Source: Aquabacterium commune
GTDB taxonomy: Bacteria > Pseudomonadota > Gammaproteobacteria > Burkholderiales > Burkholderiaceae_C
Assembly: GCF_004362855.1 (NCBI RefSeq)
Contig: NZ_SNXW01000006.1
Span: forward strand, 124,001 to 188,000
Direction: 5' to 3'
Length of the DNA stretch: 64,000 nucleotides
This document shows, piece by piece, positions 1 through 64,000 of the stretch. Numbering within the stretch: the stretch's first letter is position 1; each line of letters starts with the position of its first letter. The notes beneath the pieces were generated by a model. The model was not told where the DNA came from and did no database searches. It saw only the letters and a list, made by a program, of their open reading frames with translations. The position numbers were made by a program, and so were the translations under genes.

Positions 1-882
1 CAGGGCTTCGTCCCCGGCGGCGTGGCCGTGGTCGATGGTCAGCAGGCGGAAGCGGTCGATGTCGAAGCGCATCAACGTGGCGCTGCCGGGTGCGCCCAAG
101 GCCAGGGCTTGCGTGGCCAGTTCCTGAAAGTGGCGGCGGTGCGGCACGTGTGTGAGCAGGTCGAAGTTGGCCATCTGGCGCAACTGCCGGTGGGATTCGC
201 GCAGGTCCAGCTCGGTGCGCTCGTAGGTCATCAGCAGGCACATGTACACCGAGAACATCACCCCGGCGACCAGGGCAACGAGCACCACGGGCTGCTGGAT
301 CTGGCTGGGATCCACCACCGGTGCGCCCCAACTGCCCATGGCCGAGAACAGCCGTGGCACCTGCACGCTGGCGGCCGCCACCAGGAAAATCAGGATGGCC
401 TTGAGGTAGGGGCTGTGGCGGCCGTCCTTGTCGTGGCGCACAGCTTGCACCTGCCAGGCGGCATAGAGGTAAAACAGCACGTTGACGAAGCTGAACGAGG
501 CCACGCGCGCACCCAGGTCTTGCGGGCTGGCGTGCCACACGGCCACGTAGGCGCTGCCACCGGCGAGCGCGAGCGCCCAGTCCACCCACGCCGGTGAGCG
601 GAAGCTGCTGCGGATGTAGAACTGCCGCATGCCGGTCAGCATGGTCAGGGGCCATTGCAAGGTCAGCAGGGCGGAGATGGGCAGCAGCCAGGCGTGGTGG
701 TGTTGCAGCACCAAGCACAGCGCTCCGGCCGTGTTGGCCCACTGGGCGGCCGTCCACCAGCCGAAGCCCAGGTAGGTGCGCTGCGTGGCGCCCACCAGGC
801 TCATGGTGGCTGCGGCCGTGAACAGCACCACGCACACGACCAGCGTGAGGGTGGGCAGGTGCAGGGTCGGCAGGAAGGGCAT
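1..882 (-). CDS. Membrane-anchored diguanylate cyclase-like (GGDEF) protein, 3' part cut off by window edge
   Basis: Reading the minus strand from an ATG at 882 gives 294 codons open to the window edge. Residues 1 to about 215 are strongly hydrophobic, with roughly six membrane segments. After a short coiled stretch, residues 226-294 match the start of a GGDEF domain: FDLLTHVPHRR corresponds to the usual DxLTGLPNRR, and FDIDRFR followed by GHAAGDEAL corresponds to the metal-binding and phosphate-binding region. The signature GGDEF loop lies outside the window, so activity cannot be judged. The first motif is altered (HVPHRR instead of GLPNRR). The expected role is cyclic-di-GMP synthesis at the inner membrane in response to an unknown signal. 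The gene faces away from its neighbour at 1000. Confidence 0.8.
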   Translation of the reverse strand, partial: MPFLPTLHLPTLTLVVCVVLFTAAATMSLVGATQRTYLGFGWWTAAQWANTAGALCLVLQHHHAWLLPISALLTLQWPLTMLTGMRQFYIRSSFRSPAWVDWALALAGGSAYVAVWHASPQDLGARVASFSFVNVLFYLYAAWQVQAVRHDKDGRHSPYLKAILIFLVAAASVQVPRLFSAMGSWGAPVVDPSQIQQPVVLVALVAGVMFSVYMCLLMTYERTELDLRESHRQLRQMANFDLLTHVPHRRHFQELATQALALGAPGSATLMRFDIDRFRLLTIDHGHAAGDEAL

Positions 883-999
883 GGGCGGTGTCGGGCGGTC
901 GGCTGTGTTTCGGACACAATCTGTGGGCACAGTATCGCTGAGCGCGGGCGGCAAAAGCACGCTTGGCCAGGACGGCACCCTCACAACAGGAGATCAAAG

Positions 1000-1815
1000 A
1001 TGAGCATGGACGTGGTGGACTACGACATCCGCGGGGCGGAGATGCAGTTTGTCGAGGTGGAACTCGACCCGGGCGAGGCGGCCATCGGCGAGGCTGGCAG
1101 CATGATGTTCATGGACACGGGCATCGAGATGGACACCGTTTTCGGCGATGGCGCCAAGCAGCAAGGCGGTCTGTTCGGCAAGCTGCTGGGCGCAGGCAAG
1201 CGCCTGATCACCGGCGAAAGCCTCTTCACCACCATCTACACGAACCAGGGCACGGGCAAGCGCCGCGTGGCCTTCGCCGCGCCTTACCCGGGCAAGATCC
1301 TGCCGATGAACCTGGCGGAGCTGGGCGGCACGCTGATGTGCCAGAAGGACGCTTTCCTGTGCGCAGCGCGGGGGGTGTCGCTCGGCATCGCGTTCCAGAA
1401 GCGCCTGGGCGCAGGCTTTTTCGGCGGCGAAGGCTTCATCATGCAGAAGCTCGAAGGCGATGGCCTGGCCTTCGTGCACGCGGGCGGCACGGTGGTGCGC
1501 CGTGAGCTGAAAGCGGGCGAGTCGCTGTTGATCGACACCGGTTGCGTGGTGGCCTTCACCTCTGGCGTCGATTTCGACATCCAGTACGTGGGCAAGGTCA
1601 AGACGGCGCTGTTCGGCGGCGAAGGCATCTTCCTGGCCAAGGTCACGGGCCCGGGCCAGGTCTGGCTGCAGAGCCTGCCGTTCTCGCGCCTGGCCTCGCG
1701 CATCTTTGCGGCAGCCCCGCAAAGCGGTGGCGGTGGCCGCGAGGAGAGCTCCCTGCTGGGCGGCTTGGCGGGTGGCAGCTTGCTGGGTTCGGTGCTGGGC
1801 GGCAACGACGACTGA
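1000..1815 (+). CDS. TIGR00266 / AIM24 family protein
   Basis: 271 residues. The start ATG at 1000 has an ACAGGAG ribosome site 7-8 bases upstream. The protein is soluble and glycine-rich with no signal peptide, and consists of one repeated beta-rich domain typical of the TIGR00266/AIM24 family: the conserved openings (MQFVEVELDPGEA, MMFMDTGIEM, a central GKLLGAGKRLITGESLF and a later IQYVGKVKTALFGGEG). The C-terminus is a Gly/Ser-rich tail (GGLAGGSLLGSVLGG) resembling a flexible or membrane-contacting end. The molecular function of this family in bacteria is not established; a mitochondrial relative (AIM24) affects inner-membrane organisation. It stands alone between divergent and downstream genes, with a 56-base gap to the next. 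Confidence 0.88.
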   Translation: MSMDVVDYDIRGAEMQFVEVELDPGEAAIGEAGSMMFMDTGIEMDTVFGDGAKQQGGLFGKLLGAGKRLITGESLFTTIYTNQGTGKRRVAFAAPYPGKILPMNLAELGGTLMCQKDAFLCAARGVSLGIAFQKRLGAGFFGGEGFIMQKLEGDGLAFVHAGGTVVRRELKAGESLLIDTGCVVAFTSGVDFDIQYVGKVKTALFGGEGIFLAKVTGPGQVWLQSLPFSRLASRIFAAAPQSGGGGREESSLLGGLAGGSLLGSVLGGNDD

Positions 1816-1871
1816 TGGCGTTCGTGCGGGGCCTTACACTGGAAGGCTTGACCGCCTGAACGGACCCCCGG

Positions 1872-2954
1872 ATGAGTTTGGACCTGATTTCCCCCCTGGC
1901 CGCGCGTGCCGCCAGTGCTGTTGCGGCCATTGCGGCCGTTGTTGCCGCGGTGACTCTGAGCGGCCTGGCGGCATCGCCCGCCCGCGCTCAGCCTGCCAAG
2001 CCCGCTGCGGCTGTGGCGCCTGTCGTCGGCAAGGCCCCGATCTTCGTGCTGAACTCGTTGGACGCCAACGTGAGCGTCATCGACCCGGTCACCTACCAGG
2101 AAATCCGGCGCGTGCCCACGGGCAAGGAGCCGCATCACCTCTACCTGTCGCCGGACGAGAAGTCGCTGCTGGTCGCCAACGCCCTGGCCGATTCGCTGAC
2201 CATGCTCGATCCGCGCACGGGCGAGGTCCAGCGGGTGGTCACCGGCATCCCTGATCCCTACCAGCTGAAGTTTTCGCCCGACATGAAGTGGTTCCTGACG
2301 GCGGCCAACCGCCTCAACCACGTGGACATCTACCGCACCACGCCGCGCGTCGGTGGCGGTGTCGATCTGGCGCTGGCCAAGCGCGTGCCCACGGGCAAGA
2401 CGCCCAGCCACATCGCCACCGACAGCAAAAGCACCGTGGCCTATGTGACCATGCAGGACAGCGACGAACTGGTTGCCATCGACCTGGCCACGCAGGCCAT
2501 CCGCTGGCGCTCGCCCACGGGCAAGATGCCGGCCGACGTGTTCGTCACGCCCGACGACCGCCACCTGCTGATCGGCCTGACCGGTGACCGCGCCGCCGAG
2601 GTGTACGACGTCACGGGGGCCAAGCCGGTGCTGGTCAAGCGCATCCCCTCGGGCGATGGTGCCCATGCCTTCCGCGCCTGGGGCGACAAGCGCCACGTGC
2701 TGCTGAGCAACCGCGCGGGCAACACCATCAGCCGCATCGACCTGCAGACCTTCACCGTCGTGGCAACCTACCCGGCCCCGGGCGGCCCCGACTGCATGGA
2801 CGTGCTGGCCGATGGCAAGACCATCCTGGTGACCTCGCGCTGGGCGCGCAAGCTCACGGTGATCGACACCGTGCAAGGCAAGGTGGTGCGCCAGATCCCG
2901 GTGGGCCGCTCGCCGCACGGGGTCTGGACGCTGGACCATGCGGCACGCCAGTGA
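1872..2954 (+). CDS. Exported YVTN-family beta-propeller protein
   Basis: 360 residues. The N-terminus has a long Ala/Val-rich hydrophobic segment (about residues 8-36) followed by ARAQP, consistent with a Sec signal peptide cleaved near residue 40. The rest is a series of about seven blades with the YVTN-type pattern (IFVLNSLDANVSVIDPVTYQ, SLLVANALADSLTMLDPRTG, ILVTSRWARKLTVIDTVQGK). Such periplasmic seven-blade propellers act as binding or scaffold proteins and often accompany exported enzymes or cytochromes. The stop codon lies inside the next gene (17-base overlap with the deacetylase), so the two are probably translated together. The ligand is unknown. Confidence 0.85.
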   Translation: MSLDLISPLAARAASAVAAIAAVVAAVTLSGLAASPARAQPAKPAAAVAPVVGKAPIFVLNSLDANVSVIDPVTYQEIRRVPTGKEPHHLYLSPDEKSLLVANALADSLTMLDPRTGEVQRVVTGIPDPYQLKFSPDMKWFLTAANRLNHVDIYRTTPRVGGGVDLALAKRVPTGKTPSHIATDSKSTVAYVTMQDSDELVAIDLATQAIRWRSPTGKMPADVFVTPDDRHLLIGLTGDRAAEVYDVTGAKPVLVKRIPSGDGAHAFRAWGDKRHVLLSNRAGNTISRIDLQTFTVVATYPAPGGPDCMDVLADGKTILVTSRWARKLTVIDTVQGKVVRQIPVGRSPHGVWTLDHAARQ

Positions 2955-3783
2955 CACCCTCCTGAGCACGGCGCGGTCGCTCGCGGCCGCCGTGCTGCTC
3001 GCGCTGTCGCTGCCCACAGGTGCGGCGCCAGCAACCGCCGCACCGCCCGCCGATGCCGCCTGCGCCCGCCCCGTTTACCTGACCATCGACACCGGCCACA
3101 TGGGCGTGGCGCCGCTGGTCGCTGACGTGCTGGCGCGCCAGGGTGTGAAGGCCACGTTCTTCCTGGCCAACGAACGCACCCAGGCCGTGGGCCCCCGCCC
3201 CGAAGGCAGCACGCTGGACGATGCCTGGTCGCCTTGGTGGCGGCAGCTGGCCGCCCAAGGCCATGATTTCGGCTCCCACACCTGGGAGCACGTGGTCTGG
3301 CGTGCCGACGAGGCCGGTGGCTTCCGCGTGCAGCCCACCGCGGGCCCGCGCAACGGCCAACGCCTGCACATGGCGCCTGCCGACTACTGCGAGCAACTCG
3401 CCCAGCCCGCGCGCCGCTTCGCGCAGATGACCGGCCAGCCCATGCGCGCCATCTTCCGCGCGCCCGGCGGCAAGACTTCGCCCGCCTTGCTGGCCGCCGC
3501 CCAATCCTGCGGCTGGACCCACGTGCCCTGGACGCCCAACGGCTTCCTGGGCGACGAGCTCGCCAGTGACCGTTTCCCGAACGCGCGTTTGCTGGCGCGC
3601 GCCCTGAAGAACGTGCGCGAAGGCGATATCCTGCTCATGCACCTGGGCATCTGGAGCCGCCAGGACCCGTGGGCGCCGGCCGTGCTGGAGCCGCTCATCG
3701 TGGGCCTGAAGGCCAAGGGCCTGTGTTTTGCCACCTTGCGCACGCACCCTCAATTTGCCCGGATCGGCGCGGCGCCTCGCTGA
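2938..3783 (+). CDS. Exported polysaccharide deacetylase (NodB homology) family protein
   Basis: 281 residues with a signal peptide (residues 1-30, cleavage after GAA or nearby). NodB-domain motifs are in order: motif 1 TIDTGHM (D51), motif 2 SHTWEH (H114 and H118, metal ligands), motif 3 FRAPGG, a Trp-rich motif 4 (WTHVPW) and motif 5 LLMHLG. In canonical enzymes motif 1 is TFDDGP; here the second, metal-binding Asp is Thr52. I recall the TFDTGHM form from related Burkholderiales proteins, so this looks like a subfamily trait and not a mutation. The substrate is unknown; peptidoglycan or an exported polysaccharide is likely. It overlaps the beta-propeller gene by 17 bases. Confidence 0.87.
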   Translation: MRHASDTLLSTARSLAAAVLLALSLPTGAAPATAAPPADAACARPVYLTIDTGHMGVAPLVADVLARQGVKATFFLANERTQAVGPRPEGSTLDDAWSPWWRQLAAQGHDFGSHTWEHVVWRADEAGGFRVQPTAGPRNGQRLHMAPADYCEQLAQPARRFAQMTGQPMRAIFRAPGGKTSPALLAAAQSCGWTHVPWTPNGFLGDELASDRFPNARLLARALKNVREGDILLMHLGIWSRQDPWAPAVLEPLIVGLKAKGLCFATLRTHPQFARIGAAPR

Positions 3784-3812
3784 GTCCTGCCGATGTTCGC
3801 TGACGTGACCCC

Positions 3813-4811
3813 ATGATCGACGACACCTTCATCGCCCCCCTGAGTGACGCTTTCGGACAGGTCCAGCAATGGCTGTTCGAGGCCGTGGTCCAGCCCCTGG
3901 TGTTCGAGGCTGGCCTGGGCAACCTGCTGGAAGACGCCTACACGGCCACCGGTTGGTTGCTGGTCGGCCTGATCCAGGTGCTGGTGCTGCTGGCCGTGAT
4001 CGGGCCGCTGCAGCGCTGGCGCCCGGTCGATCGGGTGCGTGATTCGGCGGGCGTCTGGGTGGACGTGCTCTACACCGTCATCCACCGCCTGGGCCTGTTC
4101 CGCGTGGCCATGTTCTTCTCGGTGGAGCCGCTGCTCGACGAGGTCTTCGGCCAGGCCAGTGTCTGGGGCGTCAATGGCTTCCAGCTCGATGGCTTGCTGG
4201 CGCCGCTGTGGCCCGGCGTGAGCGACACGGCCTGGGCCAGCTTCCTGGTCTATTTGCTGGTGTTCGACCTGCTCGACTACTGGATCCACCGCGGCCAGCA
4301 CCACGCCAACCGCTGGTGGGCGCTGCACGCCGTGCACCACAGCCAGCGCCACATGACCATGTGGAGCGACAACCGCAACCACCTGCTCGACGACCTCCTG
4401 CGCGACGTGCTGATCGCCTTCACCGCCCGCGCCATCGGCGTGCCCCCGGGGCAGTTCGTGGCCCTGGTGGCCGTCACCCAGCTGGTGGAGAGCTTCTCGC
4501 ACGCCAACCTGCGCCTGAGCTTCGGCTGGCTGGGCGAGCGCCTGCTGGTCAGCCCGCGTTTCCACCGCCAGCACCACGCCATCGGCATCGGCCACGAAAG
4601 CGAAGGCCCGGGCACGCTGGGTGGCTGCAATTTCGCCGTGCTTTTCCCGGTGTGGGACGTCATCTTTGGCACCGCCCGCTTCGACGGCGGCTTCGAGCCC
4701 ACCGGCATCCGCGACCAGCTGCCCGATCAGGGCGGGCGCGACTACGGCCGCGGTTTCTGGGCCCAACAGTGGCTGGGTTTGCGTCGCCTGGTGGGGCGCG
4801 ATGCCGTCTGA
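3813..4811 (+). CDS. Sterol desaturase / fatty acid hydroxylase family membrane protein
   Basis: 332 residues. Membrane segments lie around residues 45-66, 88-105, 140-156 and 200-228. The di-iron histidine boxes of the fatty-acid-hydroxylase superfamily are present: HRGQHH (159-164), HAVHHS (172-177) and HRQHH (251-255), so the catalytic metal centre looks intact. Family members oxidise, hydroxylate or desaturate lipids in the membrane using two irons and O2; the particular lipid cannot be read from sequence. The gene ends 11 bases inside the following EI24 gene, which suggests one transcript with coupled translation. Confidence 0.88.
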   Translation: MIDDTFIAPLSDAFGQVQQWLFEAVVQPLVFEAGLGNLLEDAYTATGWLLVGLIQVLVLLAVIGPLQRWRPVDRVRDSAGVWVDVLYTVIHRLGLFRVAMFFSVEPLLDEVFGQASVWGVNGFQLDGLLAPLWPGVSDTAWASFLVYLLVFDLLDYWIHRGQHHANRWWALHAVHHSQRHMTMWSDNRNHLLDDLLRDVLIAFTARAIGVPPGQFVALVAVTQLVESFSHANLRLSFGWLGERLLVSPRFHRQHHAIGIGHESEGPGTLGGCNFAVLFPVWDVIFGTARFDGGFEPTGIRDQLPDQGGRDYGRGFWAQQWLGLRRLVGRDAV

Positions 4812-5691
4812 TGCCTCCCGCGCTGAGCCGCTGCACCCAGCACCCTTCCTGCCGGGTGTGCCCGGTGCGCTGGACGCGGCCTGGCGGGCGGCCCTGTATT
4901 GCTTTTTGCCGCGCGTCATCTTCCTGTCCTGGCTGCCGCTGGTGCTGGCGGGCGTGACGCTGGGCGGCCTGGGCTGGTGGGGCTGGGACGATGCCAATGT
5001 GGCCGTGCGCCAGGCGCTGGACGGCTGGTCGGTCAGCCACACGATGCTGTCCTGGCTGGACGCCATGGGCTGGGGCGGCTTGCGTTCCATGCTCGTGCCC
5101 TTGCTGCTGGTCCTGCTGGCCGTGCCCATCGTCGTCGTCGTGTGCCTGCTGCTGGTGGCCGGCCTGATGACGCCCGCGGTGGTGGGCCTGGTGCGCGCGC
5201 GCCGGCTGCCGCAGCTGCAGTCGCGCCACACGGCGCCATGGTGGCAGTCGCTGTGGTGGTCGGGTGGCGCCACGCTGCTCGCCCTGGCCGCGCTGGTGCT
5301 GACGCTGCCGCTGTGGTTCGTGCCCTTTTTTGCCTTGCTGGGCCCGCCGCTCATCTGGGGCTGGCTCACCTACCGCGTCATGGCCTTTGACACCCTGGCC
5401 GACCTGGCCACGCCCGAAGAGCGCCAGACCCTGCTGCGCCTGCACCGCACGCCCTTGCTGCTGATGGGCGTGGTGTGCGGCTACCTGGGCGCCGCGCCGG
5501 CCGCCTTGTGGGCCCTGAGCGCCTTGACGCTGGTGCTGGCGCCGCTGGTGCTCGTGGCCTCGGTGTGGCTCTACACCCTGGTGTTCGTCTTCTCCAGCCT
5601 GTGGTTTGCGCATTACCTGCTGGGTGCGCTCGCAGCCTTGAGAGCCGCCCCCACCACATCTTCCAACCTGACGCAGCCTGCCACACCATGA
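4801..5691 (+). CDS. EI24-domain integral membrane protein
   Basis: 296 residues from ATG at 4801; a longer in-frame reading begins at 4621, but that part would lie antiparallel in frame to the desaturase and looks like non-protein. The start overlaps the previous gene by 11 bases and the stop overlaps the next start by 4 (ATGA at 5688-5691). Four to six long hydrophobic segments (about 30-58, 95-130, 150-195, 220-245, 255-285) separated by short Arg-containing loops, including PAVVGLVRARR and LATPEERQTLLRLHR, fit the EI24 (CysZ-like, formerly DUF540) family. CysZ members carry sulfate; the role of this branch in Burkholderiales is unassigned, so transport is only a suggestion. Confidence 0.82.
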   Translation: MPSDASRAEPLHPAPFLPGVPGALDAAWRAALYCFLPRVIFLSWLPLVLAGVTLGGLGWWGWDDANVAVRQALDGWSVSHTMLSWLDAMGWGGLRSMLVPLLLVLLAVPIVVVVCLLLVAGLMTPAVVGLVRARRLPQLQSRHTAPWWQSLWWSGGATLLALAALVLTLPLWFVPFFALLGPPLIWGWLTYRVMAFDTLADLATPEERQTLLRLHRTPLLLMGVVCGYLGAAPAALWALSALTLVLAPLVLVASVWLYTLVFVFSSLWFAHYLLGALAALRAAPTTSSNLTQPATP

Positions 5692-6494
5692 TCGGACTCA
5701 TCATCATCGGCGACGAGATCCTCAGCGGTCGCCGCCAGGACAAACACCTCGCCAAGGCCATTGAACTGCTCGGCGAGCGCGGCATGGCCGTCTCCTGGGC
5801 GCGTTACGTGGGCGACGAACCCGAGCGCATCACCGCCGACATCCGCCACGCCCTCGACAGCGGCGACGTGGTGTTCTCGTTCGGTGGCATCGGCGCCACG
5901 CCCGACGACCACACCCGCGCCTGCGCCGCGCGTGCCCTGGGCACCGAGTTGGCCCTGCACCCTGTGGCCCGCGAGCTCATCCTGGAACGCTGCCGCGAGA
6001 TGGCGGCCCAGGAAGGCGTGCCCTTCGAGCCCGATTCGCCCGACACCCTGCGCCGCCTGGAGATGGGTTGGTTCCCCGTGGGCGCCAGCATCATCCCCAA
6101 CCCCTACAACCGCATCCCGGGCTTCAGCCTGCGGGGCCGCGTGCACTTCGTGCCGGGCTTTCCCGTCATGGCCTGGCCGATGATGGCCTGGGCGCTCGAC
6201 CACCTCCACGCCGACCTGCATGGCAGCCACCGCATGGACGAGCATGCCGTGGTCGTGTACGGCGCCATCGAGTCGCGCCTGACGCCGTTGATGATCGACA
6301 TCGAGGCGCGCTTTGCCCCCGTCAAAGTGTTCAGCCTGCCCAGCGTGGACCACCCGGTGCATGGGCGCCACATCGAGCTCGGTGTCAAAGGCCGTGGCGA
6401 GGCGGTGACACTGGCTTTCGAAGCCCTGCTGCAAGGCCTGAGCGATGTTGGTGCGTCGCTGGGCCCCAAAACGGTGCGCGCATCTGCCGCATGA
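5688..6494 (+). CDS. Molybdopterin-binding (MoCF / CinA N-terminal-like) domain protein
   Basis: 268 residues, start ATG at 5688 inside an ATGA overlap with the EI24 gene. Residues 1-170 form the MoCF fold: IIIGDEILSGRRQDKH at the N-terminus, the binding loop SFGGIGATPDDHT, and IPGFSLRGRVHFVPGFP. These match competence/damage-inducible CinA N-terminal proteins that lack the C-terminal deamidase domain. This fold binds molybdopterin or nucleotide-like ligands; CinA relatives include ADP-ribose or NMN processing enzymes, but this stand-alone form has no assigned reaction. It is last in the overlapping gene string that begins at 3813. Confidence 0.85.
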   Translation: MIGLIIIGDEILSGRRQDKHLAKAIELLGERGMAVSWARYVGDEPERITADIRHALDSGDVVFSFGGIGATPDDHTRACAARALGTELALHPVARELILERCREMAAQEGVPFEPDSPDTLRRLEMGWFPVGASIIPNPYNRIPGFSLRGRVHFVPGFPVMAWPMMAWALDHLHADLHGSHRMDEHAVVVYGAIESRLTPLMIDIEARFAPVKVFSLPSVDHPVHGRHIELGVKGRGEAVTLAFEALLQGLSDVGASLGPKTVRASAA

Positions 6495-6501
6495 CTGTTG
6501 G

Positions 6502-6534
6502 CGCACCAAAATGGCGCATTGAACCGGTGCGCCA
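6502..6534 (+). promoter_or_regulatory. Probable NtrC enhancer sites upstream of glnA
   Basis: The 17-mer CGCACCAAAATGGCGCA at 6502-6518 differs from the enteric glnA NtrC site TGCACTAAAATGGTGCA at four positions and keeps its dyad. A second, overlapping dyad is TGGCGCA at 6512-6518 paired with TGCGCCA at 6528-6534 (perfect 7-base arms, 9-base spacer). They lie about 150-165 bases before the start site predicted from the sigma-54 promoter, a normal distance for NtrC enhancers. The ntrB and ntrC genes themselves follow glnA. Confidence 0.6.
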
Positions 6535-6648
6535 GGCGCCGACGGCCTTTCACCATGCGGGCTTTGGTTCGAATCGGTGCGACCGAAGCTGCGCAAGACA
6601 CCCATCTGCGGTGCCCTGCGCCCCCTGCGCGAAGCTGACACACGGTTG

Positions 6649-6664
6649 AGGCACGCTTTCTGCT
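6649..6664 (+). promoter_or_regulatory. Sigma-54 (-24/-12) promoter of glnA
   Basis: AGGCACGCTTTCTGCT has GG at 6650-6651 and GC at 6662-6663, the exact spacing of the consensus TGGCACG-N4-TTGCW, with the GGCACG block intact. Transcription would begin near 6675, leaving a leader of about 70 bases before glnA. This fits nitrogen-regulated glutamine synthetase expression through NtrC. Confidence 0.7.
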
Positions 6665-6745
6665 ATTACACTGCGCGCTGTTTCCGAGATTGAGACAGTC
6701 TCCCTTTTCTTCTTGCTTTCACAAGCCTGTTGCTAGGAGCACCTG

Positions 6746-8164
6746 ATGGCCAACAAGACCGTCGCCGACGTGATGAAACTGGTGAAGGACAACGACGTCA
6801 AGTTCGTTGATTTCCGCTTCACCGATACCCGTGGCAAAGAGCACCACACCACGGTGCCCGTGTCCCACTTCGACGAAGACAAATTCACTTCGGGCCACGC
6901 CTTTGACGGTTCGTCCATCGCCGGTTGGAAGGGCATCGAAGCCTCCGACATGCTGCTGATGCCGGACCCGAACACAGCCAACGTCGATCGGTTCTTCGAA
7001 GAGCCCACCCTGCTGCTGACCTGCGACGTCATCGACCCGCACGACGGCAAGCCCTACGAGCGCGACCCCCGTTCGCTGGCCAAGCGCGCCGAAGCCTACC
7101 TGAAGGCCTCGGGCCTGGGCGACACCGCCTACTTCGGCCCGGAACCCGAATTCTTCGTGTTCGACGGCATCCGCTGGGGCAACGAGATGTCCGGCAGCTT
7201 CTTCGAAATCCAAGCCGAAGAAGGCGCCTGGAACACCGGCACCAAGTACGACCACGGCAACACCGGCTACCGTCCCACCGTCAAGGGTGGCTACTTCCCC
7301 GTGCCCCCCGTGGACTCCGGTCACGACATGCGCTCGGAGATGTGCCTGATCCTCGAATCGATGGGCATCCCCGTGGAAGTGCACCACCACGAAGTGGCCA
7401 ACGCCGGCCAGATGGAAATCGGCACGCGCTTCAGCACGCTGACCCAGCGCGCTGACTGGCTGCAGTTGCAGAAGTACATCATCGTGAACGTGGCCCATGC
7501 CTATGGCAAGACCGCCACCTTCATGCCCAAGCCCATCGTTGGCGACAACGGTTCCGGCATGCACGTTCACCAGTCCATCTGGAAAGACGGCAAGAACCTG
7601 TTCGCAGGCGAAGGCTATGCTGGCCTGAGCGAATTCGCGCTGTACTACATCGGCGGCATCATCAAGCACGCCCGTGCCCTGAACGCCATCACCAACCCCG
7701 GCACGAACTCGTACAAGCGCCTGGTGCCTGGTTTCGAAGCCCCGGTGAAGCTGGCCTACTCGGCCAAGAACCGCTCGGCCTCGATCCGCATCCCCTACGT
7801 GTCGAACCCGAAGGGCCGCCGCATCGAAGCGCGCTTCCCCGATCCTTCGGCCAACCCGTACCTGGCCTTCGCCGCGCTGATGATGGCCGGTCTGGATGGC
7901 GTGGAAAACAAGATCCATCCGGGCGAAGCCGCCACGAAGGACCTCTACCACCTGCCGCCGGAAGAAGACAAGCTGATCCCGACCGTGTGCCACAGCCTGG
8001 ACCAGGCCCTGGAGCACCTGGACGCCGATCGTGCCTTCCTGACCAAGGGCGGTGTGTTCACCAACGAATACATCGATGCCTACATCGACCTGAAGATGCA
8101 GGAAGTCACCCGCTTCCGCCAGGCCGTGCACCCTGTCGAATTCGACATGTACTACTCGCTGTGA
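6746..8164 (+). CDS. glnA: Glutamine synthetase, type I (GlnA)
   Basis: 472 residues, the normal length for GSI-beta. It condenses ammonia and glutamate with ATP to glutamine in a cytosolic dodecamer, the main entry point for ammonium at low nitrogen. Visible landmarks: [12 protein letters not shown] near the N-terminus, FDGSSIAGW (active-site lid), the ATP/metal region [43 protein letters not shown] and [13 protein letters not shown]. The adenylylation loop is present as [10 protein letters not shown], with the modified Tyr. The start ATG has an AGGAG ribosome site 6 bases upstream. A sigma-54 promoter and NtrC-like sites precede it and a strong terminator follows, so glnA is mainly monocistronic, with ntrBC further downstream. 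Confidence 0.98.
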
Positions 8165-8190
8165 TCCGCCTCGCGCGGTCCAAGCAGGAA

Positions 8191-8215
8191 GGGCGACGCA
8201 AGTCGCCCTTTTTTT
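8191..8215 (+). terminator. Rho-independent terminator of glnA
   Basis: A 7-base perfect stem GGGCGAC / GTCGCCC (8191-8197 and 8202-8208) with a GCAA tetraloop, followed at once by seven T, 26 bases after the glnA stop. Confidence 0.92.
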
Positions 8216-8320
8216 CGCCCTCATTTTTCGTTTGCGCGGTGTCTGTGTGTTGTTTCCTGCGAGCGACGTCCGTTGGCGTCGGGGCATACTGGCAGGCATA
8301 CTGAAGTGAGGATGGGCAAG

Positions 8321-8854
8321 ATGAAGGATGGGCGCCAGATGCCGATGCGCGTGCTGCTGAACGCTGTGACATGTGCCGTGGCCGGTGGGCTCTGGATGGG
8401 CGGCCCCGTGGCCCATGCCGAGGACAAGCCCGTTTACCGCTGCCCTGGCAACCTCTACACCGATGCCATGACCGCCCGCGAAGCGCGTGACAAGGGCTGC
8501 AAAACGCTGGACGGCGCGCCCATCACCGTCATCCAGTCGCCTGTGCCAAGGGCCAATGCCGGCCCCCGTCCTGCACCTCCTGCCGGCCAGGGCGAGCGCG
8601 TCGGCACCGAAGACCAGAAGGCCCGTGACAGCGATGCCCGCCGCATTCTGGAGGCCGAGTTGCGCAAGGAAGAAGACGCCCTGGCATCGCTGCGCAAGGA
8701 CTTCAACGACGGCCAGCCCGAGCGCCGTGGCGACGAGCGCAACTACCAGAAGTACCTGGACCGCGTCACCGAGATGAAGGCCGCCATCACGCGCAAGGAG
8801 TCCGATGTGGCCGCCCTCAAGCGCGAGCTGGGCAAGTTCGGCGCAAGCCGTTGA
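8321..8854 (+). CDS. Small exported protein of unknown function upstream of ntrB
   Basis: 177 residues from ATG at 8321, chosen because GTGAGG lies 9 bases upstream; an ATG at 8312 is almost on top of that site. A signal peptide ends near VAHA-ED (about residue 33). The mature part begins KPVYRCPGNLYTDAM and contains EARDKGCKTLDGAPITVIQ, with two cysteines in a small DUF4124-like module, then a Pro-rich linker and a charged coiled coil (about residues 105-175, many Lys/Glu heptads). The combination suggests a periplasmic protein with an oligomerising tail. No function is known. It directly precedes ntrB, with its stop overlapping a possible TTG start at 8851. Confidence 0.75.
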   Translation: MKDGRQMPMRVLLNAVTCAVAGGLWMGGPVAHAEDKPVYRCPGNLYTDAMTAREARDKGCKTLDGAPITVIQSPVPRANAGPRPAPPAGQGERVGTEDQKARDSDARRILEAELRKEEDALASLRKDFNDGQPERRGDERNYQKYLDRVTEMKAAITRKESDVAALKRELGKFGASR

Positions 8855-8886
8855 AGGCCTTTTTTGACGAAACCCGCACGACGTTC

Positions 8887-9987
8887 ATGACGGAAGACAC
8901 CCACCTGGCCGCGGGCCTGGACGCCTTTGACTTCCTGGCGACCATGGTGCTGGTGGTGGAGCCCGATGGCCGCTGCCTGTTCGCCAATGCCGCTTTCGAG
9001 GAGTTGCTCGGTCTGTCGCGGCGCAGCGTGCTGGGCGAGTCTGTGATGGGCTGGTTCGTCGATCCTGGCCTGTTCAAGGAGGTGTTGACCGCGGTGGCGC
9101 GCAACGACTTTGCCACGAGCCGGCTGCAAGGCCACCTTCGGCGCCATCTGCATGGCACGCATGGCGCCGGCGAGCCCTTGCCTGTGCAGGTCATCGTCAC
9201 GCGCCTGGGGCCCGGCATCGGGCAGGCGCAGCGCCTGCTGGTCGAGCTGGTCGAGGTGGAGCAGCAGACCCGCCAGGAGCGCGAAGACCGCGCCCAGGAC
9301 CAGGTCCAGGCCAACAAAGAGCTGATCCGCAACCTGGCCCACGAGATCAAGAACCCGCTGGGCGGCATCCGCGGCTCGGCGCAGCTCCTGGAGATGGAGC
9401 TGGAGAACAAGTCGCTGACCGAGTACACCCAGGTCATCATCCACGAAGCCGACCGGCTGCAAGCCCTGGTGGACCGCCTGCTGGCGCCGCACCGCCGCCC
9501 GCACGTGGTGGGCGACGTCAACATCCACGAGGTCTGCGAGCGCGTGCGTTCGCTGATCCTGGCCGAGTTCCCCAAAGGCCTGCGCGTGCAGCGCGACTAC
9601 GACACCTCGCTGCCCGATTTCCGCGGCGACCGCGAGCAGCTCATCCAGGCCGTGCTGAACATCGCGCACAACGCGGCGCAAGCGCTGTGCGATCGCATCG
9701 CTGCCGGTGACGCCGTGCTGACCCTGCGCACGCGCGTGGCCCGCCGCGTCACCATCAACCGACAGTTACACCGCCTGGCACTGGTCTTGCATATTGAGGA
9801 CAACGGCCCTGGCATCCCCCCAGCCATCCGAGACCGCGTTTTCTACCCCCTGGTGTCTGGGCGTGAAGGCGGATCGGGACTGGGGCTGACCTTGGCACAC
9901 ACCTTCGTTCAACAGCATCAAGGCACCATCGAATGCGACAGCGAGCCCGGCCGCACGGTGTTCAGAATCCTGATCCCCATGCCGTGA
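8887..9987 (+). CDS. glnL: Nitrogen regulation sensor histidine kinase NtrB (GlnL)
   Basis: 366 residues from ATG 8887; a TTG at 8851 overlapping the previous stop would add 12 residues and neither start has a clear ribosome site. Domains: PAS sensor (about 15-120), HisKA with phospho-accepting histidine in NLAHEIKNPLGG (H152), and a HATPase_c domain with the N box (NIAHNAAQAL), IEDNGPGIP and GGSGLGLTLAHTF. It has no membrane segment. NtrB controls NtrC phosphorylation according to PII protein state: kinase under nitrogen shortage, phosphatase under excess. The gene is followed 49 bases later by ntrC. Confidence 0.95.
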   Translation: MTEDTHLAAGLDAFDFLATMVLVVEPDGRCLFANAAFEELLGLSRRSVLGESVMGWFVDPGLFKEVLTAVARNDFATSRLQGHLRRHLHGTHGAGEPLPVQVIVTRLGPGIGQAQRLLVELVEVEQQTRQEREDRAQDQVQANKELIRNLAHEIKNPLGGIRGSAQLLEMELENKSLTEYTQVIIHEADRLQALVDRLLAPHRRPHVVGDVNIHEVCERVRSLILAEFPKGLRVQRDYDTSLPDFRGDREQLIQAVLNIAHNAAQALCDRIAAGDAVLTLRTRVARRVTINRQLHRLALVLHIEDNGPGIPPAIRDRVFYPLVSGREGGSGLGLTLAHTFVQQHQGTIECDSEPGRTVFRILIPMP

Positions 9988-10036
9988 TCCGTGGCGGCGT
10001 TGTCGGCGATGGGCCCGTGCGCAACCTTCTGTCAGC

Positions 10037-11662
10037 ATGAAACCCATCTGGATCGTTGACGACGACCAATCCATCCGCTTCGTGCTTGAGAAGGCACTGG
10101 CCCGCGAGGAGCTGCCGGTCCGCAGTTTCACCAACCCGCGGGACGTGCTGGCGGCGCTCGACGACGACGAGCCGCAGGTGCTGGTGTCTGACATCCGCAT
10201 GCCGGGTGGCTCGGGCATCGACTTGCTCAGCAAGGTCAAGGAGCGCTTGCCGGGGCTGCCCGTCATCATCATGACGGCGTACTCTGACCTCGACAGCGCC
10301 GTGTCGGCCTTCCAGGGCGGCGCCTTCGAGTACCTGCCCAAGCCCTTCGATCTGCCCAAGGCGGTGGAGCTCATCCGCCGCGCGGTGGACGAGAGCCTGC
10401 GCGAAGAAGTCATCGACGAGCGCGTCACGCAGATGCCCGAGATGATGGGCCAGGCGCCGGCGATGCAGGATGTGTTTCGCGCCATCGGTCGGCTCAGCCA
10501 GAGCAACGTCACGGTGTTGATCACCGGCGAGTCGGGCTCGGGCAAGGAGCTGGTGGCGCGCGCGCTGCACAAGCACAGCCCGCGTGGCAACGGACCCTTC
10601 GTGGCCATCAACACGGCGGCCATCCCGAAAGACCTGTTGGAGTCCGAGCTGTTCGGCCACGAGCGTGGCGCCTTCACGGGCGCCCAGACCATGCGCCGCG
10701 GCCGCTTCGAACAGGCCGATGGCGGCACGCTCTTCCTCGATGAAATCGGCGACATGCCGTTCGATTTGCAGACGCGCTTGCTGCGGGTGCTCAGCGACGG
10801 CCAGTTCTACCGCGTGGGCGGCCACCAGCCGCTCAAGAGCAATGTGCGCGTGATCGCGGCCACCCACCAGAACCTGGAAGAGCGGGTGCGCCTGGGCGGT
10901 TTCCGCGAGGACTTGTTCCACCGCCTCAACGTGATCCGCCTGCGCCTGCCGGCACTGCGCGAACGCCGCGAGGACATCCCGACGTTGACGCGGTTTTTCT
11001 TGCAAAAAAGTGCAAAGGATCTGGGCGTCGAAGCCAAGCGGATCTCCGATGCGGCACTGACCCAGCTCACCCTGTTCGACTTCCCTGGCAACGTGCGCCA
11101 GCTGGAAAACGTCTGCCATTGGTTGACGGTGATGGCGCCTGCGCAGGTCGTTGACATCAAGGATTTGCCGCCCGAGTTGCTGGAGTCTCGCTCGCCTGGT
11201 TCGTCGGGGCAGGGTGCTTCGGCGCATGGCGTCGTGGCAGCCGCTCACGGGTTGCCCGCAGGCGCGGTGACCGCTCCCTTGGGGGATGTCGCAGCGGTAC
11301 CGGCAGGGCTGGCGAATGCCGCACCAGCCGTGGCGCCGGGTGCCACCATGGCATCGGGCGAGGTGTCCGATGCGCCACTGCCGACGGCCGCAGAGCCCGT
11401 GTCCATCGGGGTTGCGAGCGCATCGGCGGTGTTGGGCGGCGCGGCGCCGGCCTGGTTGCAAGCGTTGGAACGCGATGCCCGTGCGCGCCTGGAGGCGGGA
11501 CAGCCTGAGGCCTGGGACGCGCTGACGCGCCAGTTCGAGGCCTGCCTCATCCGCACCGCGCTGGACCTCACGCGGGGCCGCCGCATCGAGGCCGCACAGA
11601 AGCTCGGCATTGGCCGCAACACCATCACGCGCAAGATCCAGGAACTCGGCATGGACGACTGA
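10037..11662 (+). CDS. glnG: Nitrogen regulation response regulator NtrC (GlnG)
   Basis: 541 residues. Receiver domain 1-120 with phospho-acceptor D52 (VSDIRMP); sigma-54 activating AAA+ domain about 145-380 with Walker A GESGSGKE, the sigma-54 contacting GAFTGA loop and the FLDEIGDMP Walker B; Fis-type helix-turn-helix at the C-terminus (about 497-541, AAQKLGIGRNTITRKI). It activates sigma-54 promoters such as that of glnA when nitrogen is limiting. The protein is about 70 residues longer than the enteric form because residues 383-471 form an Ala/Gly/Pro/Ser-rich linker between the AAA+ and DNA-binding domains. Confidence 0.95.
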   Translation: MKPIWIVDDDQSIRFVLEKALAREELPVRSFTNPRDVLAALDDDEPQVLVSDIRMPGGSGIDLLSKVKERLPGLPVIIMTAYSDLDSAVSAFQGGAFEYLPKPFDLPKAVELIRRAVDESLREEVIDERVTQMPEMMGQAPAMQDVFRAIGRLSQSNVTVLITGESGSGKELVARALHKHSPRGNGPFVAINTAAIPKDLLESELFGHERGAFTGAQTMRRGRFEQADGGTLFLDEIGDMPFDLQTRLLRVLSDGQFYRVGGHQPLKSNVRVIAATHQNLEERVRLGGFREDLFHRLNVIRLRLPALRERREDIPTLTRFFLQKSAKDLGVEAKRISDAALTQLTLFDFPGNVRQLENVCHWLTVMAPAQVVDIKDLPPELLESRSPGSSGQGASAHGVVAAAHGLPAGAVTAPLGDVAAVPAGLANAAPAVAPGATMASGEVSDAPLPTAAEPVSIGVASASAVLGGAAPAWLQALERDARARLEAGQPEAWDALTRQFEACLIRTALDLTRGRRIEAAQKLGIGRNTITRKIQELGMDD

Positions 11663-11823
11663 GGCATGGGGCAGGCGAGGGCGCAGCCTGGCGCCTGACC
11701 TGCCCATGCGGTGGCCATTTTCGAGGCAAGGCCTCGGACCCTGTCAACCGAGCGGGCCTGCCCTGCGCTACAGTCAGAGCCGCTTGCACGCGCCGTGCGT
11801 GTCCTGACCGTTCCAGGTGCCCC

Positions 11824-12387
11824 ATGACCGTTGATTCCTTTGATCCGTCGTCCCATCCTTCCCAGGCCGCTCGCCGTGGCCTGCGCCTGGCCGCATCGGC
11901 CGCCTGTGTGGCGGTCGCTACCCTGCTGGGCGCGTGTTCCACCACCAGCCCCGACGTCATCAAGCCGGGAGACGCCCAGCGCCTGTCCCAGGTGGCCGAT
12001 GCCGTCGTGCTGAGCGTGCGCACCGTCACCGTCGAGGGCTCGCAAAGCGGCCTGGGCGGTGCCACTGGTGCCGTCGTCGGTGGCATCAGCGGCAGCGCTG
12101 CCAGCAGCAACAGCAAGAGCGCGGCGGTCGCGGCCGTGGTGGGTGCGGTGGTGGGGGGCGTGGTGGGCAACACCGTGGAGCGCTTTGGCACCCGCGAAGA
12201 CGCCCTGGAGATCCTGCTGCAAATGCCGAACGGCGAGCGCCGCGCCATCGTCCAGGCCAAGGGCTCGGAGACCTTCAACCCGGGTGACCCCGTCATCCTG
12301 GTGACGACCGGTGGCAAGACCCGCGTGATGCTGGCACCGCGCGTGGCTGCACCCGTGGCCCCCAGCGCGACCACTGCACCCCGCTGA
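11824..12387 (+). CDS. Glycine-zipper outer-membrane-type lipoprotein (SlyB-like)
   Basis: 187 residues. The signal sequence ends in a lipobox LLGAC with the lipidated cysteine at position 38, so the mature protein is membrane anchored. Residues about 75-125 carry a two-part glycine zipper (GLGGATGAVVGGISGSAA and AVVGAVVGGVVGNTVE) typical of the 2TM glycine-zipper family that includes SlyB/PcpY. The C-terminal part (ALEILLQMPNGERRAIVQ) is a small beta domain also seen in those proteins. The role is probably structural, in outer-membrane integrity. Standing alone between ntrC and the M16 protease, it has no obvious operon partner. Confidence 0.83.
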   Translation: MTVDSFDPSSHPSQAARRGLRLAASAACVAVATLLGACSTTSPDVIKPGDAQRLSQVADAVVLSVRTVTVEGSQSGLGGATGAVVGGISGSAASSNSKSAAVAAVVGAVVGGVVGNTVERFGTREDALEILLQMPNGERRAIVQAKGSETFNPGDPVILVTTGGKTRVMLAPRVAAPVAPSATTAPR

Positions 12388-12506
12388 ACGCGGCGCTGCC
12401 GTCTCATCAGTTCCACCCATCCCGCATCCCTTGGGGCCCGAGTGGCTGGCGCAAGGGCCGGCCGCTTCGCGCGCCTGAGGGCTTTCAGACCCCAGGAGAG
12501 CCTGCC

Positions 12507-15335
12507 GTGCTGCACCCCGAACACCGTCCTTCCCCGTCTGCGTTGAGCGCCTGGCGCGTTGTGAGCCTGGCCAGTGCGCTGGCCTGTGGGTTGACGCTGT
12601 CGCCCTCGGCCTTCGCTGCCCATGCGGCTCGGCCAGCGAAGGCGCCTACCGTGGCTGCCGAGGCCTCGGCAAGGGCCCCGCGCGGCTCCTTGCAGCCGGT
12701 CGGCATGGTCGAGGGCATCCGCGAGTACCGCCTGCCCAACGGCCTGCAGGTGCTGCTCAACCCCGACGACTCCAAGCCCACGACCACGGTCAACATGACC
12801 TACCGCGTCGGCTCACGCCACGAGAGCTACGGCGAAACCGGCATGGCGCACCTGCTGGAGCACCTGTTGTTCAAGGGCTCGCCGCGGCACCCGCAGGTGT
12901 GGGCCGAGTTCAACAAGCGCGGCTTCAGTGCCAACGGCAGCACCTGGTACGACCGCACCAATTACTTCGCCAGTTTCGCGGCCAACGAGGACAACCTCCA
13001 GTGGTATCTGCGGTGGCAGGCCGATGCCATGGTCAACAGCTTCATCGCCCGCAAGGACCTCGACAGCGAGATGACCGTGGTGCGCAACGAGATGGAGATG
13101 GGCGAGAACGACCCGGGCCGCGTCCTGATGGAGAAGACGCTGTCGGCCATGTACCAGTGGCACAACTATGGCAAGTCCACCATCGGCGCCCGCACCGACG
13201 TGGAAGGCGTGGACATCTCCCGGCTGCAGGCCTTCTACAAACGCCATTACCAGCCCGACAACGCCACGCTGATCATCTCCGGCAAGTTCGATGCGGCCAA
13301 GGTCCTGGCCTGGGTGCAGCAGGCTTTCGCGGCCGTGCCCAAGCCCCAGCGCGCGCTGCCGCCGCTCTACACCCTGGACCCGGTGCAAGACGGCGAGCGC
13401 AGCGTGACCCTGCGCCGCGTGGGCGGCACGCCCCTCTTGTTCGCAGGCTACCACGTCATGCCCGGCGCCCACCCTGATTACGCGGCGGTGTCCCTGCTGA
13501 CCACCATCCTGGGCGACAGCCCCTCGGGGCGCCTGCACAAGCAGTTGGTGGACAAGCAACTGGCCGCCTCGGTGTTCAGCTTCTCGGAAGGCCTGGCCGA
13601 CCCGGGCTTCATCCTGCTGGGGGCGCAACTGGGCGCTCAACAAGACGCCGATGCTGCTGCCAAGGCCTTGCTGGCCGCGGGCGAGTCGTTCGCGCAGCAA
13701 CCGGTGACGGCCGAAGAGCTGGCCCGCGCCCGCGCCAAATGGCTCAAGGACTGGGATGCCGGTTTCGCCGACCCGCAGCACGTCGGTGTGGCCTTGTCCG
13801 AATCGGTGGCGCAGGGTGACTGGCGCCTGTATTTCCTGATGCGCGACCGCGTCAAGGCCATCCAGCTGGCCGATGTGCAGCGGGTGGCGCAGCGCTACTT
13901 CGTCACTGCCAACCGCACCTTGGCGCAGTACGTGCCGACGCCGCAACCCGTGCGTGCCCCGGCGCCACAGCGCGTGGACGTGACCGCCGAGCTCAAGGGC
14001 TTTGAGGGCCAGGCCGCGCAGGCGCAGGCCGAGGTGTTCGAGGCCACGCCGGCCAACATCGACGCCCGCACCCAGCGCTTCGCCTTGCCCTCGGGGATGA
14101 AGGTGGCCTTGCTGCCCAAGACCACGCGCGGGCAGGCCGTCAAGGCCACGCTGACGCTGCGTTTTGGTACAGCCGAGAGCCTGGCGGGTTGGGGTGAGGT
14201 GCCCAGTGCGCTGGCCGCTTTGCTGGACAAGGGCACGGCCCAGCTGAGTCGCCAGCAGGTGCAGGACCGCCTGGACGCCTTGCAGTCCGACGTGGCCTTC
14301 TCGGCCGGCCCGGGTCAGTTGAATGTGGCCTTGTCGAGCCGGCGTGAGCACCTGCCAGCGCTGATGGCGCTGGTGTCCGACTTGCTGCAGCAGCCCAGCC
14401 TGCCAGCCGATGTGCTGGAGGAGGTCCGCAGCCAGGCGCTGGCCGGCATCGAGGCGCAGCGCAAAGAGCCCGAAGCCGTGCTGGCCGAGGCCATGTCCCG
14501 CCATGGCGACCCTTACCCGCTGGGCGATGTGCGCCATGCCCGCAGCTTTGACGAAACCGTGGCCGACTGGCAGGCCGTGAAGGCCGAGCGGGTGAAAGAT
14601 TTCCACCAGCGCTTCGTGTCGGCGGTGAACGCGCAGTTCTCGGCCGTGGGCGACTTCGATGCCGCAGCGGTGCGCGCGGCCCTCACGCAGGGCTTGGGCG
14701 CCTGGCGCAAGCCTGAGGCGTCCGCCGAGCCTTTCGCGCGCATCCCGGACCCGCTGGTGCCCGTGCCGGCTGTGCGCCTGGTGCTGAGCACGCCAGACAA
14801 GCAGAACGCGACGATGTCGGTCCAGCAGGCCTTGCCCTTGAGCGACCGCGATGCCGACTACCCGGCCCTGATGCTGGCCAATCACCTCCTGGGCGGCGGC
14901 GGCGACTCTCGCTTGTGGAACCGCATCCGCGAACGCGATGGGCTGTCTTACAGCGTGTACAGCAGCATCCAGTGGCACCCACAGGAGGCCCACTCTGCCT
15001 GGGCGACCACGGCGATTTTCGCGCCGCAAAATCGAGACAAAGTCGAGACAGCTTTCCGCGAGGAAATAGAACGTGCGCTCAAGCAGGGTTTCACGCAGGC
15101 GGAGTTCGAATCCGGCAAACGTGGCTTGTTGAGTTTTCGCAGATTGGGGCGTGCGCAGGATGCGCGTCTGGCGGCGGGCTGGGTCAGCAACCTGTATCTG
15201 GATCGGGATTTCGCCGTGTCAGCGCGCGTGGATGCGCAGCTCGAAGCCTTGACCTTGGCGCAGGTGAACGCGGCCTTGCGTCGTCACCTTCAGCCTGCGC
15301 AGTTTGTGTTTGGCTTTGCCGGTGATTTCAAGTGA
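12507..15335 (+). CDS. Large exported M16 family zinc metallopeptidase
   Basis: 942 residues starting at GTG 12507, chosen for the CCAGGAGAG ribosome site 8 bases upstream. A signal peptide ends around AFAAHA (about residue 40). The inverted zinc motif H115-L-L-E118-H119 is followed 76 residues later by the third ligand E195 (NEMEMGEN), the pitrilysin spacing. The chain contains two M16 halves (about 70-480 and 525-940); the second lacks HxxEH and retains the C-terminal RERDGLSYSVYSS segment that lines the chamber. This is a single-chain clamshell peptidase like PqqL-type enzymes, acting on oligopeptides in the periplasm or outer membrane. The substrate is unknown. A hairpin terminator follows. 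Confidence 0.92.
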   Translation: MLHPEHRPSPSALSAWRVVSLASALACGLTLSPSAFAAHAARPAKAPTVAAEASARAPRGSLQPVGMVEGIREYRLPNGLQVLLNPDDSKPTTTVNMTYRVGSRHESYGETGMAHLLEHLLFKGSPRHPQVWAEFNKRGFSANGSTWYDRTNYFASFAANEDNLQWYLRWQADAMVNSFIARKDLDSEMTVVRNEMEMGENDPGRVLMEKTLSAMYQWHNYGKSTIGARTDVEGVDISRLQAFYKRHYQPDNATLIISGKFDAAKVLAWVQQAFAAVPKPQRALPPLYTLDPVQDGERSVTLRRVGGTPLLFAGYHVMPGAHPDYAAVSLLTTILGDSPSGRLHKQLVDKQLAASVFSFSEGLADPGFILLGAQLGAQQDADAAAKALLAAGESFAQQPVTAEELARARAKWLKDWDAGFADPQHVGVALSESVAQGDWRLYFLMRDRVKAIQLADVQRVAQRYFVTANRTLAQYVPTPQPVRAPAPQRVDVTAELKGFEGQAAQAQAEVFEATPANIDARTQRFALPSGMKVALLPKTTRGQAVKATLTLRFGTAESLAGWGEVPSALAALLDKGTAQLSRQQVQDRLDALQSDVAFSAGPGQLNVALSSRREHLPALMALVSDLLQQPSLPADVLEEVRSQALAGIEAQRKEPEAVLAEAMSRHGDPYPLGDVRHARSFDETVADWQAVKAERVKDFHQRFVSAVNAQFSAVGDFDAAAVRAALTQGLGAWRKPEASAEPFARIPDPLVPVPAVRLVLSTPDKQNATMSVQQALPLSDRDADYPALMLANHLLGGGGDSRLWNRIRERDGLSYSVYSSIQWHPQEAHSAWATTAIFAPQNRDKVETAFREEIERALKQGFTQAEFESGKRGLLSFRRLGRAQDARLAAGWVSNLYLDRDFAVSARVDAQLEALTLAQVNAALRRHLQPAQFVFGFAGDFK

Positions 15336-15373
15336 GTGAATGAACCGCCGGGTGCGGTGAGCGGGCGCCAAAC

Positions 15374-15404
15374 AAAACAGCCGGGTTTGTCGCCCGGCTG
15401 TTTG
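15374..15404. terminator. Bidirectional terminator between convergent M16 protease and H-NS-like gene
   Basis: An 8-base perfect stem CAGCCGGG / CCCGGCTG (15378-15385 and 15393-15400) with a 7-base loop. The flank is A-rich on the left and TTT on the right, so it serves the minus-strand H-NS transcript best (TTTTGTTT after the stem) and the plus-strand protease more weakly. Confidence 0.8.
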
Positions 15405-15464
15405 CGTGGTGCTGGCTGAAGGGGGCTGCAGGCCAGGTGCAGACCCCATTCAACTCACGGCATT

Positions 15465-15803
15465 TCAAATGGCAAAATCTTCGAGTTTCTTGCCGGTTGC
15501 AACGGCAGCTTGAACCCACTTGGGTTGCAGGCCGCGGCCCGTCCAGGTTTCGCCGGTGGCCTGGTTGCGGTATTTGGGCGCAACCTTGCGGCCAGCGGTC
15601 GGGGCAGCGCCCGTGCCAGCTTGCTTGCCGGGCTTGAGGCCCAGGTCGGCCACGGTCAGGCCGTGCTCGGCCAGCAGGTTTTTGATTTGGGCGATCACGC
15701 CGGAACGCTCGGCACGGCGTGCGTCTTGCAGCTGCTTCTCAAGTTCGATGGCTTGTTTTTCCAGTGCAGCTTTTTGTGCGAGAAGTTCTTGGTAGTTGCT
15801 CAT
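15465..15803 (-). CDS. H-NS family nucleoid-associated protein
   Basis: 112 residues. Residues 1-45 form a charged coiled coil for oligomerisation (LLAQKAALEKQAIELEKQLQ). The C-terminal 40 residues carry the H-NS DNA-binding loop in the form YRNQATGETWTGRGLQPKW, with the minor-groove contacting GRG element. It probably silences AT-rich or horizontally acquired DNA, as BpH3/Bv3F-like proteins do in betaproteobacteria. AAGGA lies 7 bases before the ATG. The upstream 230 bases contain patches unusually rich in A/T for this genome (15840-15850 and 15945-15962, the latter with ACAAA-ATA-TTTGT), which would suit self-binding; that is inference. Confidence 0.92.
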   Translation of the reverse strand: MSNYQELLAQKAALEKQAIELEKQLQDARRAERSGVIAQIKNLLAEHGLTVADLGLKPGKQAGTGAAPTAGRKVAPKYRNQATGETWTGRGLQPKWVQAAVATGKKLEDFAI

Positions 15804-16037
15804 GTTCTGTCCTTGATGCCCTCTGGGGGCTGGGCTACTTATTTATTGTCAGGGCGGATGGTTCGCCCGCTCACCGGATCATCGGCAAATGCGGCGAGCC
15901 TCCACCGTTCGGCCGAACAGCTCGGCTCATCTGGCTAGGGTCAATTCTATACACAAAATATTTGTGCGCGCAATTGTCCATGCAGCGTGCATCTTGTCAG
16001 ATTGTGTGAATTTGAGTGAATACCCTGTGATGCTTCG

Positions 16038-17288
16038 TCAATTGCTCGACAGTTTGCGACCATTCTGGCGCTGCACTTCTTTTGACACCGTCTCACCCAG
16101 TTGCGCCACCGCGAGGGCGTAATAACTGGATTGGTTGTAGCGCGTGATGGCGTAAAAGTTCACGGTGCCGGCCACGTAACTGGGGGCCTGCCCGCCGTTG
16201 TGGAGCTGCACCAGTGCCAGCAATCCGGGGTGCTTTTGGCCTGCTGCAGACAGGCTGGCGCCGTGGCTGGCCATTTCTGCGGGCGTGAAAATCGGAAGGA
16301 TGTCGGGGGTCAGCAGGGTGTCGAGGTCACCGGAGGGCGGCGGCGGGGTCACGGCGAAATACGTCGCCTGGCCTTTTTGCCAGCCATGCTCGGCCAGGTA
16401 GCGGGCCACGCTGCCGATGGCGTCCACGGGGCTGTTGACGAGGTCGATGCGGCCATCGCCATCGAAGTCCACCGCGAGTTTGCGTTGCGAGCTGGGCATG
16501 AATTGCGGCCAGCCCATGGCGCCGGCGAAGGAGCCGCTCATGCGGGTCGGGTCGAGCCCTTGTTCTTTGCACAAGAGCAGGAATGCGCCGAGCTCGGTTT
16601 TGAAATACGCGCTTCGGTCGCTGCGCCCGCGGGGGAAATCCAGCGTGAGCGTGGTCAGCGCGTCCAGCACGCGGTAGCGGCCCATGTTGCGGCCGTACAA
16701 GGTTTCAACGCCGAGCACGCCGATGACGATGTGGGCCGGCACGCCATAGGTCTCTTCGGCGCGGCTCAAATCGGCAGCGTGTGTTTGCCAGAAATCCACG
16801 CCGGCTTGCACCCGCCTGGTTTCGATGAAGCGCGCGCGGTAAGCACCCCAGTTTTTGGCCGTGGGGGTGGGCGCCGGCATCATGAGTTTGGGCACGCTGG
16901 CCTGAAACCTCGCTTGCGACAGCACAGACCACACCCAGACTGGGTCCAGCGACAGGTTCTGTGCCAGTTCGGTGGCGAGAGCCTCGGCGTCTGCGCGCGT
17001 GGCGTAGCTGTCAGCGTCTTCTCGGCTGGGCAGGCGTTGCTCTTGCAGGTTAGCCGATGCGATGGCCCTGGTCTGGGTGGCTTCTGCGTCTGTGGCTGGC
17101 ATCGTCGCCAGGGTGGTCGGCTGCGGCATGGCGCTCGATGCGGCGCTCGGTGGGGTGTCGGGTGTGCTGCGCGATGCCATCGGCACGGTCACTGGCGGGG
17201 CATCAAGGCGGACTGTGCTGCCACACGAGGCGAGGCACAGCGTGGTGCACAGCAGCCAGCTGGTTCGGACCATCGGGGGGGGCGTCAT
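16038..17288 (-). CDS. mltB: Lytic murein transglycosylase, MltB family lipoprotein
   Basis: 416 residues from ATG 17288, chosen because it forms an ATGA overlap with the upstream tgpA stop; ATG at 17312 or 17273 are alternatives. A lipobox LASC gives lipidated C22. After a Pro/Thr/Ala-rich linker the SLT_2 domain begins near residue 100: catalytic Glu195 in GVLGVETLYGR, GRSDRSAYFKTELGAFLLL, SFAGAMGWPQFMPSS, and an EF-hand-like VDFDGDGRIDL loop. A C-terminal segment (YNQSSYYALAVAQLGE) completes the family pattern. It cleaves peptidoglycan glycan strands, forming anhydromuramyl ends, at the outer membrane inner face. It is last in the moxR-DUF58-tgpA-mltB operon. Confidence 0.92.
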   Translation of the reverse strand: MTPPPMVRTSWLLCTTLCLASCGSTVRLDAPPVTVPMASRSTPDTPPSAASSAMPQPTTLATMPATDAEATQTRAIASANLQEQRLPSREDADSYATRADAEALATELAQNLSLDPVWVWSVLSQARFQASVPKLMMPAPTPTAKNWGAYRARFIETRRVQAGVDFWQTHAADLSRAEETYGVPAHIVIGVLGVETLYGRNMGRYRVLDALTTLTLDFPRGRSDRSAYFKTELGAFLLLCKEQGLDPTRMSGSFAGAMGWPQFMPSSQRKLAVDFDGDGRIDLVNSPVDAIGSVARYLAEHGWQKGQATYFAVTPPPPSGDLDTLLTPDILPIFTPAEMASHGASLSAAGQKHPGLLALVQLHNGGQAPSYVAGTVNFYAITRYNQSSYYALAVAQLGETVSKEVQRQNGRKLSSN

Positions 17289-19531
17289 GGGGGCAGGGAG
17301 CTTGGAGGGCATGTCGGGGCGATGGGGCTGAGTTTGTGCGGACCGCGTGGGCGAGATTTGTCCAGGATTCTGGCTTGTGCGATGGCTTGCGCGATGGCCT
17401 GATCGATCGCCTTGCGCATGGCCTGCCTGGCGCCGAAGCCTGGGGCGTGTGCCATGGGTGCGGCGCCGTAGCGCAGGGCATCGAGCGTTGTCAGGGCTTG
17501 CAGCAGGGCGGCATGGGCGGCCGGCCCCTCTGGCGCCAGCGTGCCGATGGCGGTGGTGCTCAGTTGGCGTGACCAGGCCAGTGCGGCTGCTGGCGCGGGG
17601 CTGTTGTCCGGGGCGTCAAAGCCCGCAGCCAGGAGCGCTTGGTGCAGCCGCACCATCGGGCGGTGCCAGGCCGAGCGCGGCGTGCGCGGGCGTCGCCACC
17701 AGAGCCAGGCCAGCCCGCCCAGCGACAGCAGCACGAGCAGCCCGGCGCACACGCGCATCAGGTCGGTCCAGTCGGGCGAACTCACGCCCCAGCGCGACAG
17801 CATCGACATCTGCTGGTTGCGCGAGTACTGCAGCACCCAGATGTTCCAGCGGTGGTTGGCCGCGTCCGTGTAGGCGCGCACACCGCTCCAGAACGCCGGG
17901 TCCAGCTTGGACAGGGTGGCCGGCAGGCCCTGGGCGTTGCGCAGAGGCGGGCGCGGCCGGTCGATGCGCTCGGGCGCCACCGCGGCCGTCGGGTCCACGC
18001 GCACCCAGCCCAGCTCTGGCTGCCAGTACTCGGCCCAGGCGTGGGCATCGCTGTTGCGCACGACGTAGAGGCCATCGACGGGGTTGAGCTCGGCACCCTG
18101 GAAGCCCGTGACGACGCGTGCTGGCACGTCCATCGCCCGCATGACGACGACGAAGGCTGCGGCGAAGTGTTCGCAGAAACCGCTGCGCCGGTCGAGCCAG
18201 AAGCGGTCCACCTGGTGGAGCACCGGTTGCCCCTGGTCATCGGGTGCGTCATCGCCCGGGCTCAGGGTGTAGCGAAAGCCAGCTTGGCGGATGTGGCGCA
18301 TCAGCGCGATGGCCAGGGCGCTGCCATCGGCGTCCCGGAGCGCTGGGCTGCTGCGCATGTCGGCGGCCCAGGCCAGGGTGCGTGGGTTGTAGCCCCGCGG
18401 CAGCTGGACCCATTGGCGCAGGGCCAGGGCGTCGGGGTGTGTCGGGGCCTCCCGGGCCATCAGCCGTGCGAGGCCATCGATCTGGCTGCGCTCGGTGACG
18501 GGTCGCTCGGCCACCCAGCTCAGGCCAGCGCGCTGCAGCACGGGTTCGGTCAGGGGCGGGGAGGGGGAGGCTTCCAGGGTGCCATCCAGCAGGGGCACCG
18601 AGCGGAGCTGGTTGGGCTCCAGCGTCATCTGGTAGCGCACGGCGCGCCCCTCGGCGGACACGGTCGTGGCGGCGTCGCTGCCCGCGTGTGGGGCTTGCCT
18701 GGGCTGCAGCGACACATCACCGTTCGGGCTTTTGCGCGGGTGTTTGCGCAGGCCGGGCAGGGAGGAGGTCCAGCTCTGGCCGTCGAAGAGGTCCAGCACG
18801 GGGCCGCGGAAGTAGAGGTCGCTGGGGGTGGGTGGTGTGTCGAGGAAGCGCACGCGCAGGGCCACGCTGTCGTCCTGGGCGAGTTCGGCCACACCGCCCA
18901 TGCGCATCTGCTCGGACAGCCCGGTGCGTGTGCCGGAATCGGCCGGCACGCTCCACAGCGGCCCGAAGCGCGGGAAGAAGATGTAGAGCGCCACCATCAC
19001 CGGCACGCCCATCACCAGGCAGCGTCCGGCTGCGGCCATGGCGGCCCCCAGGCTGGGGCGTCCCACCGTGCGCTGCGCCAGCACCAGGGCGCTCAGCAGG
19101 CCGAGCAGCGCCAGCAGCATCAACAGGGCCATGCCGATGGCCTGGGAGAACAGGAACTGCGTGAGGATGAGGAAAAAGCCCAGCGAGGTGACGACGAAAG
19201 CGTCGCGCCGGGCGCGCAGTTCCAGCGTTTTCAAGGCCGCCAGGATGGTGACCAGGGTGACACCCGCCTGCCGCCCGAACAGGGACTGGTAGCTCATGAG
19301 CGTCAGGCCCACGCAGGCGATCAGGCTGACCATCAGCACCCAGCGGGGCGGCAGCGGGGCGTCGCGCCAGGCCAGGCGGCCGCGCCAGGCGATGGCGGCG
19401 GCTGTGCCCAGCGAGCACCACAGAGGCAGGCGTTCCAGGTGCGGGGCGATGCACAGGGCGAGCACCGCCAGCAGCCACAGGGTGTCGCGGCCATCGCGGC
19501 TCAGGTGAGGGGCCCTCAGGATGGCGCTCAT
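17285..19531 (-). CDS. tgpA: TgpA-type membrane transglutaminase (DUF3488 + transglutaminase core)
   Basis: 748 residues. Six or so membrane segments occupy residues 15-190 (DUF3488 region). A large periplasmic part follows, with the papain-like transglutaminase core: C453 in SGFCEHFA, H496 in DAHAWAEYW and D512 in GWVRVDPTA form the triad. A further membrane segment near residue 595-620 and a C-terminal DUF4129-like tail end the protein. In Pseudomonas aeruginosa TgpA is essential and acts on an unknown periplasmic or cell-wall substrate. Both ends overlap neighbours by 4 bases (ATGA), linking it to DUF58 upstream and to a peptidoglycan-cleaving MltB downstream. Confidence 0.92.
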   Translation of the reverse strand: MSAILRAPHLSRDGRDTLWLLAVLALCIAPHLERLPLWCSLGTAAAIAWRGRLAWRDAPLPPRWVLMVSLIACVGLTLMSYQSLFGRQAGVTLVTILAALKTLELRARRDAFVVTSLGFFLILTQFLFSQAIGMALLMLLALLGLLSALVLAQRTVGRPSLGAAMAAAGRCLVMGVPVMVALYIFFPRFGPLWSVPADSGTRTGLSEQMRMGGVAELAQDDSVALRVRFLDTPPTPSDLYFRGPVLDLFDGQSWTSSLPGLRKHPRKSPNGDVSLQPRQAPHAGSDAATTVSAEGRAVRYQMTLEPNQLRSVPLLDGTLEASPSPPLTEPVLQRAGLSWVAERPVTERSQIDGLARLMAREAPTHPDALALRQWVQLPRGYNPRTLAWAADMRSSPALRDADGSALAIALMRHIRQAGFRYTLSPGDDAPDDQGQPVLHQVDRFWLDRRSGFCEHFAAAFVVVMRAMDVPARVVTGFQGAELNPVDGLYVVRNSDAHAWAEYWQPELGWVRVDPTAAVAPERIDRPRPPLRNAQGLPATLSKLDPAFWSGVRAYTDAANHRWNIWVLQYSRNQQMSMLSRWGVSSPDWTDLMRVCAGLLVLLSLGGLAWLWWRRPRTPRSAWHRPMVRLHQALLAAGFDAPDNSPAPAAALAWSRQLSTTAIGTLAPEGPAAHAALLQALTTLDALRYGAAPMAHAPGFGARQAMRKAIDQAIAQAIAQARILDKSRPRGPHKLSPIAPTCPPSSLPP

Positions 19532-20607
19532 GCTGGCTTCCGTTCAGCGCCTGATGCCGTGCCGGCGGGTGTCCAGGTGGCCAGCGTGTCCAGGCACTGG
19601 CGCAGGTGATGCGGGCCTTTGGCGCAGGGCAACGACACGCCGGGCAGGCGCAGGCCATAGGCCGGGCCGTTGCCTGTGGCATCTTGCTCGGCCTGCAACA
19701 GCCAGCTGGCCAGCCGGGACAGGCGCGCCTCTGCCGCCAGGCTCTGCAGGCCGGGGCTTTGCGCGTAGTCCAGCCAGAGGTCGGGCGTGCGGCCACCGGC
19801 AGGTTCTCGGCTGACCAGGTTGCCGCCGGTTGCCAGAGCGCGGGTGGATTTCTTCCAGGCCACCCAGCGCAGCGGGTCACCGCGGCGGTGGTCGCGCAGG
19901 CCTTCGGGCATGTCGGCATCGCGTGCCTGGGCGGTGGGCTGGGGCTCGCGGCTGTCTCTGCCTGGCAGATCTGGCAGGGGTGGGGCGTGGGCCTCCAGCG
20001 CAGGCCAGACCAGCACCCGCGACTGCGGCCGCCAGAAGGCCCAGGCCCGGAACAGGCCCAGCGGGTAGCGGGTTTCGATGGTCAGTCGGGGCAGCTCCAG
20101 CCAACCGCGGTGCAGGGTGGGCACATCCACCTCGACGCTGCCCTCGCTGCCCGGTGGCAGATCGAGGTGCTGCGGCGTGCTGCTGGCAGCCAGCTCGCGT
20201 GGCAGGCTGCGCGTGTCCACGCTGATCAGCAGGCCGTAGCGGCCCAGCCGGCGGTGCTGGTTGTTCAGGGTCAGCGGCAGGCGCAGCACCTGGCCTGCGT
20301 GCACGCTGTGCAGGCTTTGCAGGCGCAGGCTCACACCCTGCAGGTTGCCGTGGGTCTGGTAGAGCGCTGCCATGCCGGCACCGCCCAGCAGGAAGGCCAG
20401 CGCATAGCCCAGGTTCACCTGCTCGTTGATGGAGGCCAGCAACAGCACCATCACCACCACCGCGAAGCTCAGGCCCGCGCGCGACGGCAGGATGTAGAGG
20501 TTGCGCTGCGTCAGGCGGATCTGGTCCTGTCGGGGCAGCCGGGCCTCCCACCAGTCCGTCCAGCGCTGGCGCAGGGCGTTCACCATGTTCGGTGGGCGCG
20601 CCTTCAT
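19528..20607 (-). CDS. DUF58 domain membrane protein
   Basis: 359 residues from ATG 20607, which overlaps the stop of the MoxR gene in an ATGA; a longer in-frame reading up to 20916 lies over moxR and is not likely coding. Two adjacent membrane helices (about residues 35-75) are followed by a beta-rich region and the DUF58 signature near residue 230-260 (GLRDHRRGDPLRWVAWKKSTR). DUF58 resembles a von Willebrand A fold and nearly always pairs with a MoxR AAA+ ATPase, which is thought to remodel or load it. Here it links moxR to tgpA in one operon, as in other proteobacteria. Confidence 0.9.
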   Translation of the reverse strand: MKARPPNMVNALRQRWTDWWEARLPRQDQIRLTQRNLYILPSRAGLSFAVVVMVLLLASINEQVNLGYALAFLLGGAGMAALYQTHGNLQGVSLRLQSLHSVHAGQVLRLPLTLNNQHRRLGRYGLLISVDTRSLPRELAASSTPQHLDLPPGSEGSVEVDVPTLHRGWLELPRLTIETRYPLGLFRAWAFWRPQSRVLVWPALEAHAPPLPDLPGRDSREPQPTAQARDADMPEGLRDHRRGDPLRWVAWKKSTRALATGGNLVSREPAGGRTPDLWLDYAQSPGLQSLAAEARLSRLASWLLQAEQDATGNGPAYGLRLPGVSLPCAKGPHHLRQCLDTLATWTPAGTASGAERKPA

Positions 20608-21572
20608 GGCACCGGGGTGGCCTCCAGCAGCGCGCGCGCCTGGGCGGCGGCGCTGCGGCCGGACTGGCTCAGCACCTGCAGGCGGTGGGCCACACCGGGC
20701 ACCCACAGCACCTGGAGATCTTCGGGCGACACGTGCCCGCGTCCCATCACCAGGGCGCGTGCCCGGGCCAGACGCAGCAGCGACAATCCCGCGCGCGGGC
20801 TCAGGCCTTGGGCGAACCAGCGGCCATCGCGTGTGGCTTGCAGCAGGGCCTGCAGGTAGTCCAGCAGGGCCTCCGAGACGTGCACTTGCGCGAGGCAGGC
20901 CTGCCATTGCTGCCACTCGCTGGCGCCCATCACGGGACGGATGTCGTGCAGGGACTGTCGGCGGTCGGCACCCGTCAGCAGGGCGCGCTCGGCGGCGGCA
21001 TCGGGGTAGCCCAGCGACAGGCGCATGGCGAAGCGGTCCAATTGCGATTCGGGCAGCGGGTGCGTGCCCAGTTGCTCCACCGGGTTCTGTGTGGCGATGA
21101 CGAAAAATGGCGAGGGCAGGGGGCGGGTTTCGCCCTCGGCCGTGACCTGGCGCTCTTCCATGGCCTCCAACAAGGCGCTCTGCGTGCGCGGGCCGGCCCG
21201 GTTGATTTCATCGGCCAGCAGCACCTGGGCAAACACCGGCCCCGGGTGGAAGACGAAAGCTTCCTTCTGGCGCTCATAGACGCTCACCCCGATCAGGTCG
21301 GAGGGCAGCAAATCGGCGGTGAACTGCACCCGCGAAAAGCTCAGGCCCAGCGAGCGGGCCAGCGCCTGCGACAGCGTGGTCTTGCCGACACCCGGGATGT
21401 CTTCGATCAACAAGTGGCCGGACGCCAGCAGGCAGATGACGCTGAGCGTGACCTGCTCGCGTTTGCCCACGATGATCGTGCTAACCTGATCAATGAGCGA
21501 GGTGAGCTGTCGGACGTTCGGTGAGGCGGGTCCGGCCGATGCGCCTGGCGGGTTCATGTCATTGCGGAGCAT
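20604..21572 (-). CDS. MoxR family AAA+ ATPase
   Basis: 322 residues (an in-frame ATG at 21557 is an alternative start). The AAA_3 domain holds Walker A (EDIPGVGKTT, residues 57-66), Walker B (LLADEINRAG), sensor 1 in FFVIATQNPVEQLGTHPLPESQLDRF written here in pieces as IATQNP and LPESQLDRF, and an AAA lid domain (SPRAGLSLLRLARA) at about 245-300. MoxR ATPases act as chaperones for partner VWA/DUF58 proteins. It is first in the operon that continues with DUF58, tgpA and mltB. The 49 bases between it and the divergent HDAC-like gene must hold promoters for both directions. Confidence 0.93.
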   Translation of the reverse strand: MLRNDMNPPGASAGPASPNVRQLTSLIDQVSTIIVGKREQVTLSVICLLASGHLLIEDIPGVGKTTLSQALARSLGLSFSRVQFTADLLPSDLIGVSVYERQKEAFVFHPGPVFAQVLLADEINRAGPRTQSALLEAMEERQVTAEGETRPLPSPFFVIATQNPVEQLGTHPLPESQLDRFAMRLSLGYPDAAAERALLTGADRRQSLHDIRPVMGASEWQQWQACLAQVHVSEALLDYLQALLQATRDGRWFAQGLSPRAGLSLLRLARARALVMGRGHVSPEDLQVLWVPGVAHRLQVLSQSGRSAAAQARALLEATPVP

Positions 21573-21621
21573 GGCAGCACCTTAACCCAATCCCGCACGG
21601 TGTGCGGCGCACTTCTGACCC

Positions 21622-22557
21622 ATGACCACCGGCTATTTTTCACACCCGGACTGCCTGTCGCACGACATGGGCGCAGGCCACCCGGAGTGCCCCGCGCGCA
21701 TCCACGCCATCGAAGACCACCTGCGGGCCGTCGGGCTGGACATGCTGATGCTGCCGCAGGACGTGCCCATGGCGTCCAACCAGGACCTGGCGTACGCCCA
21801 TGACCTCAACTACGTGCTGACGCTGGACGACTTCCTGCAGCAGCTCGAAGCCACCGGCGAGACCCGCGCCCTCGACCCCGACACCTGGGCCTGTCCGGGC
21901 ACGCGCTCGGCGGCCTGGCGGGCGGCGGGTGCAGCGGTGGCGGCCACAGACGCGGTCATCGACGGTAAGTTGAGCAACGCCTTTTGCGCGGTGCGCCCGC
22001 CTGGCCACCACGCCACGCACGACCAGACCATGGGCTTTTGCTTCTTCAACAACGTCGCCGTGGCCGCGCGCCATGCGTTGGACGTGCGCGGCTTGAAGCG
22101 CGTGGCCGTGGTCGATTTCGACGTGCACCACGGCAATGGCACCGAGGACATCCTGGCCAACGACGACCGCGTGCTGATGGTCGGCCTGTTCCAGCACCCC
22201 TTCTACCCCTACAGCGGTGCCGAGAGCCGCGCTGGCAACATGGTCAACGTGCCGGTGCCTGCGCGCAGCGACGGCCGGTTGGTGCGCGACGTGGTGGACA
22301 GCTACTGGATGTACCGCCTGGAAGAATTCAAGCCCGAAATGATCTTCATCTCCGCTGGCTTCGACGGCCACCGCGAAGACGACCTGGGTGGCCTGGGGCT
22401 GGTCGAGGCCGACTACGCCTGGATCACCGCGAAAATCATGCAGGTCGCCGACACCCATGCCCAGGGCCGCATCGTCTCCTGCCTGGAAGGCGGCTACAAC
22501 CTCAGCGCGCTGGCCCGCAGCGTGGCCGCGCACGTGCGCACCCTGATCGAAAACTGA
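21622..22557 (+). CDS. Histone deacetylase-like (HDAC family) amidohydrolase
   Basis: 311 residues, one arginase/deacetylase-fold domain. Catalytic and zinc motifs are intact: RPPGHHA (tandem His), GFCFFNNVAVAAR, DFDVHHGNGT (zinc Asp and His), SAGFDGHREDDLGG (second zinc Asp) and EGGYNL. Bacterial members deacetylate acetylpolyamines, acetylated proteins or related small amides; this branch (opening TGYFSHPDCLSHDMGAGHPE) is widespread in proteobacteria and its substrate is not settled. Divergent from the moxR operon and followed 60 bases later by mscS. Confidence 0.93.
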   Translation: MTTGYFSHPDCLSHDMGAGHPECPARIHAIEDHLRAVGLDMLMLPQDVPMASNQDLAYAHDLNYVLTLDDFLQQLEATGETRALDPDTWACPGTRSAAWRAAGAAVAATDAVIDGKLSNAFCAVRPPGHHATHDQTMGFCFFNNVAVAARHALDVRGLKRVAVVDFDVHHGNGTEDILANDDRVLMVGLFQHPFYPYSGAESRAGNMVNVPVPARSDGRLVRDVVDSYWMYRLEEFKPEMIFISAGFDGHREDDLGGLGLVEADYAWITAKIMQVADTHAQGRIVSCLEGGYNLSALARSVAAHVRTLIEN

Positions 22558-22617
22558 GCGTTCTCCGCACAGCCAAACACCCGAGCCTCTGTGTCCTTGT
22601 TCGCCTCCCTGTTGTCG

Positions 22618-23961
22618 ATGCCCATGAGTGTGAGCACCCCGCACGCCTCCCACCCGATCAGCGCCGAAGAGCTCGGCCAGCTCCTGACCCAGTTGCAGCA
22701 ACCCTCCGTCTTGGCCGAGGTGGCCGCGCTGGCCGGCTGCCTGGGCCTGGCATGGTTGCTGGTGCGTTTGTGGCGGGGGCAGCAGTCCGAGCCCACGGCC
22801 ATCTGGTTCGGCCGCAAGGTGGTGGACGGCATCCTGTTCCCGATCGTCGCCCTGATGCTGGCCCTGGCCGCGCGCCGCGCCCTGATGGAAGTGATGCCGT
22901 TGCCGGTGTTCCGGCTGGCCATTCCCGTGCTGTCCTCGCTGGCGGTCATCCGCCTGACGGTCAAGGTGTTGGGGGCGGCCTTCCCCAGCTCGCACGCGGT
23001 GCGGGTGGTGGAGCGCACCGTGTCCTGGCTGGCCTGGCTGGCCACGGTGCTGTGGATCACAGGCGTGATGCCCTTGTTGCTCGATGAGCTCGATCAAATC
23101 ACCTGGAAGATCGGTTCTGGCGAAGTCAGCCTGCGCAAGGTCATCGAGGGCACGCTGAGCGCCATCCTGGTGATGATCCTGTCGCTGTCGCTGTCGTCGG
23201 CCATCGAATCCAAGCTGCTCAAAGGCGCCACCGACAACCTCTCCATGCGCAAGATGGCGGCCAACATCCTGCGGGCCCTGTTGCTGGTCACCGGCTTGAT
23301 GCTGGCGCTGTCCGCCGTGGGCATCGACCTGACCGCACTGTCGGTGTTCGGCGGGGCGCTCGGCGTGGGCGTCGGCATGGGCCTGCAAAAGCTCGCGGCG
23401 AATTACGTCAGCGGCTTCGTCATCCTGGCCGAGCGCTCCTTGCGCATCGGCGACCTGGTGCGCGTGGACAACTTCGAGGGCGTCATCACCGACATCAACA
23501 CGCGTTTCACGGTGCTGCGCTCCTCCTCGGGGCGGGAGTCCATCGTGCCCAACGAGGTGCTCATCACCCAGCGTGTGGAGAATGCGTCGTTGGCCGACCG
23601 GCGCGTGCTGCTGACCACCGTGGTGCAGGTGGCCTACGGCACAGATCTGAACGTGGTGATGCCCGCTTTGCAGACCGCGGTGCAGGCCGTTGCGCGGGTG
23701 CTGCAGGACCCGGCGCCCTCGGTGCTGCTGTCGAATTTCGCCGCCGATGGCCTGGAGCTGACCGTTGCGTTCTGGATCGCCGACCCAGAAGCGGGCCAAC
23801 TCGGTGCGCGTTCGGCCGTCAACCTGGCGCTGCTCGACACCCTCAACCGCCTGGGCGTGGACATCCCCTTCCCGCAGCGGGTGGTGCACCAACTTGCGCC
23901 CATGGTGCCGCCGCAGGTGTCGCCGTCCGTGCCCGTTGAGGTATCCTCAACGACATCATGA
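22618..23961 (+). CDS. Mechanosensitive ion channel, MscS family
   Basis: 447 residues from ATG 22618; GTG 22591 and ATG 22624 are also in frame and no start has a strong ribosome site. Membrane segments lie around residues 35-50, 75-95, 105-125, 140-160, 178-200 and the pore helix TM3 near 240-265 ([24 protein letters not shown]), followed by the beta domain ([32 protein letters not shown]) and an alpha/beta C-terminal domain. Larger than E. coli MscS by extra N-terminal helices. It opens under membrane tension to release solutes. The stop overlaps psd by 4 bases. Confidence 0.9.
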
Positions 23962-24605
23962 TGTCATCTTTGTACCTGTTTGCGCGCGGCCACCGCCTCC
24001 TGACGGCCGCCGTCGTGCTGTTCACGCTGGCCCTGGCCTGGCTGTTGGGCGATGGCTGGGGCCTGTTGTTCGCCGGTCTGATGGCCGCGTTCGCCGCCCT
24101 GCTGTGGCGCGATGCCCCCCGTGCCGTGCCCACCCAGAGCGGCGCGGTGCTGTCGCCCGCCGATGGCCGCGTGGTGCGCATCGAGAAAGCACGTGACCCC
24201 TATGCCAACCGCGACGCGCTGCGCATCAGCGTGTTCATGAACTTCTTCGACACCCACGCCAACCGTGCCAGCGTCGATGGCGTCATCCGCCAAGTGCAGT
24301 ATTTCCCGGGTGCGGCCATCAGCGCCGACCTCGACACGGCCTCGACCCGCCACGAACGCAACGCCGTGGTCATCGAGTCCAACGGCGAACTCGTCACGCT
24401 GGTGCAGGTGGCCGGCCTGATCGCACGGCGCATCCTGTGCACCGTCAAGCCCGGCGACACGCTGACCCGCGGCCAGCGCTACGGCCTGATCCGTTTCGGT
24501 TCGCGCGTGGACATCTACCTGCCGCCCCACGCCGTGCCCAAGGTGGCACCCGGCGAGCGCGTGTCGGCCACCACGACCATCCTGGCCACCCTCGCGGCTG
24601 CATGA
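23958..24605 (+). CDS. psd: Phosphatidylserine decarboxylase, short (archaetidylserine-type) form
   Basis: 215 residues, starting in the ATGA overlap with mscS. Two N-terminal hydrophobic segments (about 12-48) anchor it. The catalytic region runs from VLSPADGRV (Asp of the triad), through [10 protein letters not shown] (His) to the self-cleavage site RFGSRVD, G181-S182, where the pyruvoyl group forms. It decarboxylates phosphatidylserine to phosphatidylethanolamine at the inner membrane, directly after PssA makes the substrate; pssA is the next gene, 3 bases on. A second, long-form psd gene lies at 57143-58063. Confidence 0.93.
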
Positions 24606-24608
24606 AGA

Positions 24609-25451
24609 ATGCATGAACCACGCATGAGCTCAACCGACGCCCAAGCCCCCCTGCCCGAGGACGCGCCCGAGCTGCACCGCCCGCGCCGCAAGGGCATCTA
24701 CATCCTGCCCAACCTGTTCACGCTGGCCGCGCTGTTTGGCGGCTTCTACGCCATCGTCATGGCCATGAACGGCCAGTTCGAGCAGGCCGCGGTCGGCATC
24801 TTCTGCGCCATGGTGCTCGACAGCCTGGATGGCCGCGTCGCGCGCATGACGAACACCCAGAGCGCCTTCGGCGAGCAGATGGACAGCCTCTCCGACATGG
24901 TCTCGTTCGGTGCTGCACCCGCGCTGATTGTCTATGAGTGGGCGCTCAAGGGCATGGGCAAGCTCGGCTGGATCGCTGCCTTCGTGTACTGCTCGGGCGC
25001 CGCACTGCGCTTGGCCCGCTTCAACACCAACATCGCCGTGGTGGACCGCCGCTTCTTTCAGGGCCTGCCCAGCCCGGCCGCTGCCGCCCTGGTGGTGGGC
25101 TTCATCTGGGTGGTAACCGACGCCGGCTACAGCCCGCAGACCACGCCCTGGTTGATCTGGCTGGCCTGTGCGCTGACGCTGTACGCGGGCCTGACCATGG
25201 TCACGAACATCCCGTTCTACAGCTTCAAGGACGTCAGCTTCAAGCGCACGGTGCCCTTCATCGTGATCGTGGCCATCGCCCTGGGCATCGCCGTCATCAC
25301 CATCCACCCGCCCATCGTCCTGTTCGCCATCTTCATGTTCTATGGCCTGTCGGGCTACGGCGTGTTCATCGTCAAATGGCGCCGCGGCCGTCCTGTGAGC
25401 GTGATCTCCACCTCCACCGACGAGCCCGACGAAGAAGGCCTGCACCGCTGA
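24609..25451 (+). CDS. pssA: CDP-diacylglycerol-serine O-phosphatidyltransferase (PssA)
   Basis: 280 residues from ATG 24609; ATG 24624 is also possible. The CDP-alcohol phosphatidyltransferase signature DG-x2-AR-x8-G-x3-D-x3-D is complete (D74, G75, A78, R79, G88, D92, D96), and about seven membrane segments follow. It joins serine to CDP-diacylglycerol, giving phosphatidylserine, which the preceding Psd converts to phosphatidylethanolamine. The charged N-terminus ([17 protein letters not shown]) matches the subclass II, membrane-embedded enzyme. It lies between psd and leuA, the usual arrangement in Burkholderiales. Confidence 0.95.
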
Positions 25452-25458
25452 GACCCCC

Positions 25459-27000
25459 ATGACCGACAAGCTCATCATTTTCGACACCACCCTGCGCGAC
25501 GGCGAGCAATCGCCTGGCGCCTCCATGACCCGCGAAGAAAAGCTGCGCATCGCACGCCAGCTCGAGCGCCTCAAGGTGGACGTGATCGAAGCCGGTTTTG
25601 CCGCCTCGTCGAATGGCGATTTCGAAGCCATCAAGGGCATCGCCGACGCCATCAAGGATTCCATCGTCTGCTCGCTGGCCCGCGCCAACGACCGCGACAT
25701 CGCCCGCGCCGCCGAGGCCCTGAAGGGCGCGAACGCCTGGCGCATCCACACCTTCATCGCCACGAGTGCCCTGCACATGGAGAAGAAGCTGCGCATGAGC
25801 CCTGAGCAGGTGCTGGAGCAGGCCAAGCAGTCGGTGCGATTTGCGCGCAACCTGACGGCCGATGTCGAGTTCTCGGCCGAAGACGGCTACCGCTCGGACC
25901 TCGACTTCCTGGCGCGCGTCTGCGAAGCCGTGATCGCCGAGGGCGCGACCACGATCAACATCCCCGACACGGTCGGCTACGCCATCCCCGAGCTGTATGG
26001 CAACTTCATCCGCGAACTGCGCCAGAAGGTGCCGAACTCGGACAAGGCGATCTGGTCGGTGCACTGTCACAACGACCTGGGCATGGCCGTGGCGAACTCC
26101 CTGGCCGGCGTGAAGATCGGCGGGGCGCGCCAGGTGGAATGCACCATCAATGGCCTGGGCGAGCGCGCCGGCAATTGCGCGCTGGAAGAGGTGGTGATGG
26201 CCGTGAAGACGCGCCGTGACCACTTCGGCCTGGACGTGGGCATCGACACCCAGCAGATCATGTCCGCCTCGCGCCTGGTCTCGCAGACCACCGGCTTCGT
26301 GGTGCAGCCCAACAAGGCCGTGGTCGGTGCCAACGCCTTCGCCCACGCTTCCGGCATCCACCAGGATGGCGTGCTCAAGGCGCGTGACACCTACGAAATC
26401 ATGCGCGCCGAAGACGTTGGTCTGTCGGCCAACAAGATCGTGCTGGGCAAGCTGTCGGGCCGCAACGCCTTCAAGCAGCGCCTGCAGGAGCTGGGCATCG
26501 ACCTGGACTCCGAAGCCGAGGTCAACGCCGCGTTCGCCAAGTTCAAGGAGCTGGCCGACCGCAAGAGCGAGATCTTCGACGAGGACATCATCGCGCTGGT
26601 CGGCGACGAAAGCGTCACCAGCGAGCAGGAGCACTACCGCCTGGTGGCCCTGTCGCAGCGCTCCGAAATGGGCGAGCGTCCGCACGCCAGTGTGGTGTTC
26701 GGCGCCGGTGGCGTGGAGCACCGCAGCGAGTCCGACGGCAATGGCCCGGTCGATGCGTCTGTCAAGGCGATCGAGGCTGTCGTGAAAAGTGGCGCGGAAA
26801 TGGTGCTGTACTCGGTCAATGCCATCACCTCGGGGAGCACAGAATCCCAGGGAGAGGTGACGGTTCGGCTGCAGCACGGTGGCCGGGTCGTCAACGGGGT
26901 CGGGTCTGATCCGGACATCGTTGTGGCGTCGGCCAAGGCGTATCTGTCTGCGTTGAACAAGCTTCACAGCAAGGCAGAGCGGGTGGCCGCCCAGGGTTGA
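25459..27000 (+). CDS. leuA: 2-isopropylmalate synthase (LeuA)
   Basis: 513 residues, full length. The HMGL-like TIM barrel (1-280) shows [16 protein letters not shown] with the metal-binding Asp, the strand [20 protein letters not shown] with metal-binding His residues, and NGLGERAGN. The linker domains follow ([21 protein letters not shown]), and residues 390-510 form the LeuA regulatory domain for leucine feedback. It condenses acetyl-CoA with 2-oxoisovalerate, the committed step of leucine synthesis. It starts 8 bases after pssA, so it probably shares its transcript. Confidence 0.98.
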
Positions 27001-27109
27001 CCAGCCCCTCGGTGACCGGTTTTTGCCGGGTCACTTCATGAATGACGCGTAAGTCTTTGATCTTGCGCGTTTTTTCATTACACTTCGGTGAGGACGAAAG
27101 GGCTGTATC

Positions 27110-28405
27110 GTGGTTGGCAACAAGCGCAAGATGAATTTCCGCAAGGATCTCTGCCTTCTGGCAGGGGTGATGGCACTGTTGCTGGCACTCGGTTGGTCTG
27201 CGCCGGTGCAGGCCAAGGCCACGCGCCAGGCCAAAGTGACCACGTCCAAGACGGTCCAGGCTGCCAAGGCGCCTGCGGGCCGCATCACCAAATCCTCCGC
27301 CAAATCCTCCGCCAAAACATCGGTCAGAGCCGCAGCCAAACCTTCTGGCAAGGCCGTGGCCTCCTCGGCCCGGGCTTTGTCAAGCGCAGCCGTTCATCGC
27401 AAAGGCCGTGTGCGTCAGTTGGGTGCGGTCGCCAGACCGTTGGCCCTGGCAAGGGCGGAAGCACCTGCGCAGGCACAGGCGCCCCTGATGCCAATTTCGG
27501 TGAAGACCCCGGCCGGCGTGCCGCTGAAGCCGTCGGCCACCGTGGCTGCGGCATCAGGTGCCACCGGCGCTTCGTTTGGCCAGATCTATGGACTGCACCA
27601 CACGTCCGACCCGCTGGACCTGAAATCCAGCGTGGCCCTCGTCATGGACCAGGAGACCAACGAGGTCGTGCTGGCCAAGAATTCCGAGGCGGTGCTGCCG
27701 ATTGCTTCCTTGACCAAACTGATGACCGCTGCCGTCATCGTCGATGCGCGCCTGCCCATGGACGAGGACATCACCGTCACCAGCGACGACGTGGACACCG
27801 AGAAAAACAGCAGCTCGCGCCTGGCCGTGGGCGCCACGCTGACCCGCGGCGAATTGCTGCACCTGGCGCTGATGTCGTCGGAGAACCGCGCCGCCCATGC
27901 GCTGGGCCGCACTTATCCCGGTGGCTTGCAGGCTTTCGTGTCGGTGATGAACGCCAAGGCCAAGGCCCTGGGCATGCAGGACACCCGCTACGTGGACCCC
28001 ACCGGTCTGAACAGCAACAACCAGTCCAGCGCGCGTGACCTGGCCGTGCTGGTGAAGGCGGCGTACCAACAGCCGCTCATCCGCGAGTTGTCCACCTCGC
28101 CCGAGCACGCTGTGCGCCTGGGCAACCGCCAGGTCCAGTTCCGCAACACCAACAGCCTGGTGCGCAGCCCGGCCTGGGACATCGGTTTGCAAAAGACCGG
28201 CTACATCGTGGAAGCCGGCCGCTGCCTGGTCATGCAGGCCAGCATGGTGGGTCGCAAGTACATCATGATCTTCCTGGATTCCACCGGGAAGTACTCGCGT
28301 CAGGCCGATGCCGAGCGCGTGCGTCGCTGGCTGGAGCGTGCGCCGCAAAAGACGTCTTCGATCACCACAACGGTGGTGCCAGACGCCGTCGAGATCACCT
28401 CCTGA
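27110..28405 (+). CDS. pbpG: D-alanyl-D-alanine endopeptidase (PBP7-like, S11 family)
   Basis: 431 residues from GTG 27110, with AAAGGG 8 bases upstream; ATG 27131 (seven residues shorter) is equally plausible. A signal peptide ends near PVQA (residue 35). Residues 36-150 are an unusual Lys/Ala/Ser-rich basic linker. The S11 transpeptidase-fold domain then shows S200-L-T-K203, the S257-E-N259 triad and K362-T-G364. It cleaves D-Ala-containing cross-links in peptidoglycan in the periplasm. A possible promoter lies in the A/T-rich stretch 27055-27085 but I cannot fix its boxes. Confidence 0.93.
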   Translation: MVGNKRKMNFRKDLCLLAGVMALLLALGWSAPVQAKATRQAKVTTSKTVQAAKAPAGRITKSSAKSSAKTSVRAAAKPSGKAVASSARALSSAAVHRKGRVRQLGAVARPLALARAEAPAQAQAPLMPISVKTPAGVPLKPSATVAAASGATGASFGQIYGLHHTSDPLDLKSSVALVMDQETNEVVLAKNSEAVLPIASLTKLMTAAVIVDARLPMDEDITVTSDDVDTEKNSSSRLAVGATLTRGELLHLALMSSENRAAHALGRTYPGGLQAFVSVMNAKAKALGMQDTRYVDPTGLNSNNQSSARDLAVLVKAAYQQPLIRELSTSPEHAVRLGNRQVQFRNTNSLVRSPAWDIGLQKTGYIVEAGRCLVMQASMVGRKYIMIFLDSTGKYSRQADAERVRRWLERAPQKTSSITTTVVPDAVEITS

Positions 28406-28438
28406 ACGACGCCTGGGTTTCTGGCTTCAGACCGGACT

Positions 28439-29194
28439 TCAGGCCGATGCCGCGTGTTGCCAGCCCAGCAGGGCAGACACGCGCTGTGCGCTGGCCTTGA
28501 GGGCGTCCTGCCACTCGGGCGGCACGCTGCTCAGGTGGGACACGTTCAGCGCCAGGCTGGCCACCACGCCGCCCAGGTCGTCGTGCACCGGGGTGACGAT
28601 CACCTGCAGTTGCGGGTCGGCGCTTTCGCTGTCCATGGCGAGGCCGCTCTGGCGCACCAGGCCCAGCTCGGTCTGCACCAGCTCGTAGCGCGTGCCCTGG
28701 GCCGCACACAGGGCGCGCAACACCACGGCAGATTCATTGAGCAGCAGCACCTTGCCCGCGGCACAGCCGGTCAGCGGCAGGCGCAGGCCCATCACGCGGG
28801 TCACTTGGACGCCAGAGCGCTCGGTCACGGTGCGCTCCACGCACAGGGCCTCGTCCTCGTGCCGCACGAACAGCGACACCGGGTGCCCGGTCATGCGGTG
28901 CAGTTCCTGCATGGGGCGCACGGCCAGTTCGCGCACGTCCAGGCGCGATTTCACGAGGTTGCCCAGCGTCAGCAGGCGGATGCCCAGGCGGTAGGCGCCC
29001 GGGCCCGATCGCTCCACCAGGCCACCGACGGCGAGGTCGTTGAGGATGCGGTGCGCGGTCGAGGGGTGCAGGCCCGTCTGCTCGCTGATGGACTTCAGCG
29101 AGATGGCATCGCCTTCGTGGGCGAGTGTCTCCAGCAGAGAGAACATGCGGCCGATCACCTGGATGGAGGTGCTGTCTGGTTTGGGGTCGCTCAT
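28439..29194 (-). CDS. IclR family transcriptional regulator
   Basis: 251 residues. N-terminal winged helix (about 10-70: IGRMFSLLETLAHEG, SISEQTGLHPSTAHRILNDLAVGGLVER), then the IclR effector domain (75-245) with GHPVSLFVRHEDEALCVERT and GLRLPLTGCAAGKVLLL, the ligand pocket region. The effector is unknown; IclR proteins usually sense small organic acids or aromatics. It is convergent with pbpG and divergent from the TIGR03790 gene, whose promoter region holds a candidate operator (29209-29236), so that gene or its own promoter may be the target. Confidence 0.93.
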   Translation of the reverse strand: MSDPKPDSTSIQVIGRMFSLLETLAHEGDAISLKSISEQTGLHPSTAHRILNDLAVGGLVERSGPGAYRLGIRLLTLGNLVKSRLDVRELAVRPMQELHRMTGHPVSLFVRHEDEALCVERTVTERSGVQVTRVMGLRLPLTGCAAGKVLLLNESAVVLRALCAAQGTRYELVQTELGLVRQSGLAMDSESADPQLQVIVTPVHDDLGGVVASLALNVSHLSSVPPEWQDALKASAQRVSALLGWQHAASA

Positions 29195-29208
29195 GGGTTT
29201 TTCTCCGC

Positions 29209-29236
29209 GGAATCACGTTTTGGAAAGTGGGATTCC
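29209..29236. promoter_or_regulatory. Inverted repeat, candidate IclR-type operator
   Basis: GGAATC at 29209-29214 is the exact inverse of GATTCC at 29231-29236, spaced by 16 bases, with an inner GGAA/TTCC pair. It lies 15-42 bases ahead of the iclR-family start in the divergent intergenic region. Confidence 0.35.
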
Positions 29237-29315
29237 TGAGCAATCGGCGAAATAATCGGCCGCTTGAGCGTTGATCCCCCCTTCGGCCGTGTCTTTTTTG
29301 GCATCTGATACCGCA

Positions 29316-30701
29316 ATGCACATTTTTGAATCTTTGCCGGGCGGCCGTGACCTGGGTCGAGCGCTCATGGCCGTGGTTTGGCTGGTGTTGGCGACCGCCA
29401 GCCCCTGGTCTGTTTCTCAGGCGGCCGAGGTGGATCGGGGCGGTCAGCAGCCTCAGGCGACGACGGGTGCCTCAGGGGCAGCAGGCCCGAGGGCCTCAGC
29501 GGCCGCACCTGCCACGCCCGCAACACCTCAGGCGGGGCCTGCGCCACGCCGTTGGGTGGCGGTGCCGCGGGTGATCGGGCGCATCACATCCCAAGACTTG
29601 GGGCTGATCATCAACACGGACGACCCGTATTCTGTCCAGGTGGGCGAGTACTACGCGCGTGCCCGCCGCATTCCCGAGCAGCACATCCTGCGCGTCAGCC
29701 TGCCCATCAAGTCGGCGCTGACCCCTTCGGAGTTCGAGGACTTCAACAAGCGCATCCAGGCTTTCTATGGCGACCGGGTGCAAGGCCTGGCCTTGGCCTG
29801 GCGCATGCCGTACGGGGTGGATTGCCAGAGCATCACCGGTGCGCTGGCCATGGGTTACGACTCCAAGTTGTGCGCGGCCAATTGCGGCCCCGCGCGGCCT
29901 TCGACCTACTTTGGCAGCGCCTCGTCGCGCCCGCTCAAGGACCACGGCATGCGCCTGGGCATGTTGCTGGCCGCACGGGATTTCGAAGCCGCCAAGGCCC
30001 TGATCGACCGCGGTGTGAAGTCCGACGGCAGCCTGGGTTTGCGCGGCGCCTTGCCCGTCACGGCCCACTTCGTCATCACCTCAGACAGCGTGCGCAGCGT
30101 GCGGCAACTCTTCTACCCGCCGCCCACACAGGTCGCCCGCCTGGGCGTGGACGTGCAGATCGACCGCACCGACGCGCTCAAGAATGTCGACCGGGTGCTG
30201 CTCTACATGACCGGCAAGGCCAACATCGACTGGCTGGACACGGTGAATTTCGTGCCAGGCGCCCTGGCCGATCACCTGACCTCGTTCGGCGGCATCTTCG
30301 ACAAGCCGCATGGGCAGATGACCGCCCTGGCCTGGATCCACGCGGGTGCGACGGCCAGTTACGGCACCGTGAGCGAGCCCTGCGCGCATTGGCAGAAGTT
30401 CCCCCACCCGCAGGCGCTGCTGTTGTTCTACGCCCAGGGCGCCACCGCGTTGGAGGCCTACTGGAAGAGCGTGCTGTGGCCGGCCCAGGGCGTGTTCGTG
30501 GGGGAGCCGTTGGCGGCGCCTTTCGCCCGTGATCCACGTGAGACGCGTGAGCCTGTGCGAGAGCCGCCTGCCGACGCGCCCCGCGAGGTGCCGAAAGAGC
30601 CGGCCAAAGATGCGCCAAAAGACCCGCTCAAAGAGCCCCCCAAAGATGTGCCCGCCGAGTTGGCGCGCAGCGAGATCCTGCGCGGCATGTCGATGAAGTG
30701 A
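29316..30701 (+). CDS. TIGR03790 family exported protein
   Basis: 461 residues from ATG 29316; an in-frame TTG at 29271 would add 15 residues. A signal peptide ends around SQAAE (about residue 36), followed by a Gln/Ala/Pro-rich linker to about residue 75. The conserved domain has IINTDDPYSVQVGEYYARARRIP, split here as INTDDPYS and GEYYARARRIPEQH, then LALAWRMPYGVDC and LLYMTGKANIDW, matching the uncharacterised TIGR03790 family. The C-terminal 45 residues are a low-complexity tail of repeated Lys/Arg-Glu-Pro and Asp-Ala-Pro units. The function is unknown. Opposite the IclR gene and convergent with the squalene/phytoene synthase-like gene. Confidence 0.8.
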   Translation: MHIFESLPGGRDLGRALMAVVWLVLATASPWSVSQAAEVDRGGQQPQATTGASGAAGPRASAAAPATPATPQAGPAPRRWVAVPRVIGRITSQDLGLIINTDDPYSVQVGEYYARARRIPEQHILRVSLPIKSALTPSEFEDFNKRIQAFYGDRVQGLALAWRMPYGVDCQSITGALAMGYDSKLCAANCGPARPSTYFGSASSRPLKDHGMRLGMLLAARDFEAAKALIDRGVKSDGSLGLRGALPVTAHFVITSDSVRSVRQLFYPPPTQVARLGVDVQIDRTDALKNVDRVLLYMTGKANIDWLDTVNFVPGALADHLTSFGGIFDKPHGQMTALAWIHAGATASYGTVSEPCAHWQKFPHPQALLLFYAQGATALEAYWKSVLWPAQGVFVGEPLAAPFARDPRETREPVREPPADAPREVPKEPAKDAPKDPLKEPPKDVPAELARSEILRGMSMK

Positions 30702-30704
30702 GTT

Positions 30705-31649
30705 TCAGCGCAGCCAGCCCCAGCGCAGCTGCTGCGCCATCCATCCCTTGCGCAGCGGCGTCAGCAGGATGCGCTGGTGCAGCACCGTCTCCCCCGATGC
30801 GTGCACGGCATCGGCCAGCGCCAGCGACGCGTGCGCCAGGTACACCAGAGGCCGAAGGGCGCGGCGATCGGCCGAGGGCAGGGCGTGGACCTCTGCCAGC
30901 GCCTGGGTCAGGGTGGCGCGCGCACGCTGGTGCAGCGCGGCCAGCAGCGCGGCCCAACCCGCCGGCATCGGCTTCTCGGGGCGGCTGAGCTGGTGGGCGC
31001 GCACGTCGTGTGCCTGCAACCAGTCGATGCCCACCATCACCCAGCCCGCACGGGCGTCCTGACCCAGCCGGGCCAGCATGTGGGCCTGCCGCAGGCCCTG
31101 GCCCAGGGTGCGCGCCGCTATGATCGCCGCATCGCTGTGCGCGCCGAGCAGGTGGGCCGCCACGGAGCAGGCGTTGCCGGTGGTCTGCAGCGCGTGGCGT
31201 TGCAGGCTGGCCTCGTCCATCCAGCGCGTTTGCTGCGTCAACTGCGTCAGGCCGTCCAGCTGTTGCTGCCACCAGGCCCAGGGCAGGGTGGCCGTGTCGT
31301 CGGTGGGCAGGGCCAGCCACTCGCGCATCAGCGGGTGGCGAGCGCGGCCTTGGGCCACTTCGGCCAGTTCCTGTCGCCACCAGCCGAGCTTGGTTTCGGC
31401 CACGCCGGGGTCTTGCACGCTCAAGGGGATGCGGCTGACTTCGTGCCACCAGCGCAGCCACAGCGCGAGGGCAGGGCGGCGCGGCGCAGGCACCAAGGCC
31501 AGGGCCAGGGCCAGGCTGCTGCCGGCCACTGGGACGTGGCCCCGGGCTTTCGCAGGGTGTTCCGGGTGATCGGGCTGGCCTGCAGTTGCTGGTGGGACGC
31601 CAGACGGGGCGCCGGTTGACGTTGGCGCGGACGGGGGCGAGGTGGGCAT
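30705..31649 (-). CDS. Divergent squalene/phytoene synthase-like protein
   Basis: 314 residues from ATG 31649; the frame extends to a TTG at 31715. Residues 1-45 are Pro/Ser/Thr-rich. The rest follows the trans-isoprenyl-diphosphate head-to-head synthase fold: ALVPAPRRPAL near the start, DPGVAETKLGWWRQEL (matching the DPxxAxxKLxWWRxE motif) and GQGLRQAHMLARLGQDARAGW near residue 200. Both Asp-rich magnesium sites are degraded: the first is HEVSRIPL instead of DDIVD-like, and the second is ARLGQD instead of RDVGED. It is therefore likely non-catalytic or altered in chemistry. It is divergent from the RND pump and convergent with the TIGR03790 gene, 3 bases away. Confidence 0.75.
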   Translation of the reverse strand: MPTSPPSAPTSTGAPSGVPPATAGQPDHPEHPAKARGHVPVAGSSLALALALVPAPRRPALALWLRWWHEVSRIPLSVQDPGVAETKLGWWRQELAEVAQGRARHPLMREWLALPTDDTATLPWAWWQQQLDGLTQLTQQTRWMDEASLQRHALQTTGNACSVAAHLLGAHSDAAIIAARTLGQGLRQAHMLARLGQDARAGWVMVGIDWLQAHDVRAHQLSRPEKPMPAGWAALLAALHQRARATLTQALAEVHALPSADRRALRPLVYLAHASLALADAVHASGETVLHQRILLTPLRKGWMAQQLRWGWLR

Positions 31650-31723
31650 GGCGGGCGTTGGGTTCACAGGCGAGCAAGAGACGGCGAGCAGGGCGCCAAG
31701 GCGACATTGTCTCAACAGACGAA

Positions 31724-31771
31724 TTGACAGATCGGCGACAGCCTGCCTACATTACTGACCCGCGGGTCAGT
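31724..31771 (+). promoter_or_regulatory. RND pump promoter with overlapping 18-bp palindromic operator
   Basis: A perfect -35 box TTGACA (31724-31729) and a TACATT -10 box (31748-31753, 18-base spacer) are followed at once by ACTGACCCGCGGGTCAGT (31754-31771), a perfect 18-base palindrome covering the predicted transcription start. TetR-type repressors of efflux pumps bind such TGACC/GGTCA dyads; no tetR gene is adjacent. Confidence 0.68.
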
Positions 31772-31802
31772 GAACAAGGCCCTCACCCATCCGCCGACAA
31801 CA

Positions 31803-32933
31803 ATGAACACACTGCGCTGGCCCCCGGTTGCCCTGATTTTCTCCTTGGTCGCTGCCTCGATGCTGGTGGCTTGCAGCAAGCCTGCCGAGGCTCCGCCTGT
31901 GGTGCGCTCGGTGCGCACGCTGGTGCTGGCCGAATCCGCTGGCGCCCTCAGCCGCGAATTCGCCGCCGAGGTGCGTGCCCGCACGGAGTCCCGCCTCGGT
32001 TTCCGCGTCGGCGGCAAGGTGACGCGCCGTCTGGTGGAGCTGGGCCAGCACGTGCAGGCCGGCCAGGCCCTGGTGCAGCTCGACCCGCAAGACCTCAAGC
32101 TCGGCGAAGACGTCGCCCGCGCCGGTCTCGCCACAGCCGAAGCGCAGGCCGCCCAGGCGGCGGCCGACTTGCGCCGTTTCAAGGAATTGCGCGCCCAGGG
32201 CTTCATCAGCGAGGCCGAACTGGAGCGTCACAGCACCAACGAGCGCGCCGCCCAGGCCGCCCTGCGCCAGGCCCGCGCGCAAACCGGCGTGCAGGCCAAC
32301 CAGGCCAGCTATGCCGTGCTGACGGCCACCGCCGCTGGCGTCATCACCTCGGTCGATGTCGAACCTGGCCAGGTCGTGGCCGCGGGCCTGCCCGTGCTCA
32401 CCCTGGCCCACGATGGCGCCCGCGACGTTGTGTTTGCCGTGCCCGAAGACCTCGGCGCCGTGGTGCGACCGCTGGCCGGCAAGCCGGGGGCTGTGCAGGT
32501 GCGCCGCTGGGGCGCTGCCGATTGGCTGAACGCCGCCGTGCGCGAAGTCGCCGCGGCCACCGACCCGGTCACCCGCACTTACCTGGCCAAGGCCGATGTG
32601 TCCGGCACGGCCTTCGCCACTTTCGAGCTCGGCCAGACGGCGTCCGTGCAGATGCGCGTGCCCACCCGCGTGGCCGTGGGCCTGCAGCTGCCGCTGCCCG
32701 CGGTGGTGGAGCGCGATGGCAAGTCCGTGGTCTGGGTGCTCGACCCCGCCAGCATGACCGTTCAGCCGCAACCGGTTGTCACGACCGATGTGCTGGGCAA
32801 CGTCGTGCAGATCGCCCGCGGGCTGAAGGCCGGCCAGGAAGTGGTCACGGCCGGGGCCCACGTGCTGCAGCCAGGACAGAAAGTCCGCCGCTTCCAGGAA
32901 GCCGCCGCTGCGGCGTCCGCCCCCCGTTCCTGA
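31803..32933 (+). CDS. RND efflux pump periplasmic adaptor (membrane fusion) lipoprotein
   Basis: 376 residues from ATG 31803; a GTG at 31770 lies within the operator and is unlikely. A lipobox LVAC makes it inner-membrane anchored. MFP domains follow in order: beta-barrel/lipoyl half (RLGFRVGGKVTRRLVELGQHVQAGQ, cited as GFRVGGKV and GQHVQAGQ), an alpha-helical hairpin (about 95-155), the second lipoyl half (TATAAGVITSVDVEPGQVV, here AAGVITSVDVEPGQ), then the beta-barrel and membrane-proximal domains. It connects the RND permease encoded next to an outer-membrane channel, which is not encoded here. The palindrome at 31754 probably controls both genes. Confidence 0.92.
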   Translation: MNTLRWPPVALIFSLVAASMLVACSKPAEAPPVVRSVRTLVLAESAGALSREFAAEVRARTESRLGFRVGGKVTRRLVELGQHVQAGQALVQLDPQDLKLGEDVARAGLATAEAQAAQAAADLRRFKELRAQGFISEAELERHSTNERAAQAALRQARAQTGVQANQASYAVLTATAAGVITSVDVEPGQVVAAGLPVLTLAHDGARDVVFAVPEDLGAVVRPLAGKPGAVQVRRWGAADWLNAAVREVAAATDPVTRTYLAKADVSGTAFATFELGQTASVQMRVPTRVAVGLQLPLPAVVERDGKSVVWVLDPASMTVQPQPVVTTDVLGNVVQIARGLKAGQEVVTAGAHVLQPGQKVRRFQEAAAAASAPRS

Positions 32934-32975
32934 TCCCGTTCGCGGATCCCCACCCGATCACGTCAGGAGCAGGCG

Positions 32976-35900
32976 GTGCACAACCCCGACCCCCATTCGC
33001 CATCCGATGAGGCCGCATCGCCTCGCGCGAAGCACTTCAACATCTCCCGCTGGGCCCTTGAGCACCCCGCGCTGACGCGCTACCTGATGGTGGTGCTGAT
33101 GCTGCTGGGCGTGGCCTCTTATTTCCAGCTGGGGCAGGACGAGGACCCTCCCTTCGCCTTCCGCGTGATGGTGGTGCGTGCCTACTGGCCCGGCACCACG
33201 GCGCAGGAGATGGCCGAGCAGGTCACCGACAAGATCGAGCGCACCTTGCAGGAGGTGCCCAATGCCGACCGCATCCAGTCCTACACCAAGCCGGGCGAGT
33301 CCTTCTCTCTGATGGTGGTGAAAGACTACTCCACGCCCAAGGAGATCCCCAACCTCTGGTACCAGGTGCGCAAGAAGATCGGTGACATGCGCGCCACCTT
33401 GCCCCAGGGCGTGATCGGGCCTTTCTTCAACGACGAGTTCGGCGATGTCTATGGCTCCATCTACGCCTTGTCGGCCGATGGCTTCAGCGAAGAAGAACTG
33501 CGCCAGTTCGCCGAGAGGACCCGCTCCGACATGCTGCGCGTGCCCGGTGTGGCCAAGGTCGAGCTCTTCGGCGTCCAGCCAGAGAAGGTGTACGTGGAGA
33601 TCCCCCAGCGTCGCCTGGCCCAGCTCGGCATCGACATGCCGCAGGTGGTGGCGCAGCTGAACGCGCAGAACGCCGTGGAGGGCGCCGGCGTGTTCAGCAA
33701 CGAACGCAGCACCGTCCAGATGCGCGTCAACGGGGCCTTCAATGCGGTCGAGCAACTGCGCGCGCTGCCCATCCGCACGGTCAACCCGGCCAATGGCCAG
33801 GCCCGCAGCCTCAAGCTGGGCGACATCGCCACCATCCGCCGCGCCTACCAGGACCCGCCCACCACCAAGGTGCGCCACCAGGGCAAGCAGGTGATCGCGA
33901 TGGGCATTTCCATGGCCAAGGGCGGCGACATCATCCAGCTGGGCAAGAACCTCACCCAGGCTTCGGACGCCATCCGTGCCGAGCTGCCCGCGGGCATCGA
34001 ACTGGATCAGATCCAGAACCAGCCCGAGGCGGTGTCTCGCTCGGTGGGTGAGTTCGTGAAAGTGCTGCTCGAAGCCGTGGTCGTGGTGCTCGCCGTGAGC
34101 TTCGTCAGCCTGGGCCTGCACACCAAGCCGCTGCGCCTGGACGTGTGGCCCGGCCTGGTCGTGGCCATCACCATCCCGCTGGTGCTGGCAGTGACCTTCC
34201 TGGTCATGTACTACGCCGATGTGGGCCTGCACAAAATCTCGCTCGGCGCGCTGATCATCGCGCTCGGCCTGCTGGTGGACGACGCCATCATCGCCGTCGA
34301 AATGATGGTCCACAAGCTGGAAGAGGGCTACGACAAGGTCAGCGCGGCCACCGCCGCCTACGACCTCACGGCCATGCCCATGCTCACGGGTACGCTCATC
34401 ACCGCGGCGGGCTTCCTGCCCATCGGCATGGCGCGTTCGGCCACCGGCGAGTACACCTACGCCATCTTCGCCGTCACGGCCGCGGCCTTGCTGATCTCCT
34501 GGCTGGTGTCCGTCTATTTCGTGCCTTACCTTGGCTTGCTGCTGTTGCGCACGCGCCCCAAGGTGAGCAAAGACGCGCCTCATGGCGGTGCAGCGCATGC
34601 GACGGACATCTACGACACGCCCTTCTACAACCGCTTCAAGGCCCTGGTGGGCTGGTGCGTGGCCCACCGCTGGGCCACCATCGGCCTGACCCTGCTGGCC
34701 TTGGTGCTCGGCGTGGTCGGCATGGGCAAGGTGCAGCAGCAGTTCTTCCCGGACTCCAGCCGCCCTGAAATCATCGTGGACCTCTGGCAGCCCGAGGGCA
34801 CCAGCTTCTACGCCACGGAAGACGTGGCCAAGCGCTTCGAGGCCCGCATGATGAAGGAGCCCGGCGTCAAGACCGTGAGCACCTGGGTGGGCACCGGCCT
34901 GCCGCGTTTCTACCTGCCGATGGACCAGATCTTCCCGCAGAGCAACGTCAGCCAGGTCGTGCTGCTGCCCGACAGCACCGAGGCCCGCGAGCGCCTGCGC
35001 AAGGCCTTGCCCGCGCTGATGGCCGCCGAGTTCCCGGAAGTGCGGGCCCGCGTCAAGCTGCTGCCCAACGGGCCGCCCGTGCCCTACCCGGTGCAGTTCC
35101 GCATCGTGGGCGATGACGTCGAAACGCTGCGCAAGATCGCGTCCGAGGCCAAGGCGCTGATGCGCACCAACCCCGACATGCTGGGCGTCAACGACAACTG
35201 GAACGAGTACATCCGCGCCATCCGCCTGTCGGTGGACCAGGACAAGGCCCGCGCCCTGGGCGTGAGCTCGCAGTCCATCGCGCAGGCCAGCCGCATCCTG
35301 ACCTCCGGGGCGACCGTGGCGCAGTACCGCGAGGCCGACCGCCTCATCGACATCGACTTCCGCACGCCCCAGTCCGAGCGCCAGACCCTGGAGGCCCTGG
35401 ACAACGCCTATGTGCCCACGGCCTCGGGCAAGATGATCCCGGTGCTGCAGGTGGCCAAGCCCAAGCTGGTCTGGGAGCCGGGCGTGCTGTGGCGCGAGGG
35501 GCGCCACTTTGCGGTCACTGTGCAAGGCGATGTGCGCGAAGGCGTGCAAGGTCCCACCGTCAGCCAGGCGCTGTGGCCGCAGATGCAGGCGCTGCAGGCC
35601 AAGCTGCCGTCGGGCTACCGCATCCAGCTGGCGGGCACCGCCGAGGAAAGCACCAAAGGCCAGGGCTCCATTTTCGCCAACGTGCCGGTGATGCTCTTCA
35701 TCATCTTCACCTTGCTGATGTTGCAGCTGCAGAGCTTCTCGCGCGCCATGCTGGTCTTCCTGACCGGTCCCATGGGCATCGCGGGCGTGGCGATGGCGCT
35801 GCTGGCCCTGGACCGCCCCTTCGGCTTCGTGGCCCTGCTCGGCGTGATCGCCCTGATGGGCATGATCATGCGCAATTCGGTCATCCTGATCGACCAGATC

Positions 35901-36143
35901 GAGCAGGACCGCACCCGCGGCGTGCCCGCGTGGGATGCCGTCATCGGCGCGGCCGTGCGGCGGTTCCGTCCCATCGTGCTGACAGCCGCCGCTGCCGTGC
36001 TGGCCATGATCCCGCTGAGCCGCAGCGTGTTCTGGGGCCCGATGGCCGTGGCCATCATGGGCGGTCTGGTCGTCGCCACGGCGCTGACCCTGCTGGCGCT
36101 GCCGGCGATGTACGCGGCCTGGTTCCGCGTCCGCCGGCCCTGA
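32976..36143 (+). CDS. RND efflux transporter permease (AcrB/HAE-1 superfamily)
   Basis: 1055 residues from GTG 32976, supported by CAGGAGC 5-10 bases upstream. Twelve membrane helices in two repeats, each followed by a large periplasmic loop. TM1 follows HPALTRYLMVV; TM4 carries the proton-relay pair in GLLVDDAIIAVE; the second half ends with FVALLGVIALMGMIMRNSVILIDQIE, listed as GMIMRNSVILIDQ. The QDEDPPF motif after TM1 marks the subgroup that includes TriC- and VexF-like pumps. It exports hydrophobic or amphiphilic compounds by proton antiport. No outer-membrane factor gene follows, so it must use one encoded elsewhere. Confidence 0.95.
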   Translation: MHNPDPHSPSDEAASPRAKHFNISRWALEHPALTRYLMVVLMLLGVASYFQLGQDEDPPFAFRVMVVRAYWPGTTAQEMAEQVTDKIERTLQEVPNADRIQSYTKPGESFSLMVVKDYSTPKEIPNLWYQVRKKIGDMRATLPQGVIGPFFNDEFGDVYGSIYALSADGFSEEELRQFAERTRSDMLRVPGVAKVELFGVQPEKVYVEIPQRRLAQLGIDMPQVVAQLNAQNAVEGAGVFSNERSTVQMRVNGAFNAVEQLRALPIRTVNPANGQARSLKLGDIATIRRAYQDPPTTKVRHQGKQVIAMGISMAKGGDIIQLGKNLTQASDAIRAELPAGIELDQIQNQPEAVSRSVGEFVKVLLEAVVVVLAVSFVSLGLHTKPLRLDVWPGLVVAITIPLVLAVTFLVMYYADVGLHKISLGALIIALGLLVDDAIIAVEMMVHKLEEGYDKVSAATAAYDLTAMPMLTGTLITAAGFLPIGMARSATGEYTYAIFAVTAAALLISWLVSVYFVPYLGLLLLRTRPKVSKDAPHGGAAHATDIYDTPFYNRFKALVGWCVAHRWATIGLTLLALVLGVVGMGKVQQQFFPDSSRPEIIVDLWQPEGTSFYATEDVAKRFEARMMKEPGVKTVSTWVGTGLPRFYLPMDQIFPQSNVSQVVLLPDSTEARERLRKALPALMAAEFPEVRARVKLLPNGPPVPYPVQFRIVGDDVETLRKIASEAKALMRTNPDMLGVNDNWNEYIRAIRLSVDQDKARALGVSSQSIAQASRILTSGATVAQYREADRLIDIDFRTPQSERQTLEALDNAYVPTASGKMIPVLQVAKPKLVWEPGVLWREGRHFAVTVQGDVREGVQGPTVSQALWPQMQALQAKLPSGYRIQLAGTAEESTKGQGSIFANVPVMLFIIFTLLMLQLQSFSRAMLVFLTGPMGIAGVAMALLALDRPFGFVALLGVIALMGMIMRNSVILIDQIEQDRTRGVPAWDAVIGAAVRRFRPIVLTAAAAVLAMIPLSRSVFWGPMAVAIMGGLVVATALTLLALPAMYAAWFRVRRP

Positions 36144-36214
36144 GTTGGCGCTGCCGCGGCGGTTTGGCGACTTTGCCGCGGTAGAATCTCGGGTTACGAC
36201 CGAATCAGCCAGTT

Positions 36215-36264
36215 CGGCGGCCATGGACGGGCAAACACCGCCCATCAGGTCGCCGGGCTTTTTT
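36215..36264 (+). terminator. Probable terminator after the RND pump, upstream of tRNA-Leu
   Basis: Outer stem CGGCGGCC (36215-36222) pairs with GGTCGCCG (36248-36255) with one G-U; an inner hairpin ATGG-GGGC / GCCCAT fills the loop, and six T follow at 36259-36264. A TAGAAT -10-like box at 36182-36187 lies upstream, so it could also be a leader element ahead of tRNA-Leu. Confidence 0.5.
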
Positions 36265-36273
36265 CAGTCTGCT

Positions 36274-36360
36274 GCGCGGGTGGCGAAATTGGTAGACGCA
36301 CCAGGTTTAGGTCCTGACGCCAGCGATGGTGTGGGGGTTCGAGTCCCCCCCCGCGCACCA
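36274..36360 (+). tRNA. tRNA-Leu (anticodon UAG)
   Basis: 87 bases including encoded CCA. Acceptor arms GCGCGGG / CCCGCGC, a D-loop AAATTGGTAGAC, anticodon loop TTTAGGT (TAG), a long variable arm typical of leucine tRNAs and TTCGAGT in the T arm. It lies 41 bases before tig with no terminator between them, so it may be cut out of a joint transcript. Confidence 0.96.
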
Positions 36361-36401
36361 CAGACGCGTTTTTGTTATCACCATTTCTGAGAGTTCACAT
36401 C

Positions 36402-37724
36402 ATGGCGATCACCGTGGAGACCCTCGACAAGCTGGAGCGCCGCATCACGCTGTCGCTGGCAGCTGACGTCCTCAAGAACGAAGTCGATGCCCGCCTCAAG
36501 AAGCTGGCCCGCACCACCAAGGCCGACGGCTTCCGCCCCGGCAAGGTGCCCTTGAACGTCGTCGCCCAGCGTTACGGCTATTCCGTCCAGTACGAAGTCA
36601 TCAACGACAAGGTCGGCCAGGCATTTGCCGAAGCCGCCCAGCAAGCGCAACTGCGCGTTGCCGGTCAGCCCCGCATTTCCGAAAAGGAAGGCGAGCCCAC
36701 CGACGGCCAACTGCAGTTCGACGCCGTGTTCGAGGTCTATCCCGAAGTCAGCATCGCTGACCTGTCGGGCGCCGAAATCGAGCGCGTCACCGCCGAAGTC
36801 AACGACGCGGCCATCGACCGCACCATCGACATCCTGCGCAAGCAGCGCCGCACCTTCGCCCAGCGTCCTGCTGCCGAAGGCGCTGTCGACGGCGACCGCG
36901 TCACCATCGACTTCGAAGGCAAGATCGACGGCGTGCCCTTCGAGGGCGGCAAGGCCGAAGGCTTCCAGTTCCTGGTCGGCGAAGGCCAGATGCTCGAAGC
37001 CTTCGAGAAGGCCGTGCGCGGCATGAAGACCGGCGACTCCAAGACCTTCCCGCTGGCCTTCCCCGAGGACTACCACGGCAAGGACGTGGCCGGCAAGGAA
37101 GCCGACTTCCTGGTCACCGTCAAGAAGGTCGAGCAGCAGAACCTGCCCGAGCTGACCGAGGACTTCGTCAAGTCCCTGGGTCTGGCCGACGGCGCCGTCG
37201 AATCCCTGCGTGCCGACGTCAAGCGCAACCTGGAGCGCGAGGTCAAGTTCCGCGTGGCCGCCCGCAACAAGGCTGCCGCCATGGAAGCCCTGCTGAAGCT
37301 GGTCGATTTCGACCTGCCCCAGTCGCTCGTGGCCGCCGAAGGCGACCGCCTGCTGGAAGGCGCCCGTGCCGACCTGAAGGCCCGTGGCATCCCCGACGCC
37401 GACAAGGCCCCGATCCCCGCCGAGATGTTCAAGCCCCAGGCCGAGCGCCGCGTGCGCCTGGGCCTGACCGTGGCCGAGCTGGTCAAGGCCAACAACCTGC
37501 AGGCCAAGCCCGAGCAGCTGCAAGCCCACATCCAGGAACTGGCCCAGAGCTACGAACAGCCCGCCCAAGTGGTGGCCTGGTACATGAGCGACCGCCAGCG
37601 CATGGCCGAAGTCGAAGCCGTGGTCATCGAAGGCAACGTCGCCGATTTCGTGCTGTCCAAGGCCAAGGTCACCGACAAGGTGATGGGTTTTGAAGAGCTG
37701 ATGGGCCAACAAGCCGCTGCTTGA
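36402..37724 (+). CDS. tig: Trigger factor, ribosome-associated chaperone
   Basis: 440 residues from ATG 36402 (GAGAG 8 bases upstream; the frame extends to 36372 without a better start). The N-terminal ribosome-binding domain has GFRPGKVP, the L23 docking loop. The FKBP-type peptidyl-prolyl isomerase domain (about 150-240) shows GDRVTIDFEGKIDGVPFEGG, cited as TIDFEGKIDG, and AVRGMKTGDSK. The C-terminal helical chaperone domain covers 250-440. It folds nascent chains at the ribosome exit and speeds proline isomerisation. It leads the conserved tig-clpP-clpX-lon order. Confidence 0.97.
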   Translation: MAITVETLDKLERRITLSLAADVLKNEVDARLKKLARTTKADGFRPGKVPLNVVAQRYGYSVQYEVINDKVGQAFAEAAQQAQLRVAGQPRISEKEGEPTDGQLQFDAVFEVYPEVSIADLSGAEIERVTAEVNDAAIDRTIDILRKQRRTFAQRPAAEGAVDGDRVTIDFEGKIDGVPFEGGKAEGFQFLVGEGQMLEAFEKAVRGMKTGDSKTFPLAFPEDYHGKDVAGKEADFLVTVKKVEQQNLPELTEDFVKSLGLADGAVESLRADVKRNLEREVKFRVAARNKAAAMEALLKLVDFDLPQSLVAAEGDRLLEGARADLKARGIPDADKAPIPAEMFKPQAERRVRLGLTVAELVKANNLQAKPEQLQAHIQELAQSYEQPAQVVAWYMSDRQRMAEVEAVVIEGNVADFVLSKAKVTDKVMGFEELMGQQAAA

Positions 37725-37804
37725 TCTGAGCTTGTCTCGATTTCTTGCCTCCACTTTGACGCCGATTTGATCGGCGCCTGGCGGCAAAATCGACGGCAGC
37801 CCCG

Positions 37805-37846
37805 AGGCACCTGCATTCCCGAGTGGATGCCGGTGCCTTTTGTTTT
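37805..37846 (+). terminator. Rho-independent terminator of tig
   Basis: AGGCACC (37805-37811) plus GCAT pairs with ATGC plus GGTGCCT (to 37838), each side with one bulged base, followed by TTTTGTTTT. It separates tig from clpP. Confidence 0.75.
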
Positions 37847-37951
37847 GTGCAACCGTCCCCAGATGCTGAGAGCGTGCGCCATGGTGGGTTCTACCGCTGT
37901 GCGCGCAAACAACGGAAAGACGACGTCCGTGGACTGCCGCTTTTTCCAGCC

Positions 37952-37980
37952 TTCGACGTGGCCGGATCGCACGTCATAAT
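37952..37980 (+). promoter_or_regulatory. Possible promoter of clpP
   Basis: CATAAT at 37975-37980 resembles a -10 box; TTCGAC 17 bases upstream is a weak -35. It lies 41 bases before clpP, downstream of the tig terminator. No sigma-32-like motif is evident here. Confidence 0.35.
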
Positions 37981-38021
37981 GAATTCATCCTGATCCATTC
38001 GATTTCGCCACAAGGACGCAC

Positions 38022-38630
38022 ATGAGCGCACTGGACATCCAAAACCTGGGCATGGTGCCCATGGTCATCGAACAATCGGGTCGCGGTGAGCGCGCCTACG
38101 ACATCTACAGCCGCCTGCTGCGCGAGCGCGTGATCTTCCTGGTCGGCCCGGTGAACGACGCCACGGCCAACCTCGTGGTTGCCCAGATGCTCTTCCTGGA
38201 GAGCGAGAACCCCGACAAGGACATCTCGTTCTACATCAACTCGCCGGGCGGCAGCGTCAGCGCGGGCATGTCGATCTTCGACACGATGAACTTCATCAAG
38301 CCCGACGTCTCCACGCTGTGCATGGGCATGGCCGCCTCCATGGGCGCCTTCCTGCTGTCGGCCGGTGCCAAGGGCAAGCGTTTCGCGCTGCCCAACAGCA
38401 AGATCATGATCCACCAGCCGCTGGGCGGCACACAGGGCCAGGCCACGGACATCGAAATCCATGCCCGCGAGATCCTGAAAACCCGCGAACAGCTCAACAA
38501 AATCCTGGCCGAACGCTCTGGCCAGCCGCTGGACAAGATCCAGAACGACACCGAGCGCGACTACTACATGACGGCCGAAGAGGCCGCCACCTACGGACTC
38601 ATCGACAAGGTGCTGGAAAAGCGCGCCTGA
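38022..38630 (+). CDS. clpP: ATP-dependent Clp protease proteolytic subunit
   Basis: 202 residues, usual length with a short N-terminal propeptide. The serine-protease triad is S106 (GMAASMGAF), H131 (MIHQPLGG) and D180; the oxyanion region [12 protein letters not shown] is present. It forms a 14-subunit chamber that degrades proteins fed to it by ClpX or ClpA. clpX follows 67 bases later and lon after that, giving a protein-quality-control cluster. Confidence 0.98.
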
Positions 38631-38697
38631 CGGCGAGCGTGGCGCCGCCGGCGCTATGATCTTTCCACACCTTGCCGACACCCTGACAGGCCGCACC

Positions 38698-39975
38698 ATG
38701 CCCGAGAAAAAAGGCTCTTCCAGCGAAAAAATCCTCTACTGCTCTTTCTGTGGAAAGAGCCAGCATGAGGTCAAGAAACTCATCGCCGGCCCGTCCGTTT
38801 TCATTTGCGACGAGTGCATCGAGCTGTGCAACGACATCATCCGTGACGAGGTCGCGGCCGAGTCGGAGCAGGCCAAGCCCTCGCGCGGCGACCTGCCCAC
38901 CCCGGCTGAGATCAAGTCCAGCCTGGACCAGTACGTCATCGGCCAGGACACGGCCAAGCGCACGCTGTCGGTGGCGGTCTACAACCACTACAAGCGCCTC
39001 AAGCACATGGGCGCTGGCGAAGGCAAGAAGGGCGAAGTCGAGCTCTCCAAGTCCAACATCCTGCTGATCGGCCCCACGGGCTCCGGCAAGACGCTGCTCG
39101 CGCAGACCCTGGCCCGCCTGCTGAACGTGCCTTTCGTGATCGCCGATGCCACCACGCTGACCGAAGCCGGCTACGTGGGCGAAGACGTCGAAAACATCAT
39201 CCAGAAGCTGCTGCAGAACTGCAATTACGAGGTCGAGAAGGCCCAGCGAGGCATCGTCTACATCGACGAAATCGACAAGATCTCGCGCAAGTCCGACAAC
39301 CCGTCCATCACGCGCGACGTGTCGGGCGAGGGCGTGCAGCAGGCCCTGCTCAAGCTCATCGAAGGCACGATGGCCTCGGTGCCCCCGCAAGGCGGCCGCA
39401 AGCACCCGAACCAGGACTTCCTGCAGATCGACACGACCAACATCCTGTTCATTTGCGGCGGTGCTTTCGATGGCCTGGAAAAGGTCATCCAGAACCGCTC
39501 GGTCAAATCCGGCATCGGCTTCGGTGCCGAGGTGCAGAGCAAGGAAGATCGCAAGGTCGGCGAGGTCTTCCGCGAGGTCGAGCCCGAGGACATCATCAAG
39601 TTCGGCCTCATCCCCGAACTGGTGGGCCGCCTGCCGGTCGTGGCCACGCTGGGCGAGCTGACGGAAGACGCCCTCGTGCGCATCCTGACCGAGCCCAAGA
39701 ACGCGCTGATCAAGCAATACGGTCAGCTGCTGAACATGGACGGCGTCGAGCTGGAAATCCGGCCGGCCGCCCTGGGTGCCATCGCCCGCAAGGCGCTGGC
39801 GCGCAAGACCGGTGCCCGTGGCCTGCGCTCCATCCTGGAGCAATCGCTGCTGGACACCATGTTTGAACTTCCCACTCAGGAGGGCGTGCAGAAAGTCGTG
39901 CTGGACGAATCCACCATCGAAGAAAACGCCAAGCCATTGCTGGTGTACCGGGAACAGGCCAAGGCCAGTGCCTGA
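38698..39975 (+). CDS. clpX: ATP-dependent Clp protease ATP-binding subunit ClpX
   Basis: 425 residues from ATG 38698; an upstream ATG at 38656 would add 14 residues not typical of ClpX. The zinc-binding domain has C15, C18, C37 and C40. The AAA+ module has Walker A GPTGSGKT, the pore loop GYVG, Walker B VYIDEIDK, the RKH loop (GGRKHPNQ) and the arginine sensor GARGLRS. The ClpP-docking loop is present as IGFGAEV. It unfolds ssrA-tagged and other substrates and feeds them to ClpP. Confidence 0.98.
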
Positions 39976-40024
39976 GCGCTGTTGACGCGCTCTGTGGGGC
40001 ACCGCTGAGAGGTATCACGGTGCC

Positions 40025-40052
40025 CTTGTGTTTCTCCCCTGAGGCCCCACGT
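40025..40052 (+). promoter_or_regulatory. Sigma-32-like heat-shock promoter of lon
   Basis: CTTGTGT (40025-40031) and CCCCACGT (40045-40052), spaced by 13 bases, resemble CTTGAAA-N11-16-CCCCATNT. Transcription would start near 40058, about 20 bases before the lon ATG. lon is heat-shock controlled in enteric bacteria. Confidence 0.5.
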
Positions 40053-40077
40053 GGTCTTCAGAGAAAGTGAGCCCAAA

Positions 40078-42510
40078 ATGTCTGGACACCCCATTCTTCC
40101 TTCCCATCCCATCACCCTGCCGCTGCTGCCGCTGCGTGATGTCGTGGTCTTCCCGCACATGGTGATCCCGCTGTTCGTGGGGCGCCCCAAGTCCATCAAG
40201 GCCCTGGAATCCGCCATGGAGTCCGGTCGCCAGATCATGCTCGTGGCCCAGAAGGCCGCCGGCAAGGACGAGCCCAAGGCGGAGGACATGTTCGACATCG
40301 GCTGCGTCTCCAGCATCCTGCAGATGCTGAAGCTGCCCGACGGCACCGTGAAAGTGCTGGTCGAAGGCGTGCAGCGCGCCAACACGCAATCCATCGACGA
40401 CAGCGGTGAGTTCTTCACCTCGGTGTCCGTGCCCGTCCAGCCTGAAGGCGACGTCACGCCCGAGGTCGAGGCCCTGCGCCGCGCCGTGACGCAGCAGTTC
40501 GACCAGTACGTCAAGCTCAACAAGAAGATCCCGCCCGAGATCCTCACCTCGATCTCCGGCATCGACGATGCGGGCCGCCTGGCCGACACCATCGCCGCCC
40601 ACCTGCCGCTCAAGCTCGAAGCCAAGCAGGCTGTGCTGGACCTGTTCTCGGTCTCGGCCCGCCTGGAAAAGCTGCTCGAACTGCTGGAGCACGAAGTTGA
40701 CATCCTGCAGGTCGAGAAGCGCATCCGTGGCCGCGTCAAGCGCCAGATGGAGAAGTCCCAGCGCGAGTACTACCTCAACGAGCAGGTCAAGGCCATCCAG
40801 AAGGAGCTCGGCGAAGGCGAGGAGGGCGCTGACCTCGAAGAAATCGCCAAGAAGATCGAGTCGGCCCGCATGCCCAAAGAGGCGCGCAAGAAGGTCGATG
40901 CCGAGTTCAAGAAGCTCAAGCTGATGTCACCGATGTCGGCCGAAGCCACGGTGGTGCGCAACTACATCGAGACCCTGGTCAACCTGCCCTGGAGCAAGAA
41001 GTCCAAGGTCAAGCACGACCTGGCCCTGGCCGAGGAAGTGCTCAACGAAGAGCACTACGGCCTCGACAAGGTCAAGGAACGCATCCTTGAGTACCTTGCT
41101 GTCCAGCAACGCGTGGACAAGGTCAAGGCGCCCATCCTGTGCCTGGTCGGCCCCCCTGGCGTCGGCAAGACCTCGCTGGGCCAGTCCATCGCCCGTGCCA
41201 CCGGACGCAAGTTCGTGCGCATGGCCTTGGGCGGTGTGCGCGACGAAGCCGAGATCCGCGGTCACCGCCGCACCTACATCGGCTCCATGCCGGGCAAGGT
41301 GCTGCAGAGCCTGTCCAAGGTCGGCGTGCGCAACCCGCTGTTCCTGCTGGACGAGATCGACAAACTCGGCATGGACTTCCGCGGCGACCCGTCTTCGGCG
41401 CTGCTGGAGGTGCTTGACCCCGAGCAGAACCACACCTTCGGTGACCACTACATCGAGGTCGATTTCGACCTGTCCGATGTGATGTTCGTGGCCACGTCGA
41501 ACTCGCTGAACATCCCGCCGGCGCTGCTGGACCGGATGGAAGTGATCCGCCTGGCCGGCTACACCGAAGACGAGAAGGTGCACATCGTTCAAACCTACCT
41601 GCTGCCCAAGCAGATCAAGAACAACGGCGTGAAGGACGGTGAGCTGGAAATCGCTGAAAGCGCCATCCGCGGCATCATCCGTTACTACACCCGCGAGGCC
41701 GGCGTGCGCTCGCTGGAACGCGAAGTCTCCAAGATCTGCCGCAAGACGATCAAGGGCATCGCGCTCAAGCAGTTCACCGACAAGGTCGTGGTGACCGACG
41801 AGAACCTCAATGACTTCCTGGGCGTGCGCAAGTACAGCTACGGCGAAGCCACCAAGGAAAACCAGGTCGGTCAGGTCGTGGGTCTGGCGTGGACGGAAGT
41901 GGGCGGCGATTTGCTGACCATCGAAGCCGCGGTCATGCCGGGCAAGGGCAACATCATCCGCACCGGCCAGCTGGGCGACGTGATGAAGGAGTCGGTCGAG
42001 GCCGCCCGTTCGGTGGTGCGTTCACGCGCACGCCGCCTGGGCATCACCGATGACATGTTCGAGAAGCGCGACATCCACATCCACGTGCCCGACGGTGCCA
42101 CGCCCAAGGACGGCCCGAGCGCGGGCGCGGCCATGACGACGGCCTTCGTGTCGGCGCTCACGGGCATCCCGGTGCGTGCGGACGTGGCCATGACGGGCGA
42201 GATCACGCTGCGCGGCGAGGTCACGGCCATCGGGGGGTTGAAGGAGAAGCTGTTGGCGGCTCACCGTGGCGGCATCAAGACGGTGCTGATCCCGGAGGAG
42301 AACGTCAAGGACCTCGCCGAGATCCCCGAGAACGTGAAGGGCCAGATCGAGATCGTGCCGGTCAAGTGGATCGACAAGGTGCTCGAAGTGGCGCTGGAGC
42401 GTCAGCCACAGGCTCTGCCCGATGAGGAGCCCAAAGTCGAGGCCAAGCCAGAAGCCGCAGCGGCCACACCTGCGGCTGCCACGGGCCCTGCGGAGTTGCT
42501 CAAGCACTGA
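40078..42510 (+). CDS. lon: ATP-dependent endopeptidase Lon (LonA)
   Basis: 810 residues from ATG 40078; a GTG at 40051 lies at the predicted transcription start. LAN substrate domain 1-200 ([16 protein letters not shown]), coiled coil, AAA+ domain with Walker [10 protein letters not shown] and Walker [10 protein letters not shown], then the protease domain with the catalytic dyad S681 (DGPSAGAAM) and K724 (GLKEKLLAA), the same 43-residue spacing as in E. coli. A C-terminal Ala/Pro/Glu tail of about 30 residues is added. It degrades misfolded and regulatory proteins. A possible sigma-32 promoter lies just upstream. Confidence 0.98.
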
Positions 42511-42576
42511 GGCAAGGCAGCTTCGGCTGTTGGGGGATGTGGTTCGGACGTTGCCAGCATGATGCGTTCGGACCAC

Positions 42577-42597
42577 ACCGCCAAAAAAATTGGCGGT
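42577..42597. terminator. Hairpin after lon, possible weak terminator
   Basis: ACCGCCAA (42577-42584) pairs with TTGGCGGT (42590-42597) around a five-A loop. No T-run follows, so termination efficiency is doubtful; it ends 3 bases before the -35 box of tRNA-Gly. Confidence 0.35.
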
Positions 42598-42600
42598 CAC

Positions 42601-42630
42601 TTGACCTGAAGCTCAAAAACGATGTACAGT
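42601..42630 (+). promoter_or_regulatory. Promoter of first tRNA-Gly
   Basis: TTGACC (42601-42606), 18-base spacer and TACAGT (42625-42630), followed by a TTC..GTCTTCGCTG block that is also found after the promoter of the second tRNA-Gly copy. Confidence 0.6.
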
Positions 42631-42684
42631 TCAAGTCTTCGCTGAGCACTGAACCAAGCGGTGCGAAACAACGGTGAAGACAAT

Positions 42685-42760
42685 GCGGGATTAGCTCAGT
42701 TGGTAGAGCGATACCTTGCCAAGGTATAGGTCGAGAGTTCGAGTCTCTTATCCCGCTCCA
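42685..42760 (+). tRNA. tRNA-Gly (anticodon GCC), copy 1
   Basis: 76 bases with encoded CCA. Acceptor GCGGGAT / ATCCCGC, D loop AGCTCAGTTGGTAGAGC, anticodon loop TTGCCAA, T loop TTCGAGT. Identical to the copy at 43250. Confidence 0.97.
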
Positions 42761-42767
42761 AATTGCA

Positions 42768-42796
42768 AAGGGAAGCCTGAAAAGGCTTCCCTTTTT
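42768..42796 (+). terminator. Terminator after tRNA-Gly copy 1
   Basis: AAGGGAAGCC pairs with GGCTTCCCTT around a six-base loop, followed by a run of T to 42796. Confidence 0.9.
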
Positions 42797-42896
42797 GCAT
42801 GGTGGGTCCGCATGGTGACTCGCATTCTCACTCGCATGGTCAGGCGGTCGTGTCGCGCCCCTGGTGATCTCGTTGTCGGCTCTGCGCCGGTTGAGC

Positions 42897-42985
42897 TGGT
42901 GCCCCGAGCCGGACTTGAACCGGCACGCCATGTTGGTGGCGGCGGATTTTAAGTCCGCTGTGTCTACCGATTTCACCATCGGGGC
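42897..42985 (-). tRNA. tRNA-Leu (anticodon UAA)
   Basis: 89 bases with CCA, on the minus strand between the two tRNA-Gly copies. Acceptor GCCCCGA / TCGGGGC, anticodon loop CTTAAAA (TAA), long variable arm, T arm with TTCAAGT. It reads opposite to the neighbouring tRNAs. Confidence 0.96.
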
Positions 42986-43110
42986 CTGGCGGGAGTGTAA
43001 GCGCGCCAAGGTCTGGTGTTCTGGAGCGTGCTCGGCTGCCATGGCCTGACGAGCGACCTGCCGTGGCGGGTGTTGTCACGGCGCAGCAGGTGACGAAAAT
43101 GCGCAACACC

Positions 43111-43139
43111 TTGCGAAGTGCGCAAAATCGGTGTACATT
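43111..43139 (+). promoter_or_regulatory. Promoter of second tRNA-Gly
   Basis: TTGCGA (43111-43116), 17-base spacer and TACATT (43134-43139). The downstream GGTCTTCGCTG block resembles that after the copy 1 promoter. Confidence 0.6.
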
Positions 43140-43249
43140 ATTGGTCTTCGCTGTTCACGACACCAGACGGGAGCAAGACGCAAGTCAGGCGAATCGTTGC
43201 AGTTGTTTTCGAGTGTTCTTTGAATGCGGCAACACATGCGTTAGCAAAC

Positions 43250-43325
43250 GCGGGATTAGCTCAGTTGGTAGAGCGATACCTTGCCAAGGTATAGGTCGAG
43301 AGTTCGAGTCTCTTATCCCGCTCCA
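43250..43325 (+). tRNA. tRNA-Gly (anticodon GCC), copy 2
   Basis: Identical over its 76 bases to the gene at 42685. It is followed by its own terminator and then tRNA-Cys, all on the plus strand. Confidence 0.97.
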
Positions 43326-43332
43326 GATGCAG

Positions 43333-43366
43333 AAGGGAAGCCCGGTTGACCAGGCTTCCCTTTTTT
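43333..43366 (+). terminator. Terminator after tRNA-Gly copy 2
   Basis: AAGGGAAGCC (43333-43342) pairs with GGCTTCCCTT, followed by six or more T. The stem sequence is the same as at 42768, the loop differs. Confidence 0.85.
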
Positions 43367-43417
43367 CAAGCAGGCCATGGCCTGTTTCGAGCAGGCGAAT
43401 GCCTGCGGCAACCGATT

Positions 43418-43491
43418 GGCGCGGTAGCAAAGCGGTTATGCCCCGGATTGCAAATCCGGTTAGTCCGGTTCGACTCCGGACCGCGCCTCCA
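43418..43491 (+). tRNA. tRNA-Cys (anticodon GCA)
   Basis: 74 bases with CCA. Acceptor GGCGCGG / CCGCGCC, anticodon loop TTGCAAA, T arm with TTCGACT. It lies 92 bases after tRNA-Gly copy 2 with a terminator between, so it needs read-through or its own promoter. Confidence 0.96.
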
Positions 43492-43497
43492 AGAAAA

Positions 43498-43528
43498 AGC
43501 CCTTCGCGTCACCGCGAGGGGCTTTTTT
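43498..43528 (+). terminator. Terminator after tRNA-Cys
   Basis: AGCCCTTCGCG (43498-43508) pairs with CGCGAGGGGCT (43513-43523) with one G-T pair, a 4-base loop, then six T. Confidence 0.92.
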
Positions 43529-43587
43529 CTTGACCGATCATGGCAGGCCCAACGTGGCCACCATCGATGGACCCCAACCGCTTCTGC

Positions 43588-44499
43588 TCAGGGCAGGGCG
43601 GATGCCACCGCTTCCAGGCCCAGCCAGGCCAGGGCCACGCGCTGCAGGTGCTGCGGGTCGGCGCTGCTCCACAAGCGGGTCTCGCCCGATGCCGATGCCG
43701 ATGCCGATGCCGATGCCGATGCGAGCGCAGTGTGGGGCGTGCCCGGGTGCCTTGCTGACACCCGCTGCGTGTGCTGCGCCACGGCCTGCGCTGTGTCCAC
43801 GATGTGCACGTGGGGCCCCAGTTCTGCCTGGATCAGCGGCGTCACGAAGGGGTAGTGGGTGCATCCCAGCACCACCGTGTCCACCTGCGCTTCGCGCAAG
43901 GGGGCGCAAAAGCGTCCGACCATGTCCCGCAGCGCGGGTGTGTCCAGCACGCCGGCCTCGATCTCGCGTGCCAGGCCCGGGCAGGCTTGCAGCACCAGGT
44001 GAGCGCCCTGGCCATGCTGCTCCACCAAGCGTCGGAATTTGAGGCTGCTCAGCGTGCCCGGCGTGGCCAGCACGCCGACCCGCTTGGATGCCGACAGGGC
44101 GACGGCCGGTTTGACGCCAGGCTCCACACCGATCACGGGCAGGTCGCCGCAACGCAGGCGCAGCCTGTGGATGGCCGCGGCCGTGGCCGTGTTGCAGGCC
44201 ACGACGATGGCGTCTGCGCTCTGGTGGACGAGGAAGTCGCTGATGTGCTCGGACCGCGCCTGGATGAAGGCGTCGTCGCGCTCGCCGTAAGGCGCATGGC
44301 CGGAGTCGGCCACGTAAAGCAGGGCGGCGGAAGGCATCTGTGCGCGCAAGGCACGCAACACGGACAGCCCGCCGAGACCGGAGTCGAACACACCGATGCG
44401 CAGGCCTTCTCCCGTGGTGCCGGTCGTGGCTGTGGCGCCCCCCGGGAGGGATGCCAGGGCGCTGGTGGGATCGGTTTCGAAGGCGGCGGGCATGCGCAA
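43588..44499 (-). CDS. murI: Glutamate racemase (MurI)
   Basis: 303 residues. The racemase fold has GVFDSGLGGLSV at its start, the catalytic cysteine pair C102 (VACNTATA) and C212 (GCTHYPF), and YVADSGHAPYG. It interconverts L- and D-glutamate for peptidoglycan. The N-terminus has about 30 extra Ala/Thr/Gly-rich residues before the fold. Near the C-terminus, residues 259-270 are a pure Ser-Ala repeat encoded by six copies of a hexanucleotide (see separate entry), placed in a surface-like segment between the last helices. Divergent from etfBA. Confidence 0.95.
   Translation of the reverse strand: MRMPAAFETDPTSALASLPGGATATTGTTGEGLRIGVFDSGLGGLSVLRALRAQMPSAALLYVADSGHAPYGERDDAFIQARSEHISDFLVHQSADAIVVACNTATAAAIHRLRLRCGDLPVIGVEPGVKPAVALSASKRVGVLATPGTLSSLKFRRLVEQHGQGAHLVLQACPGLAREIEAGVLDTPALRDMVGRFCAPLREAQVDTVVLGCTHYPFVTPLIQAELGPHVHIVDTAQAVAQHTQRVSARHPGTPHTALASASASASASASGETRLWSSADPQHLQRVALAWLGLEAVASALP
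43687..43722. repeat. Hexanucleotide tandem repeat (CGATGC)6 inside murI
   Basis: Six exact head-to-tail copies of CGATGC. On the murI strand they read GCATCG and encode alternating Ala-Ser. As the unit is 6 bases, copy-number change keeps the frame and changes loop length by two residues. Confidence 0.97.
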
Positions 44500-44696
44500 G
44501 ATAAGAATCGGTCGGATGTGTGATGAAAGACTGGCCGACGGCTGGCGGAATGTGTGCCCCGCCGACGCACAATTGTCCCGCGTTCGCGCACGCCGCAGGT
44601 TCCAAAATCACAGAAGTTCGCGTTAGAATCGAACGATCGTGCTTTTTAAGGCGCGGCCCTTTCTATCACCTTCCTCATGACGCAGGAGAACAACGC

Positions 44697-45446
44697 ATGA
44701 AGGCTCTCGTTCCGGTCAAGCGGGTTGTGGACTACAACGTGAAAGTTCGCGTGAAGTCCGACGGCTCTGGTGTCGACATCGCCAACGTCAAGATGTCCAT
44801 GAACCCCTTCGACGAAATCGCCGTCGAGGAGGCCACCCGTCTGAAGGAAAAGGGCGTTGTCACCGAGATCATCGCCGTCTCCATTGGCCCGGCCCAATGC
44901 CAGGAAACCCTGCGCACGGCCATGGCCATCGGTGCCGACCGCGGCATCCTGGTCGAGACCGATGCCGACATCCAGCCCCTGGCCGTGGCCAAGGTGCTGA
45001 AGGCGCTGATCGACAAGGAACAACCCCAGTTGATCATCCTGGGCAAGCAAGCCATCGACGACGACAGCAACCAGACCGGCCAGATGCTGGCGGCCCTGGC
45101 CGACCTGCCCCAGGGCACCTTCGCCTCCAAAGTCGAAGTCGCTGACGGCAAGGTCCACGTGACCCGTGAAGTGGACGGCGGCCTGGAAACCGTCTCGCTG
45201 AGCCTGCCGGCCGTGATCACGACCGACCTGCGCCTCAACGAGCCGCGCTATGTCACGCTGCCCAACATCATGAAGGCCAAGAAGAAGCCCCTGGACACGG
45301 TCAAGCCGGCCGACCTGGGTGTGGATGTGGCCCCGCGCATCAAGACGCTGAGCGTCGCCGAGCCTGCCAAGCGCTCGGCTGGCATCAAGGTGGCCGACGT
45401 GGCCACCCTGGTGGACAAGCTCAAGAACGTCGCCAAAGTGATCTGA
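44697..45446 (+). CDS. etfB: Electron transfer flavoprotein subunit beta
   Basis: 249 residues from ATG 44697, with CAGGAGAA 7 bases upstream. Typical EtfB opening [19 protein letters not shown], shown in part, then [12 protein letters not shown], the AMP-binding region and [18 protein letters not shown], the ETF-beta signature, and [20 protein letters not shown] near the C-terminus. It pairs with EtfA to carry electrons from acyl-CoA dehydrogenases to ETF-quinone oxidoreductase. A TAGAAT box at 44624-44629 may be its -10. etfA follows after 11 bases. Confidence 0.98.
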
Positions 45447-45457
45447 GGAGATAACCC

Positions 45458-46390
45458 ATGACCGTTCTCGTCATTGCTGAACACGACAACCACAGCATCA
45501 AGGGCGCGACCCTGAACGTCGTCACGGCCGCCAAGGCCATCGGTGGCGATGTGCACGTGCTGGTCGCTGGCGCCAATGCTGGCGCTGCCGCCGCTGCTGC
45601 CGCGCAAATCGCCGGCGTGACCAAAGTGCTGCACGCTGATTCGGCCGCTTTCGCCGACAGCCTGGCCGAAAACGTGGCCGCTCAGGTTCTCGCCGTGGCC
45701 TCTGGCTACAGCCACCTGCTGTTCCCTGCCACAGCCTCCGGCAAAAACGTGGCCCCCCGCGTCGCTGCCAAGCTGGACGTCGCCCAAGTGTCGGAAATCA
45801 CCAAGGTGATCTCGCCTGACACGTTCGAGCGCCCGATCTACGCTGGCAACGCCATCGCCACCGTGCAATCGGCCGACGCCACCAAGGTGTTGACGGTTCG
45901 CGGCACCGCTTTCGACGGCGCTGCTGCCACCGGTGGCTCGGCTTCGGTCGAAACCCTGGCCGCTGTGACCGATTCCGGCAAGTCGGCGTTCGTGGGTCGC
46001 GAAGTGACCAAGTCTGAGCGTCCGGAACTGGCTGGCGCCAAGATCGTCGTGTCCGGTGGCCGTGCCCTGGGCTCCGCTGACAAGTTCAACGAAGTCATGT
46101 CGCCGCTGGCTGACAAGCTCGGCGCCGCCATGGGCGCGTCGCGCGCAGCGGTGGACGCTGGTTACGCCCCCAACGACTGGCAAGTGGGCCAGACGGGCAA
46201 GATCGTCGCGCCCCAGCTGTACGTGGCCGTCGGTATCTCGGGCGCCATCCAGCACTTGGCCGGCATGAAGGACTCCAAGGTCATCGTCGCCATCAACAAG
46301 GATCCGGAAGCCCCGATCTTCCAGGTGGCAGACTTCGGTCTGGAAGGCGACCTGTTCACGGCTGTGCCGGAGCTGGTCAAGGCCCTTTGA
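45458..46390 (+). CDS. etfA: Electron transfer flavoprotein subunit alpha
   Basis: 310 residues. N-terminal domain with [17 protein letters not shown]-terminal FAD-binding domain from about 190, with [35 protein letters not shown] (in part [12 protein letters not shown]) and [17 protein letters not shown]. It holds the FAD that accepts electrons from dehydrogenases. Operon with etfB, ribosome site GAGGAG 9 bases before ATG. A terminator follows, then a probable client acyl-CoA dehydrogenase gene. Confidence 0.98.
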
Positions 46391-46445
46391 TCACATCGAT
46401 CCGGTGGCGCAGGCAGATCAACGTGTCTGACTGAACACCTCGAAC

Positions 46446-46473
46446 GGGGCGTCTTGCGAGGCGCCCCTTTTTT
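46446..46473 (+). terminator. Terminator after etfA
   Basis: GGGGCG (46446-46451) pairs with CGCCCC (46462-46467), with an extended inner TC/GA pair, followed by six T. Confidence 0.88.
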
Positions 46474-46521
46474 CCGTTTGAAGTCTCCGGCGTTTAAAAC
46501 GGAGACACCTGGAGAGACACC

Positions 46522-48327
46522 ATGGCATTCAAAGCACCCGTCAAGGACCAGCTGTTCTGCATGAAGGAGCTGGCAGGTATCGACAAGATCGCCCAGATCC
46601 CCGGTTTCGAGGACGCCGGTTATGAAACCGCGCAGGCCGTGCTGGAAGAGTCGGCCAAGTTCAACGAGGGCGTGGTCGCGCCTTTGAACTGGTCCGGTGA
46701 CCAGGACCACGGTTCGTGGGACAACGGCGTGGTGCGTGCCTCCAAGGGTTTCAAGGAAGCCTATGCCGCGCTGGCCGAAGGCGGTTGGCAAGGCCTGGGT
46801 CAGCCCGCCGAGTACGGTGGTCAGGGCCTGCCCAAGATCATCGGTGCGGCCTGCGTCGAACAGACCATGGCCGCGAACTTGAGCTTTTCGCTGTGCTCCA
46901 TCCTGACCGGTGGCGCCATCGAGGCCCTGCTGACCGCAGGCAGCGACGAGCTCAAGACCCGCTACATCCCGAACATGGTGTCGGGCAAGTGGACCGGCAC
47001 CATGAACCTGACCGAGCCGCAAGCCGGCTCCGACCTGGCCCTGGTGCGCTCCAAGGCGGTTCCGCAAGACGATGGCACCTACCGCGTGTCGGGCCAGAAG
47101 ATCTACATCACCTACGGTGAGCACGACATGACGGAGAACATCGTTCACCTCGTGCTGGCGCGCACCCCGGACGCCCCCGAAGGCGTCAAGGGCATCTCGC
47201 TGTTCGTGGTGCCGAAGTTCCTGGTCAATGCCGACGGTTCGCTTGGCCAGCGCAACGACGTGTACTGCGCCTCCATCGAGGAAAAGCTGGGCATCAAGGC
47301 CTCGCCGACGGCCGTGCTGGTTTACGGTGACGACAAGGGCGAAGTGGGCCCGGGCGCCATCGGCTACCTGGTCGGCGAAGAGAACCGCGGCCTCGAGTAC
47401 ATGTTCATCATGATGAACGCCGCGCGCTACGACGTGGGCCTGCAAGGCCTGGGCGTCTCCGAGCGCGCCTATCAGCACGCCGTTGGCTATGCCCGCGACC
47501 GCGTGCAGTCGCGCCCGGTGGACGGCTCGGCCAAGGAGTCGGTGGCGATCATCCACCACCCGGACGTCAAGCGCATGCTGCTGACGATGCGTGCCCTGAT
47601 CGAAGGTGAACGCGCCATGGCCCTGGTCGGCGCTGCCGCTTACGACACCGCCCACAACCACCCCGACGCGGCCGTGGCCAAGCAGGCCCAGGCTTTTTAT
47701 GAATTCCTGGTGCCGCTGATCAAGGGTTTCAGCACCGAGAACTCGGTGGAGGTGACCTCGCTGGGCGTGCAGGTGCACGGTGGCATGGGCTTCATCGAAG
47801 AAACCGGTGCGGCGCAGTACTACCGCGATTCGCGCATCCTGCCGATCTACGAAGGCACGACGGCCATCCAGGCCAACGACCTGGTCGGCCGCAAGACCTC
47901 GCGCGACGGCGGTGCCCTGGCCAAGGCCATCGCGGCTCAGATCGCCGACACGGAAGGCCAACTGGCCGCTCGCCCGAGCGCCGCTGGCAAGAAGCTGGCG
48001 CTGCAACTGAAGGCTGCACGCGAGTCCTTCCTGCAGGTTGTCGATTTCGTCGTCAACAACGTCAAGTCGAACCCGAACGCCGTGTTCGCCGGCTCGGTGC
48101 CTTACCTGATGCTGGCTGGCAACCTGGTCTCCGGCTGGCAGATGGCCCGTGCCCTGATGGTGGCCGAGGACAAGCTGGCCGCCGGCGAAGACGCCCAGTT
48201 CATGGCCGCCAAGATCGCCACCGCGCGCTTCTACGGCGACCACATCCTGGCCCGCATCGCTTCGCTGCGCGACACCATCCTGGACGGCGGCGACAGCGTC
48301 TCGGCCATGCCGCTGGACGCTTTCTGA
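46522..48327 (+). CDS. Acyl-CoA dehydrogenase, long (about 600 residue) class
   Basis: 601 residues. N-terminal helical domain, middle beta domain with [19 protein letters not shown], shown in part as TEPQAGSDL, and C-terminal helical domain with [20 protein letters not shown], cited as [10 protein letters not shown], and the catalytic Glu in [17 protein letters not shown]-terminal extension of about 130 residues after ANDLVGRK is the Acyl-CoA_dh_C-like domain that marks this class, as in DmdC-like and AcdA-like enzymes. It oxidises an acyl-CoA to the enoyl-CoA, passing electrons to EtfAB encoded upstream. The chain-length or branched specificity cannot be read. GGAGAGAC precedes the ATG. Confidence 0.95.
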
Positions 48328-48397
48328 GCGCGGGCATTTGACCGCGAAGCCGGACCTGATCGCCACGCCCTGACCTGTCAGGATGGCATCTGACCGC

Positions 48398-48446
48398 AAG
48401 GACACCCCATGCTGGCGCGCGCCAGCGGGGGTGTCCTTTTTCTTTT
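48398..48446 (+). terminator. Long hairpin terminator after the acyl-CoA dehydrogenase
   Basis: AAGGACACCCC (48398-48408) pairs with GGGGTGTCCTT (48428-48438), and an inner GCTGGCGC/GCGCCAGC hairpin continues the stem, followed by TTTTTCTTTT. Confidence 0.93.
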
Positions 48447-48477
48447 GAGTTCCGAGAACCCCCACCGAGGAGACCCC

Positions 48478-49440
48478 ATGGCCCTGCCCGAAGTGCTCAA
48501 GCGCGTCCCGTTCCCCGTCATCGCTTCGCCGATGTTCATCATCAGCACGCCCAAGCTGGTGATCGCCCAGTGCAAGGCCGGCGTGGTGGGCTCCATGCCC
48601 GCGCTGAACGCCCGCCCCGCGGCCCAGCTCGACGAGTGGCTGGCCGAGATCACCGAGTCGCTGGACGCCCACAACCGCGCCAACCCGGACAACCCGGCAG
48701 CACCCTTCGCCATCAACCAGATCGTGCACAAGAGCAACGACCGCCTCGACCACGATCTGGAGATGTGCGTCAAGTACAAGGTGCCGTTGATCATCACCTC
48801 GCTGGGTGCGCGTGAGGATGTGAACCAGACCGTGCATAGCTACGGTGGCGTGGTCATGCACGACATCATCAACAACAAGTTCGCGCGCAAGGCCATCGAG
48901 AAGGGCGCCGACGGCCTGATCGCGGTGGCGGCGGGCGCCGGTGGCCATGCGGGCACGACCAGCGCGTTTGCCCTGGTGCAGGAAATCCGCGAATGGTTCG
49001 ACGGCCCGGTGGCGCTGTCGGGCTCGATCGCCAATGGCCGATCCATCCTGGCGGCGCGTGCCATGGGGGCGGATTTTGCCTACATCGGCTCGGCCTTCAT
49101 CGCGACCGAAGAGGCCCGCGCGGTGGACGCCTACAAGCAGATGATCGTGGACAGCAGCAGCGCCGACATCCTGTACTCCAGCAAGTTCACCGGTGTGCAC
49201 GGCAACTACCTGCGCCCGTCCATCGTGAAGGCTGGCCTGGACCCGGACACCCTGGGCAATGGCGACCCCAGCCAGATGAGCTTTGGCAGCAAGGACGGCA
49301 GCGATGCCAAGGTCTGGAAGGACATCTGGGGCTGCGGTCAGGGCATCGGTGCCATCAAGCAGGTCGTGCCCACGGCCGAGCTGGTGGCCCGCCTGAAGGC
49401 GGAGTACGCCGCGGCACGCGAGCAGCTCTGCCGCGCTTGA
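48478..49440 (+). CDS. Nitronate monooxygenase family flavoprotein
   Basis: 320 residues from ATG 48478 with GAGGAGAC 5 bases upstream; the frame runs back to 48409 inside the terminator. A 2-nitropropane dioxygenase TIM barrel: [20 protein letters not shown], cited as [12 protein letters not shown], an FMN phosphate site [12 protein letters not shown] with the family's conserved His, and [20 protein letters not shown], cited as GSIANGRS, plus [11 protein letters not shown]. Relatives oxidise toxic nitronates or reduce enoyl-thioesters. It lies behind an acyl-CoA dehydrogenase but has its own transcript, and the true substrate is open. Confidence 0.9.
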
Positions 49441-49445
49441 GGCCG

Positions 49446-49465
49446 GCGCTGAGCGGGCTCAGCGC
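49446..49465. terminator. Hairpin between convergent genes
   Basis: GCGCTGAG (49446-49453) and CTCAGCGC (49458-49465) form a perfect 8-base stem with a CGGG loop. It overlaps the stop codon of the kinase gene. There is no T-run on either side. Confidence 0.4.
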
Positions 49466-51270
49466 AGACCGAGCTTGAAGGCGATCATCGCCCGCAGCTT
49501 GGTCGGCACCACCGGTTTGAGCAGCACGTGGAACTGGTGCTGTCGCGCCTCTTCCTCGTGCTGCGTCATGGTGCTGCCGGTCACGAGGATGGCGGGCAGC
49601 GCCGGGCCGAAAATGTCGCGCAGGACCTTGATGGCCTCGATGCCAGTGCGCTGGTTGGGCAAGCGGTAGTCCACCATCAGCAAGTCGGGGCGCGGTGTGG
49701 TGTCGGGGTCGAAGCCTTCGGCCCAGGCGCTCACGGCGGCCACGGAGTCAAAGGCGCTGACCGTGGCGCCCCAGCCCTTGAGCAGCACCTGCAGACCCTC
49801 CAGCACGGCCAGCTCGTCCTCGACCACGACGATGTGGCGGCGGTCGAGCGTGACGCCCAGCGAGGGCTTGGGTGCGTTGCTGACGGGTTGCATGCGCGGT
49901 GCCCGCCCGATGGGCAGCATCAAGGTGAACACGGTGCCGCGTCCCACGCGCGAGCGCAGGGTGAGCGGCGCGGACATCAGGTCGGCCAGGCGCTTGACGA
50001 TGGCCAGGCCCAGGCCCAGGCCTTTGCGGTGATGGGGCTGCAGCGGGCGGTTGCTCTGCGTCTGGTAAAACTCCTCGAAGATGCGACCCTGCTCCTTGTC
50101 GGCGATGCCGATGCCGGTGTCCCAGACCTGCAGGCAGAGTTGATCACCGCGCTTGCGGCAGGACACGAGCACGCCGCCGTCTTCGGTGTAGCGGATGGCG
50201 TTGGAGACCAGGTTGCGCAGGATGCGCTCGACCACCAGCGGGTCGGCGTAGCAGTGGTGCTGCTCGCCATGGAAGCTCAGCATCAGGCCCTTTTCGAAGG
50301 CGATGGGCTCGAAGTGCAGCTGGATGCGGGTGAACAGATCGCGCATGGCGAAGTGCTCGGGTTCGATGTCCACGCCGCCGGTGTCGATCTTGGTGATGTC
50401 CAGCAACTCGCTGAACAGGCCCTCCAGGGCATCGACCGAGCTGTTGATGCTGTTGACCAGGTGGGCGACCTCGACGTCCTTGCTGCGGTTGCGCAAGGCC
50501 TCGGCGAAGAGGCCCAGGGCGTGCAGCGGCTGGCGCAGGTCGTGGCTGGCCGCGGCAAAGAACTGGGTCTTGGCGCGGTTCGCGGCTTCGGCATCGCGCT
50601 GGGCAGCCTCGGCGGCTTTCATCTCGCCGCGCAGCTTGTGGGCGAGCTCCTGGGTGTGCATGCGCAGGCCCACCATCTCACCGAACATGTTGCGGAAGGC
50701 GTGTCCCAGCGTCAACACGCACAGGCACATCAGGCCCCAGACACCGGCAATCTGCAGGCCCTGGGCGTCGTAGATGGCGGTGATGGTGATCATGGGCACG
50801 AAGTACATGGCCATGCAGCCGATGAACAGCCGGGTGTGGGCCGCCATGTAGGGCACCGAGCCGATGGCGTAGGAATAGACCGCCAGCATCACCACCAGGC
50901 GCTCGAAGTGGCCGCCGTGGCGGTACAGCAGCACCGGCACCACACCCCACAGCGCCGCGCTGAGGATGGCGCCGATCTTCCAGCGTCGGTACCAAGGGCC
51001 TGGGTCCACCCGGTTCTGCAGGACGGCCCGCTCGTAGCTCAGCAGGTTGACGAAGCGCAGGGCCCACAGCAAGGTGAAGCTGCCCGTCCAGCCCAGCAGG
51101 ATCGGGTGCGGTGCGTGCTGCCAGAAGGCCATGGTGACGGCCAGCACACCCAGGAACTGGCCGATCAGGGCCGCGCTGTGCTGGCGGTAAACGAGGCGGG
51201 TGCTGTCTTCCAGCAGGATGGCGTCGGAGGGTGTTGGCAGGGCGCGTTCGGCAGCGGTGGCGAGGGACAT
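49459..51270 (-). CDS. Hybrid sensor histidine kinase with C-terminal receiver domain
   Basis: 603 residues. Six to seven membrane helices (about 33-195) form a sensor with no named domain that I recognise. HisKA has H243 (ASHDLRQPLHAL), HATPase_c covers 335-455 (NLVSNAIRYTEDGG, DTGIGI, GLGLGLAIVKRL), and a receiver domain 475-600 has phospho-acceptor D534 (MVDYRLPNQ). The HDLRQPLHAL H-box is the type found in RpfC/ PAS-less hybrid kinases that pair with LuxR regulators. It follows the regulator gene by 13 bases, so the two form an operon. The signal is unknown. Confidence 0.93.
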   Translation of the reverse strand: MSLATAAERALPTPSDAILLEDSTRLVYRQHSAALIGQFLGVLAVTMAFWQHAPHPILLGWTGSFTLLWALRFVNLLSYERAVLQNRVDPGPWYRRWKIGAILSAALWGVVPVLLYRHGGHFERLVVMLAVYSYAIGSVPYMAAHTRLFIGCMAMYFVPMITITAIYDAQGLQIAGVWGLMCLCVLTLGHAFRNMFGEMVGLRMHTQELAHKLRGEMKAAEAAQRDAEAANRAKTQFFAAASHDLRQPLHALGLFAEALRNRSKDVEVAHLVNSINSSVDALEGLFSELLDITKIDTGGVDIEPEHFAMRDLFTRIQLHFEPIAFEKGLMLSFHGEQHHCYADPLVVERILRNLVSNAIRYTEDGGVLVSCRKRGDQLCLQVWDTGIGIADKEQGRIFEEFYQTQSNRPLQPHHRKGLGLGLAIVKRLADLMSAPLTLRSRVGRGTVFTLMLPIGRAPRMQPVSNAPKPSLGVTLDRRHIVVVEDELAVLEGLQVLLKGWGATVSAFDSVAAVSAWAEGFDPDTTPRPDLLMVDYRLPNQRTGIEAIKVLRDIFGPALPAILVTGSTMTQHEEEARQHQFHVLLKPVVPTKLRAMIAFKLGLR

Positions 51271-51283
51271 GTGCGGCTCCGGC

Positions 51284-51997
51284 TCAGCGTGGGCCGGCCG
51301 TCAGGGCGCCTGCCTGACGCTGCAGCATCTGGCTGACAGCGATGACCGCCTGGGTGCGCGAGCTCACGCCCAGCAGGCGCAGCACGGAGGCCACGTGGTC
51401 CTTGATGGTTTCGACGGACAGGCCGAGTTCCCGGGCGATCATTTTGTTGGGCTGGCCTTTGAGCAGCAGGTGCAGCACCTGGGCCTGGCGGTGGGTCAGG
51501 CCCAGGTCGCGCAGGCTGGGCACGCTCTGGAAGTCAGAGACCTGGGCCTGCTGCTGGACCTGGCGCAGGGCGGGCGAGTGGGCCAGGGTGTGCTGGAAGT
51601 CGGCACCCATGCTCATGGGGGGCACGTACACACCGCCAGAGATGACCTGCTGCAGGGCGTCGAGCAGGGTGTCGTTGCTGGCGCGCTTGGGCACGAAGCC
51701 CATGGCGCCCATGTCGATGGCACGGATGACGTCGCTGGTGCGGTCGGAGGCGGACACCACGACCACGGGCAAGGCGGGGTAGCGGCTGCGCAGGTCGGCG
51801 AGGAGGTCAAAGCCGTCCACATCGCCCAGTTGCAAGTCCAGCAGCACCAGGTCGTAACTGAGGTCCTGGCGCAGGGTTTCCCGGGCTGTGCGGCCGCTGT
51901 CGGCGGTGGACACGCTGACGTGGTCCCCCATGCTCAGGATCACCGACTGCAAGGCAGACAGGATCAAGGGGTGATCGTCGATCAGCAAAACCTTCAT
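51284..51997 (-). CDS. LuxR/NarL family response regulator
   Basis: 237 residues. Receiver domain 1-120 with the acidic pair D7/D8 and phospho-acceptor D54 (LLDLQLGDVDG), conserved Ser/Thr (VVVSAS) and Lys (VPKRAS). A linker is followed by the LuxR helix-turn-helix (about 166-228: LTHRQAQVLHLLLKGQPNKMIARELGLSVETIKDHVASVLR, quoted as GQPNKMIARELGLS). Transcribed together with the hybrid kinase at 51270, which probably phosphorylates it directly or through its own receiver. The regulated genes are unknown. Confidence 0.94.
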   Translation of the reverse strand: MKVLLIDDHPLILSALQSVILSMGDHVSVSTADSGRTARETLRQDLSYDLVLLDLQLGDVDGFDLLADLRSRYPALPVVVVSASDRTSDVIRAIDMGAMGFVPKRASNDTLLDALQQVISGGVYVPPMSMGADFQHTLAHSPALRQVQQQAQVSDFQSVPSLRDLGLTHRQAQVLHLLLKGQPNKMIARELGLSVETIKDHVASVLRLLGVSSRTQAVIAVSQMLQRQAGALTAGPR

Positions 51998-52121
51998 GGC
52001 GGTACTCCTGCGTTGGCAGGATCACCACAGCGCGCAGCTCAACTGCAGCGATCCTCTTTGTTTGGGCAGGATGATAGTGGGCTTCCCCATGGCGCAAGGT
52101 GAATACCCCACAGAGGGGGTG

Positions 52122-52967
52122 TCAGGTTCGCCACACCCGTGGCGGGCAGGGTGCCATCCCCCAGGCGGTGTGGCGCCAGCGCGCCCAGACGGCGCTCAGC
52201 AAGGCCATGGCAGGCTCGACGCGCTCGGCCAGCACCCGCAGGACCACGACCTGGGCGTTCGGGCTGGTGCTGCCGCTGTGCGATGCCAGGGGGCTGTCGG
52301 CCTGCAGTTCGCGGGCGTCCTGGAGCAATGCCTCGCGCTGTGCCAGCGAGGCGGGGGCGCCGCTGGCCCACCACAGGGTGGCCATGACGCGGCGCCCGTC
52401 CCAGCCCAGCGGGCTGTCGAGCAGGGTGGCGTCGTGGGCGGCCACGGTGCCGCGTTCCAGCCAGGTGCCTGGCAGGTGGATCTCCTGGGTGAAGCGGCCG
52501 TGCGCGAAGGCGGGGTCGTCGAAGTGCTCGCCCGCGGCGGGCAGGCCCAAGGCGAGCACGTCCCAGCCCATCATTTCGGCGCCGGGGGCGAGGTCAAAGC
52601 GCATGCGGTTCACCGCGCGGCAGCCGCGGTAGGCCAGCGTTTCGAGGGGCAGCCACTCCAGGCGCGCACCGGGTGACAGGCGCGCATGCAGGCTTTGCAC
52701 GGCCTCGTCCCCCTGGCTTTTATAGAAGCGGGTGGCGCCGGGGGTGGTGATCAGGGCGTGGCAACCTTGCGCCATCTGCACGTGCATGTCGAGCACGTCA
52801 CCGCCGGCGATGCCGCCAGGGGGGTGCACCAGCACATGGTGGCAGACGCCAGGGCCCTCCGGGTAGAGGCGTTGCAGCACGCGCAAGGGGCCGTGGTGGC
52901 GGTCCAGCGCGATGGTGCGTTCGCCGTCGCAGGTGTAATTCAGGTGCAGTTGGCCGTGCCAGGTCAT
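52122..52967 (-). CDS. ureD: Urease accessory protein UreD (UreH)
   Basis: 281 residues from ATG 52967, where AAGGG lies 4 bases upstream; the frame reaches ATG 53033 with a Pro-rich extension that UreD proteins do not usually have. Typical landmarks: HVLVHPPGGIAGGDVL, LITTPGATRFYKSQG, LEWLPLETLAYRGC and MGWDVLALGLPAAGE. UreD is the scaffold through which UreFG deliver nickel to apo-urease. The structural urease genes that normally follow ureD are not present: the next gene downstream is the response regulator. It is either an orphan or the rest of the cluster is elsewhere. Confidence 0.93.
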   Translation of the reverse strand: MTWHGQLHLNYTCDGERTIALDRHHGPLRVLQRLYPEGPGVCHHVLVHPPGGIAGGDVLDMHVQMAQGCHALITTPGATRFYKSQGDEAVQSLHARLSPGARLEWLPLETLAYRGCRAVNRMRFDLAPGAEMMGWDVLALGLPAAGEHFDDPAFAHGRFTQEIHLPGTWLERGTVAAHDATLLDSPLGWDGRRVMATLWWASGAPASLAQREALLQDARELQADSPLASHSGSTSPNAQVVVLRVLAERVEPAMALLSAVWARWRHTAWGMAPCPPRVWRT

Positions 52968-53075
52968 GGGCCCTTGGGGTGCTGCAATGAGCGCAGGAAT
53001 GGGGTGGGGGCCAGCGGGTGGCCCATGCACCAACTTGATGCAAGGGCCATGCCATGTCGCCCCGATCAGCGGTGT

Positions 53076-53591
53076 TCAGCCGGGCAGGCAGCGCACGGCA
53101 TCGCCCACACGCAGCACGCCCCCGCGCAGCACGCGGGCCGTCATGCCGCCGTGGCCGCGCATGGCGTGGTAGCCGCCGGGGCCCAGCACGGCCTCCATGC
53201 GCGAACACGGGTCGCAGGGGCCGGTGAGTTCCAGTTGCACCTCGGTGCCAATGCACAGCAGCAAGGGCGTGTCTTTGAACAAGGCTTTGCAGGCCACGAG
53301 GTTGAGGCCAGAGACCAGCAGGTTGCGGCGCAAGGCGGCGGCGTCCACGCTGTCACGGTGCGTGAGCGCGGCGATCACACCGAGGTGCTCGGCCTGCATC
53401 AGCGTGACCTGCCTTTTGCTGCCGCCCGGCCGGCTGGGCGCGCGTGCGGCCGTGCGGTCGCCTTGCAGGCCTTGGTCCACCAGCGCGATGGCCGAGTCCA
53501 CCGACTGAACGGCTTGCAGCCTGGCGGGACGCAGGTGGATGGCGTCAAGCCGGCCGATGTGGGGCGCGTGGCGCGACAACTCGCGCATCGT
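53076..53591 (-). CDS. MOSC domain-containing protein
   Basis: 171 residues from ATG 53591; the frame runs on to ATG 53645, 53666 and further, and the added part (MPETPTPMPETHP...) is low complexity, so the start is not certain. The MOSC domain shows RRNLLVSGLNL, CIGTEVQLELTGPCDPCSRME, cited as LTGPCDPCSRME with the conserved Cys, and GHGGMTARVLRGG. MOSC proteins bind molybdenum cofactor or carry sulfur, as in YiiM and MARC-like N-hydroxylamine reductases. Divergent from DUF1415; no molybdoenzyme gene is adjacent. Confidence 0.85.
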   Translation of the reverse strand, partial: TMRELSRHAPHIGRLDAIHLRPARLQAVQSVDSAIALVDQGLQGDRTAARAPSRPGGSKRQVTLMQAEHLGVIAALTHRDSVDAAALRRNLLVSGLNLVACKALFKDTPLLLCIGTEVQLELTGPCDPCSRMEAVLGPGGYHAMRGHGGMTARVLRGGVLRVGDAVRCLPG

Positions 53592-53709
53592 GGGGTGGGC
53601 TGGCAGGGCGGAGGCCGAGGGGAAAAGCGGGTGTGTTTCCGGCATGGGCGTGGGTGTCTCGGGCATGGACAGGTGTGGCAGCGGGTGTGTTCCCAGCGAC
53701 AATGCGGGC

Positions 53710-54255
53710 ATGAATCTCGACCCAGACGCCATCATCGCCGATACCCGCCGCTGGATGGAGCGCGCCGTGATCGGCCTCAACCTCTGTCCGTTCGCCAAGG
53801 CCGTGCACGTCAAGGAGCAGATCCGCTGGACGGTGTCCGAGGCGACCACGCCGGAGGCCCTGCTGGACGACCTCGTGGCGGAGCTGCAGTTCCTCGCCGA
53901 GGCCGACCCCGAGGCGGTGGACACCACCTTGCTGATCCACCCCGAAGCCCTGCAGGACTTCCTGGATTTCAACGACTTCCTGGACCTGGCCGACGCGGCG
54001 CTGGAGGCCCTGGAGCTCGATGGCGTCTTGCAGGTGGCCAGCTTCCACCCCGATTACCAGTTCGCGGATGCCACGGCCGACGACATCGGCAACTTCACCA
54101 ACCGCTCGCCTTACCCCACGCTGCACATCATCCGCGAGGACAGCCTGGACAAGGCGGTGGCGGCCTTCCCCGAGGCCGAATCCATCTACGAGACCAACAT
54201 CGAGACGCTGAACAAGCTGGGCCACGAGGGCTGGCGCAAGCTCTGGGTGGGTTGA
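53710..54255 (+). CDS. DUF1415 domain-containing protein
   Basis: 181 residues from ATG 53710. A single conserved domain opening MNLDPDAIIADTRRWMERAVIGLNLCPFAK, quoted in part (RRWMERAVIGLNLCPFAK), which is the DUF1415 signature with its conserved NLCPFA cysteine, followed by HPEALQDFLDFNDFLDLAD and SPYPTLHIIREDSLD. Acidic overall, soluble, function unknown. Single gene: divergent from the MOSC gene and convergent with the ABC transporter permease. Confidence 0.9.
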   Translation: MNLDPDAIIADTRRWMERAVIGLNLCPFAKAVHVKEQIRWTVSEATTPEALLDDLVAELQFLAEADPEAVDTTLLIHPEALQDFLDFNDFLDLADAALEALELDGVLQVASFHPDYQFADATADDIGNFTNRSPYPTLHIIREDSLDKAVAAFPEAESIYETNIETLNKLGHEGWRKLWVG

Positions 54256-54275
54256 GCCTGGCGTTCAGCCCAGCA

Positions 54276-55115
54276 TCAGCCCAGCACCTCGCTGTCGTGC
54301 CAGCCGGCCAGCACCCGGCGTGACAGGGCCGAGAGCAGGGCGAACTGCGCCACCCCTGTCAGCGTGACCAGGGTGAGCGCGGCGAACATGCGTGGGATGT
54401 CGAGCTGGTAGCCCGATTGCAGGATCTGGTAGGCCAGGCCGGTGGCCGTGCCGCCTGTGCCGGCGACGAACTCCGCCACCACCGCGCCAATGAGCGCCAG
54501 CCCGCCGGAAATGCGCCAGCCCGTGAGCACATAGGGCAGGGCCGAGGGCAGCCGCAGCCGCCACAGCATCTGCCAGCGGCTGGCGCCTTGCAACGCGAAA
54601 TACGCCGCCAGGCCGGGCGAGACACTGCGCAGCCCTTGCGTGGTGTTGGCGATGATGGGGAACAGGGCCACCAGCGTGGCGCACAGCACCAGCGACCAGG
54701 TCGGGTCTTTCACCCAGATGATGATGAGCGGGGCGATGGCCACGATGGGCGTGACCTGCAGCAAAACGGCGTAGGGGAAGAAGGCCGCCTCGATCCAGCG
54801 GCTTTGCACGAAGGCGAAGGCCACGGCCATGCCCAGCAGCGCCGCACAGACAAAGGCCCACAGCGTGATCTTCACGGTCACCCACCAGGCGGCGCTCAGC
54901 AGGCCCCAGTCGCTGGTCAGGGTCTGGGCGATGCGCCAGGGCGAGGGCAGCAGGTAGGGCGGGATGTCGGCCACCGTGACCCAGGTTTGCCAGCCGCCCA
55001 GCAGCAGCGCGGCCACGCACAGGGGCAGCAGCCAGGGCAGGCGGATCAGCCTGGCGCCCAGGGTGCTGGCATGGGCTGAGCGGGATGCATGGGCGGTGAT
55101 GGCGTCGTGGGGCAT
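54276..55115 (-). CDS. ABC transporter permease (SsuC/TauC/ThiX type)
   Basis: 279 residues with six membrane helices and the BPD_transp_1 EAA-type loop (ALQGASRWQMLWRLRLPSALPYVLTG, quoted as ALQGASRWQMLW and LPSALPYVLTGWRIS). It forms the channel of an importer with the ATPase encoded 19 bases upstream and the binding protein before that. The subfamily contains sulfonate, taurine, nitrate and thiamine-precursor uptake systems. Confidence 0.94.
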   Translation of the reverse strand: MPHDAITAHASRSAHASTLGARLIRLPWLLPLCVAALLLGGWQTWVTVADIPPYLLPSPWRIAQTLTSDWGLLSAAWWVTVKITLWAFVCAALLGMAVAFAFVQSRWIEAAFFPYAVLLQVTPIVAIAPLIIIWVKDPTWSLVLCATLVALFPIIANTTQGLRSVSPGLAAYFALQGASRWQMLWRLRLPSALPYVLTGWRISGGLALIGAVVAEFVAGTGGTATGLAYQILQSGYQLDIPRMFAALTLVTLTGVAQFALLSALSRRVLAGWHDSEVLG

Positions 55116-55134
55116 GGGGCGGGCTCAGTGCTGC

Positions 55135-55920
55135 TCAAGACGGCTGTGGCGATGCCAGGGGCGCGGTGCCATCGCCGGTGCCGGCCAAGGCGTCTTCCAG
55201 GCGCCGCACCACGTCGTTGAAGCCAGGGCTGGTGCGGTGGTGGGCTTCGCGCGGCCAGGGCGTGCTCAGGGCGATGTCATCGACGATGCGACCGGGGCGC
55301 GGCGCCATGACGACCACGCGCGACGACAGGTAGGCCGCCTCGCTCAGGCTGTGCGTGACGAAGACCACGGTGAGGCCTTGTGCTCGCCAAAGCGCCAGCA
55401 GGTCGGCATCGAGGCGGTGACGGGTGATTTCGTCGAGCGCGCCGAAGGGCTCGTCCATCAACAGCAGGCGAGGGCGGGTGACCAAGCCCCGCGCGATCGA
55501 CACCCGCATCTGCATGCCGCCGGACAGCTCGCGCGGACGTTGCGCACCGAAGCCGTCCAGCCCGACTTGCGCGAGGGCCTGTGCCACGCGGGCCTCGGCC
55601 TCGGGGCGCGGCACGCCGGCGAGGTCCAGCGGCAGGCGCACGTTGGCGGCCACCGTGGCCCAGGGCATCAGGGTGGGCTCCTGGAACACGAAGGACAGGT
55701 GCTGGCGGGCCGCGGCAGACGCCGGTGGCTGGCCTTGCACGCGCACCTCGCCCGAGCTGGGTTGGAGCAGCCCGGCCAGCATGCGCAGCAAGGTGCTTTT
55801 GCCGCAGCCGGAGGGCCCCAGCAGCGAGACGAACTCGCCCTCGCGGATGCGCAGGTCGATGGGCAGGAGGGCGCGCAGGCCGTTGGGATAGACCTGCCCG
55901 GCGGCGTCGAGTTCGATCAG
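55135..55920 (-). CDS. ABC transporter ATP-binding protein, apparent CTG start
   Basis: 261 residues when read from CTG at 55920-55918. No ATG, GTG or TTG exists in this frame before the Walker A motif; the first is a TTG at 55791, residue 44, inside it (GPSGCGKST, residues 35-43). Homologues begin MIELD, which aligns exactly with CTG-I-E-L-D. The CTG overlaps the TGA stop of the binding protein gene (CTGA), and AAGGTGAT, 7 bases of the anti-Shine-Dalgarno match, lies upstream. Other motifs: Q-loop LSFVFQEPTLMPWA, signature LSGGMQMR, Walker B LLLMDEPFGALD, H-loop VTHSLSEA. It powers the importer formed with its neighbours. Confidence 0.88.
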   Translation of the reverse strand: MIELDAAGQVYPNGLRALLPIDLRIREGEFVSLLGPSGCGKSTLLRMLAGLLQPSSGEVRVQGQPPASAAARQHLSFVFQEPTLMPWATVAANVRLPLDLAGVPRPEAEARVAQALAQVGLDGFGAQRPRELSGGMQMRVSIARGLVTRPRLLLMDEPFGALDEITRHRLDADLLALWRAQGLTVVFVTHSLSEAAYLSSRVVVMAPRPGRIVDDIALSTPWPREAHHRTSPGFNDVVRRLEDALAGTGDGTAPLASPQPS

Positions 55921-56939
55921 GGCATCACCTTCAGGTCTTGCACGAAGCGGGTGGTGTAGGTCTTCTTCAGGTTGACCTTGGCAGGATCGAGCAGCTTGTG
56001 CTGGACCATCACGTCGTAGGTTTTCTGCATGCGCGCATCGGTGATGGTGCCGATGCCCAGCCTGGCCGCATCGCCGCCCATCACCACGCCTTCGGATTTG
56101 AGCTTGGCAATGGCCTGGGCAATGACGTCATCCCGCATGTTGGGGTTGTCCTTCTTGATCAAGGCATTGGCGGGGGATGGGTCGCCCTGCAGGTAGCTTT
56201 TCCAACCCTGCATGGAGGCTTGGATGAAAGCGCTGACTTGCTGGGGCTTGCGCTGCAGCGTGTCGGCCATGCAGACCACGGCGTTGGCGTACGGTGGCCA
56301 GCCCAGGTCGGCCAGCAGGAAGACCGTGGGCTTGAAGCCAGCCGATTTCTCGATGCTGTAGGGCTCAGAGGCCAGGTAGCCCTGCTGTGCCAGCGACTTG
56401 TCGGCCAGGAAGGGCTGGAGGTTGAAGGTGTAGGGGCGCAGTTGCGCATCGGTGAAGCCGTAGCGCGATTTCAGCCAGGGCCAGTAGGTGACCTGGCCGA
56501 CCTGGCCCACGAGGATGGTGTGGCTCTTGAGGTCTTCGATGCGCTTCACCTGCGGGTGGGCGATGAGGACGGCGGGGTCCTTCTGGAAAGCCGCGGCCAC
56601 GCTGACCGCCTGGATGCCTTGCTCCCAGGCCTTGAGTGTCTGGTTGTCGAAGCCCATGATGCAATCGGCCTGGCCGGCCACCAGCAACTGCATCAGGTTG
56701 ACCTGCGGGCCGCCCATTTTGAGGGTGACGTCCAGCCCAGCCTTGGCGTACAGGCCGGTGGCCTGCGCCTGGTAGTAGCCGCCGTGCTCGGCCTGGGCGT
56801 ACCAGTCGGTCAGGAAGGTGAACTTCTCGGCGGCATGGGCGGTGGCGGCGGGCCACAGTGTGTGCACCAGCATGGACGCGAGCAGCACCCAGGGCCGCAT
56901 TGTCACGGATGGGGTCGGTGAACGTGGGGCGAGGCGCAT
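55917..56939 (-). CDS. ABC transporter substrate-binding protein (NMT1/THI5-like)
   Basis: 340 residues (ATG 56939; ATG 56900 is also possible). A signal peptide ends near ATAHA-AE. The mature start TFLTDWYAQAEHGGYYQA, cited as DWYAQAEHGGYYQA, resembles the THI5/NMT1 motif DW-x-N-x2-H-x-G. Further features: MGFDNQTLKAWEQG, a lobe of alternating beta strands with LVGQVGQVTYWPWL, and the C-terminal RFVQDLKVMP. Members bind thiamine pyrimidine precursors, nitrate or sulfonates; this one cannot be assigned. It is first of the minus-strand operon, with ATPase and permease behind it. Confidence 0.9.
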   Translation of the reverse strand: MRLAPRSPTPSVTMRPWVLLASMLVHTLWPAATAHAAEKFTFLTDWYAQAEHGGYYQAQATGLYAKAGLDVTLKMGGPQVNLMQLLVAGQADCIMGFDNQTLKAWEQGIQAVSVAAAFQKDPAVLIAHPQVKRIEDLKSHTILVGQVGQVTYWPWLKSRYGFTDAQLRPYTFNLQPFLADKSLAQQGYLASEPYSIEKSAGFKPTVFLLADLGWPPYANAVVCMADTLQRKPQQVSAFIQASMQGWKSYLQGDPSPANALIKKDNPNMRDDVIAQAIAKLKSEGVVMGGDAARLGIGTITDARMQKTYDVMVQHKLLDPAKVNLKKTYTTRFVQDLKVMP

Positions 56940-57142
56940 GCAGGGCTCCGGGGTGGGTGCGGCGTTGGGGTGTGTGAAGGTCGGGTGTGTGACGGTGGGG
57001 TGGATGTGCGTCTGCCATCCCGCATCTGAGCGCCATTCTCACCCGATGCCGGCCCAGGGGCGCACCCTACAATCGCGGGTCGTGTGGTGGTGGCGCGGCG
57101 TGTTGCCGATGTGCATCGTGCACGAAGCCGTGGCGTGGTGCC

Positions 57143-58063
57143 ATGGCATTGCTGGAAGGCCCTGTGTCAGATCGCATTACTCCTGATGTCGCCGCGGTCG
57201 TGCCGCTGTCCGAGCGCCTGTTCGTGGGCTTGCAACACGTCTTGCCCAAGCGGGCTTTGACCGAGCTGGCCGGGTGGGGTGCGTCCGCCCGAGGCGGTGC
57301 ATTGACCACCGCGTTCATCCGCTGGTTCATCGGACGCTACGGCGTCAACATGGCCGAGGCGGCGCAAGCCGACCCCGCTGCCTATGCCAGCTTCAACGAA
57401 TTTTTCACGCGGCCTCTGAAGGCCGGTGCGCGTCCGCTGGCGCAGGCCGATTGGGTGTCGCCCGTCGATGGGGCCATCAGCCAGTTTGGCCGCATCGAGC
57501 GCGATCAGGTCTTTCAGGCCAAGGGGCACAGCTATTCCACCACCGCGCTGGTCGGTGGTGACCGCGACCTGGCCGCGCAGTTCGAGAACGGCCACTTCGC
57601 CACGCTCTACCTCAGCCCGAAGGACTACCACCGCATCCACATGCCTTGCGATGGGCGTTTGCTGCGCATGGTGCATGTGCCGGGCGAGTTGTTCTCGGTG
57701 AACCCGGCCACGGCCCGCGGCGTGCCCGGCCTGTTCGCGCGCAACGAACGTGTGGTCTGCCTGTTCGAAACACCGCATGGCCCGATGATCCTGACCCTGG
57801 TGGGTGCCACCATCGTGGGCAGCATGGCCACCGTGTGGCACGGCCAGGTCAACCCGCCGCGCCCCGGCGAGGTGCGCGAGTGGCGCTACGACGGCCAGGA
57901 CATCACCTTGCGCCAAGGCGAGGAAATGGGCCGGTTTTTGCTTGGTTCTACGGTCGTCATGCTGTGGCCTGCCGGGCCCATGATCTGGCCTGCAGCGTGG
58001 TGTGCTGGTCGAGGCATCCGCATGGGCGAGGTCATGGCCGTTCGCAATGCCGACGGCGTCTGA
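57143..58063 (+). CDS. psd: Phosphatidylserine decarboxylase, long (classical) form
   Basis: 306 residues from ATG 57143; a GTG at 57164 with GGAAGG 4 bases upstream is an alternative, 7 residues shorter. Proenzyme with D109 (SPVDG), H166 (DYHRIHMP) and the self-cleavage site LGST (G268-S269), which yields the pyruvoyl subunit. It is the E. coli-type enzyme, whereas the gene at 23958 is the short class, so this genome encodes two unrelated-length proteins for the same step from phosphatidylserine to phosphatidylethanolamine. No partner gene is adjacent; the heme c protein follows 47 bases later. Confidence 0.95.
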   Translation: MALLEGPVSDRITPDVAAVVPLSERLFVGLQHVLPKRALTELAGWGASARGGALTTAFIRWFIGRYGVNMAEAAQADPAAYASFNEFFTRPLKAGARPLAQADWVSPVDGAISQFGRIERDQVFQAKGHSYSTTALVGGDRDLAAQFENGHFATLYLSPKDYHRIHMPCDGRLLRMVHVPGELFSVNPATARGVPGLFARNERVVCLFETPHGPMILTLVGATIVGSMATVWHGQVNPPRPGEVREWRYDGQDITLRQGEEMGRFLLGSTVVMLWPAGPMIWPAAWCAGRGIRMGEVMAVRNADGV

Positions 58064-58110
58064 CCCAGACGCAACCGATTCCAACTGCAAGGCCTTCGGG
58101 CCGATCCATC

Positions 58111-59025
58111 ATGGCTGATCAAGAGAAAAATGGGGGACGCGCCGTCCTCATGGGAGCGCTTGTCGCGCTGTTGGTGGGCGCGCTCGGCACGGCCGCGTGG
58201 CTGACCGGCGATGCGCTGCTGCTGTCGCGCTCGGTGAACGAAGGCCGCATCGTGGCCGACATGGCCGAAACGGTGGGGCGTTGGGCCTCGCAGTACGGCG
58301 GCGTGCACGCCCGCACGCAGGGCGCATCGGCGGGCTTGCCGGGCAGCTTCCTGACGCGCTCGGTGTATGCCGGCACGGACGAGGATGCCGGGTTCTTGCA
58401 GGGTTCGCGCAGCGAGCGCCGCCATGACGAGCGCGGTGCCATGGAGCGCGTCGAGGCCTACCACTGGAAGAACCCCGCCTTGATCCAGCGCGAGGTGGCC
58501 GACACGCTGCTGGCCTCTGGCAGCCGTGCGCAGTACCGCCTGACGGCGCGCACGGTGCTCAACCGCAACAACGCGCCCAATGCGTTCGAGATCGAAGCGC
58601 TGGACGCCCTGCAATCGGCTTTCCAGCGCACGGGTGGCGCCAGTGTGCAGCCCACGCCTTCCGCTGCGGCCTTGCCCCTGGCCCAGCCCAAGGCCGGCCA
58701 GGAGTACTGGAAAGTTGAGGGCGGCCACTTGCTGTACGCCCGCGCCGTCGTGGCGCAGTCGTCTTGCCTGCGTTGCCACGACACGCCCGAGAAGGCGCCT
58801 GAGTTCCTGCGGGTGAACCAACAGTTCAATGGTGGCGGCGGTTTTGGCTACAAGGCGGGGCAGCCCGTGGGCCTGATCAGCGTGAAGCTGCCCGTGGCCA
58901 CGAGCGCCAACCTCTTGCGCGACAGCGTGCCGGTGGCCGCCTGGGGCGCACTGGCCGTCGCCCTGGTGGCGGGCCTGGGTGTTATCTATCTGGGTGTGGG
59001 CGGCAGGTCCCGGGCGCAGGGTTGA
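58111..59025 (+). CDS. Membrane-anchored heme c protein (DUF3365/Tll0287-like)
   Basis: 304 residues from ATG 58111. An N-terminal hydrophobic helix (10-36) anchors the protein, a PAS-like periplasmic domain follows (WASQYGGVHART), with a single heme c motif C219-L-R-C222-H223 in SSCLRCHDTPEKAP, and a second membrane helix near residue 280-298. This matches the DUF3365/Tll0287 group, whose members hold one heme c in a PAS-like fold and may sense redox or gas. There is no fused signalling domain, so the partner is unknown. Its last 40 bases overlap the end of the convergent rluA gene. Confidence 0.85.
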   Translation: MADQEKNGGRAVLMGALVALLVGALGTAAWLTGDALLLSRSVNEGRIVADMAETVGRWASQYGGVHARTQGASAGLPGSFLTRSVYAGTDEDAGFLQGSRSERRHDERGAMERVEAYHWKNPALIQREVADTLLASGSRAQYRLTARTVLNRNNAPNAFEIEALDALQSAFQRTGGASVQPTPSAAALPLAQPKAGQEYWKVEGGHLLYARAVVAQSSCLRCHDTPEKAPEFLRVNQQFNGGGGFGYKAGQPVGLISVKLPVATSANLLRDSVPVAAWGALAVALVAGLGVIYLGVGGRSRAQG

Positions 59026-59975
59026 GGGCAAGTTGGGGGCCCCTCGGGCAGCTGCAGTCTGCGCAGGCTCTCGAAGGCGCGGGCCTCGCCGGTGATGGGG
59101 TCCGTGAAGCGCAGTGATTTGGCCAGCAGCTGCAGCGGTCGGCTGAAGTCGGGCGCTTGCCCGGGCGGCAAGGCCGGCTGCAGTTCCGGGTAGATCTGAT
59201 CGCCCAGGATGGGCAGGCCGAGCGCGTTCATGTGCGCCCGCAGCTGGTGCTTCTGGCCGGTGCGGGGTGTGAGGCGGTAGTGGGCCAGACGCGGCCCAGC
59301 GCGCATGTCAGACACCGCCATCACCTCGATCAAGGTGTCCGCATTGGGCGCACCGCCCACCTCGTGCATGGCCATGAAGTGCAGGCTTTCCGCCAGCCGG
59401 CTGATGCGGCGTTGTGGCCATGCCAGCCCTTCTCGCCACGGCGCAATGGCCTCGTAGGTTTTGTGCACCCGCAGATCGCGCAGCAGGCCCTGGTAGGCGT
59501 TGCGCGTGTGCGGCTGCACCGTGAAGACGACCAGCCCCGCGGTTTCGCGGTCGATGCGGTGCATGGGCACCAGAGTGTCGATGCCCGTGCGCTTCTTCAG
59601 CCGCACCAGCAGCGTCTCGTGCAGGTAGCGGCCTTTGGGCGTCACTGGCAGGAAGTGGGGCTTGTCGGCCACCACGAGGAACGCGTCTTGGAAGACGATG
59701 GTTTCCTCGAAGGGGATGCGGTGCTCGAACGGCAGGCTGCGCCAGTAATGCAACCGCGTCTGCGCGCGGTGAGGCGCCCCCGGTGGCACGGCCTGGCCTT
59801 GCGCGTCCAGCACCTCGCCGCGCGCCATGCGCTGCGCCCAGTCCTCGCGCGCCACGGCCGGGATGCGCTCGCACAGGAAGTCCAGCACCGTGGCCCAAGG
59901 CCCTGGGGGCGTGGCCACCGTGCTGGCACTGACGCCATCGCGGGTGGGCAGCAGGATGCGGGTGGGGCGGGACAT
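58986..59975 (-). CDS. RluA-family 23S rRNA/tRNA pseudouridine synthase
   Basis: 329 residues. Residues 80-290 form the pseudouridine synthase domain, with catalytic D142 in MHRIDRETAGLVVF, KPHFLPVTP before it and GQKHQLRAHMNALGLPILGD, cited as QLRAHMNALGLPILGD, after it. There is no S4 domain; an N-terminal region of about 75 residues is Pro/Arg-rich. The C-terminus is a Pro/Cys-rich tail. The exact RNA site is not predictable from this alone. Convergent 40-base overlap with the heme c gene. Confidence 0.92.
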   Translation of the reverse strand: MSRPTRILLPTRDGVSASTVATPPGPWATVLDFLCERIPAVAREDWAQRMARGEVLDAQGQAVPPGAPHRAQTRLHYWRSLPFEHRIPFEETIVFQDAFLVVADKPHFLPVTPKGRYLHETLLVRLKKRTGIDTLVPMHRIDRETAGLVVFTVQPHTRNAYQGLLRDLRVHKTYEAIAPWREGLAWPQRRISRLAESLHFMAMHEVGGAPNADTLIEVMAVSDMRAGPRLAHYRLTPRTGQKHQLRAHMNALGLPILGDQIYPELQPALPPGQAPDFSRPLQLLAKSLRFTDPITGEARAFESLRRLQLPEGPPTCPQPCARDLPPTPR

Positions 59976-60064
59976 CGTGGCGGCTGGGCAGAAAAAAGGA
60001 CACCCGAGGGTGTCCTTTGTGGCTGTCTTCGTGCGGGACGGATCCGCAGGTCAACCGTGCGCGA

Positions 60065-60619
60065 TCAGACGCGCTTCTTGTACTCGTGCGTGCGGGTGTC
60101 GATTTCGATCTTGTCGCCGCTTTCCACGAAGGAAGGCACGGGGATCTCGAAACCGGTGCCGACCACGCGGGCAGGCTTCATGACCTTGCCGGAGGTGTCG
60201 CCCTTGACGGCGGGTTCGGTCTCGATTTCGCGCACGATGGTGGTGGGCAGTTCGACCGAGATGGCCTTGCCGTCGTAGAACACGACTTCGGCTTCCATGC
60301 CGTCTTGCAGGTAGTTGATCGCGTCGCCCATGTTCTCGGCTTCGATCTCGAACTGGTTGTACTCGGCGTCCATGAAGGCGTACATCGGGTCGGCGAAGTA
60401 GGAGTAGGTGCACTCCTTCTTGTCGAGGATGATCTGGTCCATCTTGTCGTCGGCCTTGAAGACGGTTTCTTGACCGAAGCCACTCAGCAGGCTCTTCATC
60501 TTGATGCGGACCGTGGCGGCGCCGCGGCCACCGCGGCTGTATTCGGTCTTCAGGACGACCATCGGGTCCTTGCCCTGCATGATCACGTTGCCAGCGCGGA
60601 TTTCTTGTGCGGTTTTCAT
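60065..60619 (-). CDS. efp: Translation elongation factor P, arginine-32 type
   Basis: 184 residues from ATG 60619. Three beta-barrel domains. The tip loop reads [16 protein letters not shown]32 takes the place of the lysine modified in E. coli (K34). Arginine here marks the EarP-dependent class, and earP is the next gene upstream on the same strand, 108 bases away. EF-P rescues ribosomes stalled at runs of proline. Conserved DYNQFEIE-type positions ([15 protein letters not shown], shown as [13 protein letters not shown]) and the C-terminal [20 protein letters not shown], cited as [17 protein letters not shown], complete the family. Confidence 0.98.
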
Positions 60620-60727
60620 GGTGGATTCCCGATGGAGTGTGTCTGAATCGGTCAGATGCAAAAAAGGGGGCGTCTCGGGCAGCCGTGGTCAACAACGAAC
60701 AAGCTGCGCGAAGCAAAGCCTTGGATT

Positions 60728-61921
60728 TTACCCTGAGCCGGCGACGAAATGCGTCAATTGCGTGACCAGATCGGTTTGCGCCAGCAGCGCCGCCCGCGCA
60801 TCCTGGCTGGCCTGGGCCCAGGCGCCATCGGCGACGCGCCAATCCGGCAAGTGCAGTCCGGCGCCCGTGGCATGGCGGGCAGGCTGGATCTGGTTGAAGT
60901 GCCGCCAGCTGCGCTGCACCTCGTCGCGCAGTGCGGGCGGCCAGCCGTGCATCCAGCGCGCCATGAAGGCGTCCAGCTTGTCGGCGTGCACACCGTCGTC
61001 CTGCGGGTAGATGTGCCAGACGTGCGGGTGGCCCGCCCACAGGGCGCGCACGGCGGAATCCTCGCCCCGCACGATGTTGAGGTGGCAGGCCCACAGCAGG
61101 AGGTCGAACTCGGTTTGTGCCAGCGCCGGCAAGGGGTGCAGGGCCAGGGCTTGTGGCGCCGTGTGGCGGCCTTGCGCGGCCCAGGCTTGCGCCAGCGAGG
61201 TCGCATGGCCGGGCGTCAGCAGCACACGGGTGATGCCTGCGGGGGAGGGGGGGAATGCGGCCGGGCCTGTGTCTGCTGGGGCATCGCAGGCGGCTTGAAG
61301 GGCCTGGGCCTGCAGCGCGTCCAGCCAGTCGCCCAGCGGCGCGCCGGCGTAGCAAAACACCGACACCAGCCGGTCGGCCTCCGAGGCGGGCACGCCCAGG
61401 TCCTGCAGCCAGGGCAGGCGCTGGTGCGCCATGAAATCGGCCTGGCGGGCCATCAGGCCGGGCTCGCGCAGCAGGCCGCCCGTGGCGGAGGTGAAGCCGG
61501 GGTAGAAAAACCGCTTGCGCAGCCCGGCCGCAGGGCCGCTGAACACGGGTGAGGCCAGGCCGTGGCTGCGCGCCACGTAATCTTCGGCGCTGAGGTATTC
61601 GAGGTTGACCCAGGCCGGCGGGTGAGGGCGCTGCATGCGGGCCAGGAAGGCGTCGGGCGGGTTGCAGCCAAAGGCTTCGATGACGACGTCGCCTGGTGTC
61701 AGTGCCTCGGCGTTTGCCGGGCATTCGGCCTCGGCCCAGGGCCGCACTTCGACGCCCTGTACGCCGGGCGCGCCCTGCGGCGCCATCCAGGCCAGCGCCG
61801 AGGCGTCGTCCACCCAGAGCCGGGCGGTGTGTCCGCGCGCGCCCAAGTCTGCACACAGGCGCCAGCACACGCCGATGTCGCCAAAGTTGTCGATGACCCG
61901 ACAGAACACATCCCACAGCAT
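60728..61921 (-). CDS. earP: EF-P arginine rhamnosyltransferase EarP
   Basis: 397 residues. GT-B fold enzyme of the DUF2331 family that transfers rhamnose from dTDP-rhamnose to Arg32 of EF-P. Key residues are visible: D11 and D15 in [11 protein letters not shown], and E287 in [14 protein letters not shown]; the nucleotide-sugar site segment [18 protein letters not shown] is present. The function is needed for EF-P activity in this class. Transcribed ahead of efp. It is divergent from uvrC with 59 bases between. Confidence 0.97.
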
Positions 61922-61980
61922 GCGCCGGATTATGGCAAGCCCCGCCGCGGCACTTCGCGCGCCTGTCGGACAATCGCGCC

Positions 61981-64000
61981 ATGAGCGATCTTCCGAACGA
62001 CAGCGACGCCGCGGGCGCCACGTCCGCCTCCGCGCGCGAGCAGACCTGGCAACGCCTGCTGGCCGAGGTCAGCCGCCTGCCGGCCTTGCCCGGCGTGTAC
62101 CGCTACTTCGATGCCCAGAACGGCGTGCTGTACGTGGGCAAGGCGCGCGACCTCAAAAAGCGTGTCTCCAGCTATTTCCAGAAGAACCACGGTGGCACCC
62201 GCATCGGGCACATGGTCTCGCGCATCGACCGCATGGAGACCACGGTGGTGCGCAGCGAGGCAGAAGCGCTGCTGCTGGAAAACAACCTCATCAAGACGCT
62301 CAACCCGCGATTCAACATCCTGTTCCGCGACGACAAGAGCTACCCCTACCTGAAGATCTCCTCGCAGGACTTCCCGCGCATGTCCTACTACCGCGGCGCG
62401 GTGGACCGCAAGCACCGCTACTACGGGCCGTACCCCAACGCCTGGGCGGTGAAGGGCACCATCCAGCTCATGCAGAAGGTCTTCCAGCTGCGCACCTGCG
62501 AAGACGCCATCTACAACAACCGTTCGCGGCCCTGCCTGCTCTACCAGATCAAGCGCTGCAGCGGGCCCTGCGTCGGCATGGTCAGCCAGGAGGATTACCG
62601 CAGCGCGGTGGGCCAGGCCGAGCGCTTCCTGCTGGGCGAGCCCGAAGCCGTGCTGGCCGACCTGCAGACGCGCATGATGGCCTTCGCCGAAGAGATGGCC
62701 TACGAGAAGGCCGCCGAGGTGCGCAACCAGATCAGCGCCTTGTCGCGCGTGTTGCACCAGCAGTCGGTGGACACGGTCATGGACAAGGACGTCGATGTGC
62801 TGGCCGTGAAGGTCCAGGGTGGGCGCGCCTGCGTCAACCTGGCCATGGTGCGGGGCGGGCGTCACCTCGGCGACCGGGCGCATTTCCCCGTGCACGTGCA
62901 AGACCACATCGCCCTGGCGGCTGCCAACGACGCGGACGCCTTGCCCGCGGGGCATGAGGCACAAACTGGTGCGCACGTGGCGACCGATGAGCGCACCGCC
63001 GAGGCCTGGTCACAATCCACCGAAGTCGCCGTGCTGGAAGCCTTCCTGGCGCAGCACTACATCGGCGGGGTGGTGCCCAGCCTGCTCATCCTCAGCCACC
63101 CGGTGGACCCGGAGCTGGTGGAGGCCTTGGGCGCGCAGTCAGGCCGCAAGGTCACGGTGGTGCTGCAGCCGCGCGAGCAACGGCGCGGTTGGCTCGACAT
63201 GGCCATCAAGGGCGCTGAGCTCTCGCTGGCGCGGCTGCTCAGCGAGGAAGGCTCGCAGCAAGCGCGCACGCGGGCGCTGGTCGAGGCGCTCAACCTGGAC
63301 CTGGACCTCGATGCGCGCGAAGCAGGCCTGGAAGATGCCGCCGAGGCAGGCGAGGGCACCGCAGCCGATGCGGGCATGGCAGGCGCCGCCCCCTCGGGTG
63401 TCGCGGATGCGCCCACCCCGGCCGAGGCCCCGCTCCAGCGCCACGACCCGCTCGCCGGCCTGCGCATCGAGTGTTTCGACATCAGCCACACCGCGGGCGA
63501 GGCCACCCAGGCATCGTGCGTGGTCTATGAAGGCCACAAGATGCAGGCCGCGCAGTACCGCCGCTACAACATCACCGGCATCACCCCGGGCGACGACTAC
63601 GCGGCCATGAAACAGGCCCTGGAGCGCCGCTACCGCGATGCCAGCATGGCGGGTGATGCCGATGATGCTGGCGAAGGCACGCCCGAAGTCGCGGCCAAGG
63701 ACGGCAAAAAGCGCAAGGTCGCCCGCGTGCCCGACATCGTCCTCATCGACGGCGGCAAGGGCCAGGTGAGCATGGCGCGCGAAGTCTTCATGCAACTGAG
63801 GCTGCCGCTGTCCATCATCGTGGGCGTGGAGAAGGGCGAAGGCCGTAAAGTCGGGCTGGAAGAGCTGGTGTTCGCCGACGGCCGGCCCAAATTGCAGCTC
63901 TCGCCCAGCTCGGCCGCGCTGATGCTGGTGGCGCAGATCCGCGACGAAGCTCACCGTTTCGCCATCACCGGCATGCGGGCCAAGCGCGCCAGCGTGCGCA
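61981..64000 (+). CDS. uvrC: Excinuclease ABC subunit C (UvrC), 3' part cut off
   Basis: 673 codons of the plus-strand gene are visible, open to the window edge. GIY-YIG nuclease domain (about 34-112: [20 protein letters not shown]), the Cys-rich [15 protein letters not shown] segment, UVR domain (about 225-260: [14 protein letters not shown]), and the start of the UvrC RNase H-like nuclease, with [22 protein letters not shown]. Two Ala/Gly/Asp/Glu-rich insertions are present, about residues 440-482 and 560-578. With UvrAB it makes the dual incisions around DNA lesions. The C-terminal HhH domain lies outside the window. Confidence 0.97.

Follow-up and report, generated by a model that had tools for sequence, protein, structure and literature searches.

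A perfect in-frame hexanucleotide array in murI of Aquabacterium commune, probably an ordinary coding microsatellite

The murI gene and its hexanucleotide array

We analyzed a 64,000-nucleotide stretch of the A. commune genome (the window; contig NZ_SNXW01000006.1, positions 124,001 to 188,000), in which the minus-strand gene murI contains a short, perfect tandem array within the segment coding for a C-terminal loop. The features of the locus, in window positions, are the following:

43588..44499, minus strand: murI, predicted glutamate racemase of 303 amino acids counted from a TTG start (TIGR00067, Pfam Asp_Glu_race, Foldseek, Cys102 and Cys213)
43675..43752, minus strand: loop near the MurI C-terminus, approximately residues 250–275, which contains the array (low pLDDT; varies in length and sequence among relatives)
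43687..43722, minus strand: (GCATCG)6 array coding for (Ala-Ser)6, residues 260–271 (unit count, Tandem Repeats Finder, shuffles)

MurI supplies D-glutamate for peptidoglycan, and murI is essential in E. coli. The reading frame is open throughout 43588–44499, with an ATG two codons downstream of the TTG being an equally possible start. The initial annotation had named the gene a glutamate racemase, and matches to profiles, to sequences and to a predicted fold all agree with this assignment. Its product scored 185.5 bits against the equivalog model TIGR00067, which is above the cut-off of 146.65, and also matches Pfam Asp_Glu_race, while four other NCBIfam models that match MurI all fall under their cut-offs (for example, 170.1 of 328 for NF002035 and 121.4 of 408 for NF002034, both models also being named glutamate racemase). 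All 23 solved-structure matches listed in a search by sequence are glutamate racemases. A Foldseek search with the predicted fold gave a best E value of 3.5e-23, to solved glutamate racemases, and the first 48 among the 50 rows listed are glutamate racemases, which identifies the predicted fold as that of a racemase. Cys102 and Cys213, which we take to be the catalytic cysteine pair of glutamate racemase, are invariant in an alignment of 83 sequences. Overall, the predicted protein is like E. coli MurI (structure 2jfn, solved with UDP-MurNAc-Ala) and the TIGR00067 family in sequence, predicted fold and invariant cysteines, but it differs from known glutamate racemase MurI in that its C-terminal loop carries an Ala-Ser run. 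According to an excerpt of PMC12844806, UDP-MurNAc-L-Ala activates the E. coli enzyme.

The array consists of six CGATGC units, all perfect, at 43687–43722, exactly where the initial annotation had placed them, and is preceded by one further matching base. Tandem Repeats Finder reported it at 43686–43722 (period 6, 6.2 copies, 100% match) with a score of 74, the highest among its 28 rows for the window; with the extra base included, the copy number is 6.17. Three consecutive CGATGC units occur at four overlapping places in the window, every one of them inside this array, and were found 0 times in 100 dinucleotide shuffles. As a perfect tandem array, beyond chance, of a unit of 1–6 bases, it is a microsatellite. 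On the minus strand it reads (GCA TCG)6, which encodes the twelve alternating residues of (Ala-Ser)6 at positions 260–271 counting from the TTG and 258–269 counting from the ATG; a range of 259–270 had been given, which is off by one whichever start is used. The array is in frame and, as had been proposed, a change by one unit would leave MurI with one Ala-Ser more or fewer and no frameshift, as judged from the sequence. That slippage is active at the array is plausible. Repeats had also been described as otherwise rare, which holds for perfect short units: across the window, our scan (period 1–12, at least 3 copies and at least 18 bases) found four perfect arrays in total, with the three others being hexamers of only 3.0–3.2 copies.

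A hairpin as the driver of the array was ruled out, with both strands folding no better than shuffles. Of 200 shuffles per strand, those that fold at least equally well number 198 and 194 for the array itself and 178 and 198 for its 91-base surroundings.

The loop that holds the array in MurI and its relatives

In an AlphaFold2 model of MurI (mean pLDDT, 89.4), the loop is placed after a helix at 237–249 and before a strand at 274–278, where it joins the conserved racemase core to the last strand and helix. Mean pLDDT is 67 in the block 251–260 and 57 in the block 261–270, compared with 94–99 across blocks 31–250 and 95–98 beyond residue 270. The first 30 residues are likewise poorly modelled (pLDDT 38–58), and a helix is drawn at 256–263 with low confidence. 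The stretch of MurI encoded by the array is, according to this model, a poorly ordered and flexible loop.

The loop also varies widely within the genus. Among 30 genus sequences including our own, one of which was mis-parsed, the loops of 29 are 22–40 residues long (34 in our own), with sequences that are unlike one another and have no evident common composition. The closest relative, G036 (83% identity in MurI), has a 40-residue, Pro-rich loop that lacks a repeat. The initial annotation had further expected length variants of MurI to differ in kinetics or regulation, an expectation left unsupported by an array that lies in a poorly ordered loop, variable among relatives.

We then compared murI across 110 loci, made up of the 30 best matches from the genus together with the 80 top-ranking among 544 confirmed matches. 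Among the 42 genus genomes, the murI matches of six further genomes fall outside this set and six genomes gave no murI match. A perfect hexamer array of at least three units was present in 1 of 99 distinct murI ORFs from these loci, namely our own, and in none of the other 98; at least three consecutive Ala-Ser likewise occurred at 1 of the 110 loci, again our own. Within this set, recurrent repeats in the murI loops of relatives are ruled out by their absence from all 98 other distinct ORFs. No second genome of the same species is found among the 42 genus genomes (best other MurI, 83%), and the comparison of lengths is one with other species, the array being absent from every other murI read. 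Among the papers listed in literature searches on glutamate racemase and tandem repeats, none was seen to describe a murI repeat of this kind.

Hexamer arrays elsewhere in the genome, genus and family

The GCATCG unit is found in at least four copies in 6 of the 42 genus genomes, whereas the unit spelled backwards, a control that leaves dinucleotide content unpreserved, reaches this number in 2 of 42. In the five of these six genomes other than our own, the arrays lie on contigs different from that of murI. At a threshold of at least five copies, GCATCG arrays were found in 22 of 299 family genomes, representing 18 of 141 genera, whereas the backwards control gave 5 of 299 (counted from the control columns). 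Some single family genomes have several GCATCG array sites (for example, G326 and G134). In another genus of the family, a long interrupted GCATCG array (L172:1501-1686) has long Asp-Ala and Ala-Ser frames open on opposite strands.

These arrays are found in different kinds of protein. In the congener G007, PBP2 (MrdA) has (GCATCG)5 in its C-terminal tail (L117:1501-1530), where it reads Ala-Ser, and in G026, (CGATGC)5 lies in a heavy-metal P-type ATPase (L120:1501-1530), where it reads Pro-Met. The ATPase host rules out that arrays are confined to cell-wall genes. At the array sites of G003, G017 and G020, no family match was obtained in the one, one and three open frames tested, respectively, and across 12 family loci, with our own among them, several frames are open through the arrays.

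Another perfect array of six hexamer units (TGGTGC on the plus strand; L149:13800-13835, contig C3) is present in a 400-kb sample of the A. commune genome. This array reads Ala-Pro and precedes the RodZ C-terminal domain in a RodZ-like gene, which has the Pfam RodZ C-terminal domain and a helix-turn-helix and matches NCBIfam RodZ models below their cut-offs. Together, the arrays outside murI in the genus and family and the one in the RodZ-like gene indicate that such arrays are not peculiar to murI: hexamer arrays are sparse yet recurrent in these genomes. That murI and the RodZ-like gene are both cell-wall genes is a point against neutrality, which does not specially predict this coincidence.

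We also compared repeat periods at equal run lengths, using perfect repeats that have 12 consecutive matches. Periods that are a multiple of three made up 18 of 24 perfect repeats in the 400 kb of our own genome; in G036, for which 320 kb were analyzed, they made up 16 of 19. In the 400-kb sample, period 12 (7 repeats) is commoner than period 6 (3) and period 9 (3), so the bias is toward multiples of three and not toward six, and period six as a speciality of the genome is ruled out. The excess of multiples of three is consistent with a reading-frame filter, but the rhythm of codons in coding sequence may add to it, or produce it even with no slippage.

Origin of the array, alternatives and a nearby pair of tRNA genes

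Codon usage points to how the array arose. In six chosen ORFs of the window, GCA represents 11 of 348 Ala codons (about 3%), and TCG accounts for 70 of the 169 that encode Ser. The rest of murI, with the array set aside, has GCA at 8 of 44 Ala codons and TCG at 1 of 17 Ser codons. The probability that a given (Ala-Ser)6 would be written as (GCA TCG)6 is ~5e-12 by the usage of the six ORFs and 1.5e-12 by that of murI, while the fairer figure, the probability of six units agreeing on any codon pair, is ~5e-4 and 7e-4, respectively. That all six units agree at synonymous sites even though they use GCA, a rare Ala codon, indicates that copying of DNA made the array and not selection of residues, with duplication or slippage being the most likely route. 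We infer that the copying was recent enough that no unit has since changed. In a DNA alignment, the TCG GG that flanks the array is common to our own murI and that of G036, which suggests that the last TCG of the array is probably an ancestral Ser codon and the starting point of the expansion.

We therefore interpret the array, with a probability of roughly 0.88, as a coding microsatellite in which GCATCG was multiplied by slippage or tandem duplication in a tolerant loop, with a result that is neither lethal nor visibly useful. GCATCG, present once at the loop's 3' edge in murI, would have been the starting point, and slipped-strand mispairing or a short tandem duplication at replication would have brought it to six copies. 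The resulting (Ala-Ser)6 insertion would be neither lethal nor, as far as visible, useful, and would be tolerated because the unit is two codons and the loop accepts many lengths and sequences. The array most likely has no measurable effect, as a loop expansion that is neutral or close to it. It is a real observation, and its most likely explanation is an ordinary one, a harmless stutter of the DNA.

In-frame dipeptide changes at repeats do occur in Cupriavidus metallidurans, which we take to be a related bacterium, as illustrated by a PadR-type regulator. In laboratory strains of this species, a tandem-repeat insertion added two residues to that regulator, and a 12-base deletion upstream of murI appears in the same excerpt (PMC13192273); in-frame duplications are described in an unrelated enzyme as well (excerpt of PMC12593533). 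As far as the excerpted review of bacterial coding microsatellites goes (PMC4700210), the murI array is of the same kind, a perfect short-unit coding array, and nothing essential differs.

A contingency locus, in which gain and loss of units tunes MurI activity or the D-glutamate supply between cells of a population, is a very unlikely explanation for the array. Six perfect in-frame units in murI, without which E. coli cannot live, would suit such a role, as would the other arrays in the RodZ-like gene of the same genome and in PBP2 of a congener. A precedent with a phenotype comes from mutL of Salmonella Typhimurium, likewise an in-frame hexamer repeat in a housekeeping gene with dipeptide gain or loss possible by slipped-strand mispairing, where a 6-base (GCTGGC) tandem repeat toggles mismatch repair (excerpt of PMC2955026). 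In that study, the allele that is one unit short is defective and confers a mutator phenotype, two-way conversion was seen in some strains, and no conversion could be detected among more than ten thousand colonies of non-mutator strains (PMC2955026). In contrast, the murI array has six units, which lie in a variable loop. A contingency of the mutL type would need a dipeptide-sensitive site, and a poorly ordered loop that is widely different among relatives is unlike a site where one dipeptide matters. The absence of the array from the 98 other distinct murI ORFs and the occurrence of arrays in unrelated proteins, such as the heavy-metal P-type ATPase, also argue against it, and nothing found in this analysis points to regulation, to phase variation or to any function of the murI array. 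That hexamer arrays in flexible linkers of MurI, the RodZ-like protein and the congener PBP2 act as length-tunable spacers, with which populations adjust wall synthesis without a frameshift, we consider scarcely credible.

Selection of the Ala-Ser run as a useful flexible linker, with the DNA repeat as a by-product, would fit the small residues, which suit a loop, and the loop of the closest relative, which is also long. It is nevertheless highly improbable, given that the identical units and their rare Ala codon indicate DNA copying and that the loops of relatives have no evident common composition; selection on loop length after the expansion could still have acted. The copy number could also be wrong through an artefact of assembly or sequencing, considering that the source assembly is a 39-contig draft. 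However, the frame stays open, the sequence past the array agrees with homologues, and the array covers only 37 bases, which common short reads span, making such an error barely conceivable. As a probable coding microsatellite, the murI array is a minor example of in-frame DNA repeats that fill tolerated protein loops. If its copy number varies, it might be of use as a marker for strain typing, and it would matter more only if the number of units changed MurI activity.

Beside murI, the window contains two same-strand tRNA-Gly (GCC) genes, at 42685–42760 and 43250–43325, which are alike in the part compared (from 42700). A GGGAAGCC...GGCTTCCC stem that has a T run comes after each of them. A tRNA-Leu (TAA) gene lies on the opposite strand between the two tRNA-Gly genes, and a tRNA-Cys gene comes afterwards. 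The paired tRNA-Gly (GCC) region looks like a local duplication.
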